A stretch of 45,821 nt of DNA. Source: Thiofilum flexile DSM 14609. GTDB taxonomy: Bacteria; Pseudomonadota; Gammaproteobacteria; Thiotrichales; Thiotrichaceae. The stretch is taken from the NCBI RefSeq assembly GCF_000380185.1, contig NZ_KB904763.1, forward strand, positions 1-45,821, in the 5' to 3' direction. Positions 1 through 45,821 of the stretch are shown here, one piece after another. The number at the start of each line of letters is the position of its first letter. Within the stretch, counting starts at the first letter, position 1. The translations under genes and the position numbers were made by a program. Below the pieces are notes generated by a model. The model was not told the DNA's origin. It did no database searches and saw only the letters and a list, made by a program, of their open reading frames with translations.

Positions 1-141
1 TAATAGGATCTCGGGCAGCGGATAGATCACTTTGGCGAGTTGGCGCGGATCGCGTAGGCTTGCCAGATGTTCCATCAGACGGCTTACGGCATTGGCAGGA
101 GGTGGGCATTGGGTAGGGGGGATAGGAGGAGTGTTTGGCAT
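1..141 (-). CDS. Probable ISAs1-family transposase, N-terminal part (cut by window edge)
   Basis: The minus-strand frame opens at ATG 141-139 and runs off the left edge, giving 47 residues. After a proline-rich start, the end of the visible protein contains LASLRDPRQLAKVIYPLPE. This matches the usual opening of ISAs1/H-repeat-associated transposases (a DPR..G/K..YPL.E motif before the first helix of the DDE_Tnp_1-associated domain). The catalytic DDE core would lie outside the window. No clear ribosome-binding site is seen before ATG 141, so an internal start such as the Met before EHL is possible. Its neighbour on the other side is a gene whose 5' half is missing. Family assignment rests on about 25 residues. 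Confidence 0.62.
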   Translation of the reverse strand, partial: MPNTPPIPPTQCPPPANAVSRLMEHLASLRDPRQLAKVIYPLPEILL

Positions 142-211
142 CTTGACGGCTCTCGGAGTAAAAGCCTTACTTATCCTCTATTTATATAGCAGGGTTCAAG
201 CGATTGCCCTG
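1..211 (-). mobile_element. End of an ISAs1-like insertion sequence (partial)
   Basis: The transposase start lies about 70 bp from the place where similarity to the 3376-4029 paralogue begins (about 211). A short inverted repeat, GCAGGG at 189-194 and CCCTGC at 207-212, sits at that junction and could be the IS terminus reading leftward. The terminus is inferred; the other end and the target duplication are outside the window. Confidence 0.4.
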
Positions 212-510
212 CCATGGGAGCCTGGAGAGTATCAACTATTCCAACAGCGGATTATAGTATTGTTTGAAGATAGTTTTTCAGGTAGCCAAGGACTCATAGA
301 AGCGATGCAGGAAAAACTGAAACAGTTTGATGCGCATTGAATGTAGAGTCCTCCTTTCTAGAAGATGGAGACAGAGGCTGGAAAATTATTCAAATCAAGA
401 GCCCTAGTGGGAGCATAGAGAAGGAGCAGATGGAGAAAATAGCACAATATATGGAGGATAGCCCAGAAGCTGCTTATGCGGATGTGATTCAAACAAGTAC
501 TATTAATTGA
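211..510 (+). pseudogene. Frameshifted, 5'-truncated paralogue of the I9-propeptide-like gene at 3376
   Basis: Translated similarity to residues ~117-210 of the 3376-4029 protein begins near 211 (EPGEYQL against TPEEFQL). It continues through FEDS..G.QGL.EAMQE.LKQFDA. Close to 333/334 one base is missing relative to the paralogue (GATGCGCATTG against GATGCAGCACTA), which brings a TGA at 338-340. The rest of the domain (LNVESSF, GWKIIQIK, KIAQYMEDSPEAAYADV) continues in the next frame and stops at 508-510. The N-terminal half is missing where the IS end is placed. The gene is therefore broken twice. The first ~60 residues of the open frame before 211 are not homologous and are probably not coding. 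Confidence 0.8.
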
Positions 511-617
511 TAGTATACTGCAACCGCTCATAACCAATGATTTAAAAACCGGCTTTGCCAAAATGGGGACAGGGGCTAGTGGATGGGAATATATAGCAGA
601 GCAATTGACATCTTAAA

Positions 618-2177
618 TCAGGCTGTTTCCACCGCAAACGCCACTAAATTACGACTATCCTTACTAAACTCCACCCCAATCAAATAAATAGGTTGACCAA
701 GACTACGGTATTTATCCGCATAACTCCTATCCTGTAACTGTTGCAAAGCATGGCCTTCTGGCACTATTTCGACTACCTTAAATTCAAAAATATACACCTG
801 ACTATTAAATTTCAGAGTCATATCAATACGTCCCAAATTCGTCATATCCTCGACTATGACATCCAGTCCTAAGGCCGCAAAATAGGAATAAAACACACTG
901 GCATAAAAGCCTTCAAACTGCTGAATAGTATTATTGGTATACCACGCATAAGGAATACTAGCGAAGAAGCTATGAAATAATTGTTTTAAGCCCTGAAAAT
1001 CATTTACTAATAGCAGCTCATATAAACGTAGGGTTTGGCGTGTCTGAGCGGAGCGATCATGCGTCAAGGTTGAGAGCAGACTTTCATTTAGGCTCTGATA
1101 GACCTCACGGTTGGGATAGCCGAGTTGATAGAAAGTTTGGCTACCAGCTTTACGGGTATTTTTAATCGTGAGATAGCCGGTTTGAAACAATAGCGCTTCA
1201 GTGGCAATATCCTCCACATCAAAGCTAGACAGCATAGTACTACTGCTGAGTAGATTATCTAGTTGTAAGGTAGGTATCTGACGCTGAAATAATAGATTGA
1301 CTAAAAAAGTCGGTGTGCCGGTTTCAAACCAGTAATTACTAAATTCACGGCGCTTAAATAACTGTAAAATATCAAAAGGATTATAAACTCCTTCACCCAG
1401 CCAGTTATAGCCATTGTACCATTCTCGAATTTCTTGCCGATCCAACCCTTCTAATTCAGGTGCAAATATCTGATCAATGTCTAGATCCGTATAGCCGCAA
1501 AGGGTGGAATAATTGGGGTCAAGGGTAATGTCATACAAATTATTTAAACCAGAAAATAAACTAACCTTAGAAAACTTACTTACTCCGGTTAAAAAGCTAA
1601 ATTTAATGTGAGCATCATAATCCTTAATGGTAGCGTAAAATCCGCGCAGAAAATCTCGATTGAGCCTAGCCACCTCAGGGTAATACAGAGCATCTAGAAT
1701 CGGCTTATCGTATTCATCTATTAGAACAACTATAGGAGATTGTGTTTTTGCGCTGATGGTTTCAAGTAGATCGGCAAAGCGCCCACCTGCATCGTTAAAG
1801 GTGCGCTCCACCCCAAAGTCACGCTCTAATTGGGTGAGTTGCTGATGCAGCGATTCTTCTAAACTTTGTGATTGGCTATAATTCTTACGCCCAAAACTAA
1901 AATGCAGGACGGGATAATGTACCGACCAGTCCCAATGTTCATGCACGGCTAAGCCCCGAAACAGCTGTTCATTTCCCTCGAATAGTTCTTTTAAAGTATC
2001 TAATAGTAGGCTTTTACCAAAACGGCGTGGGCGAGAGAGGAAGTAATGCTTGCCGTTTTGCACTAATGACAGCGCTAAGTTGCTTTTATCGACGTAATAG
2101 TAGTTATTCTGGCGAATTTCGCTGAAAGTCTGAATGCCGATGGGTAGTTTTTTTTGCTTTGGGCTCATTAGGGTCAT
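618..2177 (-). CDS. AAA-ATPase-like / PD-(D/E)XK nuclease family protein
   Basis: This 519-residue protein has the two-domain layout of the large AAA-ATPase_like plus PDDEXK_9 (DUF1703) family. The N-terminal P-loop-like motif is SRPRRFGKSLLLDTL (residues ~48-62) and the Walker B-like motif is IVVLIDEYDKPI (~149-160). The C-terminal nuclease-like core ends with D(M)TLKF...VYIFEFKVVE, giving the D...ExK pattern. The length is usual for the family. These proteins are common in multicopy in Bacteroidetes and filamentous gammaproteobacteria and are often linked to mobile DNA; their biochemical role is not established. A second in-frame ATG lies at codon 4, and a weak purine stretch (CTCCAGA) precedes the first. 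The gene stands alone, beside the IS-disrupted region. Confidence 0.85.
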   Translation of the reverse strand: MTLMSPKQKKLPIGIQTFSEIRQNNYYYVDKSNLALSLVQNGKHYFLSRPRRFGKSLLLDTLKELFEGNEQLFRGLAVHEHWDWSVHYPVLHFSFGRKNYSQSQSLEESLHQQLTQLERDFGVERTFNDAGGRFADLLETISAKTQSPIVVLIDEYDKPILDALYYPEVARLNRDFLRGFYATIKDYDAHIKFSFLTGVSKFSKVSLFSGLNNLYDITLDPNYSTLCGYTDLDIDQIFAPELEGLDRQEIREWYNGYNWLGEGVYNPFDILQLFKRREFSNYWFETGTPTFLVNLLFQRQIPTLQLDNLLSSSTMLSSFDVEDIATEALLFQTGYLTIKNTRKAGSQTFYQLGYPNREVYQSLNESLLSTLTHDRSAQTRQTLRLYELLLVNDFQGLKQLFHSFFASIPYAWYTNNTIQQFEGFYASVFYSYFAALGLDVIVEDMTNLGRIDMTLKFNSQVYIFEFKVVEIVPEGHALQQLQDRSYADKYRSLGQPIYLIGVEFSKDSRNLVAFAVETA

Positions 2178-2235
2178 GTTTATCTGGAGAGTAATGGTGA
2201 GAGAGTTAGGCTATACTGGTGTACCATAATGTAAG

Positions 2236-2670
2236 TCACGCGGAGTCCCTATCTACTGCCCAATAGGTCTGTGCAGCACTTGGAAGGGAGGCAAGCACTT
2301 CTTCAAGTGGTTCATCACCGATGACCTTGCGTAGAGCGATTGCAACAGCTTGGATGGCGTTTGGCGGGGAAAAATTGTGGTCTATGCGAAGTGATTGTAC
2401 CTCGTCGGTCAATTCACGTAATGAGGCAAAAGGTACCGGATGATCTGCCAAAAGCCATCCTTCGAGAAACATTGCCCGTATCAACGGCGGGAGTACTGAT
2501 GCGAATTGTAGGATTTGACTCGGAGAGAGACGTCTGCGGAAAGTATGAAACACACCTTCAACCATAGTCCAAGCCATATTGGTTGTGGCCAGTCCAGCAG
2601 CATCGCGGGCAGCAACCATGAAATGCTCAAAGTCGTAACTCGCCTTTTGGTATTCAAGGGGCCAAGTCAT
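2236..2670 (-). CDS. DUF2267 domain protein
   Basis: This is a 144-residue all-helical protein. The pattern is DFEHFMVAARDAAGL...A...VFHTFRRRLSPSQILQFASVLPPLIRAMFLEGW, typical of the DUF2267 (PF10025) repeat unit, which usually pairs a helix-rich segment with an LP..LR.ll motif. No signal peptide or membrane segment is visible. Function is unknown in the family. The start at 2670 has AAGGA about 17 nt upstream. A second ATG, at 2680, lies closer to that AAGGA but is out of frame, which leaves the start slightly uncertain. A TATAAT hexamer lies upstream at 2710-2705 on the minus strand. The gene is monocistronic and sits between mobile-type genes. Confidence 0.75.
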   Translation of the reverse strand: MTWPLEYQKASYDFEHFMVAARDAAGLATTNMAWTMVEGVFHTFRRRLSPSQILQFASVLPPLIRAMFLEGWLLADHPVPFASLRELTDEVQSLRIDHNFSPPNAIQAVAIALRKVIGDEPLEEVLASLPSAAQTYWAVDRDSA

Positions 2671-2792
2671 AGGTAGTCATATTCCTTTGATTGAGATAGT
2701 TTACATTATACAGCATCCCACCCGAACAGACTAAGTAACCACTTACAGGGTAATCTTTTGAATATTTATCTATTTGAATTTTAAGAAATTAT

Positions 2793-2946
2793 GGCTCTTT
2801 GGGATTTTCCGTGGTAATGCTTAATTTTTAATCATATTAAAAGCAAAACTTAGCAGACTTAATATCTCAACTTATTGATTTAGTTAAGAAAAATTATCAA
2901 ACAGAATAATGAGAAAGGTTCTCACCACGGAAGATCCTGACGAGCC
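2793..2946. mobile_element. MITE, 154 bp, with 25-bp terminal inverted repeats and 8-bp target duplication
   Basis: The left terminal repeat (2793-2817) starts GGCTCTTTGGGAT and contains TTCCGTGGT. The right one (2922-2946, read on the minus strand) starts GGCTCGTCAGGAT and contains TTCCGTGGT. They match at 20 of 25 positions. The direct repeat GAAATTAT lies immediately outside both ends (2785-2792 and 2947-2954). The AT-rich inside has no coding capacity. Eight-bp duplications and GGCTC-type ends would suit an ISL3- or IS1595-like transposase acting in trans; the parent family is inferred. Confidence 0.85.
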
Positions 2947-3145
2947 GAAATTATTTCATTAATTAAAAATAATACAAATCAAGCTATATCAAATAGGGTC
3001 ATGATTTAAAGGAGTTGAGTCATACACATGCATTTCTTATAGTGAGCGGCTTCCCCGTCAGCTAAGCAAGGTAAGTTCATGGCTACGATAGAGGTATCTG
3101 GGGGGGTATTAACAGAATGTTTTTCAACTCTTCTAAATCATGTTT

Positions 3146-3248
3146 AGAGTAATGTAACTGATTAAAGCTGCATTACTCTTAAAACCGCTATTAGAGTATT
3201 AATTCGCTGCTAAAATAGTAGAAGGTTTGTTACTATTTTGATGCGGTT
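3146..3248. other. Cluster of stem-loops upstream of the I9-like gene
   Basis: Three nested or adjacent perfect stems are present: AGAGTAATG (3146-3154) with CATTACTCT (3171-3179); AACCGC (3183-3188) with GCGGTT (3243-3248); and, inside the latter, AAAATAGTA (3212-3220) with TACTATTTT (3231-3239). Neither hairpin ends in a good T-run, so these are not simple terminators. The element may be a 5' regulatory structure or a repeat remnant. Role unknown. Confidence 0.45.
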
Positions 3249-3375
3249 AAAAAGTGAGCTTGGCCACAAAAACCCTTAACCTTTTATCTCGTTACTCCTA
3301 CCCATAGTATAGTTTTAGTCCCTTTTCTGGATGATTATGAACTAAAGATAAATAAACTGATTATCTAAGGAGTTC

Positions 3376-4029
3376 ATGATGGTGTCATCTTTTAATACCA
3401 CTTCAGGGTATGGAGTGAATAATAGAGCTAGGGCTTATTCTAATACAGCTAAGCTAGATACTGTGCCTAATAAACCCTACACCAATACTAGTCCTGCTAT
3501 AGATAGCAATAAAAACGCTTTACTCTATCAGCTCATTCAGCAGTTGATTAGTTTATTGCAGGGTTATACTAAGGGAGATACTGCGCTCACGACACCAAAG
3601 AAAGCGCCTCCTACGAATGTTGAAACACTACCGCCACCTGAGAAACAAAAAACCCAGCTCGAAGTATTAACGCCTGAGCAAATCGCATTAAATACCAACC
3701 CTGTTCCTGATGTACCTATTACTCCAGAGGAGTTTCAGCTATCACGACAGCAAATTTTAATTAAATTCGAGGATAGCGTTGAGGGGAATCAGGGGCTTAC
3801 AGAGGCTATGCAGGAGCGACTAAAACAGTTTGATGCAGCACTAAATGTTGAGTCCTCCTTTGTAAGAGATGCTCAGAGAGGTTGGAAAGTTATTCAAATC
3901 AAAGGCAAGGATGGGGCTGGGGTATTAGATATGGAGCAAATGGATAAAATAGCTCAATATATGGAGGATAGTCCATGGGTTACCTATGCAGATGTTAACG
4001 GAACGGCTTATCCGTCTACTGCGGGATAG
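3376..4029 (+). CDS. Stand-alone I9 / subtilisin-propeptide-like protein (hypothetical)
   Basis: This 217-residue protein has a low-complexity Asn/Thr/Pro-rich N-terminal half, with a short amphipathic stretch YQLIQQLISLLQ near residues 54-65. It has no Sec signal and no transmembrane helix. Residues ~117-210 form a compact domain: ILIKFEDS, a helix EAMQERLKQFDAAL, then WKVIQIKG, a helix MDKIAQYMEDS and YADVNGTAYP. This beta-alpha-beta-beta-alpha-beta order with a final V.YA(D/E).. strand is the plan of inhibitor I9 / peptidase S8 propeptides, but no protease domain follows. The assignment is by pattern only. ATG 3376 is preceded by AAGGAG at good spacing; a second ATG follows at codon 2. A broken paralogue lies at 211-510. 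It could act as an intermolecular chaperone or inhibitor of a subtilase encoded elsewhere. Confidence 0.7.
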   Translation: MMVSSFNTTSGYGVNNRARAYSNTAKLDTVPNKPYTNTSPAIDSNKNALLYQLIQQLISLLQGYTKGDTALTTPKKAPPTNVETLPPPEKQKTQLEVLTPEQIALNTNPVPDVPITPEEFQLSRQQILIKFEDSVEGNQGLTEAMQERLKQFDAALNVESSFVRDAQRGWKVIQIKGKDGAGVLDMEQMDKIAQYMEDSPWVTYADVNGTAYPSTAG

Positions 4030-4110
4030 GAGCGGTTAAACCCAGTATTAGAGCTAATTGTTGCAGTGCAATAAACCTATTCTTTTAGTATACTACTCAC
4101 CAGCTAGCGA

Positions 4111-4145
4111 GGCTGCCTACGGTACATAGTGCAGCCTTTATTATT
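4111..4145 (+). terminator. Rho-independent terminator after the I9-like gene
   Basis: GGCTGC (4111-4116) pairs with GCAGCC (4131-4136), and an inner CTA/TAG extends the stem. TTTATTATTT follows. Confidence 0.7.
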
Positions 4146-4166
4146 TGTTGGGTGTAGGATACTGAC

Positions 4167-4727
4167 ATGCCTTTAACTAAATCGGCTCCGCGTCATGCGG
4201 TTCATACTCGTGTAGTGACTTGTAATGGCTATCAACGTGACGATGGCTTATGGGATATTGAAGGGTCTATGACCGATACCAAACCCTTTCCTATCCCTAA
4301 TCGAGATCGTGGCGGCTATATCAATGCTGGAGAGGCGCTGCACGGTATGTCAATTCGCCTTACCATTGACATCAATATGAAAGTACATGGGGCTGAGGCG
4401 GTTATTGATGATTCACCTTTTGCCGGTTGTCCCCACATTACCGAACGCTTTCAACAACTGGTGGGTTTATCGATTGTGAATGGTTGGACTAAACAGGTGA
4501 AAGAGATTTTCGCCGGTATTAATGGCTGCACCCACCTGACCGATTTATTAGCCCCGATTGCCACGACCGCCTTTCAAGTGATTATCTCGCATAAAATGGG
4601 CGATGAAAAAAAGTTTTACGAACAAGCCACAGAGCCTCCTCCCCATTTGAATACCTGCCATATGCTCTCAGCCTCCGGAGAAGTCGTCGCTGAGCGTTGG
4701 CCTCAGTTTTATGTACCAGTAAAATAG
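4167..4727 (+). CDS. DUF2889 family protein
   Basis: This is a 186-residue soluble protein. Its N-terminal half (HTRVVTCNGYQRDDGLWDIEG, then HGMSIRLTIDINM, and AVIDDSPFAGCP) is the hallmark of DUF2889 (PF11136), a family found as single-copy genes in proteobacteria with unknown function. The central part GCTHLTDLLAPIATTAFQ is also characteristic. The length (about 180-190) is normal for the family. TAGGA lies about 8 nt upstream of ATG 4167. It stands alone, after a terminator and before a palindromic repeat. There is no signal peptide. Confidence 0.85.
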   Translation: MPLTKSAPRHAVHTRVVTCNGYQRDDGLWDIEGSMTDTKPFPIPNRDRGGYINAGEALHGMSIRLTIDINMKVHGAEAVIDDSPFAGCPHITERFQQLVGLSIVNGWTKQVKEIFAGINGCTHLTDLLAPIATTAFQVIISHKMGDEKKFYEQATEPPPHLNTCHMLSASGEVVAERWPQFYVPVK

Positions 4728-4744
4728 GTTCAAACGACCACCTA

Positions 4745-4854
4745 GCAACCGTGTGTGGGTGTTTCTGGAGCAGTCTTGGCGGCAGGGATGCCGCCTTGTA
4801 GCGTACAAGGACGTATTCACAGCGACTGCGGAAGAAATACCCGCTCACGGTTGC
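4745..4854 (+). repeat. Palindromic structured repeat, copy 1
   Basis: The outer arms are 22 nt (4745-4766 and 4833-4854) and pair at 19 positions; two of the three remaining positions become G-U pairs if the plus strand is transcribed. The 66-nt core (4767-4832) contains GCAGTC/GACTGC and two hairpins, GGCGGCA-GGGA-TGCCGCC and CCTTGTA-GCG-TACAAGG. The core matches copy 2 (41856-41961, inverted) at 65 of 66 positions, while the outer arms are largely different. It lies between the DUF2889 gene and the first glucosidase promoter and has no T-run. Confidence 0.85.
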
Positions 4855-4887
4855 GCTGAGGTTGGCTGAAAAACTTATTAAAAGGCC

Positions 4888-4926
4888 TTGAGCGTTGCAG
4901 TGAACTCCTTATAATCAAGCGTTTTA
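4888..4926 (+). promoter_or_regulatory. Sigma70 promoter with LacI-type operator, glucosidase gene
   Basis: The -35 is TTGAGC (4888-4893) and the -10 is TATAAT (4910-4915), with a 16-nt spacer. An imperfect palindrome TCAAGCGTTTTA (4915-4926) overlaps the expected start point. Its AAGCGTTTT core is also present (inverse orientation in the window) at the binding-protein gene promoter near 13656. A LacI-family repressor is the likely reader; none is encoded in the window. Confidence 0.6.
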
Positions 4927-4948
4927 CTAGGATTTAGGGAGTAGAATC

Positions 4949-6559
4949 ATGCAAAGCTGGTGGCGTGGTGGGGTAACGTATCAAATTTACCCACGGTCTT
5001 ATCAAGACAGTAATAATGATGGTATCGGTGATCTCAAGGGTATTACCGAGCGTTTATCCTATATCGCGGATTTAGGGGTCGATTCGATTTGGTTATCGCC
5101 TATTTTCCCCTCGCCTATGTTAGATATGGGCTACGATGTCTCTAATTATACCGATATTAACCCTGAGTTTGGCACCTTAGCTGATTTTGATGCTTTAATC
5201 GCTCGTGCTCATGAGCTGGGTCTAAAGGTCATTATTGATCAGGTCATTTCCCATACCAGCGATCAACATCCTTTCTTTATTGAAAGTCGCCAAAACCGTA
5301 CTAACCCCAAAGCAGATTGGTATGTGTGGGCTGATCCTAAGCATGATGGTTCGCCACCGAACAATTGGTTAGCCATATTTGGTGGGGGCGCGTGGCAATG
5401 GGATGCGCGTCGTCATCAATATTATTTGCATAACTTTTTAGTCGAGCAACCCGACCTTAATTTCCATAACCCTGAGGTGCAAGATTGGTTATTGTCCACC
5501 ATGCGCTTTTGGTTAGAGCGTGGTGTAGATGGGTTTCGCTTAGATACGGTAAATTTCTATTTCCACGATGCGCTACTGCGGAATGATCCTGCTGACTATC
5601 GCAAAAAAGATAAGCCGGAGTGGAACCCGTATGCCATGCAATATCATATTTTCTCGAAAAACCAGCCGGAGAATTTAGCTTTCATTGAGCGGTTGCGAGC
5701 GCTGCTGGATGAGTTTGATGATCGAGCGGTAGTCGGGGAGATGGGTGAATCGCATCATGCGATTAAAATGATGGGCGAATATACCACGGGCAAGCGCTTG
5801 CATATGTGCTATTCGTTTGAAATGCTGAGTGATCCTTTTGGTGCTGCGCATTTCCGTAAACAAGTGGAAGAGTTCTTCACGGATGCCCCCAAAGGTTGGC
5901 CGTGCTGGGCGTTTTCTAATCATGACGTAGTGCGCCATGTGAGTCGTTGGGCTGAGCATGGGGTGAGTCGTGAGGCCTTAGCTAAACAAATGGCAGCACT
6001 TTTATTGTCCCTAGAGGGTTCAGTCTGCCTCTATCAAGGTGAAGAGTTAGGGCAAACCGAAACCGATTTAGAGTATAACGAACTCATTGATCCACAAGGC
6101 TTGCGCTTCTGGCCTGAGAATAAAGGGCGCGATGGCTGTCGTACCCCTATGACTTGGGATGCGAGTGTACCGAATGCAGGTTTCACCCAAGGCAAGCCGT
6201 GGCTACCGATTAAGGCCGCACAAATTGCTAATAATGCCGCCGCTCAGCTCGATAAAGCCGATTCTGTTTTGAGTTTTTATAAGCAAATGCTGCGTGTGCG
6301 CCGTCAGTTTGAATCACTCCGCACCGGAGATACGAAGTTTTTTGCCACCTCCGAGCCTATTTTAGCGTTTAGCCGTGAGAATAAGGTTGTGTGTATTTTT
6401 AATCTCTCACCGGAGCCACATCAGGTCGCGGTGCAAGGTGTCGGTGAGGTGATTGTGGCAGAAGGTGCAAACCTCGTGTCAGGGCAATTACAGCTTGCAG
6501 GCAATGGCTTTGCCTTATTTCATGATCAAGGTGTGGTGATTAATGGAAAAAGTGAGTAA
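4949..6559 (+). CDS. GH13 alpha-glucosidase (AglA / GH13_23-like)
   Basis: This 536-residue cytoplasmic GH13 enzyme should hydrolyse alpha-glucosides taken up by the adjacent importer. Region I is IIDQVISHTS, region II GFRLDTVNFY with nucleophile Asp199, region III VVGEMGES with acid/base Glu264, and region IV FSNHDVVR with Asp326. The early SNNDGIGDL motif is the calcium-site loop of oligosaccharide-cleaving GH13 members. The residue after the nucleophile is Thr, which in this group goes with alpha-1,4 (maltase-like) rather than alpha-1,6 preference. It resembles the AglA enzymes of rhizobial alpha-glucoside operons. It has no signal peptide. GGGAG precedes ATG 4949. It has its own promoter and operator-like site. 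Exact substrate (maltose, sucrose, trehalose-type) cannot be read from sequence. Confidence 0.9.
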   Translation: MQSWWRGGVTYQIYPRSYQDSNNDGIGDLKGITERLSYIADLGVDSIWLSPIFPSPMLDMGYDVSNYTDINPEFGTLADFDALIARAHELGLKVIIDQVISHTSDQHPFFIESRQNRTNPKADWYVWADPKHDGSPPNNWLAIFGGGAWQWDARRHQYYLHNFLVEQPDLNFHNPEVQDWLLSTMRFWLERGVDGFRLDTVNFYFHDALLRNDPADYRKKDKPEWNPYAMQYHIFSKNQPENLAFIERLRALLDEFDDRAVVGEMGESHHAIKMMGEYTTGKRLHMCYSFEMLSDPFGAAHFRKQVEEFFTDAPKGWPCWAFSNHDVVRHVSRWAEHGVSREALAKQMAALLLSLEGSVCLYQGEELGQTETDLEYNELIDPQGLRFWPENKGRDGCRTPMTWDASVPNAGFTQGKPWLPIKAAQIANNAAAQLDKADSVLSFYKQMLRVRRQFESLRTGDTKFFATSEPILAFSRENKVVCIFNLSPEPHQVAVQGVGEVIVAEGANLVSGQLQLAGNGFALFHDQGVVINGKSE

Positions 6560-6613
6560 TCTGATTATGCTATACTCCTAAAGTCTTCTCCTACTTGCCC
6601 TTGGTAATATGCT

Positions 6614-7471
6614 ATGCCTATCGAATCGGTCTACAAAGAAGTCTATATGGATCCGTTTACCGACTACGGGTTTAAGCGGCTGTTTGGTGAGGAGGATAGT
6701 AAGGAGTATCTCATTGATTTCCTCAATAGTGTGTTTGTGGGGTTTATTCCCCATATTCACGAGCTGAATTACCATAAAAATGAGCATTTAGGGAATAAAC
6801 ACATTGACCGTAATGCCGTCTTTGATTTGTATTGCAAAAGCAAAGACGGCTCACGCTTTATTATTGAGTTACAAAAGACTAAGCAGGATTATTTTAAGCA
6901 ACGTAGTCTCTTTTACAGCACCTTTGCCATTACTGAGCAGGCAAAAAAAGGCAGATGGGATTTTAATCTTAGTCCGGTATACTGTATTGGCTTATTGAAT
7001 TTTAGTCTGGATGATAACCATAAAAAATACCTAACCAAAGCCAAGATCCTCGATATTGACACCCATCAAACCGTGATTGAGGAATTAAACTTTGCGTTTA
7101 TTGAAGCCCCTAAGTTCAATAAAACCCTCCATGCTAATAGCTCGAAGCAAGATAAATGGCTTTATGTCCTGACGCATTTAGCTCAATTAAGTGATATGCC
7201 AGAAGAGTTGAGCGAAAAGTTATTTGAAGATTTCTTTCAAAAGGCGAGTGTCCTGAAACTCTCTACGCGTGAACGTGCTCGTTATAATGCCAGCATTACT
7301 TATTATCGAGATATGCACAATATTGAACAGCAACGCTTGCGAGAGGGAGAAGAGATTGGAGTGGCTAAAGGTAAAACGGAAGTTGCTCGTGCGATGAAAC
7401 TAAAAGGTTTAGATCCGGCCATGATTGCCGAGTTAACTGGGTTGAATATTGCTGATATTGCTGCGCTATAA
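6614..7471 (+). CDS. Rpn family / PD-(D/E)XK nuclease family transposase-like protein
   Basis: This 285-residue protein carries the PDDEXK_2 (PF12784) pattern: MDPFTDYGFKRLFG near the N-terminus, then AVFDLYCKSKDGSRFIIELQKTKQ, which provides the D...ExQ/K core, and FYSTFAITEQAKKG. The C-terminal REGEEIGVAKGKTEVARAMK is the usual charged tail, followed by a short helix-turn-helix-like motif (MIAELTGLNIADIAAL). Family members (RpnA type) are recombination-promoting endonucleases and occur in many copies per genome. The gene starts 54 bp after the glucosidase and sits between the two GH13 genes, so it is best read as an insertion into the sugar locus rather than a functional part of it. No good ribosome-binding site precedes 6614; Met12 is an alternative start. 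Confidence 0.85.
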   Translation: MPIESVYKEVYMDPFTDYGFKRLFGEEDSKEYLIDFLNSVFVGFIPHIHELNYHKNEHLGNKHIDRNAVFDLYCKSKDGSRFIIELQKTKQDYFKQRSLFYSTFAITEQAKKGRWDFNLSPVYCIGLLNFSLDDNHKKYLTKAKILDIDTHQTVIEELNFAFIEAPKFNKTLHANSSKQDKWLYVLTHLAQLSDMPEELSEKLFEDFFQKASVLKLSTRERARYNASITYYRDMHNIEQQRLREGEEIGVAKGKTEVARAMKLKGLDPAMIAELTGLNIADIAAL

Positions 7472-7502
7472 CCTCTTAGGATAGTTACAGCGCAAACTGA
7501 AG

Positions 7503-9185
7503 TTAGGCAACGGTATAAATCGTAGCTTGCCAAGGTTGTAGGGTAATTTGTGTACTACCTGATGCGGGAGCCTCTAGCTGGGCACCATTATCGAGTAAGA
7601 CAGTTTCAATACGAATCCCATTCGGTAAAGTGTAATCAATCGCTTGATGACCGAAATTGATCAGTATTAAACAGGTTTTACCCTCTAAAGTGCGAGTAAA
7701 CGCATATACCTGTGGGTGCTCAGGGTCTAAGTCTTGGTAAGTGCCGTAAATTAATACCGGATTAGCCTTACGTAATGTAATCAAACGCTGATGATGTTGA
7801 TAGACCGAGTTAGTATCATGGGTTTGAGCCTCTGCATTAACCTCTGGATAGTTGGGATTAACTGCTAGCCACGGTTGCGCAGTAGTAAAACCTGCTTGTG
7901 CTTGCGTATTCCATTGCATCGGGGTGCGAGCATTATCGCGGCTGGTTTGTGCTAGATGAGCTAAATAGTCAGGGGCTGAAACTTTACCGCTTAGGACAAA
8001 ATCCTGCCATTGTCCTTTGACTTCGACATCATCATAGTCAGTGATGTTTTGGAACGGATAATTAGTCATACCCAACTCATCACCCTGATACAAAAAGGGT
8101 GTACCGCGTTGACTAAACATCATAGTCGCTAATGCTTTAGCCGAAATCGAGCGCCATTCGGGGCTATCATCCCCAAAGTGAGAAACAGCTCTAGGATTAT
8201 CGTGATTAGTGAGAAAGGTAGTATTCCAACCATGACTACTTGCTGCGGCATCGATACGCCCATACACGGCCTTCACATCGGGTAAAGTCCACGCTAATTT
8301 ACGCCAGCCATCTCGATCTAAACGCACTAAATCAAAATGAAAAATCATATTGAGTTCGTGGCGACGTGCATCGGTAAATAAGGGGGCTTGCTCAAAGGTA
8401 ATCCCAAACGCTTCACCGACGGTCATCGTGTCATAGTGCGCTAAGACTTCCCGATTCATCTCTTGCAAATAGTCATGCACATAGGGGCCATTCGCATAGA
8501 CAAACTCAGGATGAGGCAGATGCTCAGGTGCTAGGTCGGGCAAGCCTTGTTGTTTGGAAATGAAAGGAATCACATCCATACGAAAACCAGATACGCCCTT
8601 ATCCAGCCAAAAGCGCATCAGGTCATAGACATCGGCGCGTACTTGTGGGTTATCCCAATTTAAGTCAGGTTGTTTTTTGGCGAAGTAATGTAGATAGTAT
8701 TGACCCGTCGCTGCATCTTTTTCCCAAGCAGATCCACCAAAAAAAGAAGGGTAGTTATTGGGTAAGGTGTCAGGTTTGCTTTCACGCCAAATATAATAAT
8801 CACGATAAGGATTATCGGTTGATTGGCGGCTTTCTAGAAACCACTGATGCTCATCACTCGTATGGTTCACCACTAAATCAATGATCAAGCGCATCCCGCG
8901 TTGTTTCATTTGAGTGAGTAGCTGATCAAAATCCGCCATAGTACCGAATTCAGCCATGACCTTACGGTAATCACGAATATCATAGCCATTATCCGCATTC
9001 GGTGAGTCAAAGTGGGGACTCAGCCAAATCACATCAATACCTAGGTTTTTGAGGTAGTCTAGTTTTTGAATAATACCCACTAAATCGCCAATGCCATCAT
9101 TATTGCTATCCATAAAACTACGGGGGTAAATTTGGTAGACGACAGCCTCTTTCCACCAGGCTTTCAATTCAGAGCTAGAAACCAT
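7503..9185 (-). CDS. GH13 oligo-1,6-glucosidase / alpha-glucosidase (GH13_31-like)
   Basis: This 560-residue enzyme has all GH13 motifs: DSNNDGIGDL, DLVVNHTSDEHQWF, KQPDLNWDNP (typical of GH13_31), GFRMDVIPFI with nucleophile Asp204, MTVGEAFG with Glu258 and LTNHDNPR with Asp329. Val follows the nucleophile, the residue associated with alpha-1,6 activity (isomaltose, panose, dextrin side chains) in the oligo-1,6-glucosidase group. It is cytoplasmic, with no signal peptide. It lies downstream of the ABC operon on the same strand, but a terminator (9280-9312) separates them, so it probably has its own promoter. The start at 9185 lacks a strong ribosome-binding site. Trehalose-6-phosphate hydrolase is a less likely alternative, since no PTS gene is nearby. 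Confidence 0.9.
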   Translation of the reverse strand: MVSSSELKAWWKEAVVYQIYPRSFMDSNNDGIGDLVGIIQKLDYLKNLGIDVIWLSPHFDSPNADNGYDIRDYRKVMAEFGTMADFDQLLTQMKQRGMRLIIDLVVNHTSDEHQWFLESRQSTDNPYRDYYIWRESKPDTLPNNYPSFFGGSAWEKDAATGQYYLHYFAKKQPDLNWDNPQVRADVYDLMRFWLDKGVSGFRMDVIPFISKQQGLPDLAPEHLPHPEFVYANGPYVHDYLQEMNREVLAHYDTMTVGEAFGITFEQAPLFTDARRHELNMIFHFDLVRLDRDGWRKLAWTLPDVKAVYGRIDAAASSHGWNTTFLTNHDNPRAVSHFGDDSPEWRSISAKALATMMFSQRGTPFLYQGDELGMTNYPFQNITDYDDVEVKGQWQDFVLSGKVSAPDYLAHLAQTSRDNARTPMQWNTQAQAGFTTAQPWLAVNPNYPEVNAEAQTHDTNSVYQHHQRLITLRKANPVLIYGTYQDLDPEHPQVYAFTRTLEGKTCLILINFGHQAIDYTLPNGIRIETVLLDNGAQLEAPASGSTQITLQPWQATIYTVA

Positions 9186-9226
9186 ATTGCATTATCTCTA
9201 GAGGGTAGGAGTTATAGTTGAGCGTG

Positions 9227-9252
9227 AGATACTCTTAAGGGAGTGAGTATCT
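9227..9252. promoter_or_regulatory. Inverted repeat upstream of the GH13_31 gene
   Basis: AGATACTC (9227-9234) and GAGTATCT (9245-9252) form a perfect 8-bp inverted repeat 42 bp upstream of the glucosidase start. No T-run is present. It may be an operator or an RNA hairpin. Confidence 0.35.
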
Positions 9253-9279
9253 AAAGAGTGATGATGCCATAAAAAATAA

Positions 9280-9312
9280 TCCCCGATAACTAATGAGTTT
9301 AATTACCGGGGA
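9280..9312 (-). terminator. Terminator of the sugar ABC operon
   Basis: Read on the minus strand, TCCCCGGTAATTA pairs with TAGTTATCGGGGA around a 7-nt loop, with two mismatched positions. It is followed by TTATTTTTTA. It lies 27 bp beyond the ATPase stop codon. Confidence 0.75.
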
Positions 9313-9338
9313 CATACACAGAGAAGTGTTAGACGCGC

Positions 9339-10343
9339 TTAGCGAATCGGTTTGCCATTAGCGTCAAAACGATGCACTTTACCCTCCATAGGACTTAAAC
9401 CTAGGCTGGTTCCAACCGGTACTTCCTCATTACCAATACGGCGTGCAATGAGTGGTTCGGTCGAACCAACATCCACAAACAGATAGTTATCTGAACCCAA
9501 GTTTTCGGCATGCACCACTTTGCCTTGCCATACTGGGTTAGTATTATTAACCTCAATATGTTCAGAGCGAATACCTAAAGTCGTGCATTGGTATTGTTCC
9601 GCAAATTGTCCTGTTAAGAAATTCATTTTAGGAGAGCCAATAAAGCCCGCCACGAAAATCGAATTAGGACGTTCATATAACTCTAACGGAGAACCTACTT
9701 GCTCAACTATACCATCGCGTAGCACACAAATCCGATCTGCAAGCGTCATCGCCTCAACCTGATCATGGGTTACATAGATCATGGTGACATCATTCATGTC
9801 ATGGTGCAGATTAGCGATTTCTAGACGCGTAGCCACCCGTAGAGCGGCATCTAAGTTAGATAAAGGCTCGTCAAATAAGAAGACGCGTGGATCACGTACT
9901 AAAGCACGCCCAATCGCCACCCGTTGACGTTGACCACCGGATAATTGCTTAGGCAAACGATCAAGTAAATGGTCAATTTGCAGCATTTTAGCGGCTTTCT
10001 CGACCCGTGCTTTCACCTCGGCTTCTTCGGATTTAGCCAGCTTCAAACCAAAGGCCATGTTTTCATAGACACTCATATGCGGATAAAGCGCATAGGATTG
10101 GAAAACCATTGCAATGCCACGTCTTGATGGAGCAAAACTATTAACCCGCTCGCCGTCGAAAATTAAATCGCCAGAGGTAATGGTTTCTAGACCTGCAATC
10201 AAACGGAGTAGAGTAGACTTACCGCAACCGGAAGGGCCTACAAACACCATAAATTCACCGGACTTAATCTCTAAGTCGACCCCTTTGATAACGTCAATTT
10301 TACCAAAAGATTTACGGACATTTTTAAGCTGAATATGTGCCAT
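9339..10343 (-). CDS. Sugar ABC transporter ATP-binding protein (UgpC/MsmK/MalK type)
   Basis: This 334-residue ATPase energises the MalFG-type permease pair encoded just upstream. Walker A is GPSGCGKST (residues 36-44), the signature is LSGGQRQRVAIGRAL, Walker B is VFLFDEPLSNLDA and the H-loop is YVTHDQVEA. The C-terminal ~100 residues form an OB-fold (TOBE/MOI) domain, shorter than in E. coli MalK (371), so regulatory contacts may differ. It starts 15 bp after the second permease gene and is last in the four-gene operon. Such ATPases are often shared by several sugar importers. Identity as AglK/ThuK-like comes from context. Confidence 0.93.
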   Translation of the reverse strand: MAHIQLKNVRKSFGKIDVIKGVDLEIKSGEFMVFVGPSGCGKSTLLRLIAGLETITSGDLIFDGERVNSFAPSRRGIAMVFQSYALYPHMSVYENMAFGLKLAKSEEAEVKARVEKAAKMLQIDHLLDRLPKQLSGGQRQRVAIGRALVRDPRVFLFDEPLSNLDAALRVATRLEIANLHHDMNDVTMIYVTHDQVEAMTLADRICVLRDGIVEQVGSPLELYERPNSIFVAGFIGSPKMNFLTGQFAEQYQCTTLGIRSEHIEVNNTNPVWQGKVVHAENLGSDNYLFVDVGSTEPLIARRIGNEEVPVGTSLGLSPMEGKVHRFDANGKPIR

Positions 10344-10358
10344 GTGAGCACTCCTATA

Positions 10359-11198
10359 TTAACCTTTTACGCCACCAGCAGTGAGGCCAGCTACGATTTT
10401 ACGTTGGAAAATGAGTACTAAAATAATAAGCGGAATGGTCACTATGACAGAGGCTGCCATAATAATACCCCAAGGTGTCTCATAGGCCGACGCACCTGAC
10501 AGTAAACCAATCGCGACCGGTACGGTACGTTCGCTATTAGAAACCGTGAAGGTGAGGGCAAATAGAAACTCATTCCAAGCACCAATAAAAGCGAGTAGCC
10601 CAGTGGTGACTAAAGCAGGCCACATGAGGGGCATAAACACTTTACTGATGATTTGCCAAGGGGTGGCACCATCTACAATAGCGGCTTCTTCAATTTCAAT
10701 CGGTAAATCACGCATAAAGGTGGTTAATACCCATACCGTGAAAGGCAAAGTGAAAATGGTATAAGACAGAATCAATGCCCAAGGCGTGTTATACAAACCA
10801 ATATAGCGAATTAATTCAAATAACCCGGCTAATACCGCGATTTGCGGGAACATAGATACGGCTAATATAGTCATCAGTAATAAGGCGCGGCCTCTAAAAC
10901 GTACCCGTGCCAAGGCGAAAGAGGCAGTAACTGCCAATAATAGCGAAAGGGCTACAGTGACAGCAGAGATGAAAATAGAGTTGAGGATATTCCGTGGAAA
11001 CTCACCACTCTGTAATACATCCCAGTAGTTTTGAAAATTAAAGCTGGTAATCCAATAGTCTACCTCAAATAGCGCAGTTCCAGTTTTCAGACTGGTAATA
11101 ATGGCATAGTAAAAAGGGAATACTGATACCACAATAATAATTGCAACTAAAAGGTAAAGTCCTACCGTTTTGAGAATAGACATAGCAAATGCGTTCAT
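10359..11198 (-). CDS. Sugar ABC transporter permease (MalG/AglG/ThuG type)
   Basis: This 279-residue inner-membrane protein has about six transmembrane helices. The EAA loop is [26 protein letters not shown], the motif that docks the ATPase; it is cited here only by its ends [10 protein letters not shown] and [17 protein letters not shown] near the C-terminus is typical of MalG-type subunits. The start ATG (11198) overlaps the stop of the upstream permease as ATGA, which indicates translational coupling. It is part of the binding protein - MalF - MalG - ATPase operon. Confidence 0.93.
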
Positions 11199-12136
11199 TG
11201 TTTATCCCCACTTAAGTTTAATTTCCCTAACCAAATATACAAAATCACAAAGAGGGCGATCATTAAGAATAATAAGGTTGACTGTGCAGAACCATAGGCA
11301 AACTTATCAAACTCAATTAAGTTCTCACGGCTAATCACCGACATGGTTTTAGTACTAGAGGAGTTAGGTGTTAAGACATAAACAAGGTCGAAGATCCGTA
11401 AGGCATCAAGGGTACGGAAAATAATAGCAACCATCAGGGCTGGACGAATGAGAGGGAGGGTGACTTTGAAAAAGACCTTAATAGGATTAATCCCATCGAT
11501 TTTAGCCGCTTCATACATATCGCGAGGCACCATTTGTAGGCCCGCTAAGCATAATAGCGCCATAAAGGGAGTGGTTTTCCAAATATCCACAATTAACACC
11601 GCAAACATCGAGGTGTCTGGGTTAGCCGTCCACGCAATTTTCTGAGAGATAATGCCTAAATTGAGTAGAATATCGTTAATAATACCGAATTGATCATTCA
11701 GCATCCAAGCCCATAATTTGGCAGAAACGATAGTAGGAATCGCCCAAGGAATTAAGATAGCCGCCCGTACAATACCACGTCCGTAGAAGTTAGCATTTAA
11801 TACTAAGGCCACCATTAAACCAAAGACGGTTTCAAAAAATACGGAAACCACTGCAAAACGTATGGTATTCCATACTGCATTCCACCAAGCAGGATCTACT
11901 AATGTACCTTTAAAAATGGTACGTCCTGATGGCAAGGTTTTCCAACTGAAGTAGTTTTCAAATCCTACCCACTGCCCACCATATAAATTGCTGAGTGATG
12001 TATCTGTAAAACTAAAATAGATAGAGCGTAATAAAGGATAAGCAGCAACCAACATCAAAGCAGCTATCATGGGTAGTAAAAACCACATAGCAGCTCGGAT
12101 GCGTTGCGCTTCGAGTTCGGAGTACGCCGATTTCAT
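11195..12136 (-). CDS. Sugar ABC transporter permease (MalF/AglF/ThuF type)
   Basis: This 313-residue inner-membrane permease has six or more predicted helices, the first being [20 protein letters not shown]. The EAA loop reads [20 protein letters not shown]. The frame is open a further 40 codons upstream, but ATG 12136 is preceded by GGAGGT at ideal spacing and matches the usual N-terminus length, so that start is chosen. It lacks the large periplasmic P2 loop of E. coli MalF and so belongs to the compact trehalose/alpha-glucoside class. It lies about 170 bp after the binding protein gene, with a hairpin in the gap, and overlaps the next permease gene by 4 bp. Confidence 0.93.
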
Positions 12137-12271
12137 GGATTTACCTCCAAGTCTGACCCGACTATACGGTAATAAGTAATCTGCAATGACACAGCAAGGG
12201 GTGCTAACTGCAATGTATTGAGTACTTGTGTTAATAAAGGGGAGAGAGTACAGCACCTCCCTCCCACTTGA

Positions 12272-12293
12272 GATTAAGTAGAACTACTTAATC
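12272..12293 (-). other. mRNA stem-loop between binding-protein and permease genes
   Basis: GATTAAGTA (12272-12280) pairs with TACTTAATC (12285-12293) around a 4-nt loop. No T-run follows on the minus strand, so it is likelier an mRNA 3'-end stabiliser that raises binding protein over permease than a full terminator. Confidence 0.6.
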
Positions 12294-12304
12294 AAGGCAG
12301 CTAG

Positions 12305-13579
12305 TTACCAAGCATTACCTTTTAGGTCAGTTAATTCGGCCTCTAGCACTTCGAGGTTCTCTTTAGCGCTGCCTTTGCCAGAAAGGGTGTCATGTACAGC
12401 AGACCAGAATTTTGAAGAAACTTCGTTGTATTTGCTCTTAGTAGGAGCAGATGGACGTGGTACGGCTTGCAAGAACACATCTTTCCAACGTGGGATCAAA
12501 GGTTGTTGAGCTTTGATATCTTCATCATCATATAAAGCCATAACGGTTGGTAATTGAGAAGATAATAGAGCACGCTGTTTTTGTGATGGAGCTGAGGCTA
12601 GGAACTTCACTAAAGAAATAGCAGCTTCAGGATTTTTACTATATTTAGATACCGCCACATTCCAGCCACCTAAAGTTGCGGCAGAGCTTGTGCCTTCGCC
12701 GGCTGATGGGAGAGGAGCTACATCAAATTTACCTTTGATCGGGCTTTCATCAGCACTACCTAGAGAGTAAGCATAAGGCCAGTTACGCATAAATACTGCA
12801 TTACCGGTTTGCCATACACCACGTGCTTCTTCCTCTTTATAGGACAATACGCCTTCTGGAGAAATACTGTTAACCCACGTTTTGGCCTGCTCTAAAGCAG
12901 CAGCGGCTTTATCATTATTGATAGAGATGGTGCCATCGGCTTCAATAACTTGACCACCGCCATGAGATTTTACCCATTCTAAGGCATTACAGGTCAAACC
13001 TTCATACGCGTTACCTTGCCATACATAACCCCACAGGTCTTTACTACCTGCAGCACGTTCAGCGTCTTGAATTTTCTTAGCTGTTTCGGTGAGTTCAGCC
13101 CATGTTTTAGGAACAGAAGCACCGTGTTTTTCTAATAAATCTTTACGATAATAAAGTGCAGGCGCATCGGTAAAAATCGGCAGTGCGATTAGTTTGCCGT
13201 TGACCGTTTGAGATTCAATAATAGAAGGGAAATGCTCTTTAACAATATCTTTGGCAGCATCAGTGAGGTCTAGTAATTGATCAGATAATTGCGGTGCCCA
13301 AATAACGTCCGTTTGATAAACGTCTACATCCGCATTACCGGCTGCTAACCATAAGCGATACTGAGCGAACTGATCGGTAGCTGAGGAGGGCATAGGAACA
13401 ACGTTAAGGGTATTACCCGTTTCTTTTTCCCAAGGTTTTATCAGTTCTTTGAGGACTTCAACATCTTTACCAACGGATCCTAGTACAATATTGATTTCAA
13501 CAGCTTGGGCAACACTCGCAGCTAATAAAGTAGTTACCAAAGTACCGAGCGCGAGGGTTTGTTTAAACATGAGTCTCAT
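12305..13579 (-). CDS. Sugar ABC transporter substrate-binding protein (ThuE/AglE type)
   Basis: This 424-residue periplasmic binding protein has a clear Sec signal peptide (positive MRLMFKQ, then a hydrophobic run ending VAQA before VEINIVLG). The mature part has the family-1 solute-binding pattern: VYQTDVIWAPQ, LPIFTDAPALYYRKDLLEKHG, WGYVWQGNAYEGLTCNALEW and AALGGWNVAVS-like text (written ATLGGWNVAVSKYSKNP). These are typical of trehalose/maltose binders such as ThuE. A TTG 15 bp upstream is also in frame, but ATG 13579 has GGAGG 8 nt before it. It is first in the importer operon, with its own promoter and operator-like site. The bound sugar (trehalose, maltose or another alpha-glucoside) is inferred from the glucosidases. 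Confidence 0.92.
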   Translation of the reverse strand: MRLMFKQTLALGTLVTTLLAASVAQAVEINIVLGSVGKDVEVLKELIKPWEKETGNTLNVVPMPSSATDQFAQYRLWLAAGNADVDVYQTDVIWAPQLSDQLLDLTDAAKDIVKEHFPSIIESQTVNGKLIALPIFTDAPALYYRKDLLEKHGASVPKTWAELTETAKKIQDAERAAGSKDLWGYVWQGNAYEGLTCNALEWVKSHGGGQVIEADGTISINNDKAAAALEQAKTWVNSISPEGVLSYKEEEARGVWQTGNAVFMRNWPYAYSLGSADESPIKGKFDVAPLPSAGEGTSSAATLGGWNVAVSKYSKNPEAAISLVKFLASAPSQKQRALLSSQLPTVMALYDDEDIKAQQPLIPRWKDVFLQAVPRPSAPTKSKYNEVSSKFWSAVHDTLSGKGSAKENLEVLEAELTDLKGNAW

Positions 13580-13655
13580 ACAGATCTCCTCCAAAATATG
13601 GTTAGCGGTTTATTAAAGGTTTGAGGTGCAAAGTACATTGGTATGATATAAGCCC

Positions 13656-13703
13656 CAAAACGCTTTGATCGAGAGCATAACGATGATAATTAGATTCTGT
13701 CAA
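13656..13703 (-). promoter_or_regulatory. Sigma70 promoter with LacI-type operator, importer operon
   Basis: On the minus strand the -35 is TTGACA (13703-13698), an 18-nt spacer follows, and the -10 is TATGCT (13679-13674). The near-palindrome CAAAGCGTTTTG (13667-13656) follows at the start-point region, the same position as at the 4888-4926 promoter. The two sites share AAGCGTTTT. Catabolic control by a LacI-family regulator is inferred. Confidence 0.62.
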
Positions 13704-14003
13704 GACAAAGGTTTAATTAAAGACAGGAGCTTTGTCTCTCCAACAGAATCCACTATTACAAGGGTAGAAATGCTTATACCTTTGTACACTAAATAGAGCT
13801 AAAAGTTTAGCGGAATAAAGACTTTTATAAATTATAAAAAAGCAATTTCTAGTAAATATCTTGAATGAGCGGGTTGTGAGGGATAATAGGCCAAGTCTAG
13901 GTTTAATTAGATATTTTGATGCGTCGGTTGGGGGATTAAGACACATTATCCTGCTAAGCTTGACAGAAAACCGTAAACTCACACTTTTAGTCGGTATAAT
14001 TGC

Positions 14004-14032
14004 TTGAGGGCGCTCTGTAGTAGTGTTAAAAT
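14004..14032 (+). promoter_or_regulatory. Putative rpsA promoter
   Basis: TTGAGG (14004-14009), a 17-nt spacer and TAAAAT (14027-14032) lie about 190 bp upstream of rpsA. Another TATAAT lies at 13995-14000 without a good -35. Confidence 0.55.
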
Positions 14033-14120
14033 GCCCTCCCTTGTTAACTAAGTGGCTTAAATTAATGCGAAATTCGCCTAAGTCGCCACAAGGTTCCGGT
14101 ATAACCGGTTCACTGATAGG

Positions 14121-14158
14121 AAGCCCAGGCAGGGATTTGTCAGGGCTTTTGTTTTTTT
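14121..14158 (+). terminator. Terminator-like hairpin in the rpsA leader
   Basis: AAGCCC (14121-14126) pairs with GGGCTT (14143-14148), followed by TTGTTTTTTT. It sits between the rpsA promoter and rpsA with no annotated gene before it, so it may be an attenuator. A 31-codon open frame (14065-14160) ends within its T-run. Alternatively it is the relic terminator of a lost upstream gene. Confidence 0.5.
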
Positions 14159-14218
14159 GACCGTCATGACAGGATGTTAATGACGATTATTGATACATAT
14201 TCACAGGTAATTTAATTC

Positions 14219-15886
14219 ATGACTGAAAGTTTTGCTGAACTGTTTGAAGAGAGCCTTTCCTATACGCAAATGCAACCCGGCTCTCTAGTCAACGCTACGG
14301 TAATTGATGTACGCCCCGACTTCATTATTGTCAGTGCAGGTCTAAAATCAGAGGGTGTCATTCCAGCGGAACAGTTCAAAAACGAACGCGGCGAAATCAC
14401 AGTGCAAATTGGTGATTTGGTTGAAGTGGCACTGGACACCGTAGAAGATGGTTTTGGTGAGACACGCCTATCGCGTGAAAAAGCCCGTCGTATGCGTGCG
14501 TGGGAAGTTCTTGAAGAAGCCTTTAGTAATGATGAAATTGTTACAGGCTTGATCACAGGTAAAGTGAAAGGCGGCTTTACGGTTGAACTCAGCGATATTC
14601 GTGCATTCTTACCCGGTTCGTTAGTAGATGTGCGTCCAGTACGCGATACGGCTTACCTCGAAGGTAAAGAATTAGAATTCAAACTCATTAAGCTAGACCA
14701 AAAACGCAATAACGTAGTGGTTTCGCGCCGTGCAGTAGTGGAAGAAGAGTACAGTGTTGAGCGTGATGCACTGTTAGAAAACCTCCAAGAAGGCCAATCA
14801 GTCCGTGGTGTGGTTAAGAATTTAACAGACTACGGTGCGTTCCTAGATCTAGGTGGCATTGATGGTTTACTGCATATCACCGATATGGCATGGAAACGTG
14901 TTAAACACCCCTCTGAAGTGGTGAATATTGGTGATGAAATTGAAGTTAAAGTACTGAAATTCGACCGTGATAAAAACCGTGTATCCTTAGGTCTAAAACA
15001 ATTAGGCGAAGATCCATGGCAAGATTTAGTACGTCGTTACCCAGCAGGCACACGCTTGTTTGGTAAAGTCAGTAATTTAACCGATTATGGCTGTTTCGTT
15101 GAAATCGAAGATGGTGTGGAAGGCTTAGTCCACGTCTCTGAAATGGATTGGACTAATAAAAACGTTAATCCAGCTAAAGTCGTGACTTTAGGGGATGAAG
15201 TTGAAGTCATGATCCTTGATATCGATGCGGATCGTCGTCGTATTTCCTTAGGTATGAAACAATGTCAACCTAACCCATGGGATGAGTTTGCAACCTCTCA
15301 TGATAAGGGTGATCGTGTTTCTGGTAAGATCAAATCGATTACTGATTTCGGTATCTTCATTGGCCTCGATGGTGGTATTGATGGTTTAGTCCACTTATCA
15401 GATATCGCGTGGAACGTGACCGGCGAAGAAGCCGTGCGTAACTACAAGAAAGGCGATGAAGTAGAAGCGGTTGTACTAGCGGTAGATCCAGAGCGTGAGC
15501 GTATCTCCTTAGGCATTAAGCAAATGGAACAAGATCCGTTCTCTAACTTCGTAGCAGCTCATGCAAAAGGTTCTGTGGTTCACGGTAAAATCGTTGAAGT
15601 GAATGCAAAATTCGCTAAAGTTGATTTAGGTGATGGTATCGAAGGTATTTTACGTGCCTCTGAACTGTCTAAAGATCGTGTAGAAGATGCACGTAGCCTA
15701 CTCAATGAAGGCGATGATATCGAAGCTAAATTCATGGGTGTGGATCGTAAAACTCGCTCCATCAATCTCTCTGTGAAAGCGCGTGAGCATGATGAAGAAG
15801 CGCGTGTAATGAAGGAATATAGCAGTAAAACTAATTCTGCTTCGACTTCATTAGGCGATATTTTCAAGGAACAAATGGGCGATTAA
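14219..15886 (+). CDS. rpsA: 30S ribosomal protein S1
   Basis: The 555 residues compare with 557 in E. coli. Six S1 (OB-fold) RNA-binding repeats follow one another at about residues 21-87, 105-171, 192-260, 277-347, 364-434 and 451-520. The central ones carry the standard core ([21 protein letters not shown], given here by its ends LTDYGAFL and GLLHITD; also [10 protein letters not shown] and [10 protein letters not shown]). S1 binds mRNA leaders and delivers them to the 30S subunit. The N-terminus [13 protein letters not shown] matches the usual start. E. coli rpsA is autoregulated through its structured leader; here a 180-nt leader with a terminator-like hairpin is present. It is followed by ihfB, as in most gammaproteobacteria. 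Confidence 0.98.
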
Positions 15887-15960
15887 TTTTAGTTTAATTT
15901 TATTAAATTAAATGGAGTCCAGTAATATTGCATTAGGCTAAGGATAGCCAGCGATTTAAT

Positions 15961-15981
15961 AGGTAGGTCATTGACCTACCT
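15961..15981. other. Perfect 21-nt palindrome between rpsA and ihfB
   Basis: AGGTAGGTCA (15961-15970) and TGACCTACCT (15972-15981) are separated by a single base. As RNA it makes a short tight hairpin without a strong T-run. It may be the rpsA 3' end or a protein-binding site for ihfB control. Confidence 0.45.
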
Positions 15982-16044
15982 GTTAGTCATTCTAGACAGG
16001 AATAGTTTTATTAAAAAAGTCTGATAAATTCAGGAGTGGAAAGG

Positions 16045-16350
16045 ATGACCAAATCTGAAATAATTGATACGCTTTCCCGCAAACAAAGTCACCTTATTAG
16101 CCGTGATGTTGAGTTGGCGGTCAAATTATTGTTAGAAAGTATGAGTGAAACCCTGTCGACCGGGGGTCGCATTGAGGTAAGGGGCTTCGGTAGTTTTTCG
16201 TTACACCACCGCACAGCGCGGAGTGGGCGTAATCCTAAAACCGGCGAACAAGTAGGGCTACCCTCAAAGTATGTGCCGCATTTCAAATCGGGTAAAGAAT
16301 TGCGGGAACGTGTAAATGAATCGAGAAAGCATTATGCGATTCAGGAATAA
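16045..16350 (+). CDS. ihfB: Integration host factor subunit beta
   Basis: This 101-residue HU/IHF-fold DNA-bending protein pairs with IhfA (not in the window). [17 protein letters not shown], then [24 protein letters not shown] and [17 protein letters not shown] match IhfB closely, including the Pro of the NPKTG beta-arm tip that intercalates into DNA. ATG 16045 is preferred over the in-frame GTG 16036 because AGGAG lies 8 nt upstream and the protein then begins at the conserved MTKSE. It sits in its canonical position after rpsA and is followed by a strong terminator. Confidence 0.97.
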
Positions 16351-16378
16351 ATCCTGTATTGCTAGCTTTAACGGAAGG

Positions 16379-16402
16379 GGAGGCTAGAGCCTCCTTTTTT
16401 AT
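16379..16402 (+). terminator. Rho-independent terminator after ihfB, abutting lapB
   Basis: GGAGGCT (16379-16385) pairs with AGCCTCC (16388-16394) across a 2-nt gap, so the loop opens one base pair wider. T6 follows. The lapB ATG begins only six bases after the T-run starts to end (16406), and the only Shine-Dalgarno-like GGAGG is inside the stem. Confidence 0.82.
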
Positions 16403-16405
16403 TAT

Positions 16406-17557
16406 ATGCAAGAAATTTTATTTCTCCTTCTACCTTTAGCTTTTTTATCGGGTTGGCAAAGTGCGCGTAAACGTTATAAAAAGCCACCCACTCCACCGGA
16501 TGAAATTCCACAAAATTTCGTGCGGGGTGTTAATTATTTACTGAATGAACAGCCAGATAAAGCGCTGGATATTTTTCTTAATTATCCCGATATTGATGAA
16601 AATACCGCAGATACCTTTTTAGCATTAGGCAATTTATTTAGAAGTCGGGGTGAAGTGAATCGTGCTTTACGGGTTCATCAATATTTAGTTTCGCGTGCCG
16701 ATTTAGGCCAAGCCCAACGTTTAGCCGCGATGGGTGCTTTAGGTGAAGATTTTTTTGCCGCCGGTTTATTAGATCGTGCTGAAAGTGTTTTTAGTGAGAT
16801 CTTACGTACCCAACCGCGTTATGAGCCTGCCTGTATTGCTTTGCGCCTGATTTACGAAAAGCTACAAGAATGGGAAAAAGCGCGTGAAATGGTCAGTTGT
16901 GCGACCACCGCACCAGAGCAACAAGCGCAATGGATAGCTCACTATTTATGCGAACAAGCCCAAGTCTTATTAACCGAGCGCCAATTATTTAAAGCCGAAG
17001 AAAAACTCAATCAAGCGGCTGAATTTAATGAGCACTCAGCGCGAGTTAAAGTACTGTGGGGTGATTTAGCAGTTGAGCGCCATCAAAAAGATCAGGCATT
17101 AAGTCATTATCAAATAGCAGTACAACAAGAGCCACGTTTATTAGAAATGCTCAGTGAGCGTTTATTAGCGATTTATAGTACACCGGCTGAGCGTGAGGGC
17201 TTATATCAATTTGCCCTTAATACCTATCAAACCACGCAAGATCCGCAATTATTAGCCCCCTTAATTAAAATTGCCCAACAAGCAAAACAAGGGGATGCCA
17301 TTATTGACTTAGTATTACAGGCCTTAGAAAAAACTAAACCTACCACCCGCGCTATGGCACGAGCTAGTCAATTACTTGCGCAAAAAGAACAGCAATTAGA
17401 GTCTAGTACTTTATATACCACAGCACTAGCAGGCGCTATTCAACGTCTATCTGCTTTAGCACCAGAGTTTAAATGTGAAAGTTGCGGTTATAAAATGCAT
17501 GACTTTTTATGGCGTTGCCCCGCTTGCCATCAATGGGATACGGTTAAAAATGATTAG
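16406..17557 (+). CDS. lapB: LPS assembly protein B (LapB/YciM)
   Basis: This 383-residue inner-membrane-anchored protein (E. coli 389) recruits FtsH to degrade LpxC and so balances LPS synthesis. The N-terminal helix MQEILFLLLPLAFLSGW is followed by basic ARKRYKK, then TPR repeats (for example VRGVNYLLNEQPDKALDIFL and ALGNLFRSRGEVNRALRVHQ). The C-terminal rubredoxin-like zinc ribbon has Cys357, Cys360, Cys371 and Cys374 (CESC...CPAC). All expected parts are present. lapA, which normally precedes lapB, is absent: ihfB is directly upstream. A terminator ends within a few bases of the start codon, so how lapB is transcribed and its ribosome loaded is unclear. pyrF follows 9 bp downstream. Confidence 0.95.
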   Translation: MQEILFLLLPLAFLSGWQSARKRYKKPPTPPDEIPQNFVRGVNYLLNEQPDKALDIFLNYPDIDENTADTFLALGNLFRSRGEVNRALRVHQYLVSRADLGQAQRLAAMGALGEDFFAAGLLDRAESVFSEILRTQPRYEPACIALRLIYEKLQEWEKAREMVSCATTAPEQQAQWIAHYLCEQAQVLLTERQLFKAEEKLNQAAEFNEHSARVKVLWGDLAVERHQKDQALSHYQIAVQQEPRLLEMLSERLLAIYSTPAEREGLYQFALNTYQTTQDPQLLAPLIKIAQQAKQGDAIIDLVLQALEKTKPTTRAMARASQLLAQKEQQLESSTLYTTALAGAIQRLSALAPEFKCESCGYKMHDFLWRCPACHQWDTVKND

Positions 17558-17566
17558 GAGTTAAAC

Positions 17567-18253
17567 ATGAGCCGTCTAATTGTAGCCTTAGATTTTCCTA
17601 ATGCGGTTGCTGCATTACGTTTTATTGAGCCGTTAAACCCTAGTCAATGTAAATTGAAAGTAGGGTTTGAGCTATTTGTGGCGGCAGGGCCTGATTTTGT
17701 GCGTCAATTAGTACAAAAAGGGTTTGATGTTTTTCTCGATTTAAAGTTTCACGATATTCCTAATACCGTAGCCGGTGCATGTCGTTCTGCTGCTGAATTA
17801 GGCGTGTGGATGATTAATGTACACGCTAGTGGTGGAGCGGCGATGCTGCAAGCTGCGCGTGCTGCTATTCAAGATCTACCTCATCCGCCTTTATTGATTG
17901 CGGTGACGGTATTAACCTCTATGGATGATCAACAATTACAAGGAGTTGGCGTCAATCATTCGGCAGAACAACAGGTCAGCCGTTTAGCGCAATTAACAGC
18001 GGAGTGTGGCTTGGCTGGCGTTGTTTGCTCAGCACAAGAAGCCATTATGCTGAAACGCGAACGAGGCCATAACTTTTTATTGGTCACACCTGGTATTCGT
18101 CCCGTAGGTAGTGCTATAGGGGATCAAAGTCGTGTGATGACCCCCCAACAAGCGGCTAAAGCAGGGATTGACTATATTGTTGTCGGGCGTCCTATTACCC
18201 AAGCCACCAATCCTTTAGCCGTCATTGAGGCGATTAATGCCGATTTGAATTAA
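17567..18253 (+). CDS. pyrF: Orotidine-5'-phosphate decarboxylase
   Basis: This 228-residue TIM-barrel enzyme carries out the last step of UMP synthesis. The catalytic DxKxxD motif is in [14 protein letters not shown]. The N-terminal LIVALDFPN, the KVGFELF strand and the C-terminal [10 protein letters not shown] with [10 protein letters not shown] (phosphate-binding) are all present. AGGAG lies just before ATG 17567. It follows lapB closely and is probably cotranscribed, the conserved gammaproteobacterial order. Its last 4 bp overlap the convergent hflD gene. Confidence 0.97.
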
Positions 18254-18891
18254 GTCGAGCCGCGTAATAATTGACTCGCTTCTAATTGCATGGCTCCACG
18301 TCCAAAAAATAACTTCCAGCGATTACCCCCCGATTGTTGCCATAATAAGGCGGCGCGAATGCCTGCCATGAGTAAGACACGAATTTTGGCAGCATTTTCG
18401 GGGCTAGATAAATACGCTTGCTCTCCTTTGATAATAATACGCGGGCCTAATTTACTAATAGTCTGAGTATAAAGCTCGGCTAAACGTGTCGTAATGATAG
18501 GGTGTAATACATCTAGTTCAAGTAGTAATTGTTGTACATCAGTAATACCCGACAAAACTCGCTTCAAAATAGTTTCGTCTTGCTGTAGTTTACGTTCTAA
18601 ATATAAAATATTTAATGAATAGCGGGTCGCATCTAAATCCTTAAATTCACCGGTAGCGGCATTAGTCGCACCGCCGAGTTGGTGATTTAAGGCTCTTAAG
18701 CCCACGCGCATTTCACTAACACCCCCATATAAACTCTCAATCGTAGGGGCATCATCCACCAATAAACTCATGAGGGCACTTTTATAGAGGTCTTCATCCA
18801 CATTCCCCTTACGGGCAATTTGCATAACACCATCAATATTTTGAAACAATGCGGCTAAAGCCAAGGTACGATTGCGGGTCGTTGCTTCCAC
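18250..18891 (-). CDS. hflD: High frequency lysogenization protein HflD homologue
   Basis: This 213-residue all-alpha protein matches the HflD/DUF489 pattern: [21 protein letters not shown] near the N-terminus (cited by its parts LALAALFQ and VMQIARKG), then [21 protein letters not shown] and the C-terminal [28 protein letters not shown] region. In E. coli HflD is a peripheral inner-membrane protein that interferes with phage lambda CII; its housekeeping role is unclear. It usually lies between mnmA and purB; here it is separate and converges with pyrF with a 4-bp overlap. There is no transmembrane segment. Confidence 0.88.
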
Positions 18892-18978
18892 GGGTTGTCC
18901 TATTTCATCAATTTTTCCAAGGTTGAAACCTCTCCTTTCAGGGAGATATATTGATTTGGAGGGGCGTAACTCCTTTCA

Positions 18979-19007
18979 AATTCGCCCGTAAGGGCGTGGA
19001 TTGAAAC
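18979..19007 (+). repeat. Orphan CRISPR-like repeat
   Basis: The 29-nt unit carries the stem CGCCC-GTAA-GGGCG (18983-18996) followed by TGGATTGAAAC, the ending of many type I CRISPR repeats. Only one good copy is seen; a GTTGAAAC ends at 18929, 78 nt earlier, as a possible decayed neighbour. No cas gene is in the window. It could equally be an unrelated hairpin. Confidence 0.35.
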
Positions 19008-19120
19008 ATCAACAAGGCTTATATTAAGAGGCAGAGTGTAGCATGCTACGCAGCTAGTATTCACCTAATCCTCTGGATTAGACCTGATTAGACTTATTAG
19101 CTTAGGAGCGATAAATCAGT

Positions 19121-20167
19121 ATGGAACTACGTACTTTAGGAAAAACCGATATAAAAGTCAGTGTAATAGGCTTAGGTACTATGACTTTTGGTGAGCAAAA
19201 CACCCAACAAGATGCACAAAATCAACTAGATTATGCCCTCACTCAAGGGGTTAATTTTATTGATGCCGCAGAAATGTATCCTGTACCTCCGCGAGCGGAA
19301 ACACAAGGCTCCACAGAAAGTTATATTGGCTCATGGTTGAAAAAAACGGGCAAGCGTGATCAGGTTATTTTAGCTAGCAAAATAGCAGGGCCTGGACGCG
19401 GTGATTTACTTAAGCATATTCGTGGTGGCTCTAAACTCAATGCAGAACAGCTTAATCAAGCTATTGAGAGTAGCCTGAAACGTTTAAATACCGATTACTT
19501 AGATTTATATCAAATCCATTGGCCTAGTCGTAGTAGTAATTATTTTGGACAATTAGGCTATCGTTATACCGAGGATAATCACCTTGAAACTATTGAAGAA
19601 ACCTTGCGGGCTTTAACGGATTTAGTCCATTCAGGCAAAGTACGCACCATAGGGGTATCAAATGAAACGCCTTGGGGGGTGATGACCTATTTAGCGTTAG
19701 CACGAGAATTAGGTTTAGAGCGTATTGTATCGGTGCAAAATCCTTATAGCTTATTGAATCGCAGCTATGAAATTGGATTAGCTGAAATTGCCCATCGGGA
19801 GCAAATAGGGTTATTAGCCTATTCACCCCTAGGATTTGGGGTATTAAGTGGTAAATATTTAGAAGGTAAAGCCGCAGAAGGTGCGAGATTGCAAAAATGG
19901 GGACATTATTTCACTCGTTATACTGCTGCAAAAGCACAACAAGCTACTAAACGCTATGTAGAATTAGCGCGACAACATGGCCTAGACCCCGCACAAATGG
20001 CCTTAGCCTATGTTAATTCACGCCCCTTTCTCACCTCCACCCTTATTGGAGCGACAACATTAGAGCAATTGAAAACTAATATTGCGAGTGCTGATATTGT
20101 TTTAAGTAATGAAGTATTAGCAGGGATTGAAGCGATTCACAATGAGATTCCTAATCCCTGCCCTTAA
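19121..20167 (+). CDS. tas: Aldo/keto reductase, Tas family
   Basis: This 348-residue NADP(H)-dependent oxidoreductase has the (beta/alpha)8 aldo/keto reductase fold. MELRTLGKTDIKVSVIGLGTMTFG, with FIDAAEMYPVPPRAETQGSTE, is distinctive of E. coli Tas (346 aa); these are cited by IGLGTMTFG and AEMYPVPP. The catalytic set follows: Asp in NFIDAAEMY, Tyr of AEMY, Lys in ILASKIAG and His in YQIHWPSR. Physiological substrate is unknown; E. coli tas complements tyrosine auxotrophy under starvation. AGGAG lies 11 nt upstream. It stands alone. Confidence 0.92.
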   Translation: MELRTLGKTDIKVSVIGLGTMTFGEQNTQQDAQNQLDYALTQGVNFIDAAEMYPVPPRAETQGSTESYIGSWLKKTGKRDQVILASKIAGPGRGDLLKHIRGGSKLNAEQLNQAIESSLKRLNTDYLDLYQIHWPSRSSNYFGQLGYRYTEDNHLETIEETLRALTDLVHSGKVRTIGVSNETPWGVMTYLALARELGLERIVSVQNPYSLLNRSYEIGLAEIAHREQIGLLAYSPLGFGVLSGKYLEGKAAEGARLQKWGHYFTRYTAAKAQQATKRYVELARQHGLDPAQMALAYVNSRPFLTSTLIGATTLEQLKTNIASADIVLSNEVLAGIEAIHNEIPNPCP

Positions 20168-20247
20168 AAGGTGATTAGAAAATAAAAAAATATTTTGAGT
20201 TCAATGCTCTAAATAACATTATATAGTTATATGACAGGAGTGAGAAT

Positions 20248-20979
20248 ATGGTGACATCTGATTTGTCCCTACCAAAAGCTAATTTTTTAAATAACCCTAA
20301 AAAAGTAGTTACAGGTATCAGTGCTAAGTGGATTGGCGAAAGCTGGCCTATTGTAAAGCCAGATATAAAAACATGGATATTAATTACCTTAGCACTATTT
20401 GCGTGGATTTTTGCTTTGGGGCTTATTCCCTATATAGGGGCGGCGATACTCAGCCTGTTTGCGCCTATTATGTTTGGAGGCTTATTATTAGGTATTCATC
20501 GTTCAGCTACAGAGAATATCCCTTTAAAGTTGCAAACTCTTTGGATGGGGTTTGATGATAAATGGCTAGGGCTTATCACCTTAGGTGCAGTGAGTTTGTT
20601 TTTATCGGTCATATCAGATTGGGCTTTTGATTATATAGAAAAAGATTACTTAGGCTTGAATTTGACAGGCGAGGTGAAGGTTCAAGATACAATAGCTTAT
20701 TTAATATTTACTATGATTTATGTATTGGTAAATACCCTGATCACCTTAGCCTTTTATTTTGCTATTCCATTGGTGATGTTCAATGATATTAGTGCAGTAG
20801 ACGCTCTTAAAGCAAGCCTTAAAGGTGGTTTGGTTAATATACTGCCTTTATTTGTCTATAGTTTATTGATTTCCCTGTTAATTATTTTAGGTATTTTATC
20901 TTTGCTGTTAGGGCTATTTATTAGTATTCCGTTGTTACAAGTCTCCACTTATTTAGCTTATAAAGATATTTATGTTTAA
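20248..20979 (+). CDS. BPSS1780-family membrane protein, tandem copy 1
   Basis: This 243-residue inner-membrane protein has about five to six helices. The soluble N-terminus ends with IGESWPIVKPDIKTW, the first helix pair is ILITLALFAWIFALG and PYIGAAILSLFAPIMFGGLL, and the conserved loop is GIHRS..ENIPLKLQTLW.GFDDKW. It ends QVSTYLAYKDIYV. This is the pattern of the BPSS1780 / DUF-type proteobacterial membrane family, function unknown. GACAGGAG precedes ATG 20248. A diverged paralogue follows 87 bp downstream with the same C-terminal AYKDIYV, so the pair arose by tandem duplication. Confidence 0.8.
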   Translation: MVTSDLSLPKANFLNNPKKVVTGISAKWIGESWPIVKPDIKTWILITLALFAWIFALGLIPYIGAAILSLFAPIMFGGLLLGIHRSATENIPLKLQTLWMGFDDKWLGLITLGAVSLFLSVISDWAFDYIEKDYLGLNLTGEVKVQDTIAYLIFTMIYVLVNTLITLAFYFAIPLVMFNDISAVDALKASLKGGLVNILPLFVYSLLISLLIILGILSLLLGLFISIPLLQVSTYLAYKDIYV

Positions 20980-21001
20980 GCTAAGTAGTGAGATAAGGTA
21001 T

Positions 21002-21037
21002 AAAGAATTAAGGTATATTAATGTGCCTTAACTCTTT
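21002..21037 (+). terminator. Stem-loop between the two membrane-protein genes
   Basis: AAAGAATTAAGG (21002-21013) pairs with CCTTAACTCTTT (21026-21037), with one mismatch. It resembles the stem at 21900-21937 after the second copy, so it was probably duplicated with the gene. Confidence 0.5.
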
Positions 21038-21066
21038 ATAAATATTTAACCTAGAGGCATGGTAAT

Positions 21067-21867
21067 ATGACAGTATCAGATTCGTCTATGCCAATAGCTC
21101 ATTACTTGGAAAATCCAAGAAAAGTAGCTATAGGTGCTAGTATTCAATGGATTAGGGAAGGGTGGTCAATTGTATGGCGAGATTTAAGTGCCTGGATTTC
21201 AATTATATTGATGATAATGATAGGGTTTTTTGTTTGTGCCGCCATCTCTATTTTCATTCCTTATTTAGGCAACATTATACTAATGGCTTTCTATGCAGTT
21301 ACATCAGGAGGATTATTAATAGGAGTTCATCGTTCAGTAGTGCAAAATATTCCTTTAGATGTTGATACACTGTGGGCTGGGATTAATGATAAATGGCTAG
21401 AGCTGGCTATCTTAGGAGTAGTAAATTTATTTTTATCTATTATATTAAATTGGTCATCTGATTATATGGATGAAAATTATCTAGATTTGATTTTAGTAAA
21501 TGATACAAATATTCAAGAGCTTATGCTATATGTCATATATATAGCAGTCTATTTTTTTATAATTTTGATCACCAGCGTTATATATATTTTAGCTATTCCA
21601 ATAATAGTTTTTAATAAAATAAACACTCTAGCCGCTATTAAATCTAGCCTTAAAGGTAGCTTGGTCAATATAATATCTTTGTCGATTTATACTCTGTTAA
21701 TTATAATTTTAATTACTGTGGTAATGCTTTCTTTTTTATTGATCTATAAATCATTTGATACAAATTTTATGAGTATCGCAGAAAGATGGTCGCAATTAAT
21801 CTCGTTTATTTTGCTGCCTATAATAAAAACATCTTCTTATTTAGCTTATAAAGATATTTATGTCTAA
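21067..21867 (+). CDS. BPSS1780-family membrane protein, tandem copy 2
   Basis: This 266-residue inner-membrane paralogue of the preceding gene shares the N-terminal NP.K...G....WI.E.W.IV..D...W, the GVHRS..QNIPL..DTLW.G.NDKW loop and the C-terminal SSYLAYKDIYV. It is about 23 residues longer, mostly from an insertion before the last helix (SFDTNFMSIAERWSQ). The coding sequence is markedly AT-richer than copy 1, which suggests relaxed drift. Function unknown; a shared membrane complex is possible. GAGG lies about 10 nt upstream of ATG 21067. Confidence 0.78.
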   Translation: MTVSDSSMPIAHYLENPRKVAIGASIQWIREGWSIVWRDLSAWISIILMIMIGFFVCAAISIFIPYLGNIILMAFYAVTSGGLLIGVHRSVVQNIPLDVDTLWAGINDKWLELAILGVVNLFLSIILNWSSDYMDENYLDLILVNDTNIQELMLYVIYIAVYFFIILITSVIYILAIPIIVFNKINTLAAIKSSLKGSLVNIISLSIYTLLIIILITVVMLSFLLIYKSFDTNFMSIAERWSQLISFILLPIIKTSSYLAYKDIYV

Positions 21868-21899
21868 GCGAAATAGTGAGGTAGATTATTAATAATTTT

Positions 21900-21937
21900 A
21901 AAAGAGTTAAGATTCATTTATAAATTTTAACTCTTTT
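21900..21937. terminator. Bidirectional terminator between convergent genes
   Basis: AAAAGAGTTAA (21900-21910) pairs perfectly with TTAACTCTTTT (21927-21937). Terminal A and T tracts suit both the plus-strand membrane gene and the minus-strand hydrolase gene. Confidence 0.72.
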
Positions 21938-21949
21938 AGTTTAAAATTC

Positions 21950-22486
21950 TCATTGACTAGCTTGTAATAATTTTTCTAGTAATTGCTCACCTTGAGACCA
22001 TACTCCTAATCCGCTAGCCGCATTAATATGACCAGCCAAGCCAATAGTAATCCAATCACTTCCCCAGTGTTGAGCGCATTGTTTTGAGTAGTCTAATGTC
22101 CCATAAGGATCATTAGCACTAGCGACTATTAAAGAAGGAAATGCAAAACGTTGCTTAGGTAAAGGTGTAAAACCCTTTGCTTCAGAGGGAAATTTTTCTC
22201 CATCAGGATCAGGCACTGCCACTAATAATGCTCCGCGAATAGAGTGTTTAGTTGTCTGTGCCCAATGCGCGACCATAAGACAGGCTAAGCTGTGGGCGAC
22301 TAATACCGTATCTTTTCCCGTTTTTGCTACAGCCTCGTCTAAACGTTCCACCCACTTAGCGCAAATAGGATAATCCCAGTCATCTTGTATAACTCTTTGA
22401 AAATTTGAGTGCTTTTGTTCCCAAAGTGTTTGCCAATGTTCAGAGCCAGAATTACCAATACCCGGTAAAATTAATATTTGAGTCAT
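21950..22486 (-). CDS. RBBP9/YdeN-type alpha/beta serine hydrolase
   Basis: This 178-residue small alpha/beta hydrolase (PF06821 type) has ILILPGIGNSGSEHWQTLWE at the N-terminus, nucleophile in VLVAHSLACL (AHSLA in place of the common GHSLG), acid in VASANDPYG and base in IGLAGHINAASG, the full Ser-Asp-His triad. The family includes RBBP9 and YdeN; bacterial substrates are not known. Two in-frame ATGs (22495 and 22486) are possible; MTQILILPG is preferred because it matches the usual short N-terminus. It lies 77 bp after the giant ankyrin gene on the same strand and could be cotranscribed with it. Confidence 0.85.
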   Translation of the reverse strand: MTQILILPGIGNSGSEHWQTLWEQKHSNFQRVIQDDWDYPICAKWVERLDEAVAKTGKDTVLVAHSLACLMVAHWAQTTKHSIRGALLVAVPDPDGEKFPSEAKGFTPLPKQRFAFPSLIVASANDPYGTLDYSKQCAQHWGSDWITIGLAGHINAASGLGVWSQGEQLLEKLLQASQ

Positions 22487-22563
22487 AAATATCATCCAGT
22501 AGAGTAACTATAGGGAAATATTGAGAGTAACCAACACATTTTTACCAATTCCTGTATTGATGT

Positions 22564-25500
22564 CTACTCAGTCACTGCTAATGGGGCGTCTTCTATCGGT
22601 AATAATCCCGTATAGCTACGCATTTTAGGATCAGCACCTGCTTTAAGAAGATGTTCAATTAAAGGTTTATTTTCTAAATGATAAGCTAAATGTAATACAG
22701 TTTTTCCTAATGAGTTGCGTAGATTAGGATTGGCTCTATAGCTTAATAGTAAATCTACTAAAGATAACGCATTAGGGCGACTGTTATAGTTATTTAGTAT
22801 GATTAGCAAAGGACTATTATCAATATTATCCTGAATATTAGGATTAGCTCCTTGTGCTAGTAGTAATTTAATCCAAGTGAGCGCACTTTTTTCTACAGCA
22901 TAATGCAGAGCCGTTTTACTATTCATATCGCGAGCATTAATAGCTAAACCTTGTTGTCTCAGGCGTATTATTATTTTTTGAATACGTAATGCATCTGCTG
23001 AATATTCTGATAATCCATTAGAAGCCTCAACTAATATATGCAATAAGCTTTGCCCCTTAAGATTGCTGATCTTAACATTTACCCCTTGATTAAGTAGATA
23101 CTCAACATAATCCAAAGGTTTTTCATAGCTACGAGCGGCAATGAATAATATATTTTCACCATTATTGTTAATATGGTTAAGATCAGCCCCAGCTTTAACA
23201 ATCTGAGTTAATACGGCTAGTTTAGTATTGGGATTAATATAGGAACTATTTAGAATATACATAGGTAAATTATATCCTGTATCATCTAAATCCGTACCTT
23301 TAACTACATTAGGGTCAGCACCTAATTGAATCAATTTAAGTAAGGCAGGTAAGTTAGCGTGACGTACCGCCGCTTGTAAGGCTGTTTCTCCGTAAATATT
23401 ACGATGATTGACATCGATACCTTGAGCAATTAACTGTTTAAATAATGAATCAAGCTCTTGTTCTTTTAAGTGAGCACGAGCGGCCTGAAATAAAACGGTT
23501 TCATCTTCATAGTTTAATTGCTTTAAATCAAAAGGCTTGGACATTAAAAATTTTGCAATAGGGTAATTAACTAATCCAATATAAAGAGCATTATTTCCTT
23601 TAGCACTTTGTGCCTGTAGATTAGCCCCCGCCTTGATGAGCAGCTCTAAACGTGCAATGTGCGCTTGAAGCTGAGCATTGCTAGGTTGATTGGAGTCATT
23701 AGCAAAGCGCTCGATGGTATGTAATAAAACACTGCGATCTTGAGCATCAATAGCATTTAAATCAGCTTTATAGTTCAATAGGCTATTAATAATGACTAAA
23801 TTTGGTTTTTCTACCGCCAGTAATAAAGGTGTTAAACTATCATTGTTGTAAATTTCAGTATTAGCACCGGCTTGAAGTAGTAATTCAATGATAGCAGGAT
23901 TTTGATTGAGGACAGCTAAATGTAAAGCGGTATTACCATTTTTATCTCGTTGATCGAGATTAAGTTTGACATCCTGCTCTTGAGCTATTTTTAGTAGTGA
24001 TTTAAGTGTTTTTTCATTAGGTAAATTAGCTGCTATTAATACTGTATTATTACCTGCTTGATTAACTAAATTAGGATCGGCTCCTGCTTGCAATAATACT
24101 TTGATAGTATTCTGCGCTTGTGAGTAAATAGCCCACTGTAAAGGCGTTTCTCTTTTGCTATTAGTCATATCTGCTATTGATAGGTTATCTAATAGGGTAA
24201 GGGTAATGCGCTCTTGATTAGCAGCGGCAGCTACATGTAATAGGGTATTATTATCATTAAAAGAGCGATAAGAGTAAGGCATGCTAACCGATTTTGATGC
24301 ATTAATGGCAATATTACGCTTATCTTTAAGCAGGTTATACCAATAATTATCTTGAGGTTGCAGGTTTTTAATGGCATTAGGTATTTTAAAGTTAGGATGC
24401 TTTGTTAGGAGCGTTTGATTTAATCCATAGTCTTGTAATTGAGTAAGATAACTATTCAGGTTTTTACCCAGATTAGATGAAAACTTAAGATCAGCGCCAG
24501 CGGCTATGAGTTGTTCTGCTTGAGCAATATGTTGTTGGTCTAAAGCAAGCTGTAGCCCACTGTAACCTAGTTTATTGCGGCTATTAAAATCTGCTTTTAA
24601 AGCTAGTAAATTAGCTAAAGTATTTTGATGATTGGCATAGATCGCTAATAATAAGGGTGTTTCAGCATCATTGTTTTTTACATTAATATCAGCCCCTAGT
24701 TGTATCAGTGTTTGCATTAGTTTCTGCTGGTCTTGACACCCCTCCTCACTACACTCTTGACGAGCTAGGTAATGCAGTAATGTATCTCCATTATTATCCT
24801 TAGCATTCACATCTTTATATTGAGTTAGCAGTTTTTGGACTGAAGTGAAGTATTTATTTAAGATAAGTAAGTGTAAAATGTTTTGTCCAGCTAGGTTTTT
24901 GGCTTCTATATTGAAAGGTTGAGTTAATAGCCATTCAACAATAAGCCATTGATGTTGCTCGATAGCTAATAAAAGGGGCGTATTACCATGACTATCAATA
25001 AAGTTGAGATCAGCCCCACTTTTAATCAATAGCTTTACTAATTGCAGTTTCTGCTCATTATTAATTTTTTCATGAGCAATAACTAAGTGCATGATTGAAC
25101 TATTAGCTGTATTAAGTGTAGCTAGCTTTGGTTCTAATACTAATAATTGCTCTATAAGATAAGTAATCTGTGAGGTGGTTTTTTCTGGAATGGAGTTAGT
25201 AGAGAGTAATTGTTGTAAAATAGAGAGTTGCTTATCATTTAAAGCGAGTAAATCAATATTTTGCTCTTTAAGCCATTTTAACCCCTGTAACCATTCATTA
25301 CTCGTGAGAGGTTTATCATCAGAATTCATCGTAGAGGTCTCTAAGGTATTTAGCCACAGATGAGCTAAATTATTACCGCTAGAGTCTTGATAATCGGTTT
25401 TAGCCCCAACTTTCTTAAAGTCACTGATAGTAGATTTTAATGTATTTAAATCCTGTAAATCATCTGCAGTTACTGCAAGACCATATTCAGACCACTGTTG

Positions 25501-28500
25501 CTTCATGCTGGGCATCTTAATTAGAGCTTGCCGAATAGCAGGAATAGTTAGGCATTCTAGTCGTATATCTGCAGGCTGTTTGTTTTTTTCTGCTTGTTGC
25601 TGTTGTTGTTTAACCCATTCTGTTAACCATGGCTCATTATGATTAGTATGTTTGATTTGACTAAGGATAATATTAGGATAATCATTGCAAAGTGATTTAT
25701 TCTTTAGGAAAGCAATCAAAGGATTGCTATTTATAGAGTTATCTTTGAATAACCCTAAGATAAAATTATGTTTTTCAGTAAGCCATTTATTTTCTACGAA
25801 ATAGTTAGCATTATATAAGCCAGAAAATAGTGCGGGAGTCACCTTAAATTGTGGTTGACGGCTAAGCCATCTTAGGGATTCAATACTATTTTCTGGCTGC
25901 TCATCAATTTGCTCCAGTATCTCATAAAATAAAGCTGCTAATTCAGCGGTTTTAAAAGAGTAATGATTGTCTACTAAGTGTTGGAGCAGAGGTAAGTTTC
26001 TGGCTTGTTTGGTTAGCAAATAGAAGGGGGAGCCATTAGGTGTGCTGGGTAATTCGGTAAAATCAAAGTGAGGCGTTTTAGAGCGTAAAAAATCCACTAA
26101 GCTAAAATCATCACTATTAAGATTATAAGAGTTTATGATTACATAGCGCAGTATCTGTTCATAGTCTTTAGCTTTCCAGTTTTGAGGCCAGACTTTTAAA
26201 ATAGTTTCAACAAAAGCCAAACGATTGTTAATAATCGGGTTTTCTAGCTGATCAGTCGAAATTACTAGATTCGGTATTAGTTTTGCTAGTTTAGTAATGA
26301 AATCAATTTCATTGATATTAGATGTTAACGCATAATTACTAGGGTTTTGTAAAGTATCTAAGACTTGATTTTTTTGTGCTGAGGTTAAAGTGATCTTGTT
26401 ATTAATCAGGTAGGTAATAATATCAATATTGTAATTCGATATAGCCTTTAAGAGTAAACTCTCATTATTACTAGCAGCCAGCGCTAGACCTTGCTGATGT
26501 AGCCAAAGCAGCGAATTAAAAGCATTAGAGTCAACTGCAGTACTAATAAGATTAGGATAGTCTTTGAAGTTGATCCCTTGGGCTTGATAAAGCTTGAGTT
26601 GTTCTAAGGCATCAGTACGTAATAGGGTATTGAGTATGGGTTCAATATTCAGTGTATCTAGCTTAATGAGTGATAATAGCTTTTTATTGATAGTTAAGGT
26701 TTTATCTCCTTTTTCTGCAATACTGTTTAATAGTTCTTGTGTAAGGCTTGGATTATTATTGAAATCTAATTGATAACTAGGCTGATTAACTAAATACTCT
26801 ATAGATTTTAGTTTATTTTGCTCAAGCAAGGTTTTGAGTAAGCTATCGTCATTAGGTTCTGATTGAAAGCTAAGACCTGCATCTAGAAATAGTGGAATAG
26901 TATCATAATATTCTTGTGCTAGCGCCCAGCTCATAACATTACTATAGTCTTCAATAATACTATTAGGATTAAAGCCTTGCTCTAATAGCCAAGTAACTAA
27001 TTGTTTTTGATTAAGATACTTTAAGCTAAACTCCCAAATATAAGCAGGATTAATATTGGGGTCTGATAAAATAGCGGGTAATAATGCTTGAATAGTCGCT
27101 AATTCTTGTTTAGGTAGTTTGGCGGTAATACGTAAACGAGTATTGGCATCATCGAGCACCTGTTGAGCATTAGCTTTTAATAAGCTATTTAGGGTGTCTG
27201 AGTTAATGGGGTAATCAAGGGCTATTTCTAAACTACTGCGCCCTGCAGCATCAACAATAGTAGGATCTGCTTTAGCTTGGAATAATAATGTTAAGATTTT
27301 AGCAATATCATTAGGATAATGCGGAGCTACCTGTAGTGCTATATGCAGTGCGGTTTCACCATAATCATTTTTAAGATTAGGATCAGCACCTTCATTTAGT
27401 AAACGGGTTATTTGTGTAATATTAGCTTGACGTACTGCGCGATGTAAGGGCGTGTTATGCCATTTATCGGTTTCAGTAAAGGTATCCGTTTTATCTGGGT
27501 AGTGAGCAAAACGTGTCTTTAAGCGCGTTTGTGAGCTAGGTAGCAAATCAATGGCTAATTGATCACCCCAGGTTTTTATATTTTTGGCAGCACCTAATTC
27601 TAATAAAGGGGTTATTAAAAACTCATCCCCTAGCTGAGCAGTATAATGTAGTGGAGTCCAATCCCCTTTGCTGCGATTATGAATATCCGTGCCGATATTT
27701 AATAATTTATAGGCAATAGGTTTGGCTCCTAAGGCTAGGGCAGTTTGTAGTGGTGTACGTTGATCATTATCTTTAGTATTAATATTAGCGTCTGCACGTA
27801 ATAAAATATTAATTAAATCTAAATCACGCAGCTCAATACTTTGGTGTAAAGGTGTTTTTCCGTAGTAATTGACGGCATTAATATTAGCACCCGCTTTAAT
27901 CAGTAAATCAACTTGGGATAGTGAGCGCCCGCGTATCGCTAAATGTAATGGGCTATTGCCCTCTTGATCAGCTAAATTAGGATCAGCTTTGTATTTTAAT
28001 AATAAAGCAGTAATTTCGGGGGAATTATAACGAATAGAGCGTTGTAATGCCGTTTGTCCCAAATCATCTTGCTCATTAGGGTTAGCACCTGCTTTTAGTG
28101 CTTCTTCAATCATGGGGAAAACGGTGTTTTTATCGGTGCGACTACTTAAGTGAGAGATTAATGATACCCCTTGCTCGGTATTATCGGTGAGTTTTGCCCC
28201 TGCCTGTACGAGATGTTCAATAGTGGCCTTATCTTTTGCCATGAAAATAACGGGGCTGCCCTCATTATTCAGCGCTTGAAGATCAACACCTTTAGCCAGC
28301 AATTGATCAATCACTAAGGTTAGCCCTTCTTGGGCAGCATAATGTAAGGGAGTATTGCCATTTTGATCGAGTGCTTCTGGGTTAGCGCCATGGGCTAGTA
28401 ATTGCAAAGCATTACGAGTTTTATTCGTTAAAATGGCAATATGCAAAGGCGTTTGCCCTTCTTTATTCGCGGCATCAATCCGTGCTTTTGCTGCTAGGAG

Positions 28501-30114
28501 TTGCTCTAGCGGGGATAAAGCTGGGCTAGATCCTTTAACCTCATATTGAGCGGCTCTATGTAAGAGCGTATTACCATTATAATCAGGGCGATTAATATCA
28601 GCGCCGTTTTGTAGGTAAAGTTTTAAATCAGTAATAGAATCAGGTTCGCGTTCAATAAGTTTATATAGCGCCGATTTCCCTTCATTATCAACCATAGCTG
28701 CATCGGCATTTGCTTGTAATAAATACTGTGCTAGTAAGGGGTAGCCCTGTTCAGTAGCTAATATGAGTGGGGTTTTATTGGCTTGATTTTGAATATTTAA
28801 TTCGGGTTTTTCAGCCATTAAAGCCAAAGCAATAGCAGCGGCATCATTATAATAATTATTATCCAGTGCTAAATGTAAGGGAGTATTACCCTCATTATTG
28901 GTAATCGCTTGATTGGCTTGCTGAGAGAGTAGGTATTTAACACTAGCCAATTGCCCTGTGCTAACCGCAATATGTAATGGAGTAGCGCCTTGTTTATTTC
29001 GCGTATTGATATGTTTAGGCGAAAGTGTGAGTAATAAGGCTAATTGTTGGCCTTTGACAGCGCTATGCAAGAGGGTATCACCCGTGCAAGGGTCATCCCA
29101 TTGGGCTAAGGAGTCGGCTTGATTGCCTAATATGCGCTTTAATAAGGGTAAATTACCCGTTTCGGCTGCTATACCCGCCAGCGTGGAGCAACTCGTATCG
29201 GTGCTACGCTGTTCAACGGGGGGGAGGGGGGGAATATTTTTGGCAATTAAATAATCCAAAATCGGGATTTGATTGGCTCTTGCTGCCCGCTGCGGTAAGG
29301 TTTCTGGGGAGCGAAGGAGTGAATCCCCACGCTCATAGAAGTACTGCAAAACCTCTAAATGACCTTGATCTATCGCCTCCTCGGCATAAGCTAAGGGCAC
29401 ACCGCGATCCGCTAAATATTTTACAATAGGGATACTGCCCGAACGCACAGCAACCTGCATCCACTCAGGATGTTGGGCTGGCTCGGCTTGTAGCTTGGCT
29501 TGTTGTATGATCCATTTCACCACCGAGAGCTGAGCACTTTTAATGGCATGCTCAATGAGGTCAGGGCAATCATTGCGTAGCGGCAGCAGGCGTTCAGTAA
29601 CCGCTAAATGTCCATTTTCTAAGGCTTGATAAATTTCGCAGCGCGTGGCTTCTGAGTGAGGCGGTAACAGATGATCCGGTCTATGGTCGGCAAACGCCAT
29701 GAGTTGATCGAGGAGCTTTAAATCCCCGCGACGAGCCGCATAAAAAATAGCACGCTGCGCAGTATTAAAGGTTTCACGCCGTAAATAGGGCAGCATTGCA
29801 TAAGCATTAGCCATTTGATCGCTAGCCAACGCAATGGTGAGGGCGCTGTGCTGATCATTATCACCACTAATGCCCGGATCGGCACCGTGGTCGAATAGGG
29901 TTTGCAACTCAGGTGTGGGGGGATGTAGTGCCGCTGCTTGTAGCTTATCGCGTAATAAGGTCTTAGCCTCAATCCCCACAGGATGGTCTACCGTTTTCGA
30001 TTGAATCTCAGCCGCTTCACTAAAGTGGCGATAAATAAAATAGCCCCCGCCTAGGCACAGGATAAACGCTAACAGTAATACGGGTAGCCTCATGTTTTTG
30101 GTACTGAGATGCAT
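22564..30114 (-). CDS. Giant membrane-anchored ankyrin-repeat protein (2516 aa)
   Basis: The single uninterrupted 7.5-kb frame starts with MHLSTKNMRLPVLLLAFILC, a signal-anchor helix, so the rest is probably periplasmic or surface-facing. Ankyrin repeats (G.TPLH.A...G....V..LL..GA..N) fill residues ~55-970 and ~1690-2510, at least 25 recognisable units in all, for example GNTPLHYAAQEGLTLVIDQL and NGNTALHLAVLNQNPAIIELL. The middle ~700 residues are helical with leucine-rich pairs (WLLEQGFNPNS, LLWLHQQGLALA) but poor ankyrin consensus, possibly decayed repeats. No catalytic domain is recognised. Ankyrin arrays bind proteins; such giants are frequent in host-associated bacteria but also occur in free-living ones. 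GGGGCG precedes ATG 30114. Partner and role unknown. Confidence 0.9.
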   Translation of the reverse strand: MHLSTKNMRLPVLLLAFILCLGGGYFIYRHFSEAAEIQSKTVDHPVGIEAKTLLRDKLQAAALHPPTPELQTLFDHGADPGISGDNDQHSALTIALASDQMANAYAMLPYLRRETFNTAQRAIFYAARRGDLKLLDQLMAFADHRPDHLLPPHSEATRCEIYQALENGHLAVTERLLPLRNDCPDLIEHAIKSAQLSVVKWIIQQAKLQAEPAQHPEWMQVAVRSGSIPIVKYLADRGVPLAYAEEAIDQGHLEVLQYFYERGDSLLRSPETLPQRAARANQIPILDYLIAKNIPPLPPVEQRSTDTSCSTLAGIAAETGNLPLLKRILGNQADSLAQWDDPCTGDTLLHSAVKGQQLALLLTLSPKHINTRNKQGATPLHIAVSTGQLASVKYLLSQQANQAITNNEGNTPLHLALDNNYYNDAAAIALALMAEKPELNIQNQANKTPLILATEQGYPLLAQYLLQANADAAMVDNEGKSALYKLIEREPDSITDLKLYLQNGADINRPDYNGNTLLHRAAQYEVKGSSPALSPLEQLLAAKARIDAANKEGQTPLHIAILTNKTRNALQLLAHGANPEALDQNGNTPLHYAAQEGLTLVIDQLLAKGVDLQALNNEGSPVIFMAKDKATIEHLVQAGAKLTDNTEQGVSLISHLSSRTDKNTVFPMIEEALKAGANPNEQDDLGQTALQRSIRYNSPEITALLLKYKADPNLADQEGNSPLHLAIRGRSLSQVDLLIKAGANINAVNYYGKTPLHQSIELRDLDLINILLRADANINTKDNDQRTPLQTALALGAKPIAYKLLNIGTDIHNRSKGDWTPLHYTAQLGDEFLITPLLELGAAKNIKTWGDQLAIDLLPSSQTRLKTRFAHYPDKTDTFTETDKWHNTPLHRAVRQANITQITRLLNEGADPNLKNDYGETALHIALQVAPHYPNDIAKILTLLFQAKADPTIVDAAGRSSLEIALDYPINSDTLNSLLKANAQQVLDDANTRLRITAKLPKQELATIQALLPAILSDPNINPAYIWEFSLKYLNQKQLVTWLLEQGFNPNSIIEDYSNVMSWALAQEYYDTIPLFLDAGLSFQSEPNDDSLLKTLLEQNKLKSIEYLVNQPSYQLDFNNNPSLTQELLNSIAEKGDKTLTINKKLLSLIKLDTLNIEPILNTLLRTDALEQLKLYQAQGINFKDYPNLISTAVDSNAFNSLLWLHQQGLALAASNNESLLLKAISNYNIDIITYLINNKITLTSAQKNQVLDTLQNPSNYALTSNINEIDFITKLAKLIPNLVISTDQLENPIINNRLAFVETILKVWPQNWKAKDYEQILRYVIINSYNLNSDDFSLVDFLRSKTPHFDFTELPSTPNGSPFYLLTKQARNLPLLQHLVDNHYSFKTAELAALFYEILEQIDEQPENSIESLRWLSRQPQFKVTPALFSGLYNANYFVENKWLTEKHNFILGLFKDNSINSNPLIAFLKNKSLCNDYPNIILSQIKHTNHNEPWLTEWVKQQQQQAEKNKQPADIRLECLTIPAIRQALIKMPSMKQQWSEYGLAVTADDLQDLNTLKSTISDFKKVGAKTDYQDSSGNNLAHLWLNTLETSTMNSDDKPLTSNEWLQGLKWLKEQNIDLLALNDKQLSILQQLLSTNSIPEKTTSQITYLIEQLLVLEPKLATLNTANSSIMHLVIAHEKINNEQKLQLVKLLIKSGADLNFIDSHGNTPLLLAIEQHQWLIVEWLLTQPFNIEAKNLAGQNILHLLILNKYFTSVQKLLTQYKDVNAKDNNGDTLLHYLARQECSEEGCQDQQKLMQTLIQLGADINVKNNDAETPLLLAIYANHQNTLANLLALKADFNSRNKLGYSGLQLALDQQHIAQAEQLIAAGADLKFSSNLGKNLNSYLTQLQDYGLNQTLLTKHPNFKIPNAIKNLQPQDNYWYNLLKDKRNIAINASKSVSMPYSYRSFNDNNTLLHVAAAANQERITLTLLDNLSIADMTNSKRETPLQWAIYSQAQNTIKVLLQAGADPNLVNQAGNNTVLIAANLPNEKTLKSLLKIAQEQDVKLNLDQRDKNGNTALHLAVLNQNPAIIELLLQAGANTEIYNNDSLTPLLLAVEKPNLVIINSLLNYKADLNAIDAQDRSVLLHTIERFANDSNQPSNAQLQAHIARLELLIKAGANLQAQSAKGNNALYIGLVNYPIAKFLMSKPFDLKQLNYEDETVLFQAARAHLKEQELDSLFKQLIAQGIDVNHRNIYGETALQAAVRHANLPALLKLIQLGADPNVVKGTDLDDTGYNLPMYILNSSYINPNTKLAVLTQIVKAGADLNHINNNGENILFIAARSYEKPLDYVEYLLNQGVNVKISNLKGQSLLHILVEASNGLSEYSADALRIQKIIIRLRQQGLAINARDMNSKTALHYAVEKSALTWIKLLLAQGANPNIQDNIDNSPLLIILNNYNSRPNALSLVDLLLSYRANPNLRNSLGKTVLHLAYHLENKPLIEHLLKAGADPKMRSYTGLLPIEDAPLAVTE

Positions 30115-30350
30115 GGTTATCGCCCCTTATCCTTAAGTTATTATGCAGTATAGTCCATCGCTATAAGTTTAAACTAGGTTAATATTAAAATAGATATAGG
30201 TAATTATTTAATCGCTATTTGCGGTTTTTCCACGGCTGGGATGTGCCATTTCTTGTACACTCCAAGGGGGTGCTTGCCATGATAAAAAGTGCTTGAAGCA
30301 CTGAATGGCGGCTATTCCTTTAGTACTGATCCCACTGGGGGAGTGGTACT

Positions 30351-31187
30351 ATGTGTGCCGATTCGTTATCGATCAATAGGACATTATTCGTGGATTTAAT
30401 ACAAAGTTTAATTTTGGGGCTGGTAGAGGGGGCAACCGAATTCCTACCCATTTCCTCCACTGGGCATTTAATTATTGTAAGCCAATTATTAGGCTTAAAA
30501 CAAACCGATAGTCATATTGCCTTTGAAATTATTATTCAATTAGGGGCTGTTTTAGCGGTAATTACTAATTACCGAGATAAATTTAAACCACAATACTTTG
30601 ATTTATGGGTGAAAGTAGCGATTGCTTTTGTGCCAGCGGCAGCCGTAGGTCTATTAGTACACAGTCATCTTAAAACCCTATTCTCCATTCATATTGTAGC
30701 CGTGACATTGTTTACTGGTGGAATCATCTTTTTAGCGGTGGAGTATTATCTTAAAAACCGTGAACCGACTGTTAATCGAGTCGAAGATATTTCCTATAAG
30801 CAGGCGTTAGTGATTGGCTGTGCTCAGATTGCTGCTTTAGTTCCGGGGACTAGTCGTTCTGGCTCTACCATTATTGGGGCATTATTAATGGGGATTAATC
30901 GTAAGGTTAGTGCCGAGTTTTCATTTTTATTAGCCTTACCGATTATGTTAGCCGCTACGGGTCTGAATGTAGTGAAGCATTATGATGCCTTTGTGGGCAC
31001 TCAGATGTTGCCATTAGTGGTTGGCTTTGTAATGGCTTTTATTAGTGCCTATATTGCCATTCGATTATTAGTTAAATTTTTAGGTAGCTATACCTTTAAT
31101 ATCTTTGGTATTTACCGAATTTTATTAGGCTTATTACTATTCTATTTAATTTATACTGGCTTTATTCCACCCGACACTAGCACCTAA
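30351..31187 (+). CDS. uppP: Undecaprenyl-diphosphate phosphatase
   Basis: This 278-residue inner-membrane enzyme (UppP/BacA) recycles undecaprenyl pyrophosphate for cell-wall synthesis and gives bacitracin tolerance. The two family signatures are LVEGATEFLPISSTGHLI (near residue 25) and ALVPGTSRSGSTIIGAL (near 165), with the catalytic Glu/Ser/Arg set. Eight or so hydrophobic segments follow. ATG 30351 has GGGGGAG 8 nt before it; GTG (FVDLIQ) about 13 codons later is an alternative start that would give the more usual short N-terminus. It is single, followed by a terminator shared with the convergent phosphatase gene. Confidence 0.95.
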   Translation: MCADSLSINRTLFVDLIQSLILGLVEGATEFLPISSTGHLIIVSQLLGLKQTDSHIAFEIIIQLGAVLAVITNYRDKFKPQYFDLWVKVAIAFVPAAAVGLLVHSHLKTLFSIHIVAVTLFTGGIIFLAVEYYLKNREPTVNRVEDISYKQALVIGCAQIAALVPGTSRSGSTIIGALLMGINRKVSAEFSFLLALPIMLAATGLNVVKHYDAFVGTQMLPLVVGFVMAFISAYIAIRLLVKFLGSYTFNIFGIYRILLGLLLFYLIYTGFIPPDTST

Positions 31188-31200
31188 GCTAATTCAAAAA

Positions 31201-31228
31201 ACGAGTCCCTAGGGGTTTAGGGACTCGT
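31201..31228 (-). terminator. Strong terminator between uppP and the acid phosphatase gene
   Basis: ACGAGTCCCTA (31201-31211) pairs with TAGGGACTCGT (31218-31228). On the minus strand TTTTTT follows directly, so it chiefly serves the phosphatase gene; the stem may also stop uppP transcripts. Confidence 0.85.
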
Positions 31229-31243
31229 ATCTATAGCCCCGTT

Positions 31244-32122
31244 TTAGTTTCCATCCCAACTATTGCGCGTCGCAGCCTTTTGAAAGGTTTCGCGGTTAGC
31301 ATCGGAGGCAGGTGGTTCACTCTCACCAAAAATAGCGCGTACCCAGTGACCATCGGTAGGATTGGGGAAGACAATATATTTGCTACCATACTGATTTTTG
31401 TCTTCTTCCATCAGCTTAATACGCTCATCTACATCCTTGGTATAGTACTTACGCTGAAAGTCGTTCAGGTTATCGCCTAGAAATAGGGCAACCTCAAATT
31501 TCTCCGCAATCTCTTTCTGTCTAGTTTCCTTATTGGACGTATCGCGCAATATAGTGACATGCGCTTCATCTGCAAAGGGCAAACCCGCTGCTTTAATCTG
31601 TGCTAAGGCATATTCAAAGGTTTTTTCACCCTGATCACGGCTGCTGACATAGAACACTTCAACCTTATTATCCGCCGCAAACTTTAAAAACTCCGCAGCC
31701 CCAGGCGCTACGACCATTTGATTTTTCGGAATCCACTTATCCCATGCGGCATCATCAAAAAAGTCCTGTTTATGATTAATCAGATAGCCCCAATATGCCA
31801 AGGGTAGCAGCACGGTATCATCCAGATCGGTCACAACGGCTAGCGGTTTGTCACCGTCTTTGTGTTCACGCAGCGCCTTTTCTAGCTGTAGGCGAGCCAT
31901 ATTATAGCCCTGATAATACAGTGCTCGGTATTCGGCGGCGGTCTGCTTCCACGCCACGGCTGAGATCAGTAGATTATCAGCACCCACTCCACTCGGTGCG
32001 GTGGTATTAGGGGCTGGCTCAGGGGCGGGAGTGTCAGCAGCGTAGGTCGTTGTGCTGAGGGTCAGTGCCATGAGTAGTGACAGGGTCAGGTGCCGTAGGT
32101 GGTGTGGTTGGGTTGGGTGCAT
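31244..32122 (-). CDS. Periplasmic HAD acid phosphatase / 5'-nucleotidase, e(P4)-like (class B/C)
   Basis: This 292-residue exported phosphatase has a signal peptide (LSLLMALTLSTTTYAA before DTP) and no lipobox Cys, unlike true e(P4) lipoproteins. It then has a short Pro/Ala linker, the HAD motif I DLDDT (Asp99 nucleophile, Asp101), motif II VFYVSSRD, the conserved VTILRDTSNKETR and motif IV ALFLGDNLNDF. The pattern fits the class C acid phosphatase (HAD-IIIB) family that dephosphorylates nucleotides such as NMN in the periplasm. The expected length is about 260-280. It converges with uppP and has a strong terminator. Confidence 0.88.
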   Translation of the reverse strand: MHPTQPHHLRHLTLSLLMALTLSTTTYAADTPAPEPAPNTTAPSGVGADNLLISAVAWKQTAAEYRALYYQGYNMARLQLEKALREHKDGDKPLAVVTDLDDTVLLPLAYWGYLINHKQDFFDDAAWDKWIPKNQMVVAPGAAEFLKFAADNKVEVFYVSSRDQGEKTFEYALAQIKAAGLPFADEAHVTILRDTSNKETRQKEIAEKFEVALFLGDNLNDFQRKYYTKDVDERIKLMEEDKNQYGSKYIVFPNPTDGHWVRAIFGESEPPASDANRETFQKAATRNSWDGN

Positions 32123-32317
32123 CAGTTCTCTCCGGTTGATGGTGGGGGCAGCTAAGCAGCCTAGGGAGTAAAAAGCGGAGTGATTATAACGCGAGTTAGT
32201 GTAGGGGTAACACGGTCAGGTGAGAAAAAGGCAAGCGTTTCATAGGGTAGGGCACATAGCATTCTCTAACATACGTTAAGGGTTCTTATTAAAAAACACT
32301 TTTAAGTATTGATCACT

Positions 32318-33160
32318 ATGCTGTTGGGTGTTATTTTCGCCGTTATTCAATTTTTAAGCAACGGCGGGCACATGGAGCAGGATCAAGAGACATCTGAGCC
32401 TTCAGTTTTACAGAAGATATTGAAAGCCGTCCTAGTATTGCTGGATGCAGCTACTATTAAGACCATTGAAAGTGAAAGAATTCATCTTGATGGCTGCGCG
32501 GTTATTGAAATAGAACCACCAACTGTTCGCGAACTTATCAACAAAAAAATTATCTCCTCAGATTCCCTCGCGGTGTGGCATACCGATATTATCGAGGTTG
32601 ATGAGGATGATGATTTATGGGAAAAGAAAAAACATCTCAATGGCAAATTTGGTGGATTCACTATCCATATCAGACAATCCCATACTAACACTTGGTTTTT
32701 AATACAGATTAAAAGTCCAGAAGCGATGGAGTTAGAGACTATTGATATGATGGGTTTCGAGGAGGAGGAGGACGAGGATGAGTGGTACGAGGATGAAGGT
32801 GGACCTCTCACACAGGAGGATATCAATACAATTGCCGTTGCTACAGCTACTCGTCCTGAGTTTGCTTCACTGAGAAATCGAAAAGAGCGTCGTACTTTTG
32901 TAGAGGTCAACAGCAAAGAGCTTGGCTTTGATCACTCTGGAGTCCCTTATGACTATCAGCTATCGGGGGTCACTGATTTAGCTGAATCCTACTACGAATT
33001 AAAGGTACTACCTGAGCAATGTAAAGCACTTGAGAAAGAAGGCGATACGCCTAAAATTATTGCAAAAAAAATAGGTAAGTCGGTTGCTAAGGTAGAAAAA
33101 GCGTTGAAAACCAATACTCCAGCATTTATTGGTGATATTGATAAATCTATATCAGGATAG
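32318..33160 (+). CDS. Hypothetical protein with acidic stretch and C-terminal helix-turn-helix-like segment
   Basis: I do not recognise this 280-residue protein. It starts with a hydrophobic segment MLLGVIFAVIQFLSNGG that may be a membrane anchor. A middle beta-rich part follows (HLNGKFGGFTIHIRQ, NTWFLIQIKSPEAM), then a very acidic run EEEEDEDEWYEDEGG. The C-terminal part has KERRTFVEVNSKELGFDHSG and a possible HTH, TPKIIAKKIGKSVAKVEKAL. The open frame begins at a TTG (32309), but ATG 32318 is chosen; neither has a good ribosome-binding site, and Met22 of the open frame (GGHMEQ) would remove the hydrophobic segment. It stands alone between a phosphatase gene (divergent) and yheT (convergent). 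Confidence 0.7.
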   Translation: MLLGVIFAVIQFLSNGGHMEQDQETSEPSVLQKILKAVLVLLDAATIKTIESERIHLDGCAVIEIEPPTVRELINKKIISSDSLAVWHTDIIEVDEDDDLWEKKKHLNGKFGGFTIHIRQSHTNTWFLIQIKSPEAMELETIDMMGFEEEEDEDEWYEDEGGPLTQEDINTIAVATATRPEFASLRNRKERRTFVEVNSKELGFDHSGVPYDYQLSGVTDLAESYYELKVLPEQCKALEKEGDTPKIIAKKIGKSVAKVEKALKTNTPAFIGDIDKSISG

Positions 33161-33481
33161 CCATTCTCTCTCATATACGATAGAATGAATTGGAGAAAAA
33201 AATTAAAAGAAAAGTTTTCCCCATATGTGGAATGATGGGTTCTTCGTATAGCAGGGGGTTGAACAGATGTTGCATTTTATAATATATATATAGGCAATTA
33301 ATTTACGAGAATTTTTTTAAATTGCTGATGTAACAATATACTGAGCTTTAGCTATGTCTCCATACGAGGATTCGATTCCTTTCACCAGACAAACTATGTG
33401 ATCTGTCGTATGAATCACCACTGGAGCATAGATGATCACTAGATTTCCATCACCCAAGAGGTTTTAAGACTCTTGTGTATG
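33161..33481. other. 321-bp convergent intergenic region, AT-rich
   Basis: No gene is seen. It contains an AT dinucleotide stretch near 33280, a tRNA T-arm-like string GAGGATTCGATTCCTT at about 33366 followed by TCACCA, and a CAAGAG/CTCTTG stem near 33455-33475. The tRNA-like piece has no 5' partner and is at most a fragment. Confidence 0.5.
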
Positions 33482-34432
33482 CTACAGAAGTTGCTCACTC
33501 AACCACCCACTAATCCGTTGCTCCAGCCAATAATTAACACTCCAGGGCCAACGACCTTGCACAAACCCCACATGCCCGCCGTGCTCACTAATATCTAAAG
33601 TCACCGCACTACTCACCTCTGATGCGGTAGGTACAATCGCAGGTGTCATAAAGGGGTCGTCTTTAGCGTGAATAATCAAAGTAGGGTAGTGAATCGTTTT
33701 TAAAAAGGCGGCTGAACTACTTTTGCTATAGTAATCTTTTGCGTCTTTAAAGTCATTTAAGGGGCCGGTGATTTGATTATCAAATTGATATAGGGTTTTG
33801 ATCTGTTCGAGATCAACCGAGAGTGGACTCGTCAGGGTTTGAAATTTATGGCGATAGCTCTTTTTTAAATCTTTTAATAAATGCTTACCGTAGATTTGAG
33901 AAAACCCTTGCCCTAAGCGCTGAGCACAGGCGGCTAATTGAAACGGAATCGAAACCGCGACAGCCGCACGAATAGTGGTATTAGCGCCTCTCTCACCCAT
34001 ATATTTTAAGGTGAGATTCCCCCCTAGTGAAAAACCAACTAAACCGATAACAGGGCGCTCAGTTTTAGCCAAATAATCAATGACTTCAACCACATCTTGC
34101 GTGCGCCCAGAATGATAACTATAGGGTTTTTTATTGGGAATACCTGAGCTACCGCGTAACTGCATGAAAATAGGGCTAAAACCTGCATCATATAAGGCTT
34201 TTAAGGTCGGCTTAGCATAGTGTGAGTTGAGCGAACCCTCTAAACCGTGCAGGACTAAGACATGAGGAGCATTAGGGCGATCATAGCGCTGCAATAACAG
34301 GCTATCACCATCTTGCAAAGTGACCGATTCCGTCACCAAGGGCAGGGACGGGCGGGGGCGCATATACACAGGCCAAATGGTTTGCAAGTGGGGGGAGCGT
34401 AACCACCACGCAGGCTTAAAAGGATGCGACAT
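33482..34432 (-). CDS. yheT: YheT-family alpha/beta hydrolase
   Basis: This 316-residue hydrolase (COG0429) begins with the family-specific FKPAWWLRSPHLQTIWP. The Ser nucleophile is in GLVGFSLGGNL, the Asp in IIHAKDDPFM and the His in SEHGGHVGF. YheT relatives are monoacylglycerol-lipase or esterase-like; the physiological substrate is not known. The start at 34432 lies six bases from the panE stop (34438), so the two are likely cotranscribed. It has no signal peptide. Confidence 0.9.
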   Translation of the reverse strand: MSHPFKPAWWLRSPHLQTIWPVYMRPRPSLPLVTESVTLQDGDSLLLQRYDRPNAPHVLVLHGLEGSLNSHYAKPTLKALYDAGFSPIFMQLRGSSGIPNKKPYSYHSGRTQDVVEVIDYLAKTERPVIGLVGFSLGGNLTLKYMGERGANTTIRAAVAVSIPFQLAACAQRLGQGFSQIYGKHLLKDLKKSYRHKFQTLTSPLSVDLEQIKTLYQFDNQITGPLNDFKDAKDYYSKSSSAAFLKTIHYPTLIIHAKDDPFMTPAIVPTASEVSSAVTLDISEHGGHVGFVQGRWPWSVNYWLEQRISGWLSEQLL

Positions 34433-34437
34433 AGAGA

Positions 34438-35376
34438 CTATAAACCTTGTTCTAACAGCGCCATGATTAAGGCAGTGACAGGGGCTTGGGTGCCTAAACG
34501 CTGATGACGTTCTAACACCGCCCCACTCATAGAGAGCAATTCTAAAGGACGATTGCGCTCTCGATCTATAAGCATAGAGGTTTTTATTGCATCAAAGCTT
34601 TTAATCAAATTAAACATTTCATCCACATCCCCTTGTGACATCGCCACCCCATCCGCACGGGCAGCTTGCGCGGTTTCGAGCATAATTTGATATACCGTAG
34701 AACCATAAGTGGGGTGTGAAGTCAGTGCTTGAGTATCTAAACGCGTGAGAGCTGAGAGAGGATTGACCCCATTATTAATTAATAACTTACGCCATAATTC
34801 ATATTGAATATCCGCCGTAGCAAAGGTCGGAATCCCCGCCGTTTGAAAATCATTTTGCCACTGATTAAATTGAGGCGGCGGTGGGTTTTGTGAGTGATTA
34901 GGCCAATAGCCCATGACGATTTGCGCCATGCCGGTGGCTTCAATCACGGCGGGTGAGACAATATGCCCCCCAATCCGTACTGCTAAGCCCCCAATAGTAC
35001 GCTCGCGTCCGACCACTTCGGAGACTAAGCGCTCATTATCCACCCCATTTTGCAGCGATAAAATCGGGGTTTTGGTATCAGGTGCGGTGAGCCAGCTTTT
35101 CCACGTATTGCGCCATTGCGCCGTAGCCCCGGCTTTAATAGTCAGAATGATCAAGTCAAAATCGCGGGCTTGATATTGCTCATGCAGCGTGGTTTCATCA
35201 CAAATAGTCACTTGCTGGTGAAATTGCAAGGTGGCGTGAGTAACTTTTAAGCCTTGGTCTTGAATGGCGGTTAAATGCACGCCCCGCGCGACAAATACCA
35301 CCTTATGCCCCGCATGTTGCAGTCGCGCTCCATAATATGCACCTATTCCACCCGTTCCAACCATTAAAATGTGCAT
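34438..35376 (-). CDS. panE: 2-dehydropantoate 2-reductase
   Basis: This 312-residue NADPH-dependent ketopantoate reductase acts in pantothenate/CoA synthesis. The Rossmann motif is MVGTGGIGAYYG right at the N-terminus. The catalytic lysine region reads ELWRKLLINNGVNPLSALT, with the conserved Lys and Asn pairs; a C-terminal helical domain follows. The open frame extends 19 codons upstream, but ATG 35376 has AGGAG 7 nt before it and gives the canonical start next to the GxGxxG motif. The family also contains paralogues with other substrates, so the pathway role is likely rather than certain. It is divergent from the btuF-like gene, with an ~80-bp promoter region between. Confidence 0.88.
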   Translation of the reverse strand: MHILMVGTGGIGAYYGARLQHAGHKVVFVARGVHLTAIQDQGLKVTHATLQFHQQVTICDETTLHEQYQARDFDLIILTIKAGATAQWRNTWKSWLTAPDTKTPILSLQNGVDNERLVSEVVGRERTIGGLAVRIGGHIVSPAVIEATGMAQIVMGYWPNHSQNPPPPQFNQWQNDFQTAGIPTFATADIQYELWRKLLINNGVNPLSALTRLDTQALTSHPTYGSTVYQIMLETAQAARADGVAMSQGDVDEMFNLIKSFDAIKTSMLIDRERNRPLELLSMSGAVLERHQRLGTQAPVTALIMALLEQGL

Positions 35377-35459
35377 AATACAGCTCCTGCCAAAAATTGA
35401 GGTTTTATCGTATGCTACCTTGCTTTGAGTCACCTGCCAAATAATCCAAGTACCGTAAA

Positions 35460-36317
35460 ATGTGTATGCCAGCGCTCGCTAAATACCTGATTGTCATATT
35501 ATTCATCACCTTGAGCCATGCATTAAAGGCTGACACTATAAACCCTCAGCGCATTGTATCCTTGAATGTGTGTACCGATCAGTGGCTATTATTATTGGCA
35601 GACCCTGAGCAAATTGCTTCGATTACTCATCTATCGCATGAGGAGGGGGCGTCCTATTTATTAGCAAAAGCCCTGAAGTATCCGACCAATAAAGGACGTG
35701 CTGAGGATATATTACCTTTTAAGCCCGATTTAGTGATTAGTAGCGCTTACACTAGCCCTAATACATTGAATTTATTGCGTCAATTACAGATTCGAGTAGA
35801 AACCCTACCCATTGCAGATGATTGGGAGAGTACCTTAAAGGGGATTCAACAGATGGCGCAATTAGTGGGGCATCCAGAGCGGGGACAAGCCGTTATCGAC
35901 GAGATGCAGCAGCGCTTAAAGCAACTCCCTGCTATTTCAGACGATAAACCCATCATTGCGTCCTACGAACCCAATGGCTACACCGTAGGGAATCAATCGT
36001 TATTAGGACAAGCGATTCAACAGGCCGGTTGGCAAAATGCGGCAGAGTTAGCCGGTATTAGGCAGTATGGGCAATTAGATTTAGAAACTATGATTCGCTT
36101 ACATCCAGCAGCTATTATTGAGTCACCCTATCGGCGTAATACATGGTCAAGAGCCGAAGCATTACCCCAGCATCCCGCCTTGCGCAAAGCAGGCATAAAT
36201 CCACAAGTGATTCAATTACCCAGCGCTATGACTATTTGTGCCGGGCCGTGGTCAGTCACCGTCGCAGAACGTTTAGCTCAAGCACGGCTGGAGCTATCTA
36301 CAAAGGCTGCACACTAA
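35460..36317 (+). CDS. ABC transporter substrate-binding protein, BtuF/FecB-like
   Basis: This 285-residue periplasmic binding protein of the PF01497 class (helical-backbone type for cobalamin, haem or Fe-siderophores) has a signal peptide (LIVILFITLSHALKA before DTINP). The pattern RIVSLNVCTDQWLLLLADP, with DILPFKPDLVIS and LQIRVETLPIADDWEST, follows the group often annotated as cobalamin/haem binders. At the C-terminus AMTICAGPWSVTVAERL is typical. Ligand cannot be decided from sequence, and no B12 riboswitch or Fur box is obvious upstream. ATG 35460 lacks a strong ribosome-binding site; Met3 is an alternative. Its stop overlaps the permease start by one base (TAATG). Confidence 0.85.
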   Translation: MCMPALAKYLIVILFITLSHALKADTINPQRIVSLNVCTDQWLLLLADPEQIASITHLSHEEGASYLLAKALKYPTNKGRAEDILPFKPDLVISSAYTSPNTLNLLRQLQIRVETLPIADDWESTLKGIQQMAQLVGHPERGQAVIDEMQQRLKQLPAISDDKPIIASYEPNGYTVGNQSLLGQAIQQAGWQNAAELAGIRQYGQLDLETMIRLHPAAIIESPYRRNTWSRAEALPQHPALRKAGINPQVIQLPSAMTICAGPWSVTVAERLAQARLELSTKAAH

Positions 36318-37303
36318 TGAAAGAGAATAGGTTAGTCATCGCTTTAAGTATATTAGTCGCAGTGCTTTTTATTATGTCGTTATGGGTGGGGCGTAATCCA
36401 TTAGCTATTTGGCAAGCCGCCCAAGCTTTAGACAGTGAGTCGGTAGGGTCGATTATTTTAATGGAAATCCGTCTGCCTAGAGCCTTAATTGCTTTATTTG
36501 CAGGAGCTACTTTAGGGTTATGTGGAGCCGCGATGCAGGGGTTATTACGCAATCCCTTAGCCAGTCCCGATTTAATTGGCAGTAGCAGCGGGGCAGCTTT
36601 ATGTGCAGTAATTGTATTATATTTTGGTTTTACCACCTCAGCTAGTTTACCACTTTTGCCAGTAGCGGGGATGGTGGGGGCGTTATTGGCAACCCTATTA
36701 GTATTTATTTTAGCCGGTCGTGATAGCAGTATTAGTACCTTAATTTTAGCAGGTGTGGCGATTAATACCTTAGCGACGGCAGGTATGGCGTTATTATTAA
36801 ATCTAGCACCGAGTCCCTATGCCATGCGTGAATTGGTCTTATGGACTATGGGTGATTTAACCGATCGTTCGATGGATGATTTTTATTTAATGCTGCCTTT
36901 TACGGTATTAGGCTGGGCTTTATTAATTGGGGTAGGGCGACAATTAAGTGCATTGACTTTAGGCGAGTCAACCGCTCAAACCTTAGGGATTAATCCGCAG
37001 CGATTACGTTGGCGTATCTTTCTGGCGGTCGCTTTGGCAGTAGGGGCTACGGTTTCAACGACTGGGGTGATTGGGTTTATTGGTTTAATTATACCGCATT
37101 TATTGCGTCCGTGGGTGGGGTATGACGCGGGGCGTTTATTAGGCGTATCTGCCTTAGGGGGCGCGGCTTTATTATTAGCAGCGGATATTGGTGTGCGTTT
37201 AATTCCTACTGAAATGCCTTTAAAGGTGGGCGTACTAACCGCCATAGTAGGTGCACCGTTCTTTTTGCATTTGATTTTAAGTGCAAGGAAACAGCATTTA
37301 TGA
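36317..37303 (+). CDS. FecCD/BtuC-type ABC transporter permease
   Basis: This 328-residue inner-membrane permease has about ten helices. It starts MKENRLVIALSILVAVLF; further key stretches are IRLPRALIALFAGATLGLCG, MQGLLRNPLASPDLIGSSSGA (cited by RNPLASPDLIG) and GFIGLIIPHLLRPWVG, all hallmarks of FecCD. The frame is open much further upstream inside the binding-protein gene, but ATG 36317 overlaps that gene's stop and matches family N-termini. A four-base ATGA overlap couples it to the ATPase gene. A homodimer is expected, since only one permease gene is present. Confidence 0.92.
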   Translation: MKENRLVIALSILVAVLFIMSLWVGRNPLAIWQAAQALDSESVGSIILMEIRLPRALIALFAGATLGLCGAAMQGLLRNPLASPDLIGSSSGAALCAVIVLYFGFTTSASLPLLPVAGMVGALLATLLVFILAGRDSSISTLILAGVAINTLATAGMALLLNLAPSPYAMRELVLWTMGDLTDRSMDDFYLMLPFTVLGWALLIGVGRQLSALTLGESTAQTLGINPQRLRWRIFLAVALAVGATVSTTGVIGFIGLIIPHLLRPWVGYDAGRLLGVSALGGAALLLAADIGVRLIPTEMPLKVGVLTAIVGAPFFLHLILSARKQHL

Positions 37304-38085
37304 GTAGCACCTTATTAAAAACAACCGTGCTTAGTTTTAGTCAAACTAAGCGAATGATTTTAGATGCTATTTCCATTGAGCTATATAAAGGTGAGTTAAT
37401 CGGTTTAATTGGCCCGAATGGAGCGGGGAAATCAACCCTATTAAAAATACTCGCGCATTTATTAAAACCAGACTCCGGTCAAGTCTTTTGGAAAAATAAA
37501 GAGTTAAGTACCCTAAAAGCTAATGAGCGTGCTAAAGCACTGGCTTGGCTTGAGCAAAATGGTGCGATTCATTGGCCTTTAACGGTGGAGCGTTTAGTGG
37601 CTTTAGGGCGTTTGCCGCATTTGGCAGCATGGCAAAAATTGACTGAGGCAGATCAACAGGTCGTCGATCAGGTATTAATCGAAACTGATTTAGCTGCATT
37701 ACGGGGGCGTGATGCCACCACATTATCAGGGGGGGAGCGTTCACGGGTATTGCTGGCACGGGCTTTAGCCTCAGAGCCGCAAGTATTATTAGCCGATGAG
37801 CCTATTGCTGCCTTGGATTTGGGGCATCAATTACAGACTATGCAGTTATTACGTGAGTTTGCTCAAGGTGAGCGAGCAAGCGTGGTGGTGCTGCATGATT
37901 TAGCCTTAGCCGCACGGTATTGTGATCGTTTGTATTTAATGCAACACGGAAAAATCGTGGCCACAGGGAAGCCTGAACAGGTATTAACTCCCGAATTATT
38001 GGCTCAGGTGTATGGGGTGGAGTGTGTGCTGGGAGCAACGCCTTATCCTTGGTTAGTGCCTGTGCGACGGTTGGGTGCAATATAG
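37300..38085 (+). CDS. Fe-siderophore/haem/cobalamin ABC transporter ATPase
   Basis: This 261-residue ATPase has Walker A GPNGAGKSTLL, signature TLSGGERSRVLLARAL, Walker B VLLADEPIAALD and H-loop VVVLHDLALAARYC. It is FecE/HmuV-like. The ATG lies inside the stop of the permease gene (ATGA, 37300-37303). It completes a three-gene importer (binding protein, permease, ATPase) with overlapping reading frames. No TonB-dependent receptor is in the window. Confidence 0.93.
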   Translation: MSSTLLKTTVLSFSQTKRMILDAISIELYKGELIGLIGPNGAGKSTLLKILAHLLKPDSGQVFWKNKELSTLKANERAKALAWLEQNGAIHWPLTVERLVALGRLPHLAAWQKLTEADQQVVDQVLIETDLAALRGRDATTLSGGERSRVLLARALASEPQVLLADEPIAALDLGHQLQTMQLLREFAQGERASVVVLHDLALAARYCDRLYLMQHGKIVATGKPEQVLTPELLAQVYGVECVLGATPYPWLVPVRRLGAI

Positions 38086-38176
38086 AGCAGTTGCCCATTG
38101 CTTGAGCAAGGACTGTATGGTCTGTTAGACTGATATTCTGTTAACAAATCTATTAGGTGTGCTACACATATTCCCC

Positions 38177-38767
38177 ATGAAAATACTTATCATCAACACA
38201 CACCTCACCTATCCCGAATGGTCTGAAGGTAAGCTAAACCTCACTTTCATGGAAGCTGCGAAGGCTTTCTTTGTGGAACGTGGGCATCAAGTCATCGAGA
38301 CAGTTGTCGAGCGCGGCTATACTCTGGACGAAGAAGTGCAGAAGCATACGTCGGCTGATGTGGTAATCCTCCAAACGCCAGTAAACTGGTTCAGTGCGCC
38401 GTGGATTTACAAGAAATATGTGGATGAGGTCTTCAACATGGGTCTAGGTCAGAAGGTCTTACTGGATGGCGATGGTCGCACACGTCAAGATCCCAGCAAG
38501 CAATATGGCACAGGCGGTAAAATGCAGGGACGGAAGTTTATGATCTCTGCTACTTGGAATGCACCGAAAGAGATTTTCGACAACCCCAATAGTGTATTAT
38601 TTGGCGGTAAGGGGACAGCAGACCTTTTCCTTTCCATTACCTCCAACTATAAATTCTGCGGCTACGATATACTCCCTGATTTTGGAGTATTTGATATCTT
38701 CAAGAATCCCGACATTCCTCACGCACTAGAAGAATACAGACAGCATTTGGAAAAATACTGTCTGTAA
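38177..38767 (+). CDS. mdaB: NAD(P)H-dependent quinone reductase, MdaB family
   Basis: This 196-residue flavodoxin-fold protein (E. coli MdaB 193) has MKILIINTHLTYPEWSEGKL, then VILQTPVNWFSAPWIYKKYVDEVF and MISATWNAPKEIFDNP, all close to MdaB, an FAD-binding two-electron quinone reductase (cited by QTPVNWFSAPW and TWNAPKE.F). An in-frame GTG at 38159 would add six residues; ATG 38177 is preferred. The codon choice differs from its neighbours (CTT/CTC/CTA for Leu, AAC for Asn and ATC for Ile, where the neighbouring genes are dominated by TTA, AAT and ATT), which suggests recent acquisition. Single gene. Confidence 0.92.
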   Translation: MKILIINTHLTYPEWSEGKLNLTFMEAAKAFFVERGHQVIETVVERGYTLDEEVQKHTSADVVILQTPVNWFSAPWIYKKYVDEVFNMGLGQKVLLDGDGRTRQDPSKQYGTGGKMQGRKFMISATWNAPKEIFDNPNSVLFGGKGTADLFLSITSNYKFCGYDILPDFGVFDIFKNPDIPHALEEYRQHLEKYCL

Positions 38768-38804
38768 GTTTTCAAGTAGAGGTAAAGAAGGGAAGCAAGG
38801 GGCA

Positions 38805-38832
38805 GGTGACTACCTAATGGCAGATAGTCACC
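38805..38832. terminator. Stem-loop between convergent genes
   Basis: GGTGACTA (38805-38812) pairs with TAGTCACC (38825-38832). There is no T-run on either strand, so termination strength is doubtful. Confidence 0.45.
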
Positions 38833-38845
38833 ACCCTCAATCATT

Positions 38846-39538
38846 TCAAGTCGGGCGTATCTGATAAGCGTTCATGCGCTTTTCTAACACTCTAAATAAA
38901 TACACCAATCCATAGGTCAGGATTAAATAGAGCACGGCTGCACTTAAATACATTTCATATACTGCAAAGGTTTTGGAGCGAATTAAATCGGCGGCTCCGG
39001 TTAAATCAATCACGGTAATAGCACTGACTAAAGAGGTGGCTTGTAATAAAAACACCACCTCATTGCCATAGGCAGGCAGGGCAATACGAAAGGCTTTAGG
39101 GAGTTGCACCCGTTTAAATAGCATCCATTTAGACATACCAAAGGCTTTACCTGCCTCAATTTCACCGCGTGGAACCGCTTGTAAAGCACCACGGAAAATT
39201 TCTGCAGTATAGGCGGCAGTATTTAAAGTGAGGGTTAAGATGGCGCAAAACCAGGCATTACGAAAATACTGCCATAGCCCTATAGCATCCAATGCCTCGC
39301 GGAATTGTCCACTGCCGAAATAGACTAAAAATAACTGTACTAAAAGCGGTGTGCCGCGAAAATAAAACACAAACCCAGTTGCAGGCCAATTCAGAAGTAG
39401 ATTTTTAGAGCGCAACGCTAGCGCGGTGGGAATGGCGAGTAGTAATCCTAGAATTACACTCATTACCGTTAGCTCAATGGTAACTGCCATACCACTCAAT
39501 AGTTTAGGTAGGCTATCAATAATTAGTTGCCAATTCAT
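38846..39538 (-). CDS. Polar amino-acid ABC transporter permease (HisM/ArtM type)
   Basis: This 230-residue inner-membrane protein has five helices. The signature is EIFRGALQAVPRGEIEAGKAFGMSKWMLFKRVQLPKAFRIALPAYGNE, recognisable by RGALQAVPRGEIEAGKAFGM and the EAA-loop G. YFRGTPLLVQLFLVYFG is typical of the HisMQ/ArtQM family (arginine, histidine, lysine, ornithine). Its start shares one base with the end of the partner permease gene (39538). Neither a binding protein nor an ATPase is adjacent, so these must be supplied from elsewhere. Confidence 0.92.
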   Translation of the reverse strand: MNWQLIIDSLPKLLSGMAVTIELTVMSVILGLLLAIPTALALRSKNLLLNWPATGFVFYFRGTPLLVQLFLVYFGSGQFREALDAIGLWQYFRNAWFCAILTLTLNTAAYTAEIFRGALQAVPRGEIEAGKAFGMSKWMLFKRVQLPKAFRIALPAYGNEVVFLLQATSLVSAITVIDLTGAADLIRSKTFAVYEMYLSAAVLYLILTYGLVYLFRVLEKRMNAYQIRPT

Positions 39539-40230
39539 TATACAGCCTCCCTAATGCCTTTACGTGACCATCTTTCAGCGCGTTTCAGCACTATCATAGA
39601 CACTAAGGTAATTGCTAAAAACATTAATGATGCGGTGAAGTAAAAGGTAAATGGTTCACGCGTGGCTTGCGCGGCAACTTTGGCATTGCGTAATAGTTCA
39701 TCGAGCTGAATTAAAGAGATCAGTGCGGTGGCTTTAATCAAGACCATCCAGACATTACCCAAGCCGGGGAGCGCCATCCGCATAGCCAGTGGAAATTGTA
39801 CCCGTCTAAAGGCCAATATTTTACTCATGCCAATCGCACGAGCGGCCTCCATTTGTCCGCGTGGCACGGATAAAAACGCACCGCGTAATACTTCGGTACA
39901 AAAAGCACCATAAATAAAACCAATGGTGATAAAGCCAGCAACAAAGGGGTTTAAATCTACCCGAATTTCATAGCCGATAGCCGCTGCAGCGTCTTGTATG
40001 AGTTTGGGGACGCCGTAGTAAACCAATAAGAGTAAAATCAGCTCAGGTACACCGCGCACCACGGTGGTATAAGTATTGGCTGCCCAATTAGCGAGTTTGG
40101 ATGGTGAAAATTTACCCCAAGCGCCTAATAGGCCAAATAAAACTGCCATCATCATGGCACAAATGCCAACTAAGATGGTCATCTGCAAGCCTTGCAGCAA
40201 GAGCCAGCCATAACCTTGTAAATCTAGCAC
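39538..40230 (-). CDS. Polar amino-acid ABC transporter permease (HisQ/ArtQ type)
   Basis: This 230-residue inner-membrane partner of the previous gene has VVRGVPELILLLLVYYG and EVLRGAFLSVPRGQMEAARA followed by IGMSKILAFRRVQFP, the diagnostic stretches of HisQ/ArtQ permeases. It begins MLDLQGYGWLLLQGLQMTI as in HisQ. It is first of a two-gene operon; upstream 117 bp separate it from the cardiolipin synthase gene end. The usual periplasmic binding protein gene is missing in front of it. Confidence 0.92.
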   Translation of the reverse strand: MLDLQGYGWLLLQGLQMTILVGICAMMMAVLFGLLGAWGKFSPSKLANWAANTYTTVVRGVPELILLLLVYYGVPKLIQDAAAAIGYEIRVDLNPFVAGFITIGFIYGAFCTEVLRGAFLSVPRGQMEAARAIGMSKILAFRRVQFPLAMRMALPGLGNVWMVLIKATALISLIQLDELLRNAKVAAQATREPFTFYFTASLMFLAITLVSMIVLKRAERWSRKGIREAV

Positions 40231-40347
40231 GGCGTTTCTCCCTAAGTGGTGGATCGATTAGAGGCAACTACTCCAAGCAGGGGCAAGTAGGTGCGGTATC
40301 ATCATAGCTAAGCGCTTTTAGGTTTAAAATAAAGGAATCAGTCAAAG

Positions 40348-41781
40348 TTATAACAAGGGCGCTAAAATATGGCTAATACTTTCTTTAAATCGCTCCCTCA
40401 AAGGCAAGCGGCGGCGGGTTTCGAGAGTCGCTTCATGAGTGACATCACAAAGGGCTAAAAAATCTTGGCGCAACTGTGCCGCAATAGCCGCATCATAAAT
40501 AAATAGATTACCTTCAAAATTGAGCCTAAAGCTGCGTTGATCCATATTGGTAGAGCCTAAAGTGGCAAAATGGCTATCAATCATGACCGCTTTAGCGTGA
40601 ATCATGGCCGGGTAATATTCAAAAATACGCGCCCCTGCTAACAGTAAATCATCCCAAAATGAGCGCCCAGCATAATAAACTAAAGGGTGATCGGATTTAG
40701 CAGGTAATAAAATACGCACATCAACCCCGCGTAGGGCAGCGGTTTGTAAGGCCATCATTAGGGGGCGATCCGGGACAAAATAGGGGGTTTCGACCCAAAT
40801 GCGCTCGGTTGCCATGCCCATAGCGGCAAATAATAGGGTGTAAATCGCCTGCCAGCTTTGATCAGCAGGGCCACTAGCTAGAAATTGCGCGGATACGGAG
40901 CCTTCTAAGGGAGTAGGAGGAAAGTAAATGTTTTTAACTAAATTTTCGCCGGTGGCGTGATACCAGTCTTCGCAAAAGGTTTCTTGTAAATCCTTAGCCA
41001 CCGGCCCACGAATTTGCGCGTGTAAATCCAGCCAAGGCTCGGCAAGCCCCGCATACACATCGCCAATATTCATGCCGCCTGTGAAGGCAATTTCACCATC
41101 AATGACAATGATTTTGCGATGATTGCGGTGATTAATATTAATCCGCCGACTGAGTAAATTGACCTTGAGAAAGCGCCCGACTTGTCCACCGGCTTGTTGT
41201 AGGGGAGTGAAAAAACGATGGCGCGTTTTGCGTGAGCCAACATCATCCACCAGCACCCGAACCTCAACCCCGCGCTTAGCCGCACGCATCAGAGCATCCC
41301 GCATCCGTTTGCCCGTAGCATCTGGCTCCCAAATATAATACAGCACATGAATATGATGTTCTGCGGCCTCAAAAGCGGCTTTAATTGCATCAAAGGTGAT
41401 AGCACCTTGGCGATAGAGCTGAATCTGATTACCTTCGGAGGGGCCGATTTTATCGAGCTGATGGGCAAGGTGAACAAGAGAGGGCGGTAATCCAATGAGT
41501 TGCGCTTCTTGTTGGATATCGAGTTTTAGGCGTTTAATATCCGGTGCTAGTTCTGCCTCTACTTTACGGCGTTTGCGTTTTCTAAAATAAAGGCGGGTCG
41601 TTCCAAACAGCCAAAAACTTAATAGCCCCACAATAGGAAGAAAAATAATAGCCAGCGCCCATGCCAGCGTTGCACCCGATTCACGCCGCTGCATAATCAC
41701 AATAGGCAGTAATATTGCAATAATCAGCAAGTCTAAAATAATAATCGTTGTCCCTAACCAAGAATCCCAAGGCGTATTCAC
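40348..41781 (-). CDS. cls: Cardiolipin synthase
   Basis: This 477-residue membrane phospholipase-D-type enzyme has two N-terminal helices (TIIILDLLIIAILLPIVI and ATLAWALAIIFLPIVGLL) followed by two catalytic HKD motifs, HRKIIVIDG and HAKAVMIDS. Other family marks are YYIWEPDATGKRM and TGGMNIGDVYAG. It joins two phosphatidylglycerols to make cardiolipin; a phosphatidylethanolamine-using variant cannot be excluded. The length is typical of ClsA (486 in E. coli). It stands alone, with the second palindromic repeat lying upstream of it. Confidence 0.93.
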   Translation of the reverse strand: MNTPWDSWLGTTIIILDLLIIAILLPIVIMQRRESGATLAWALAIIFLPIVGLLSFWLFGTTRLYFRKRKRRKVEAELAPDIKRLKLDIQQEAQLIGLPPSLVHLAHQLDKIGPSEGNQIQLYRQGAITFDAIKAAFEAAEHHIHVLYYIWEPDATGKRMRDALMRAAKRGVEVRVLVDDVGSRKTRHRFFTPLQQAGGQVGRFLKVNLLSRRININHRNHRKIIVIDGEIAFTGGMNIGDVYAGLAEPWLDLHAQIRGPVAKDLQETFCEDWYHATGENLVKNIYFPPTPLEGSVSAQFLASGPADQSWQAIYTLLFAAMGMATERIWVETPYFVPDRPLMMALQTAALRGVDVRILLPAKSDHPLVYYAGRSFWDDLLLAGARIFEYYPAMIHAKAVMIDSHFATLGSTNMDQRSFRLNFEGNLFIYDAAIAAQLRQDFLALCDVTHEATLETRRRLPLRERFKESISHILAPLL

Positions 41782-41855
41782 GTATAAAGTCTCGTTATCT
41801 GAATCCCTTAATTATAATGGTTCATAGGGTTGGGTGTTAGGTAGATAGATTTTAA

Positions 41856-41961
41856 AACGTTAAGCGCGTATTTCTTCCGCAGTCGCTGTGAATACATCCT
41901 TGTACGCTACAAGGCGGCATCCCTGCCGCCAAGACTGCTCCAGAAATACGCGCTTAACGTT
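41856..41961 (-). repeat. Palindromic structured repeat, copy 2
   Basis: The 20-nt arms (41856-41875 and 41942-41961) are perfectly complementary. The 66-nt core (41876-41941) is the inverse of the copy-1 core (4767-4832) with one base different. The arms share only the innermost ~5-7 nt with copy 1 (TTTCT/AGAAA), yet each copy keeps a full stem. The two inner hairpins are identical to copy 1. It lies between cls and the aminotransferase gene, divergently transcribed. Confidence 0.87.
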
Positions 41962-42041
41962 GTTATGCCAGTCCGGTAGTGCTTTTGTGGGTTGAAGGCG
42001 TTAAGCTAAAGAGCTTCAACTATGCATAATAAGGGATAGGT

Positions 42042-43361
42042 ATGCACCACCTCACACCTGCTGAACTCGACGCTCATTGGATGCCCTTCACAGCCAATCG
42101 CCAATTTAAACAAGACCCGCGCATGATCGTAAAAGCTGAGGGAACTTGGTTATACGATCAAACCGGACGTAAGTTATTTGATGGTTTGTCTGGGCTATGG
42201 TGTTGTGGTTTAGGGCATACCCGCCCTGAAATTAGTCAGGCGGTGGCGGCACAAGTGGGGACTTTAGACTATTCGCCTGGCTTTCAGGTGGGACATGCGT
42301 TGAGCTTCCAATTAGCTAAGCAACTCACCGATCAAGCCCCTGCCGGATTAGATCATGTGTTTTTTACAGGCTCTGGTTCGGAGGCGGCGGATACTTCCTT
42401 AAAAATCGCGCGGGCTTATTGGCGACTCAAAGGACAAGCGAGTAAAACCCGCCTCATTGGGCGCGTGAAGGGCTATCACGGGGTTAATTTTGGCGGTACG
42501 AGTGTGGGCGGTATTGTAGGGAATCGTAAATTATTTGGCGCACTGCCAGACACCGACCACCTTAACCATACGTGGCGAGCCGAGGCGGCCTTTAGTAAGG
42601 GGCTGCCCACTGAAGGTGCACAGTTTGCCAATGAGTTAGAGGACATCATCGGTCTACACGATGCCTCTACTATTGCTGCTGTGATTGTTGAGCCGATTGC
42701 GGGGTCGGCAGGGGTGATTGTGCCCCCACAAGGCTATTTAAAACGCCTGCGTGAAATCTGTACTCAGCATAATATCTTATTGATTTTTGATGAGGTGATT
42801 ACCGGATTTTACCGCACGGGTGAGTTTTATGGCTCGACTACCTTTGATGTTAAACCCGATATGCTTAATCTCGCCAAAGGGGTCACCAATGGCGCGATTC
42901 CTATGGGGGCGGTGATTGTCACAGGTGAGATTTATCAGACCTTTATGCAGCAAAATCTACCGGAGCATATGGTTGAATTCCCGCATGGTTATACCTATTC
43001 TGCGCATCCGGTTGCGTGTGCGGCGGGTTTAGCAGCACTAGAGTGTTATAAAAAAGATAATACCCGCGCACAAGTACAAGCGCTGGCCCCTTATTTTGAG
43101 GAGCTGATTCATAGTTTAAAGGGTTTGCCGCATATCGAAGATATTCGTAATTTTGGCTTAGCCGGTGCGCTTCAATTAGCGGCTCGTCATGGTGATGCAC
43201 TGATTCGCCCGCGTGAAGTGTTTGAGTATTGCTGGGATAAAGGGGCTTATGTGCGTTATGGCGGGAATACGATTCAATTAGCGCCACCCTTTATTACCGA
43301 CAAAGCTGATTTAGCGGAGCTATTTAATGTGTTAGGTGATGCGTTAAAGGCAATACATTAA
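42042..43361 (+). CDS. Omega-amino acid--pyruvate aminotransferase (class III)
   Basis: This 439-residue PLP enzyme of the beta-alanine--pyruvate type begins LDAHWMPFTANRQFKQDPR, the distinctive opening of this subgroup. It has GLSGLWCCGLGH, VFFTGSGSEAADTSLKIARA, VIVEPIAGSAGVIVPPQGYL, LLIFDEVITGFYRTG and the Schiff-base lysine Lys279 in LAKGVTNG (each cited in part). It transfers the amino group of beta-alanine or other omega-amino acids to pyruvate. AGGGATAGGT precedes ATG 42042. It stands alone, so the carbon source is unknown. Confidence 0.93.
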   Translation: MHHLTPAELDAHWMPFTANRQFKQDPRMIVKAEGTWLYDQTGRKLFDGLSGLWCCGLGHTRPEISQAVAAQVGTLDYSPGFQVGHALSFQLAKQLTDQAPAGLDHVFFTGSGSEAADTSLKIARAYWRLKGQASKTRLIGRVKGYHGVNFGGTSVGGIVGNRKLFGALPDTDHLNHTWRAEAAFSKGLPTEGAQFANELEDIIGLHDASTIAAVIVEPIAGSAGVIVPPQGYLKRLREICTQHNILLIFDEVITGFYRTGEFYGSTTFDVKPDMLNLAKGVTNGAIPMGAVIVTGEIYQTFMQQNLPEHMVEFPHGYTYSAHPVACAAGLAALECYKKDNTRAQVQALAPYFEELIHSLKGLPHIEDIRNFGLAGALQLAARHGDALIRPREVFEYCWDKGAYVRYGGNTIQLAPPFITDKADLAELFNVLGDALKAIH

Positions 43362-43388
43362 TGATTTAGGCGAAAAGCTAAAAGCGAC

Positions 43389-44126
43389 TCATGGTGGGCA
43401 ACGAAAATTCTGATCAATAGCTACATAAGGATCTTGCCCCTCAACAATCACCCACGCTTTACTGGAACTAGAGGGGGTGGCGCGATAGGCCTCGATATAA
43501 TCGGGGCGGTAGTGATACTCTCCACCACTAAAACTCCAATTACTATGGCATCTCACTTCCATTGGCTTTTGAGTATAACGACTGGGTGCTTGGCCTTTTT
43601 TAATCGTTTCAATGCGGCGCTGAGTATTTCCGGCCTCCTTTTGCCACACTCTGACTTGATAAGCCTCATCTACTACGATGACTTTAGGGGGCTGATTAGC
43701 GATGTGCTGAATAATTCCAAAAGGTTTGCTTTGATAAGCATTAGGTTTTCCACAGCTATTAGCCGGTGTGAATAAATATTCACGTGTAGTGCTTTGATTA
43801 TCTAACTCAATATTAACCCCGATCCATGCACATTTTTCTAAATGAGTGTAGTTTTTATTGAGACTTGAGGGATGTTTGAGCTTTGCCAGCACAGCTGCTT
43901 TTTGTGCAGGAGTGGCTTGAATAATGGGTAAACCCAACGGCTTATAGTCCGCCGACTCTAATTTAGGATGGGCTAAATCGAGTGTGGGTGTGTTTTTTAA
44001 TTTATTAAAAAGAGCAGCGTTAGGAGTTCCTTGCTCGGCATAGCTAGTGATAGCGATGAAGGTGAAACCCGATATTAATAAGGTCAGTAATTTGATTTTT
44101 ACAGTAATCGTTATTTTAGTGATCAT
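43389..44126 (-). CDS. Hypothetical exported protein
   Basis: I do not recognise this 245-residue protein. It has a Sec signal peptide (KIKLLTLLISGFTFIAITSYA before EQGTP), then a mature part with four cysteines spread as CAW, SCGK, VRCHS and FRCPP, suggesting disulphides in the periplasm. Notable strings are EYLFTPANSCGKPNAY, KVIVVDEAYQVRVWQKEAG and HSNWSFSGGEYHYRPDYIEAY. There is no lipobox and no membrane helix beyond the signal. It lies 28 bp from the convergent aminotransferase gene, with an AT-rich 331-bp promoter region upstream. Function unknown. Confidence 0.75.
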   Translation of the reverse strand: MITKITITVKIKLLTLLISGFTFIAITSYAEQGTPNAALFNKLKNTPTLDLAHPKLESADYKPLGLPIIQATPAQKAAVLAKLKHPSSLNKNYTHLEKCAWIGVNIELDNQSTTREYLFTPANSCGKPNAYQSKPFGIIQHIANQPPKVIVVDEAYQVRVWQKEAGNTQRRIETIKKGQAPSRYTQKPMEVRCHSNWSFSGGEYHYRPDYIEAYRATPSSSSKAWVIVEGQDPYVAIDQNFRCPP

Positions 44127-44457
44127 GTGATGACCTGAGTGTAATGAATCATAATAGCCCGCTAATAATGCCGTGCATTTTCTAGTTTTAGAGCATGAAG
44201 GGATTAATATGGTGTTGTCAAGCTATGGTTGATATTGCAGTATTTCATTTAAATTCAATTAGTTATATATTTATCTAGAATAATAATCAGATTTAATTAT
44301 TGGTTAATCAATAATTTATGAAAAAATAGCTCATAGTTACCTAGTATCATCTATTAATTTTTTGTTAAGTTATATTGAAATACCCCCCCTATTTAAAATA
44401 TAAATATAAGCCAATGATAATTTAATAATGGCTTAATAACACAAACAGGGGCTTCAC
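44127..44457. other. 331-bp divergent AT-rich intergenic region
   Basis: It lies between the exported-protein gene and the large gene at 44458. It is very AT-rich, with a C7 tract near 44383-44389. No gene, clear operator or terminator is seen. AGGGG before 44458 is the ribosome-binding site of the next gene. Confidence 0.5.
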
Positions 44458-45821
44458 ATGGCTGATGTGATCAATACGCATACACTGTATGCGCACTATG
44501 CACGTATGATTAAAAAAGCGAACGAGGATTTACAGAATGTTAAAAAATATCTTGATCCGACTTCACCTAATTATTATCCGACGTATATCAATAATTTAAA
44601 GGCGCTAAAAAACTCTGCTAATCCTCCGGCGGGTATTGATGCCAAGATTGCCACCGCTGAGGCTAATCTTAAAACCTATCAAACCACCGAAACCACCGCA
44701 CGGTCTCAGATCACCACCTATCAACCCAAAATGCAGGCCGTGATCACTGCTAAAGACTATTGGGGTGCACCTGATATAAAGAAAAACGAGTATTTGTATA
44801 TTCTGGATGAGGAAAGCTGCCAGTCCACGGGGGTGGATTGGATTGCCGTAGCGAATGCGTGCGGTGCGGGTAAATGGGGAATGGTGCTGACGATTCCGGC
44901 CTTGAGTGGGCCTTATACCTTTGCCAATAAAGCCATCACCTATAGCACCGCGATTCAAACGGATGCGGTACGGATTTGGTGTGACAAAGTGGTACTCGAT
45001 AAGCTCACGATTACCGACTCTCGTACTTATGATGTGGCGCACCGTGATGCGATTCAGCTTATCCCACCGCCTAAGTATAAAGACAGTACCGACAGTGCGG
45101 GTAAACCAATCAAGTTGAAGCTAGCCGACCAAATGGCGGGGACGATTTTGGAAAGTCCTACGGTGAAAAACTGTGTGATTAAGGGAGTCAACGCGCCCTT
45201 ACAGGGCATTTTCATGAGCGATGGTTTATGCCGTAATGCCATCATTAGCTACAACGATATTCAAGTCAAAGGCGCTCATGCGATTTCACTAGCGGGGCTA
45301 TTGTCGGGTTCCCTCAGCAGTAATCAACTACGCGAAGTCGCACCGGATGCCACAGGCTATAGCTTTACCCCGCGTATTCGCCTATTCCCGCTGCGTATTG
45401 GCGGCAATATGGCGGATGATGGGGTGGTGTGTGTTCTAGGGTTTGGCACAGGTGCAAGTGTGCAATATGGTGAGGTCGTCTCTGACAATAATGCATTGAT
45501 TCGTTCTGATGGAACGGTAGAGATGCTAGGGGTTGAAGACCTGCGCCGTGAGTTGCCGGAGGAGTTTTTAAAGTTAGGAGTGGGTCTGACTAATTTTAAT
45601 TATGACACCTATTTCAGTGAGTACAGCACTTGGACGGTGAATGATTTCAAGACCAAGGATAGCTGGGGCTATAGCCAGATGGTGGCATGGATTAATTTGC
45701 GTCTACAGGAGTATAGCAGTGGGCAACGGGAAAGTGGGAGTCCATTACCCCCACCCAGTACCGAGCAACGCTCCACGGCGGCCTATGGCATTATCGATAT
45801 GTTGACCAAGGCTAAAACGGC
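44458..45821 (+). CDS. Large hypothetical protein, coiled coil plus beta-helix-like region (cut by window edge)
   Basis: An open frame starts at ATG 44458 (AGGGG about 7 nt upstream) and continues without a stop to the window end, 454 codons so far. Residues ~10-95 are helical and Lys/Asn/Thr-rich (MIKKANEDLQNVKKYL; IATAEANLKTYQTTETTARS). From about 140 a repetitive beta pattern follows with short Asn/Gly turns (TVKNCVIKGVNAPLQG, CRNAIISYNDIQVKGAHAIS, LLSGSLSSNQLREV), reminiscent of right-handed parallel beta-helices in pectate-lyase-like or tailspike proteins. The last part contains a Pro-rich linker SGSPLPPPSTEQRS and then AYGIIDMLTK, as if a second domain begins. It has no signal peptide. 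The coding sequence uses more G/C-ending codons than nearby genes. I do not recognise a specific family. Confidence 0.8.
   Translation, partial: MADVINTHTLYAHYARMIKKANEDLQNVKKYLDPTSPNYYPTYINNLKALKNSANPPAGIDAKIATAEANLKTYQTTETTARSQITTYQPKMQAVITAKDYWGAPDIKKNEYLYILDEESCQSTGVDWIAVANACGAGKWGMVLTIPALSGPYTFANKAITYSTAIQTDAVRIWCDKVVLDKLTITDSRTYDVAHRDAIQLIPPPKYKDSTDSAGKPIKLKLADQMAGTILESPTVKNCVIKGVNAPLQGIFMSDGLCRNAIISYNDIQVKGAHAISLAGLLSGSLSSNQLREVAPDATGYSFTPRIRLFPLRIGGNMADDGVVCVLGFGTGASVQYGEVVSDNNALIRSDGTVEMLGVEDLRRELPEEFLKLGVGLTNFNYDTYFSEYSTWTVNDFKTKDSWGYSQMVAWINLRLQEYSSGQRESGSPLPPPSTEQRSTAAYGIIDMLTKAKT

Follow-up and report, generated by a model that had tools for sequence, protein, structure and literature searches.

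Two structured elements in the window (a 45,821-nt stretch of contig NZ_KB904763.1 of Thiofilum flexile DSM 14609) are best regarded as members of one large family of non-autonomous, MITE-like mobile palindromes related to the YPAL repeats of Yersinia. Small mobile palindromes of this family are present in many Gammaproteobacteria. In the explanation that we consider probable as a whole, the plus strand of the element would be transcribed and both of its hairpin loops would bind CsrA/RsmA, such that each copy may act as a dispersed binding site or decoy, whilst the arms of the palindrome would be kept complementary largely through template switching, with one arm re-copied from the other.

The original prediction of two structured copies with a near-identical core was borne out, with both copies lying at the predicted positions and each folding far beyond shuffled sequences (z-scores of -6.8 and -10.2; 0 of 200 shuffles equalled either copy). 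Their cores differ by a single substitution (GGACG/GGATG), with a further TG/TA difference at the stem's inner end, and the window contains the 18-nt hairpin 1 at two places, compared with an expectation of 0.02 when up to three mismatches are allowed. The arms had been described as differing almost completely; this description did not hold, as 9 of the 16 bases directly 5' of an 80-nt core are equal in register between copies 1 and 2, and across 74 copies the arms resemble drifted forms of one arm. The pairing CCTTGTA/TACAAGG suggested for hairpin 2 can form here, but CCTTGTA precedes hairpin 2 in none of 79 copies from other genomes, and the conserved hairpin is instead the shifted form GTACA-NGGA-NGTAT. 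Elsewhere, the window contains an open reading frame of 2516 residues (22564-30114, minus strand).

Table 1. Positions of the two palindromic elements and their parts within the window.
Feature	Position	Strand	Basis
Copy 1, whole element (variable-arm class)	4745-4854	+	core match and fold
Copy 1 outer stem, 5' arm (copy-specific outer part, then TGTTTCT)	4745-4766	+	fold, alignment, covariation
Copy 1 outer stem, 3' arm	4833-4854	+	fold, alignment, covariation
Copy 1 inner stem GCAGTC, 5' side (partner 4824-4829)	4770-4775	+	fold, covariation
Copy 1 inner stem GACTGC, 3' side	4824-4829	+	fold, covariation
Copy 1 hairpin 1, loop CAGGGATG (CANGGANG)	4778-4795	+	sequence, copy alignment
Copy 1 hairpin 2 GTACAAGGACGTAT (ACANGGANGT, CsrA/Rsm-type loop), followed by conserved TTCAC	4803-4816	+	
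Copy 2, whole element	41856-41961	-	core match and fold
Copy 2 outer stem, 5' arm	41942-41961	-	fold, alignment
Copy 2 outer stem, 3' arm (paired 20/20)	41856-41875	-	fold, alignment
Copy 2 hairpin 1	41913-41930	-	sequence
Copy 2 hairpin 2 GTACAAGGATGTAT	41892-41905	-	sequence, copy alignment

A 37-nt core pattern, allowing up to three mismatches, identified at least 81 core places in the 3.79-Mb genome to which the window belongs (G000; other G numbers denote sampled genomes and L numbers denote loci), with 34 in forward and 47 in reverse orientation and none in the control. Among named records, those closest to one protein flanking the element are headed by Thiothrix at 75-77% identity, with Marinobacterium and others at around 71%, which by this one protein makes a Thiotrichales-like gammaproteobacterium likely. 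Copies with variable, paired arms are numerous, as originally predicted. One class of G000 copies has long conserved ends, TAAGTAGGTATACCAAAGTAATCGGG and CTCGATTACTTTGGCTCAAGTACTTA, between which the core can be found in either orientation. Other copies, both of those in the window among them, retain the stem's inner portion alone, the remainder being copy-specific. The longer G000 copies end in TAAGTA...TACTTA, and a search of this genome with one exact pattern retrieved no core-less palindromes of the conserved-arm class.

The distribution of the element was surveyed with GAGCSTACANGGANGTATTCACRGCG, representing the most conserved 26 nt of the core, at up to two mismatches. Of the 369 gammaproteobacterial genomes sampled, 50 gave matches, the reversed-pattern control being 0 among the matches listed, and copy numbers were greatest in G283 (483), G273 (95), G117 (64), G342 (53) and G376 (49). 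In a sample of 398 genomes from across the Pseudomonadota, all 21 positive genomes were among the 137 Gammaproteobacteria, with no match in the 261 genomes of other classes. Most copies in other genera had two hairpins within long arms, and hairpin 2 covaries between genera (TAC/GTA versus TCC/GGA; GCC/GGC versus GGC/GCC). Carriage on plasmids or phages was not detected using 51-nt queries at an E-value of 0.01, a search that diverged cores would escape, and a single IMG/VR contig of the viral collection matched an exact pattern (L217:230-255). By eye, the core of this viral match lies within a short hairpin and hairpin 1 is missing. A candidate replication-strand bias was dropped, as plus and minus copies were intermingled along three genomes in exact-pattern subsets. 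In contig 1 of G590 (94445-95380), the core recurs five times at intervals of 227-229 bp, an apparent tandem array of the element.

Contrary to the original view that no named family has this design, the same core is held by the Yersinia YPAL/RU-2 repeat. The 168-nt RU-2 sequence of Y. pestis, as printed in the retrieved text of PMC2759123, matches the 26-nt pattern with 0 mismatches when C/T is allowed once, and in it the loops CAAGGATG and CATGGATG lie inside a long stem, as in the element here. YPAL measures approximately 168 bp; the present element extends from 106 to approximately 132 bp in G000 and reaches approximately 159 bp at one G283 site. The two differ in several respects. According to excerpts of PMC2229807, YPAL generates target duplications of 3-26 bp, has ends lacking TA and is hosted by Yersinia and Erwinia carotovora, whilst two sites of the present element fit a TA target and its hosts belong to many more families. 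A table in the available part of PMC2847712 lists three YPAL copies in E. coli; E. coli records gave no match at an E-value of 0.1 with our queries, which were short and which diverged cores would escape. In the retrieved portions of the literature on YPAL repeats, CsrA was not mentioned. The element is thus of a partly known kind, and what appears to be new, as far as searched, is the breadth of the family, its possible connection with CsrA and the putative rewriting of its arms.

Other known systems bear a more limited resemblance to the element. No Rfam model matched at its gathering score. The Yersinia sRNA 224 model (Ysr224, RF02770) matched weakly over a 301-base stretch covering the L168 element (21.8 bits, E-value 0.0084), well short of the gathering score (70), and its consensus corresponds to the antisense strand of the core, placing the GGA loops on the opposite strand. 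ERIC, NEMIS and REP/BIME repeats are similarly short, non-coding, palindromic and intergenic, yet we know of no bacterial MITE or REP family that combines copy-specific arms with paired CsrA-type loops. The sponge RNAs CsrB, RsmZ and RsmY are encoded by genes that each have a promoter and a terminator, unlike the element, which is a dispersed mobile repeat. They are alike in that several GGA-loop hairpins occur per RNA. The TwoAYGGAY RNA motif, listed in a table in the retrieved part of PMC2864571, is alike to judge from its name, which implies two GGA loops per structure, and no Rfam model of it matched the element.

Two readable empty sites, designated A and D, were both found for insertions in G283, the empty alleles being those of G404 and G405 (site A) and G406 (site D). 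At each site the filled allele consists of TA, the whole element including its arms, and TA, whilst the empty allele holds TA; the insertion target at these sites is therefore apparently TA, as read from the aligned alleles. A comparison at one site in the same-genus pair G185/G391 was met by broken synteny. The original prediction had offered insertion of the core into pre-existing hairpins, which would provide the arms, as one explanation for their variability. Arms do vary between copies, and YPAL targets are described in the available text of a review (PMC2229807) as spanning or adjoining regions of dyad symmetry, which would accord with such a process. However, in the empty alleles of sites A and D the inverted repeats close to the junction are no longer than 3-4 bp, the same as at random sites, and the arms are present in the filled allele only, hence they are part of the mobile unit at these sites. 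Within a genome, the arms of different copies also appear homologous, and those of G283 are largely constant inside subfamilies. Contradicted at two sites of one genome, insertion into existing hairpins is regarded as highly improbable. The mobile palindrome that we favour instead is short and interspersed, as expected of a MITE, and at sites A and D of the one genome it also has terminal inverted repeats and a target duplication. As a separate observation, the TTCAC stretch of the core contains another small palindrome (CCAGCACCTAAATT...GGTGCTGGG), whole or as a remnant, at several sites in L347, L348 and L350 (G403, G404 and G406), in positions that correspond to sites A, B, C and D of G283, with TTCAC apparently duplicated.

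Pairing within the element was assessed in 73 gapless copies from G000, one copy with a replaced 3' half (L039:1398) being excluded. The proposed structure was paired in 95.9% of cells, and two-sided changes were observed at 23 pairs and in 190 cells, compared with 41.9 cells after shuffling (0 of 500 shuffles were as high) and 12-45 cells in controls with a slid partner. This covariation was mostly confined to the outer stem, in which 20 of 21 pairs had two-sided changes. Pairing was weaker when arms were exchanged between copies, arm position 4 being Watson-Crick paired in 97% with its own partner and in 61% with a swapped arm. Mismatches in the arms were skewed when read on the plus strand of the element, with a G.T:A.C ratio in G000 of 35:6 after subtraction of three inherited positions (80:7 with them included). 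The corresponding ratio was 75:23 in 67 distinct copies of other genomes (two-sided binomial p of 1e-7, copies of the same genome being non-independent), this being the duplicate-free union of two overlapping sets (39:10 and 41:14) from which stems shorter than 10 bp were excluded (12 of 79 copies). Neutral decay of a DNA palindrome would give equal G.T and A.C, and the plus strand therefore probably folds as a single strand, either RNA or DNA; the strand asymmetry fits folded single-stranded DNA equally well as RNA.

These results bear on the suggestion, also made originally, that the outer stem is under selection as a folded RNA, each copy being an ordinary structured 3' UTR or sRNA whose arms covary by stepwise compensatory mutation. 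The suggestion is partly supported, by covariation far above both controls, by the G.T over A.C bias and by the frequency with which changes are one-sided in G000, G117 and G185. It accords poorly with the stems of G273, for which 30 loci were fetched and 14 were read (those with the element on the plus strand of the locus); three of these lacked a long simple stem, and in the other 11 stems of 32-49 bp were Watson-Crick at 400 of 403 pairs. About one quarter of aligned positions differ between nearest copies in G273, with two one-sided and 69 two-sided differences when gaps are allowed. On the same basis, 2 one-sided and 11 two-sided differences separated nearest copies in G100, where L281 and L282 are distinguished by one base added in both arms. 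In addition, in 4 of 73 G000 copies sequence complementary to the opposite arm had taken the place of an internal loop (GGAG/CGGAAG), one way in L065 and the other way in L034, L049 and L075; the replacements are exact in L034 and L065, whilst that of L049 has one mismatch within it and that of L075 an adjoining G.T. Taken with the lack of sense bias described below, these features render ordinary RNA selection quite unlikely as the sole explanation.

We consider it rather probable that the arms have been rewritten, one being re-copied from the other, given that stepwise selection poorly explains 400 of 403 pairs in diverged stems. Copying of one palindrome arm from the other is known as quasipalindrome correction, and template switching at the element might take this form or be a fold-back copying step of transposition. 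Arm copying would account for the near-perfect diverged stems of G273, the loop replacements, the paired indel and the flipped core. One-sided changes are nonetheless frequent in the less strict genomes G117 (28 versus 27 two-sided) and G185 (4 versus 2), both with gaps allowed, and in G000 (70 versus 103, in a gapless comparison of the kind that inflates two-sided counts after indels, giving 2/120 in G273, 2/24 in G100, 5/28 in G185 and 29/32 in G117), hence copying is not strong everywhere. Selection for plus-strand folding may add to copying, with a balance that would vary by genome. The arms would then constitute a natural record of palindrome rewriting, every copy allowing template-switch correction to be weighed against compensatory selection.

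The fold of the core, comprising the outer stem and two hairpins, presents two loops that both read CANGGANG, with variation mostly at the N positions. This sequence is the Rsm motif, as given in the retrieved part of PMC6849547, and excerpts of PMC7652899 report a CsrA SELEX consensus of RUACARGGAUGU, 51 of the 55 ligands having GGA within a hairpin loop; CsrB and RsmY carry multiple CsrA sites, generally in pairs (available text of PMC4383904). Loop statistics were compiled for the 74 G000 copies that had neither a length change nor a nested insert. Hairpin 2, the loop of which is ACANGGANGT in G000, has the A and each GGA base in all 74 copies, whereas the N before GGA is variable (G 36, A 34, T 3, C 1), as is that after it (T 43, G 17, C 13, A 1). 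In hairpin 1, each GGA base is kept in 72-73 of the 74, the first N being G in 39, A in 25 and T in 10, and the last T in 66, A in 5 and C in 3. Despite a variable stem, hairpin 1 has CANGGANG in 44 of 66 copies from other genomes and some GGA loop in nine more; the equivalent values for G273 are 21 and 5 of 32, and for G283 a hairpin finder detected a GGA loop in just 31 of 52 copies. Over 95 copies, GGA was present in 146 of 204 hairpin loops, of which up to 95 were given beforehand by the inclusion of hairpin 2 in the search pattern, compared with 87 of 870 background loops, and its complement was present in 4 of 204.

Among 11 irregular loci that were printed, five (L190, L276, L277, L278 and L291) had added GGA-loop hairpins, making three GGA loops per element; in L276 the third such loop is that of hairpin 2, which is absent from the computed fold. 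The A(N)GGA motif that characterizes CsrA sites is thus found in loops of the element, more than once per RNA, with exceptions in which GGA is broken. Based on these loops, we hold with some confidence that the element is likely a CsrA-binding module. Several points count against this, namely the broken GGA copies (L071, L073, L076 and L050:2360 in G000, and alteration of the first G of the hairpin 2 GGA in 4 of 52 G283 copies), the expanded versions L193 and L270 with added hairpins that do not contain GGA, and the absent sense bias. One csrA hit was obtained in G000, and csrA was not significantly associated with the element among sampled genomes (46 of 50 element genomes versus 267 of 319 others, p of 0.14); the element genomes without a hit were G043, G104, G230 and G376, three of which are less than 90% complete, with G230 at 98%. 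Within the available text of PMC4383904, CsrA and the words ‘miniature inverted’ are mentioned in separate contexts only.

The hairpins could alternatively act as folded single-stranded DNA, with a transposase recognizing the plus-strand core (GGA loops and TTCAC) and the resemblance to CsrA sites being coincidental. Transposases of REP/IS200-type systems recognize folded single-stranded DNA hairpins, and G.T is a well tolerated mismatch in DNA, so that the mismatch bias could be accommodated by DNA as well. Such a role would also suit the neutral orientation of copies relative to genes and the conservation that lies partly outside the CsrA site (GAGC and TTCACRGCG). Nevertheless, freedom to vary is mainly at both N positions of CANGGANG in both loops, and at the five loci with added hairpins different stems again present GGA loops, both of which are as CsrA binding predicts; the mixture of plus and minus copies along three genomes, in exact-pattern subsets, also weighs against single-stranded DNA. 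We therefore regard this alternative as rather unlikely. Were the loops to bind CsrA, the binding sites of a global regulator would be carried by a selfish repeat, and where copies number in the hundreds the genome would possess a large movable reservoir for CsrA beside the known sponge RNAs; a molecular role for the YPAL repeats would also be suggested. At its broadest, the family could form a superfamily extending from Yersinia YPAL to G000, a portable module that distributes paired CsrA sites along a chromosome, as many as several hundred of them, can grow by addition of GGA hairpins and recopies its arms; this composite view, built from sequence comparisons, is put forward tentatively as slightly less than an even prospect.

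The gene context of the element was examined in 83 G000 copies (E-value below 1e-10), selected from 99 hits that included chance hits and unrelated loci. Thirty were located in convergent gaps, 11 in divergent gaps and two in called ORFs, whilst four had no neighbour; those in tandem gaps were in sense orientation in 17 instances and antisense in 19, according to simple gene calls. There was thus no sense bias relative to genes in these 83 copies, and host cis-regulatory selection is not visible. In other genomes, simple ORF calling, on which we do not rely, placed 46 copies inside ORFs, and the remainder comprised 17 sense and 12 antisense copies. As orientation relative to genes looks random, the target of selection may be the mobile unit as such, more than any individual copy in its genomic setting. 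In seven G000 copies (L037:1455, L037:3061, L045:6658, L050:2360, L051:1533, L057:1471 and L073:1502), an insert was present at one identical point, GTATT^CACAGCG, and by eye this insert has a GGA loop on the opposite strand (GGCGC-AAGGAC-GCGCC).
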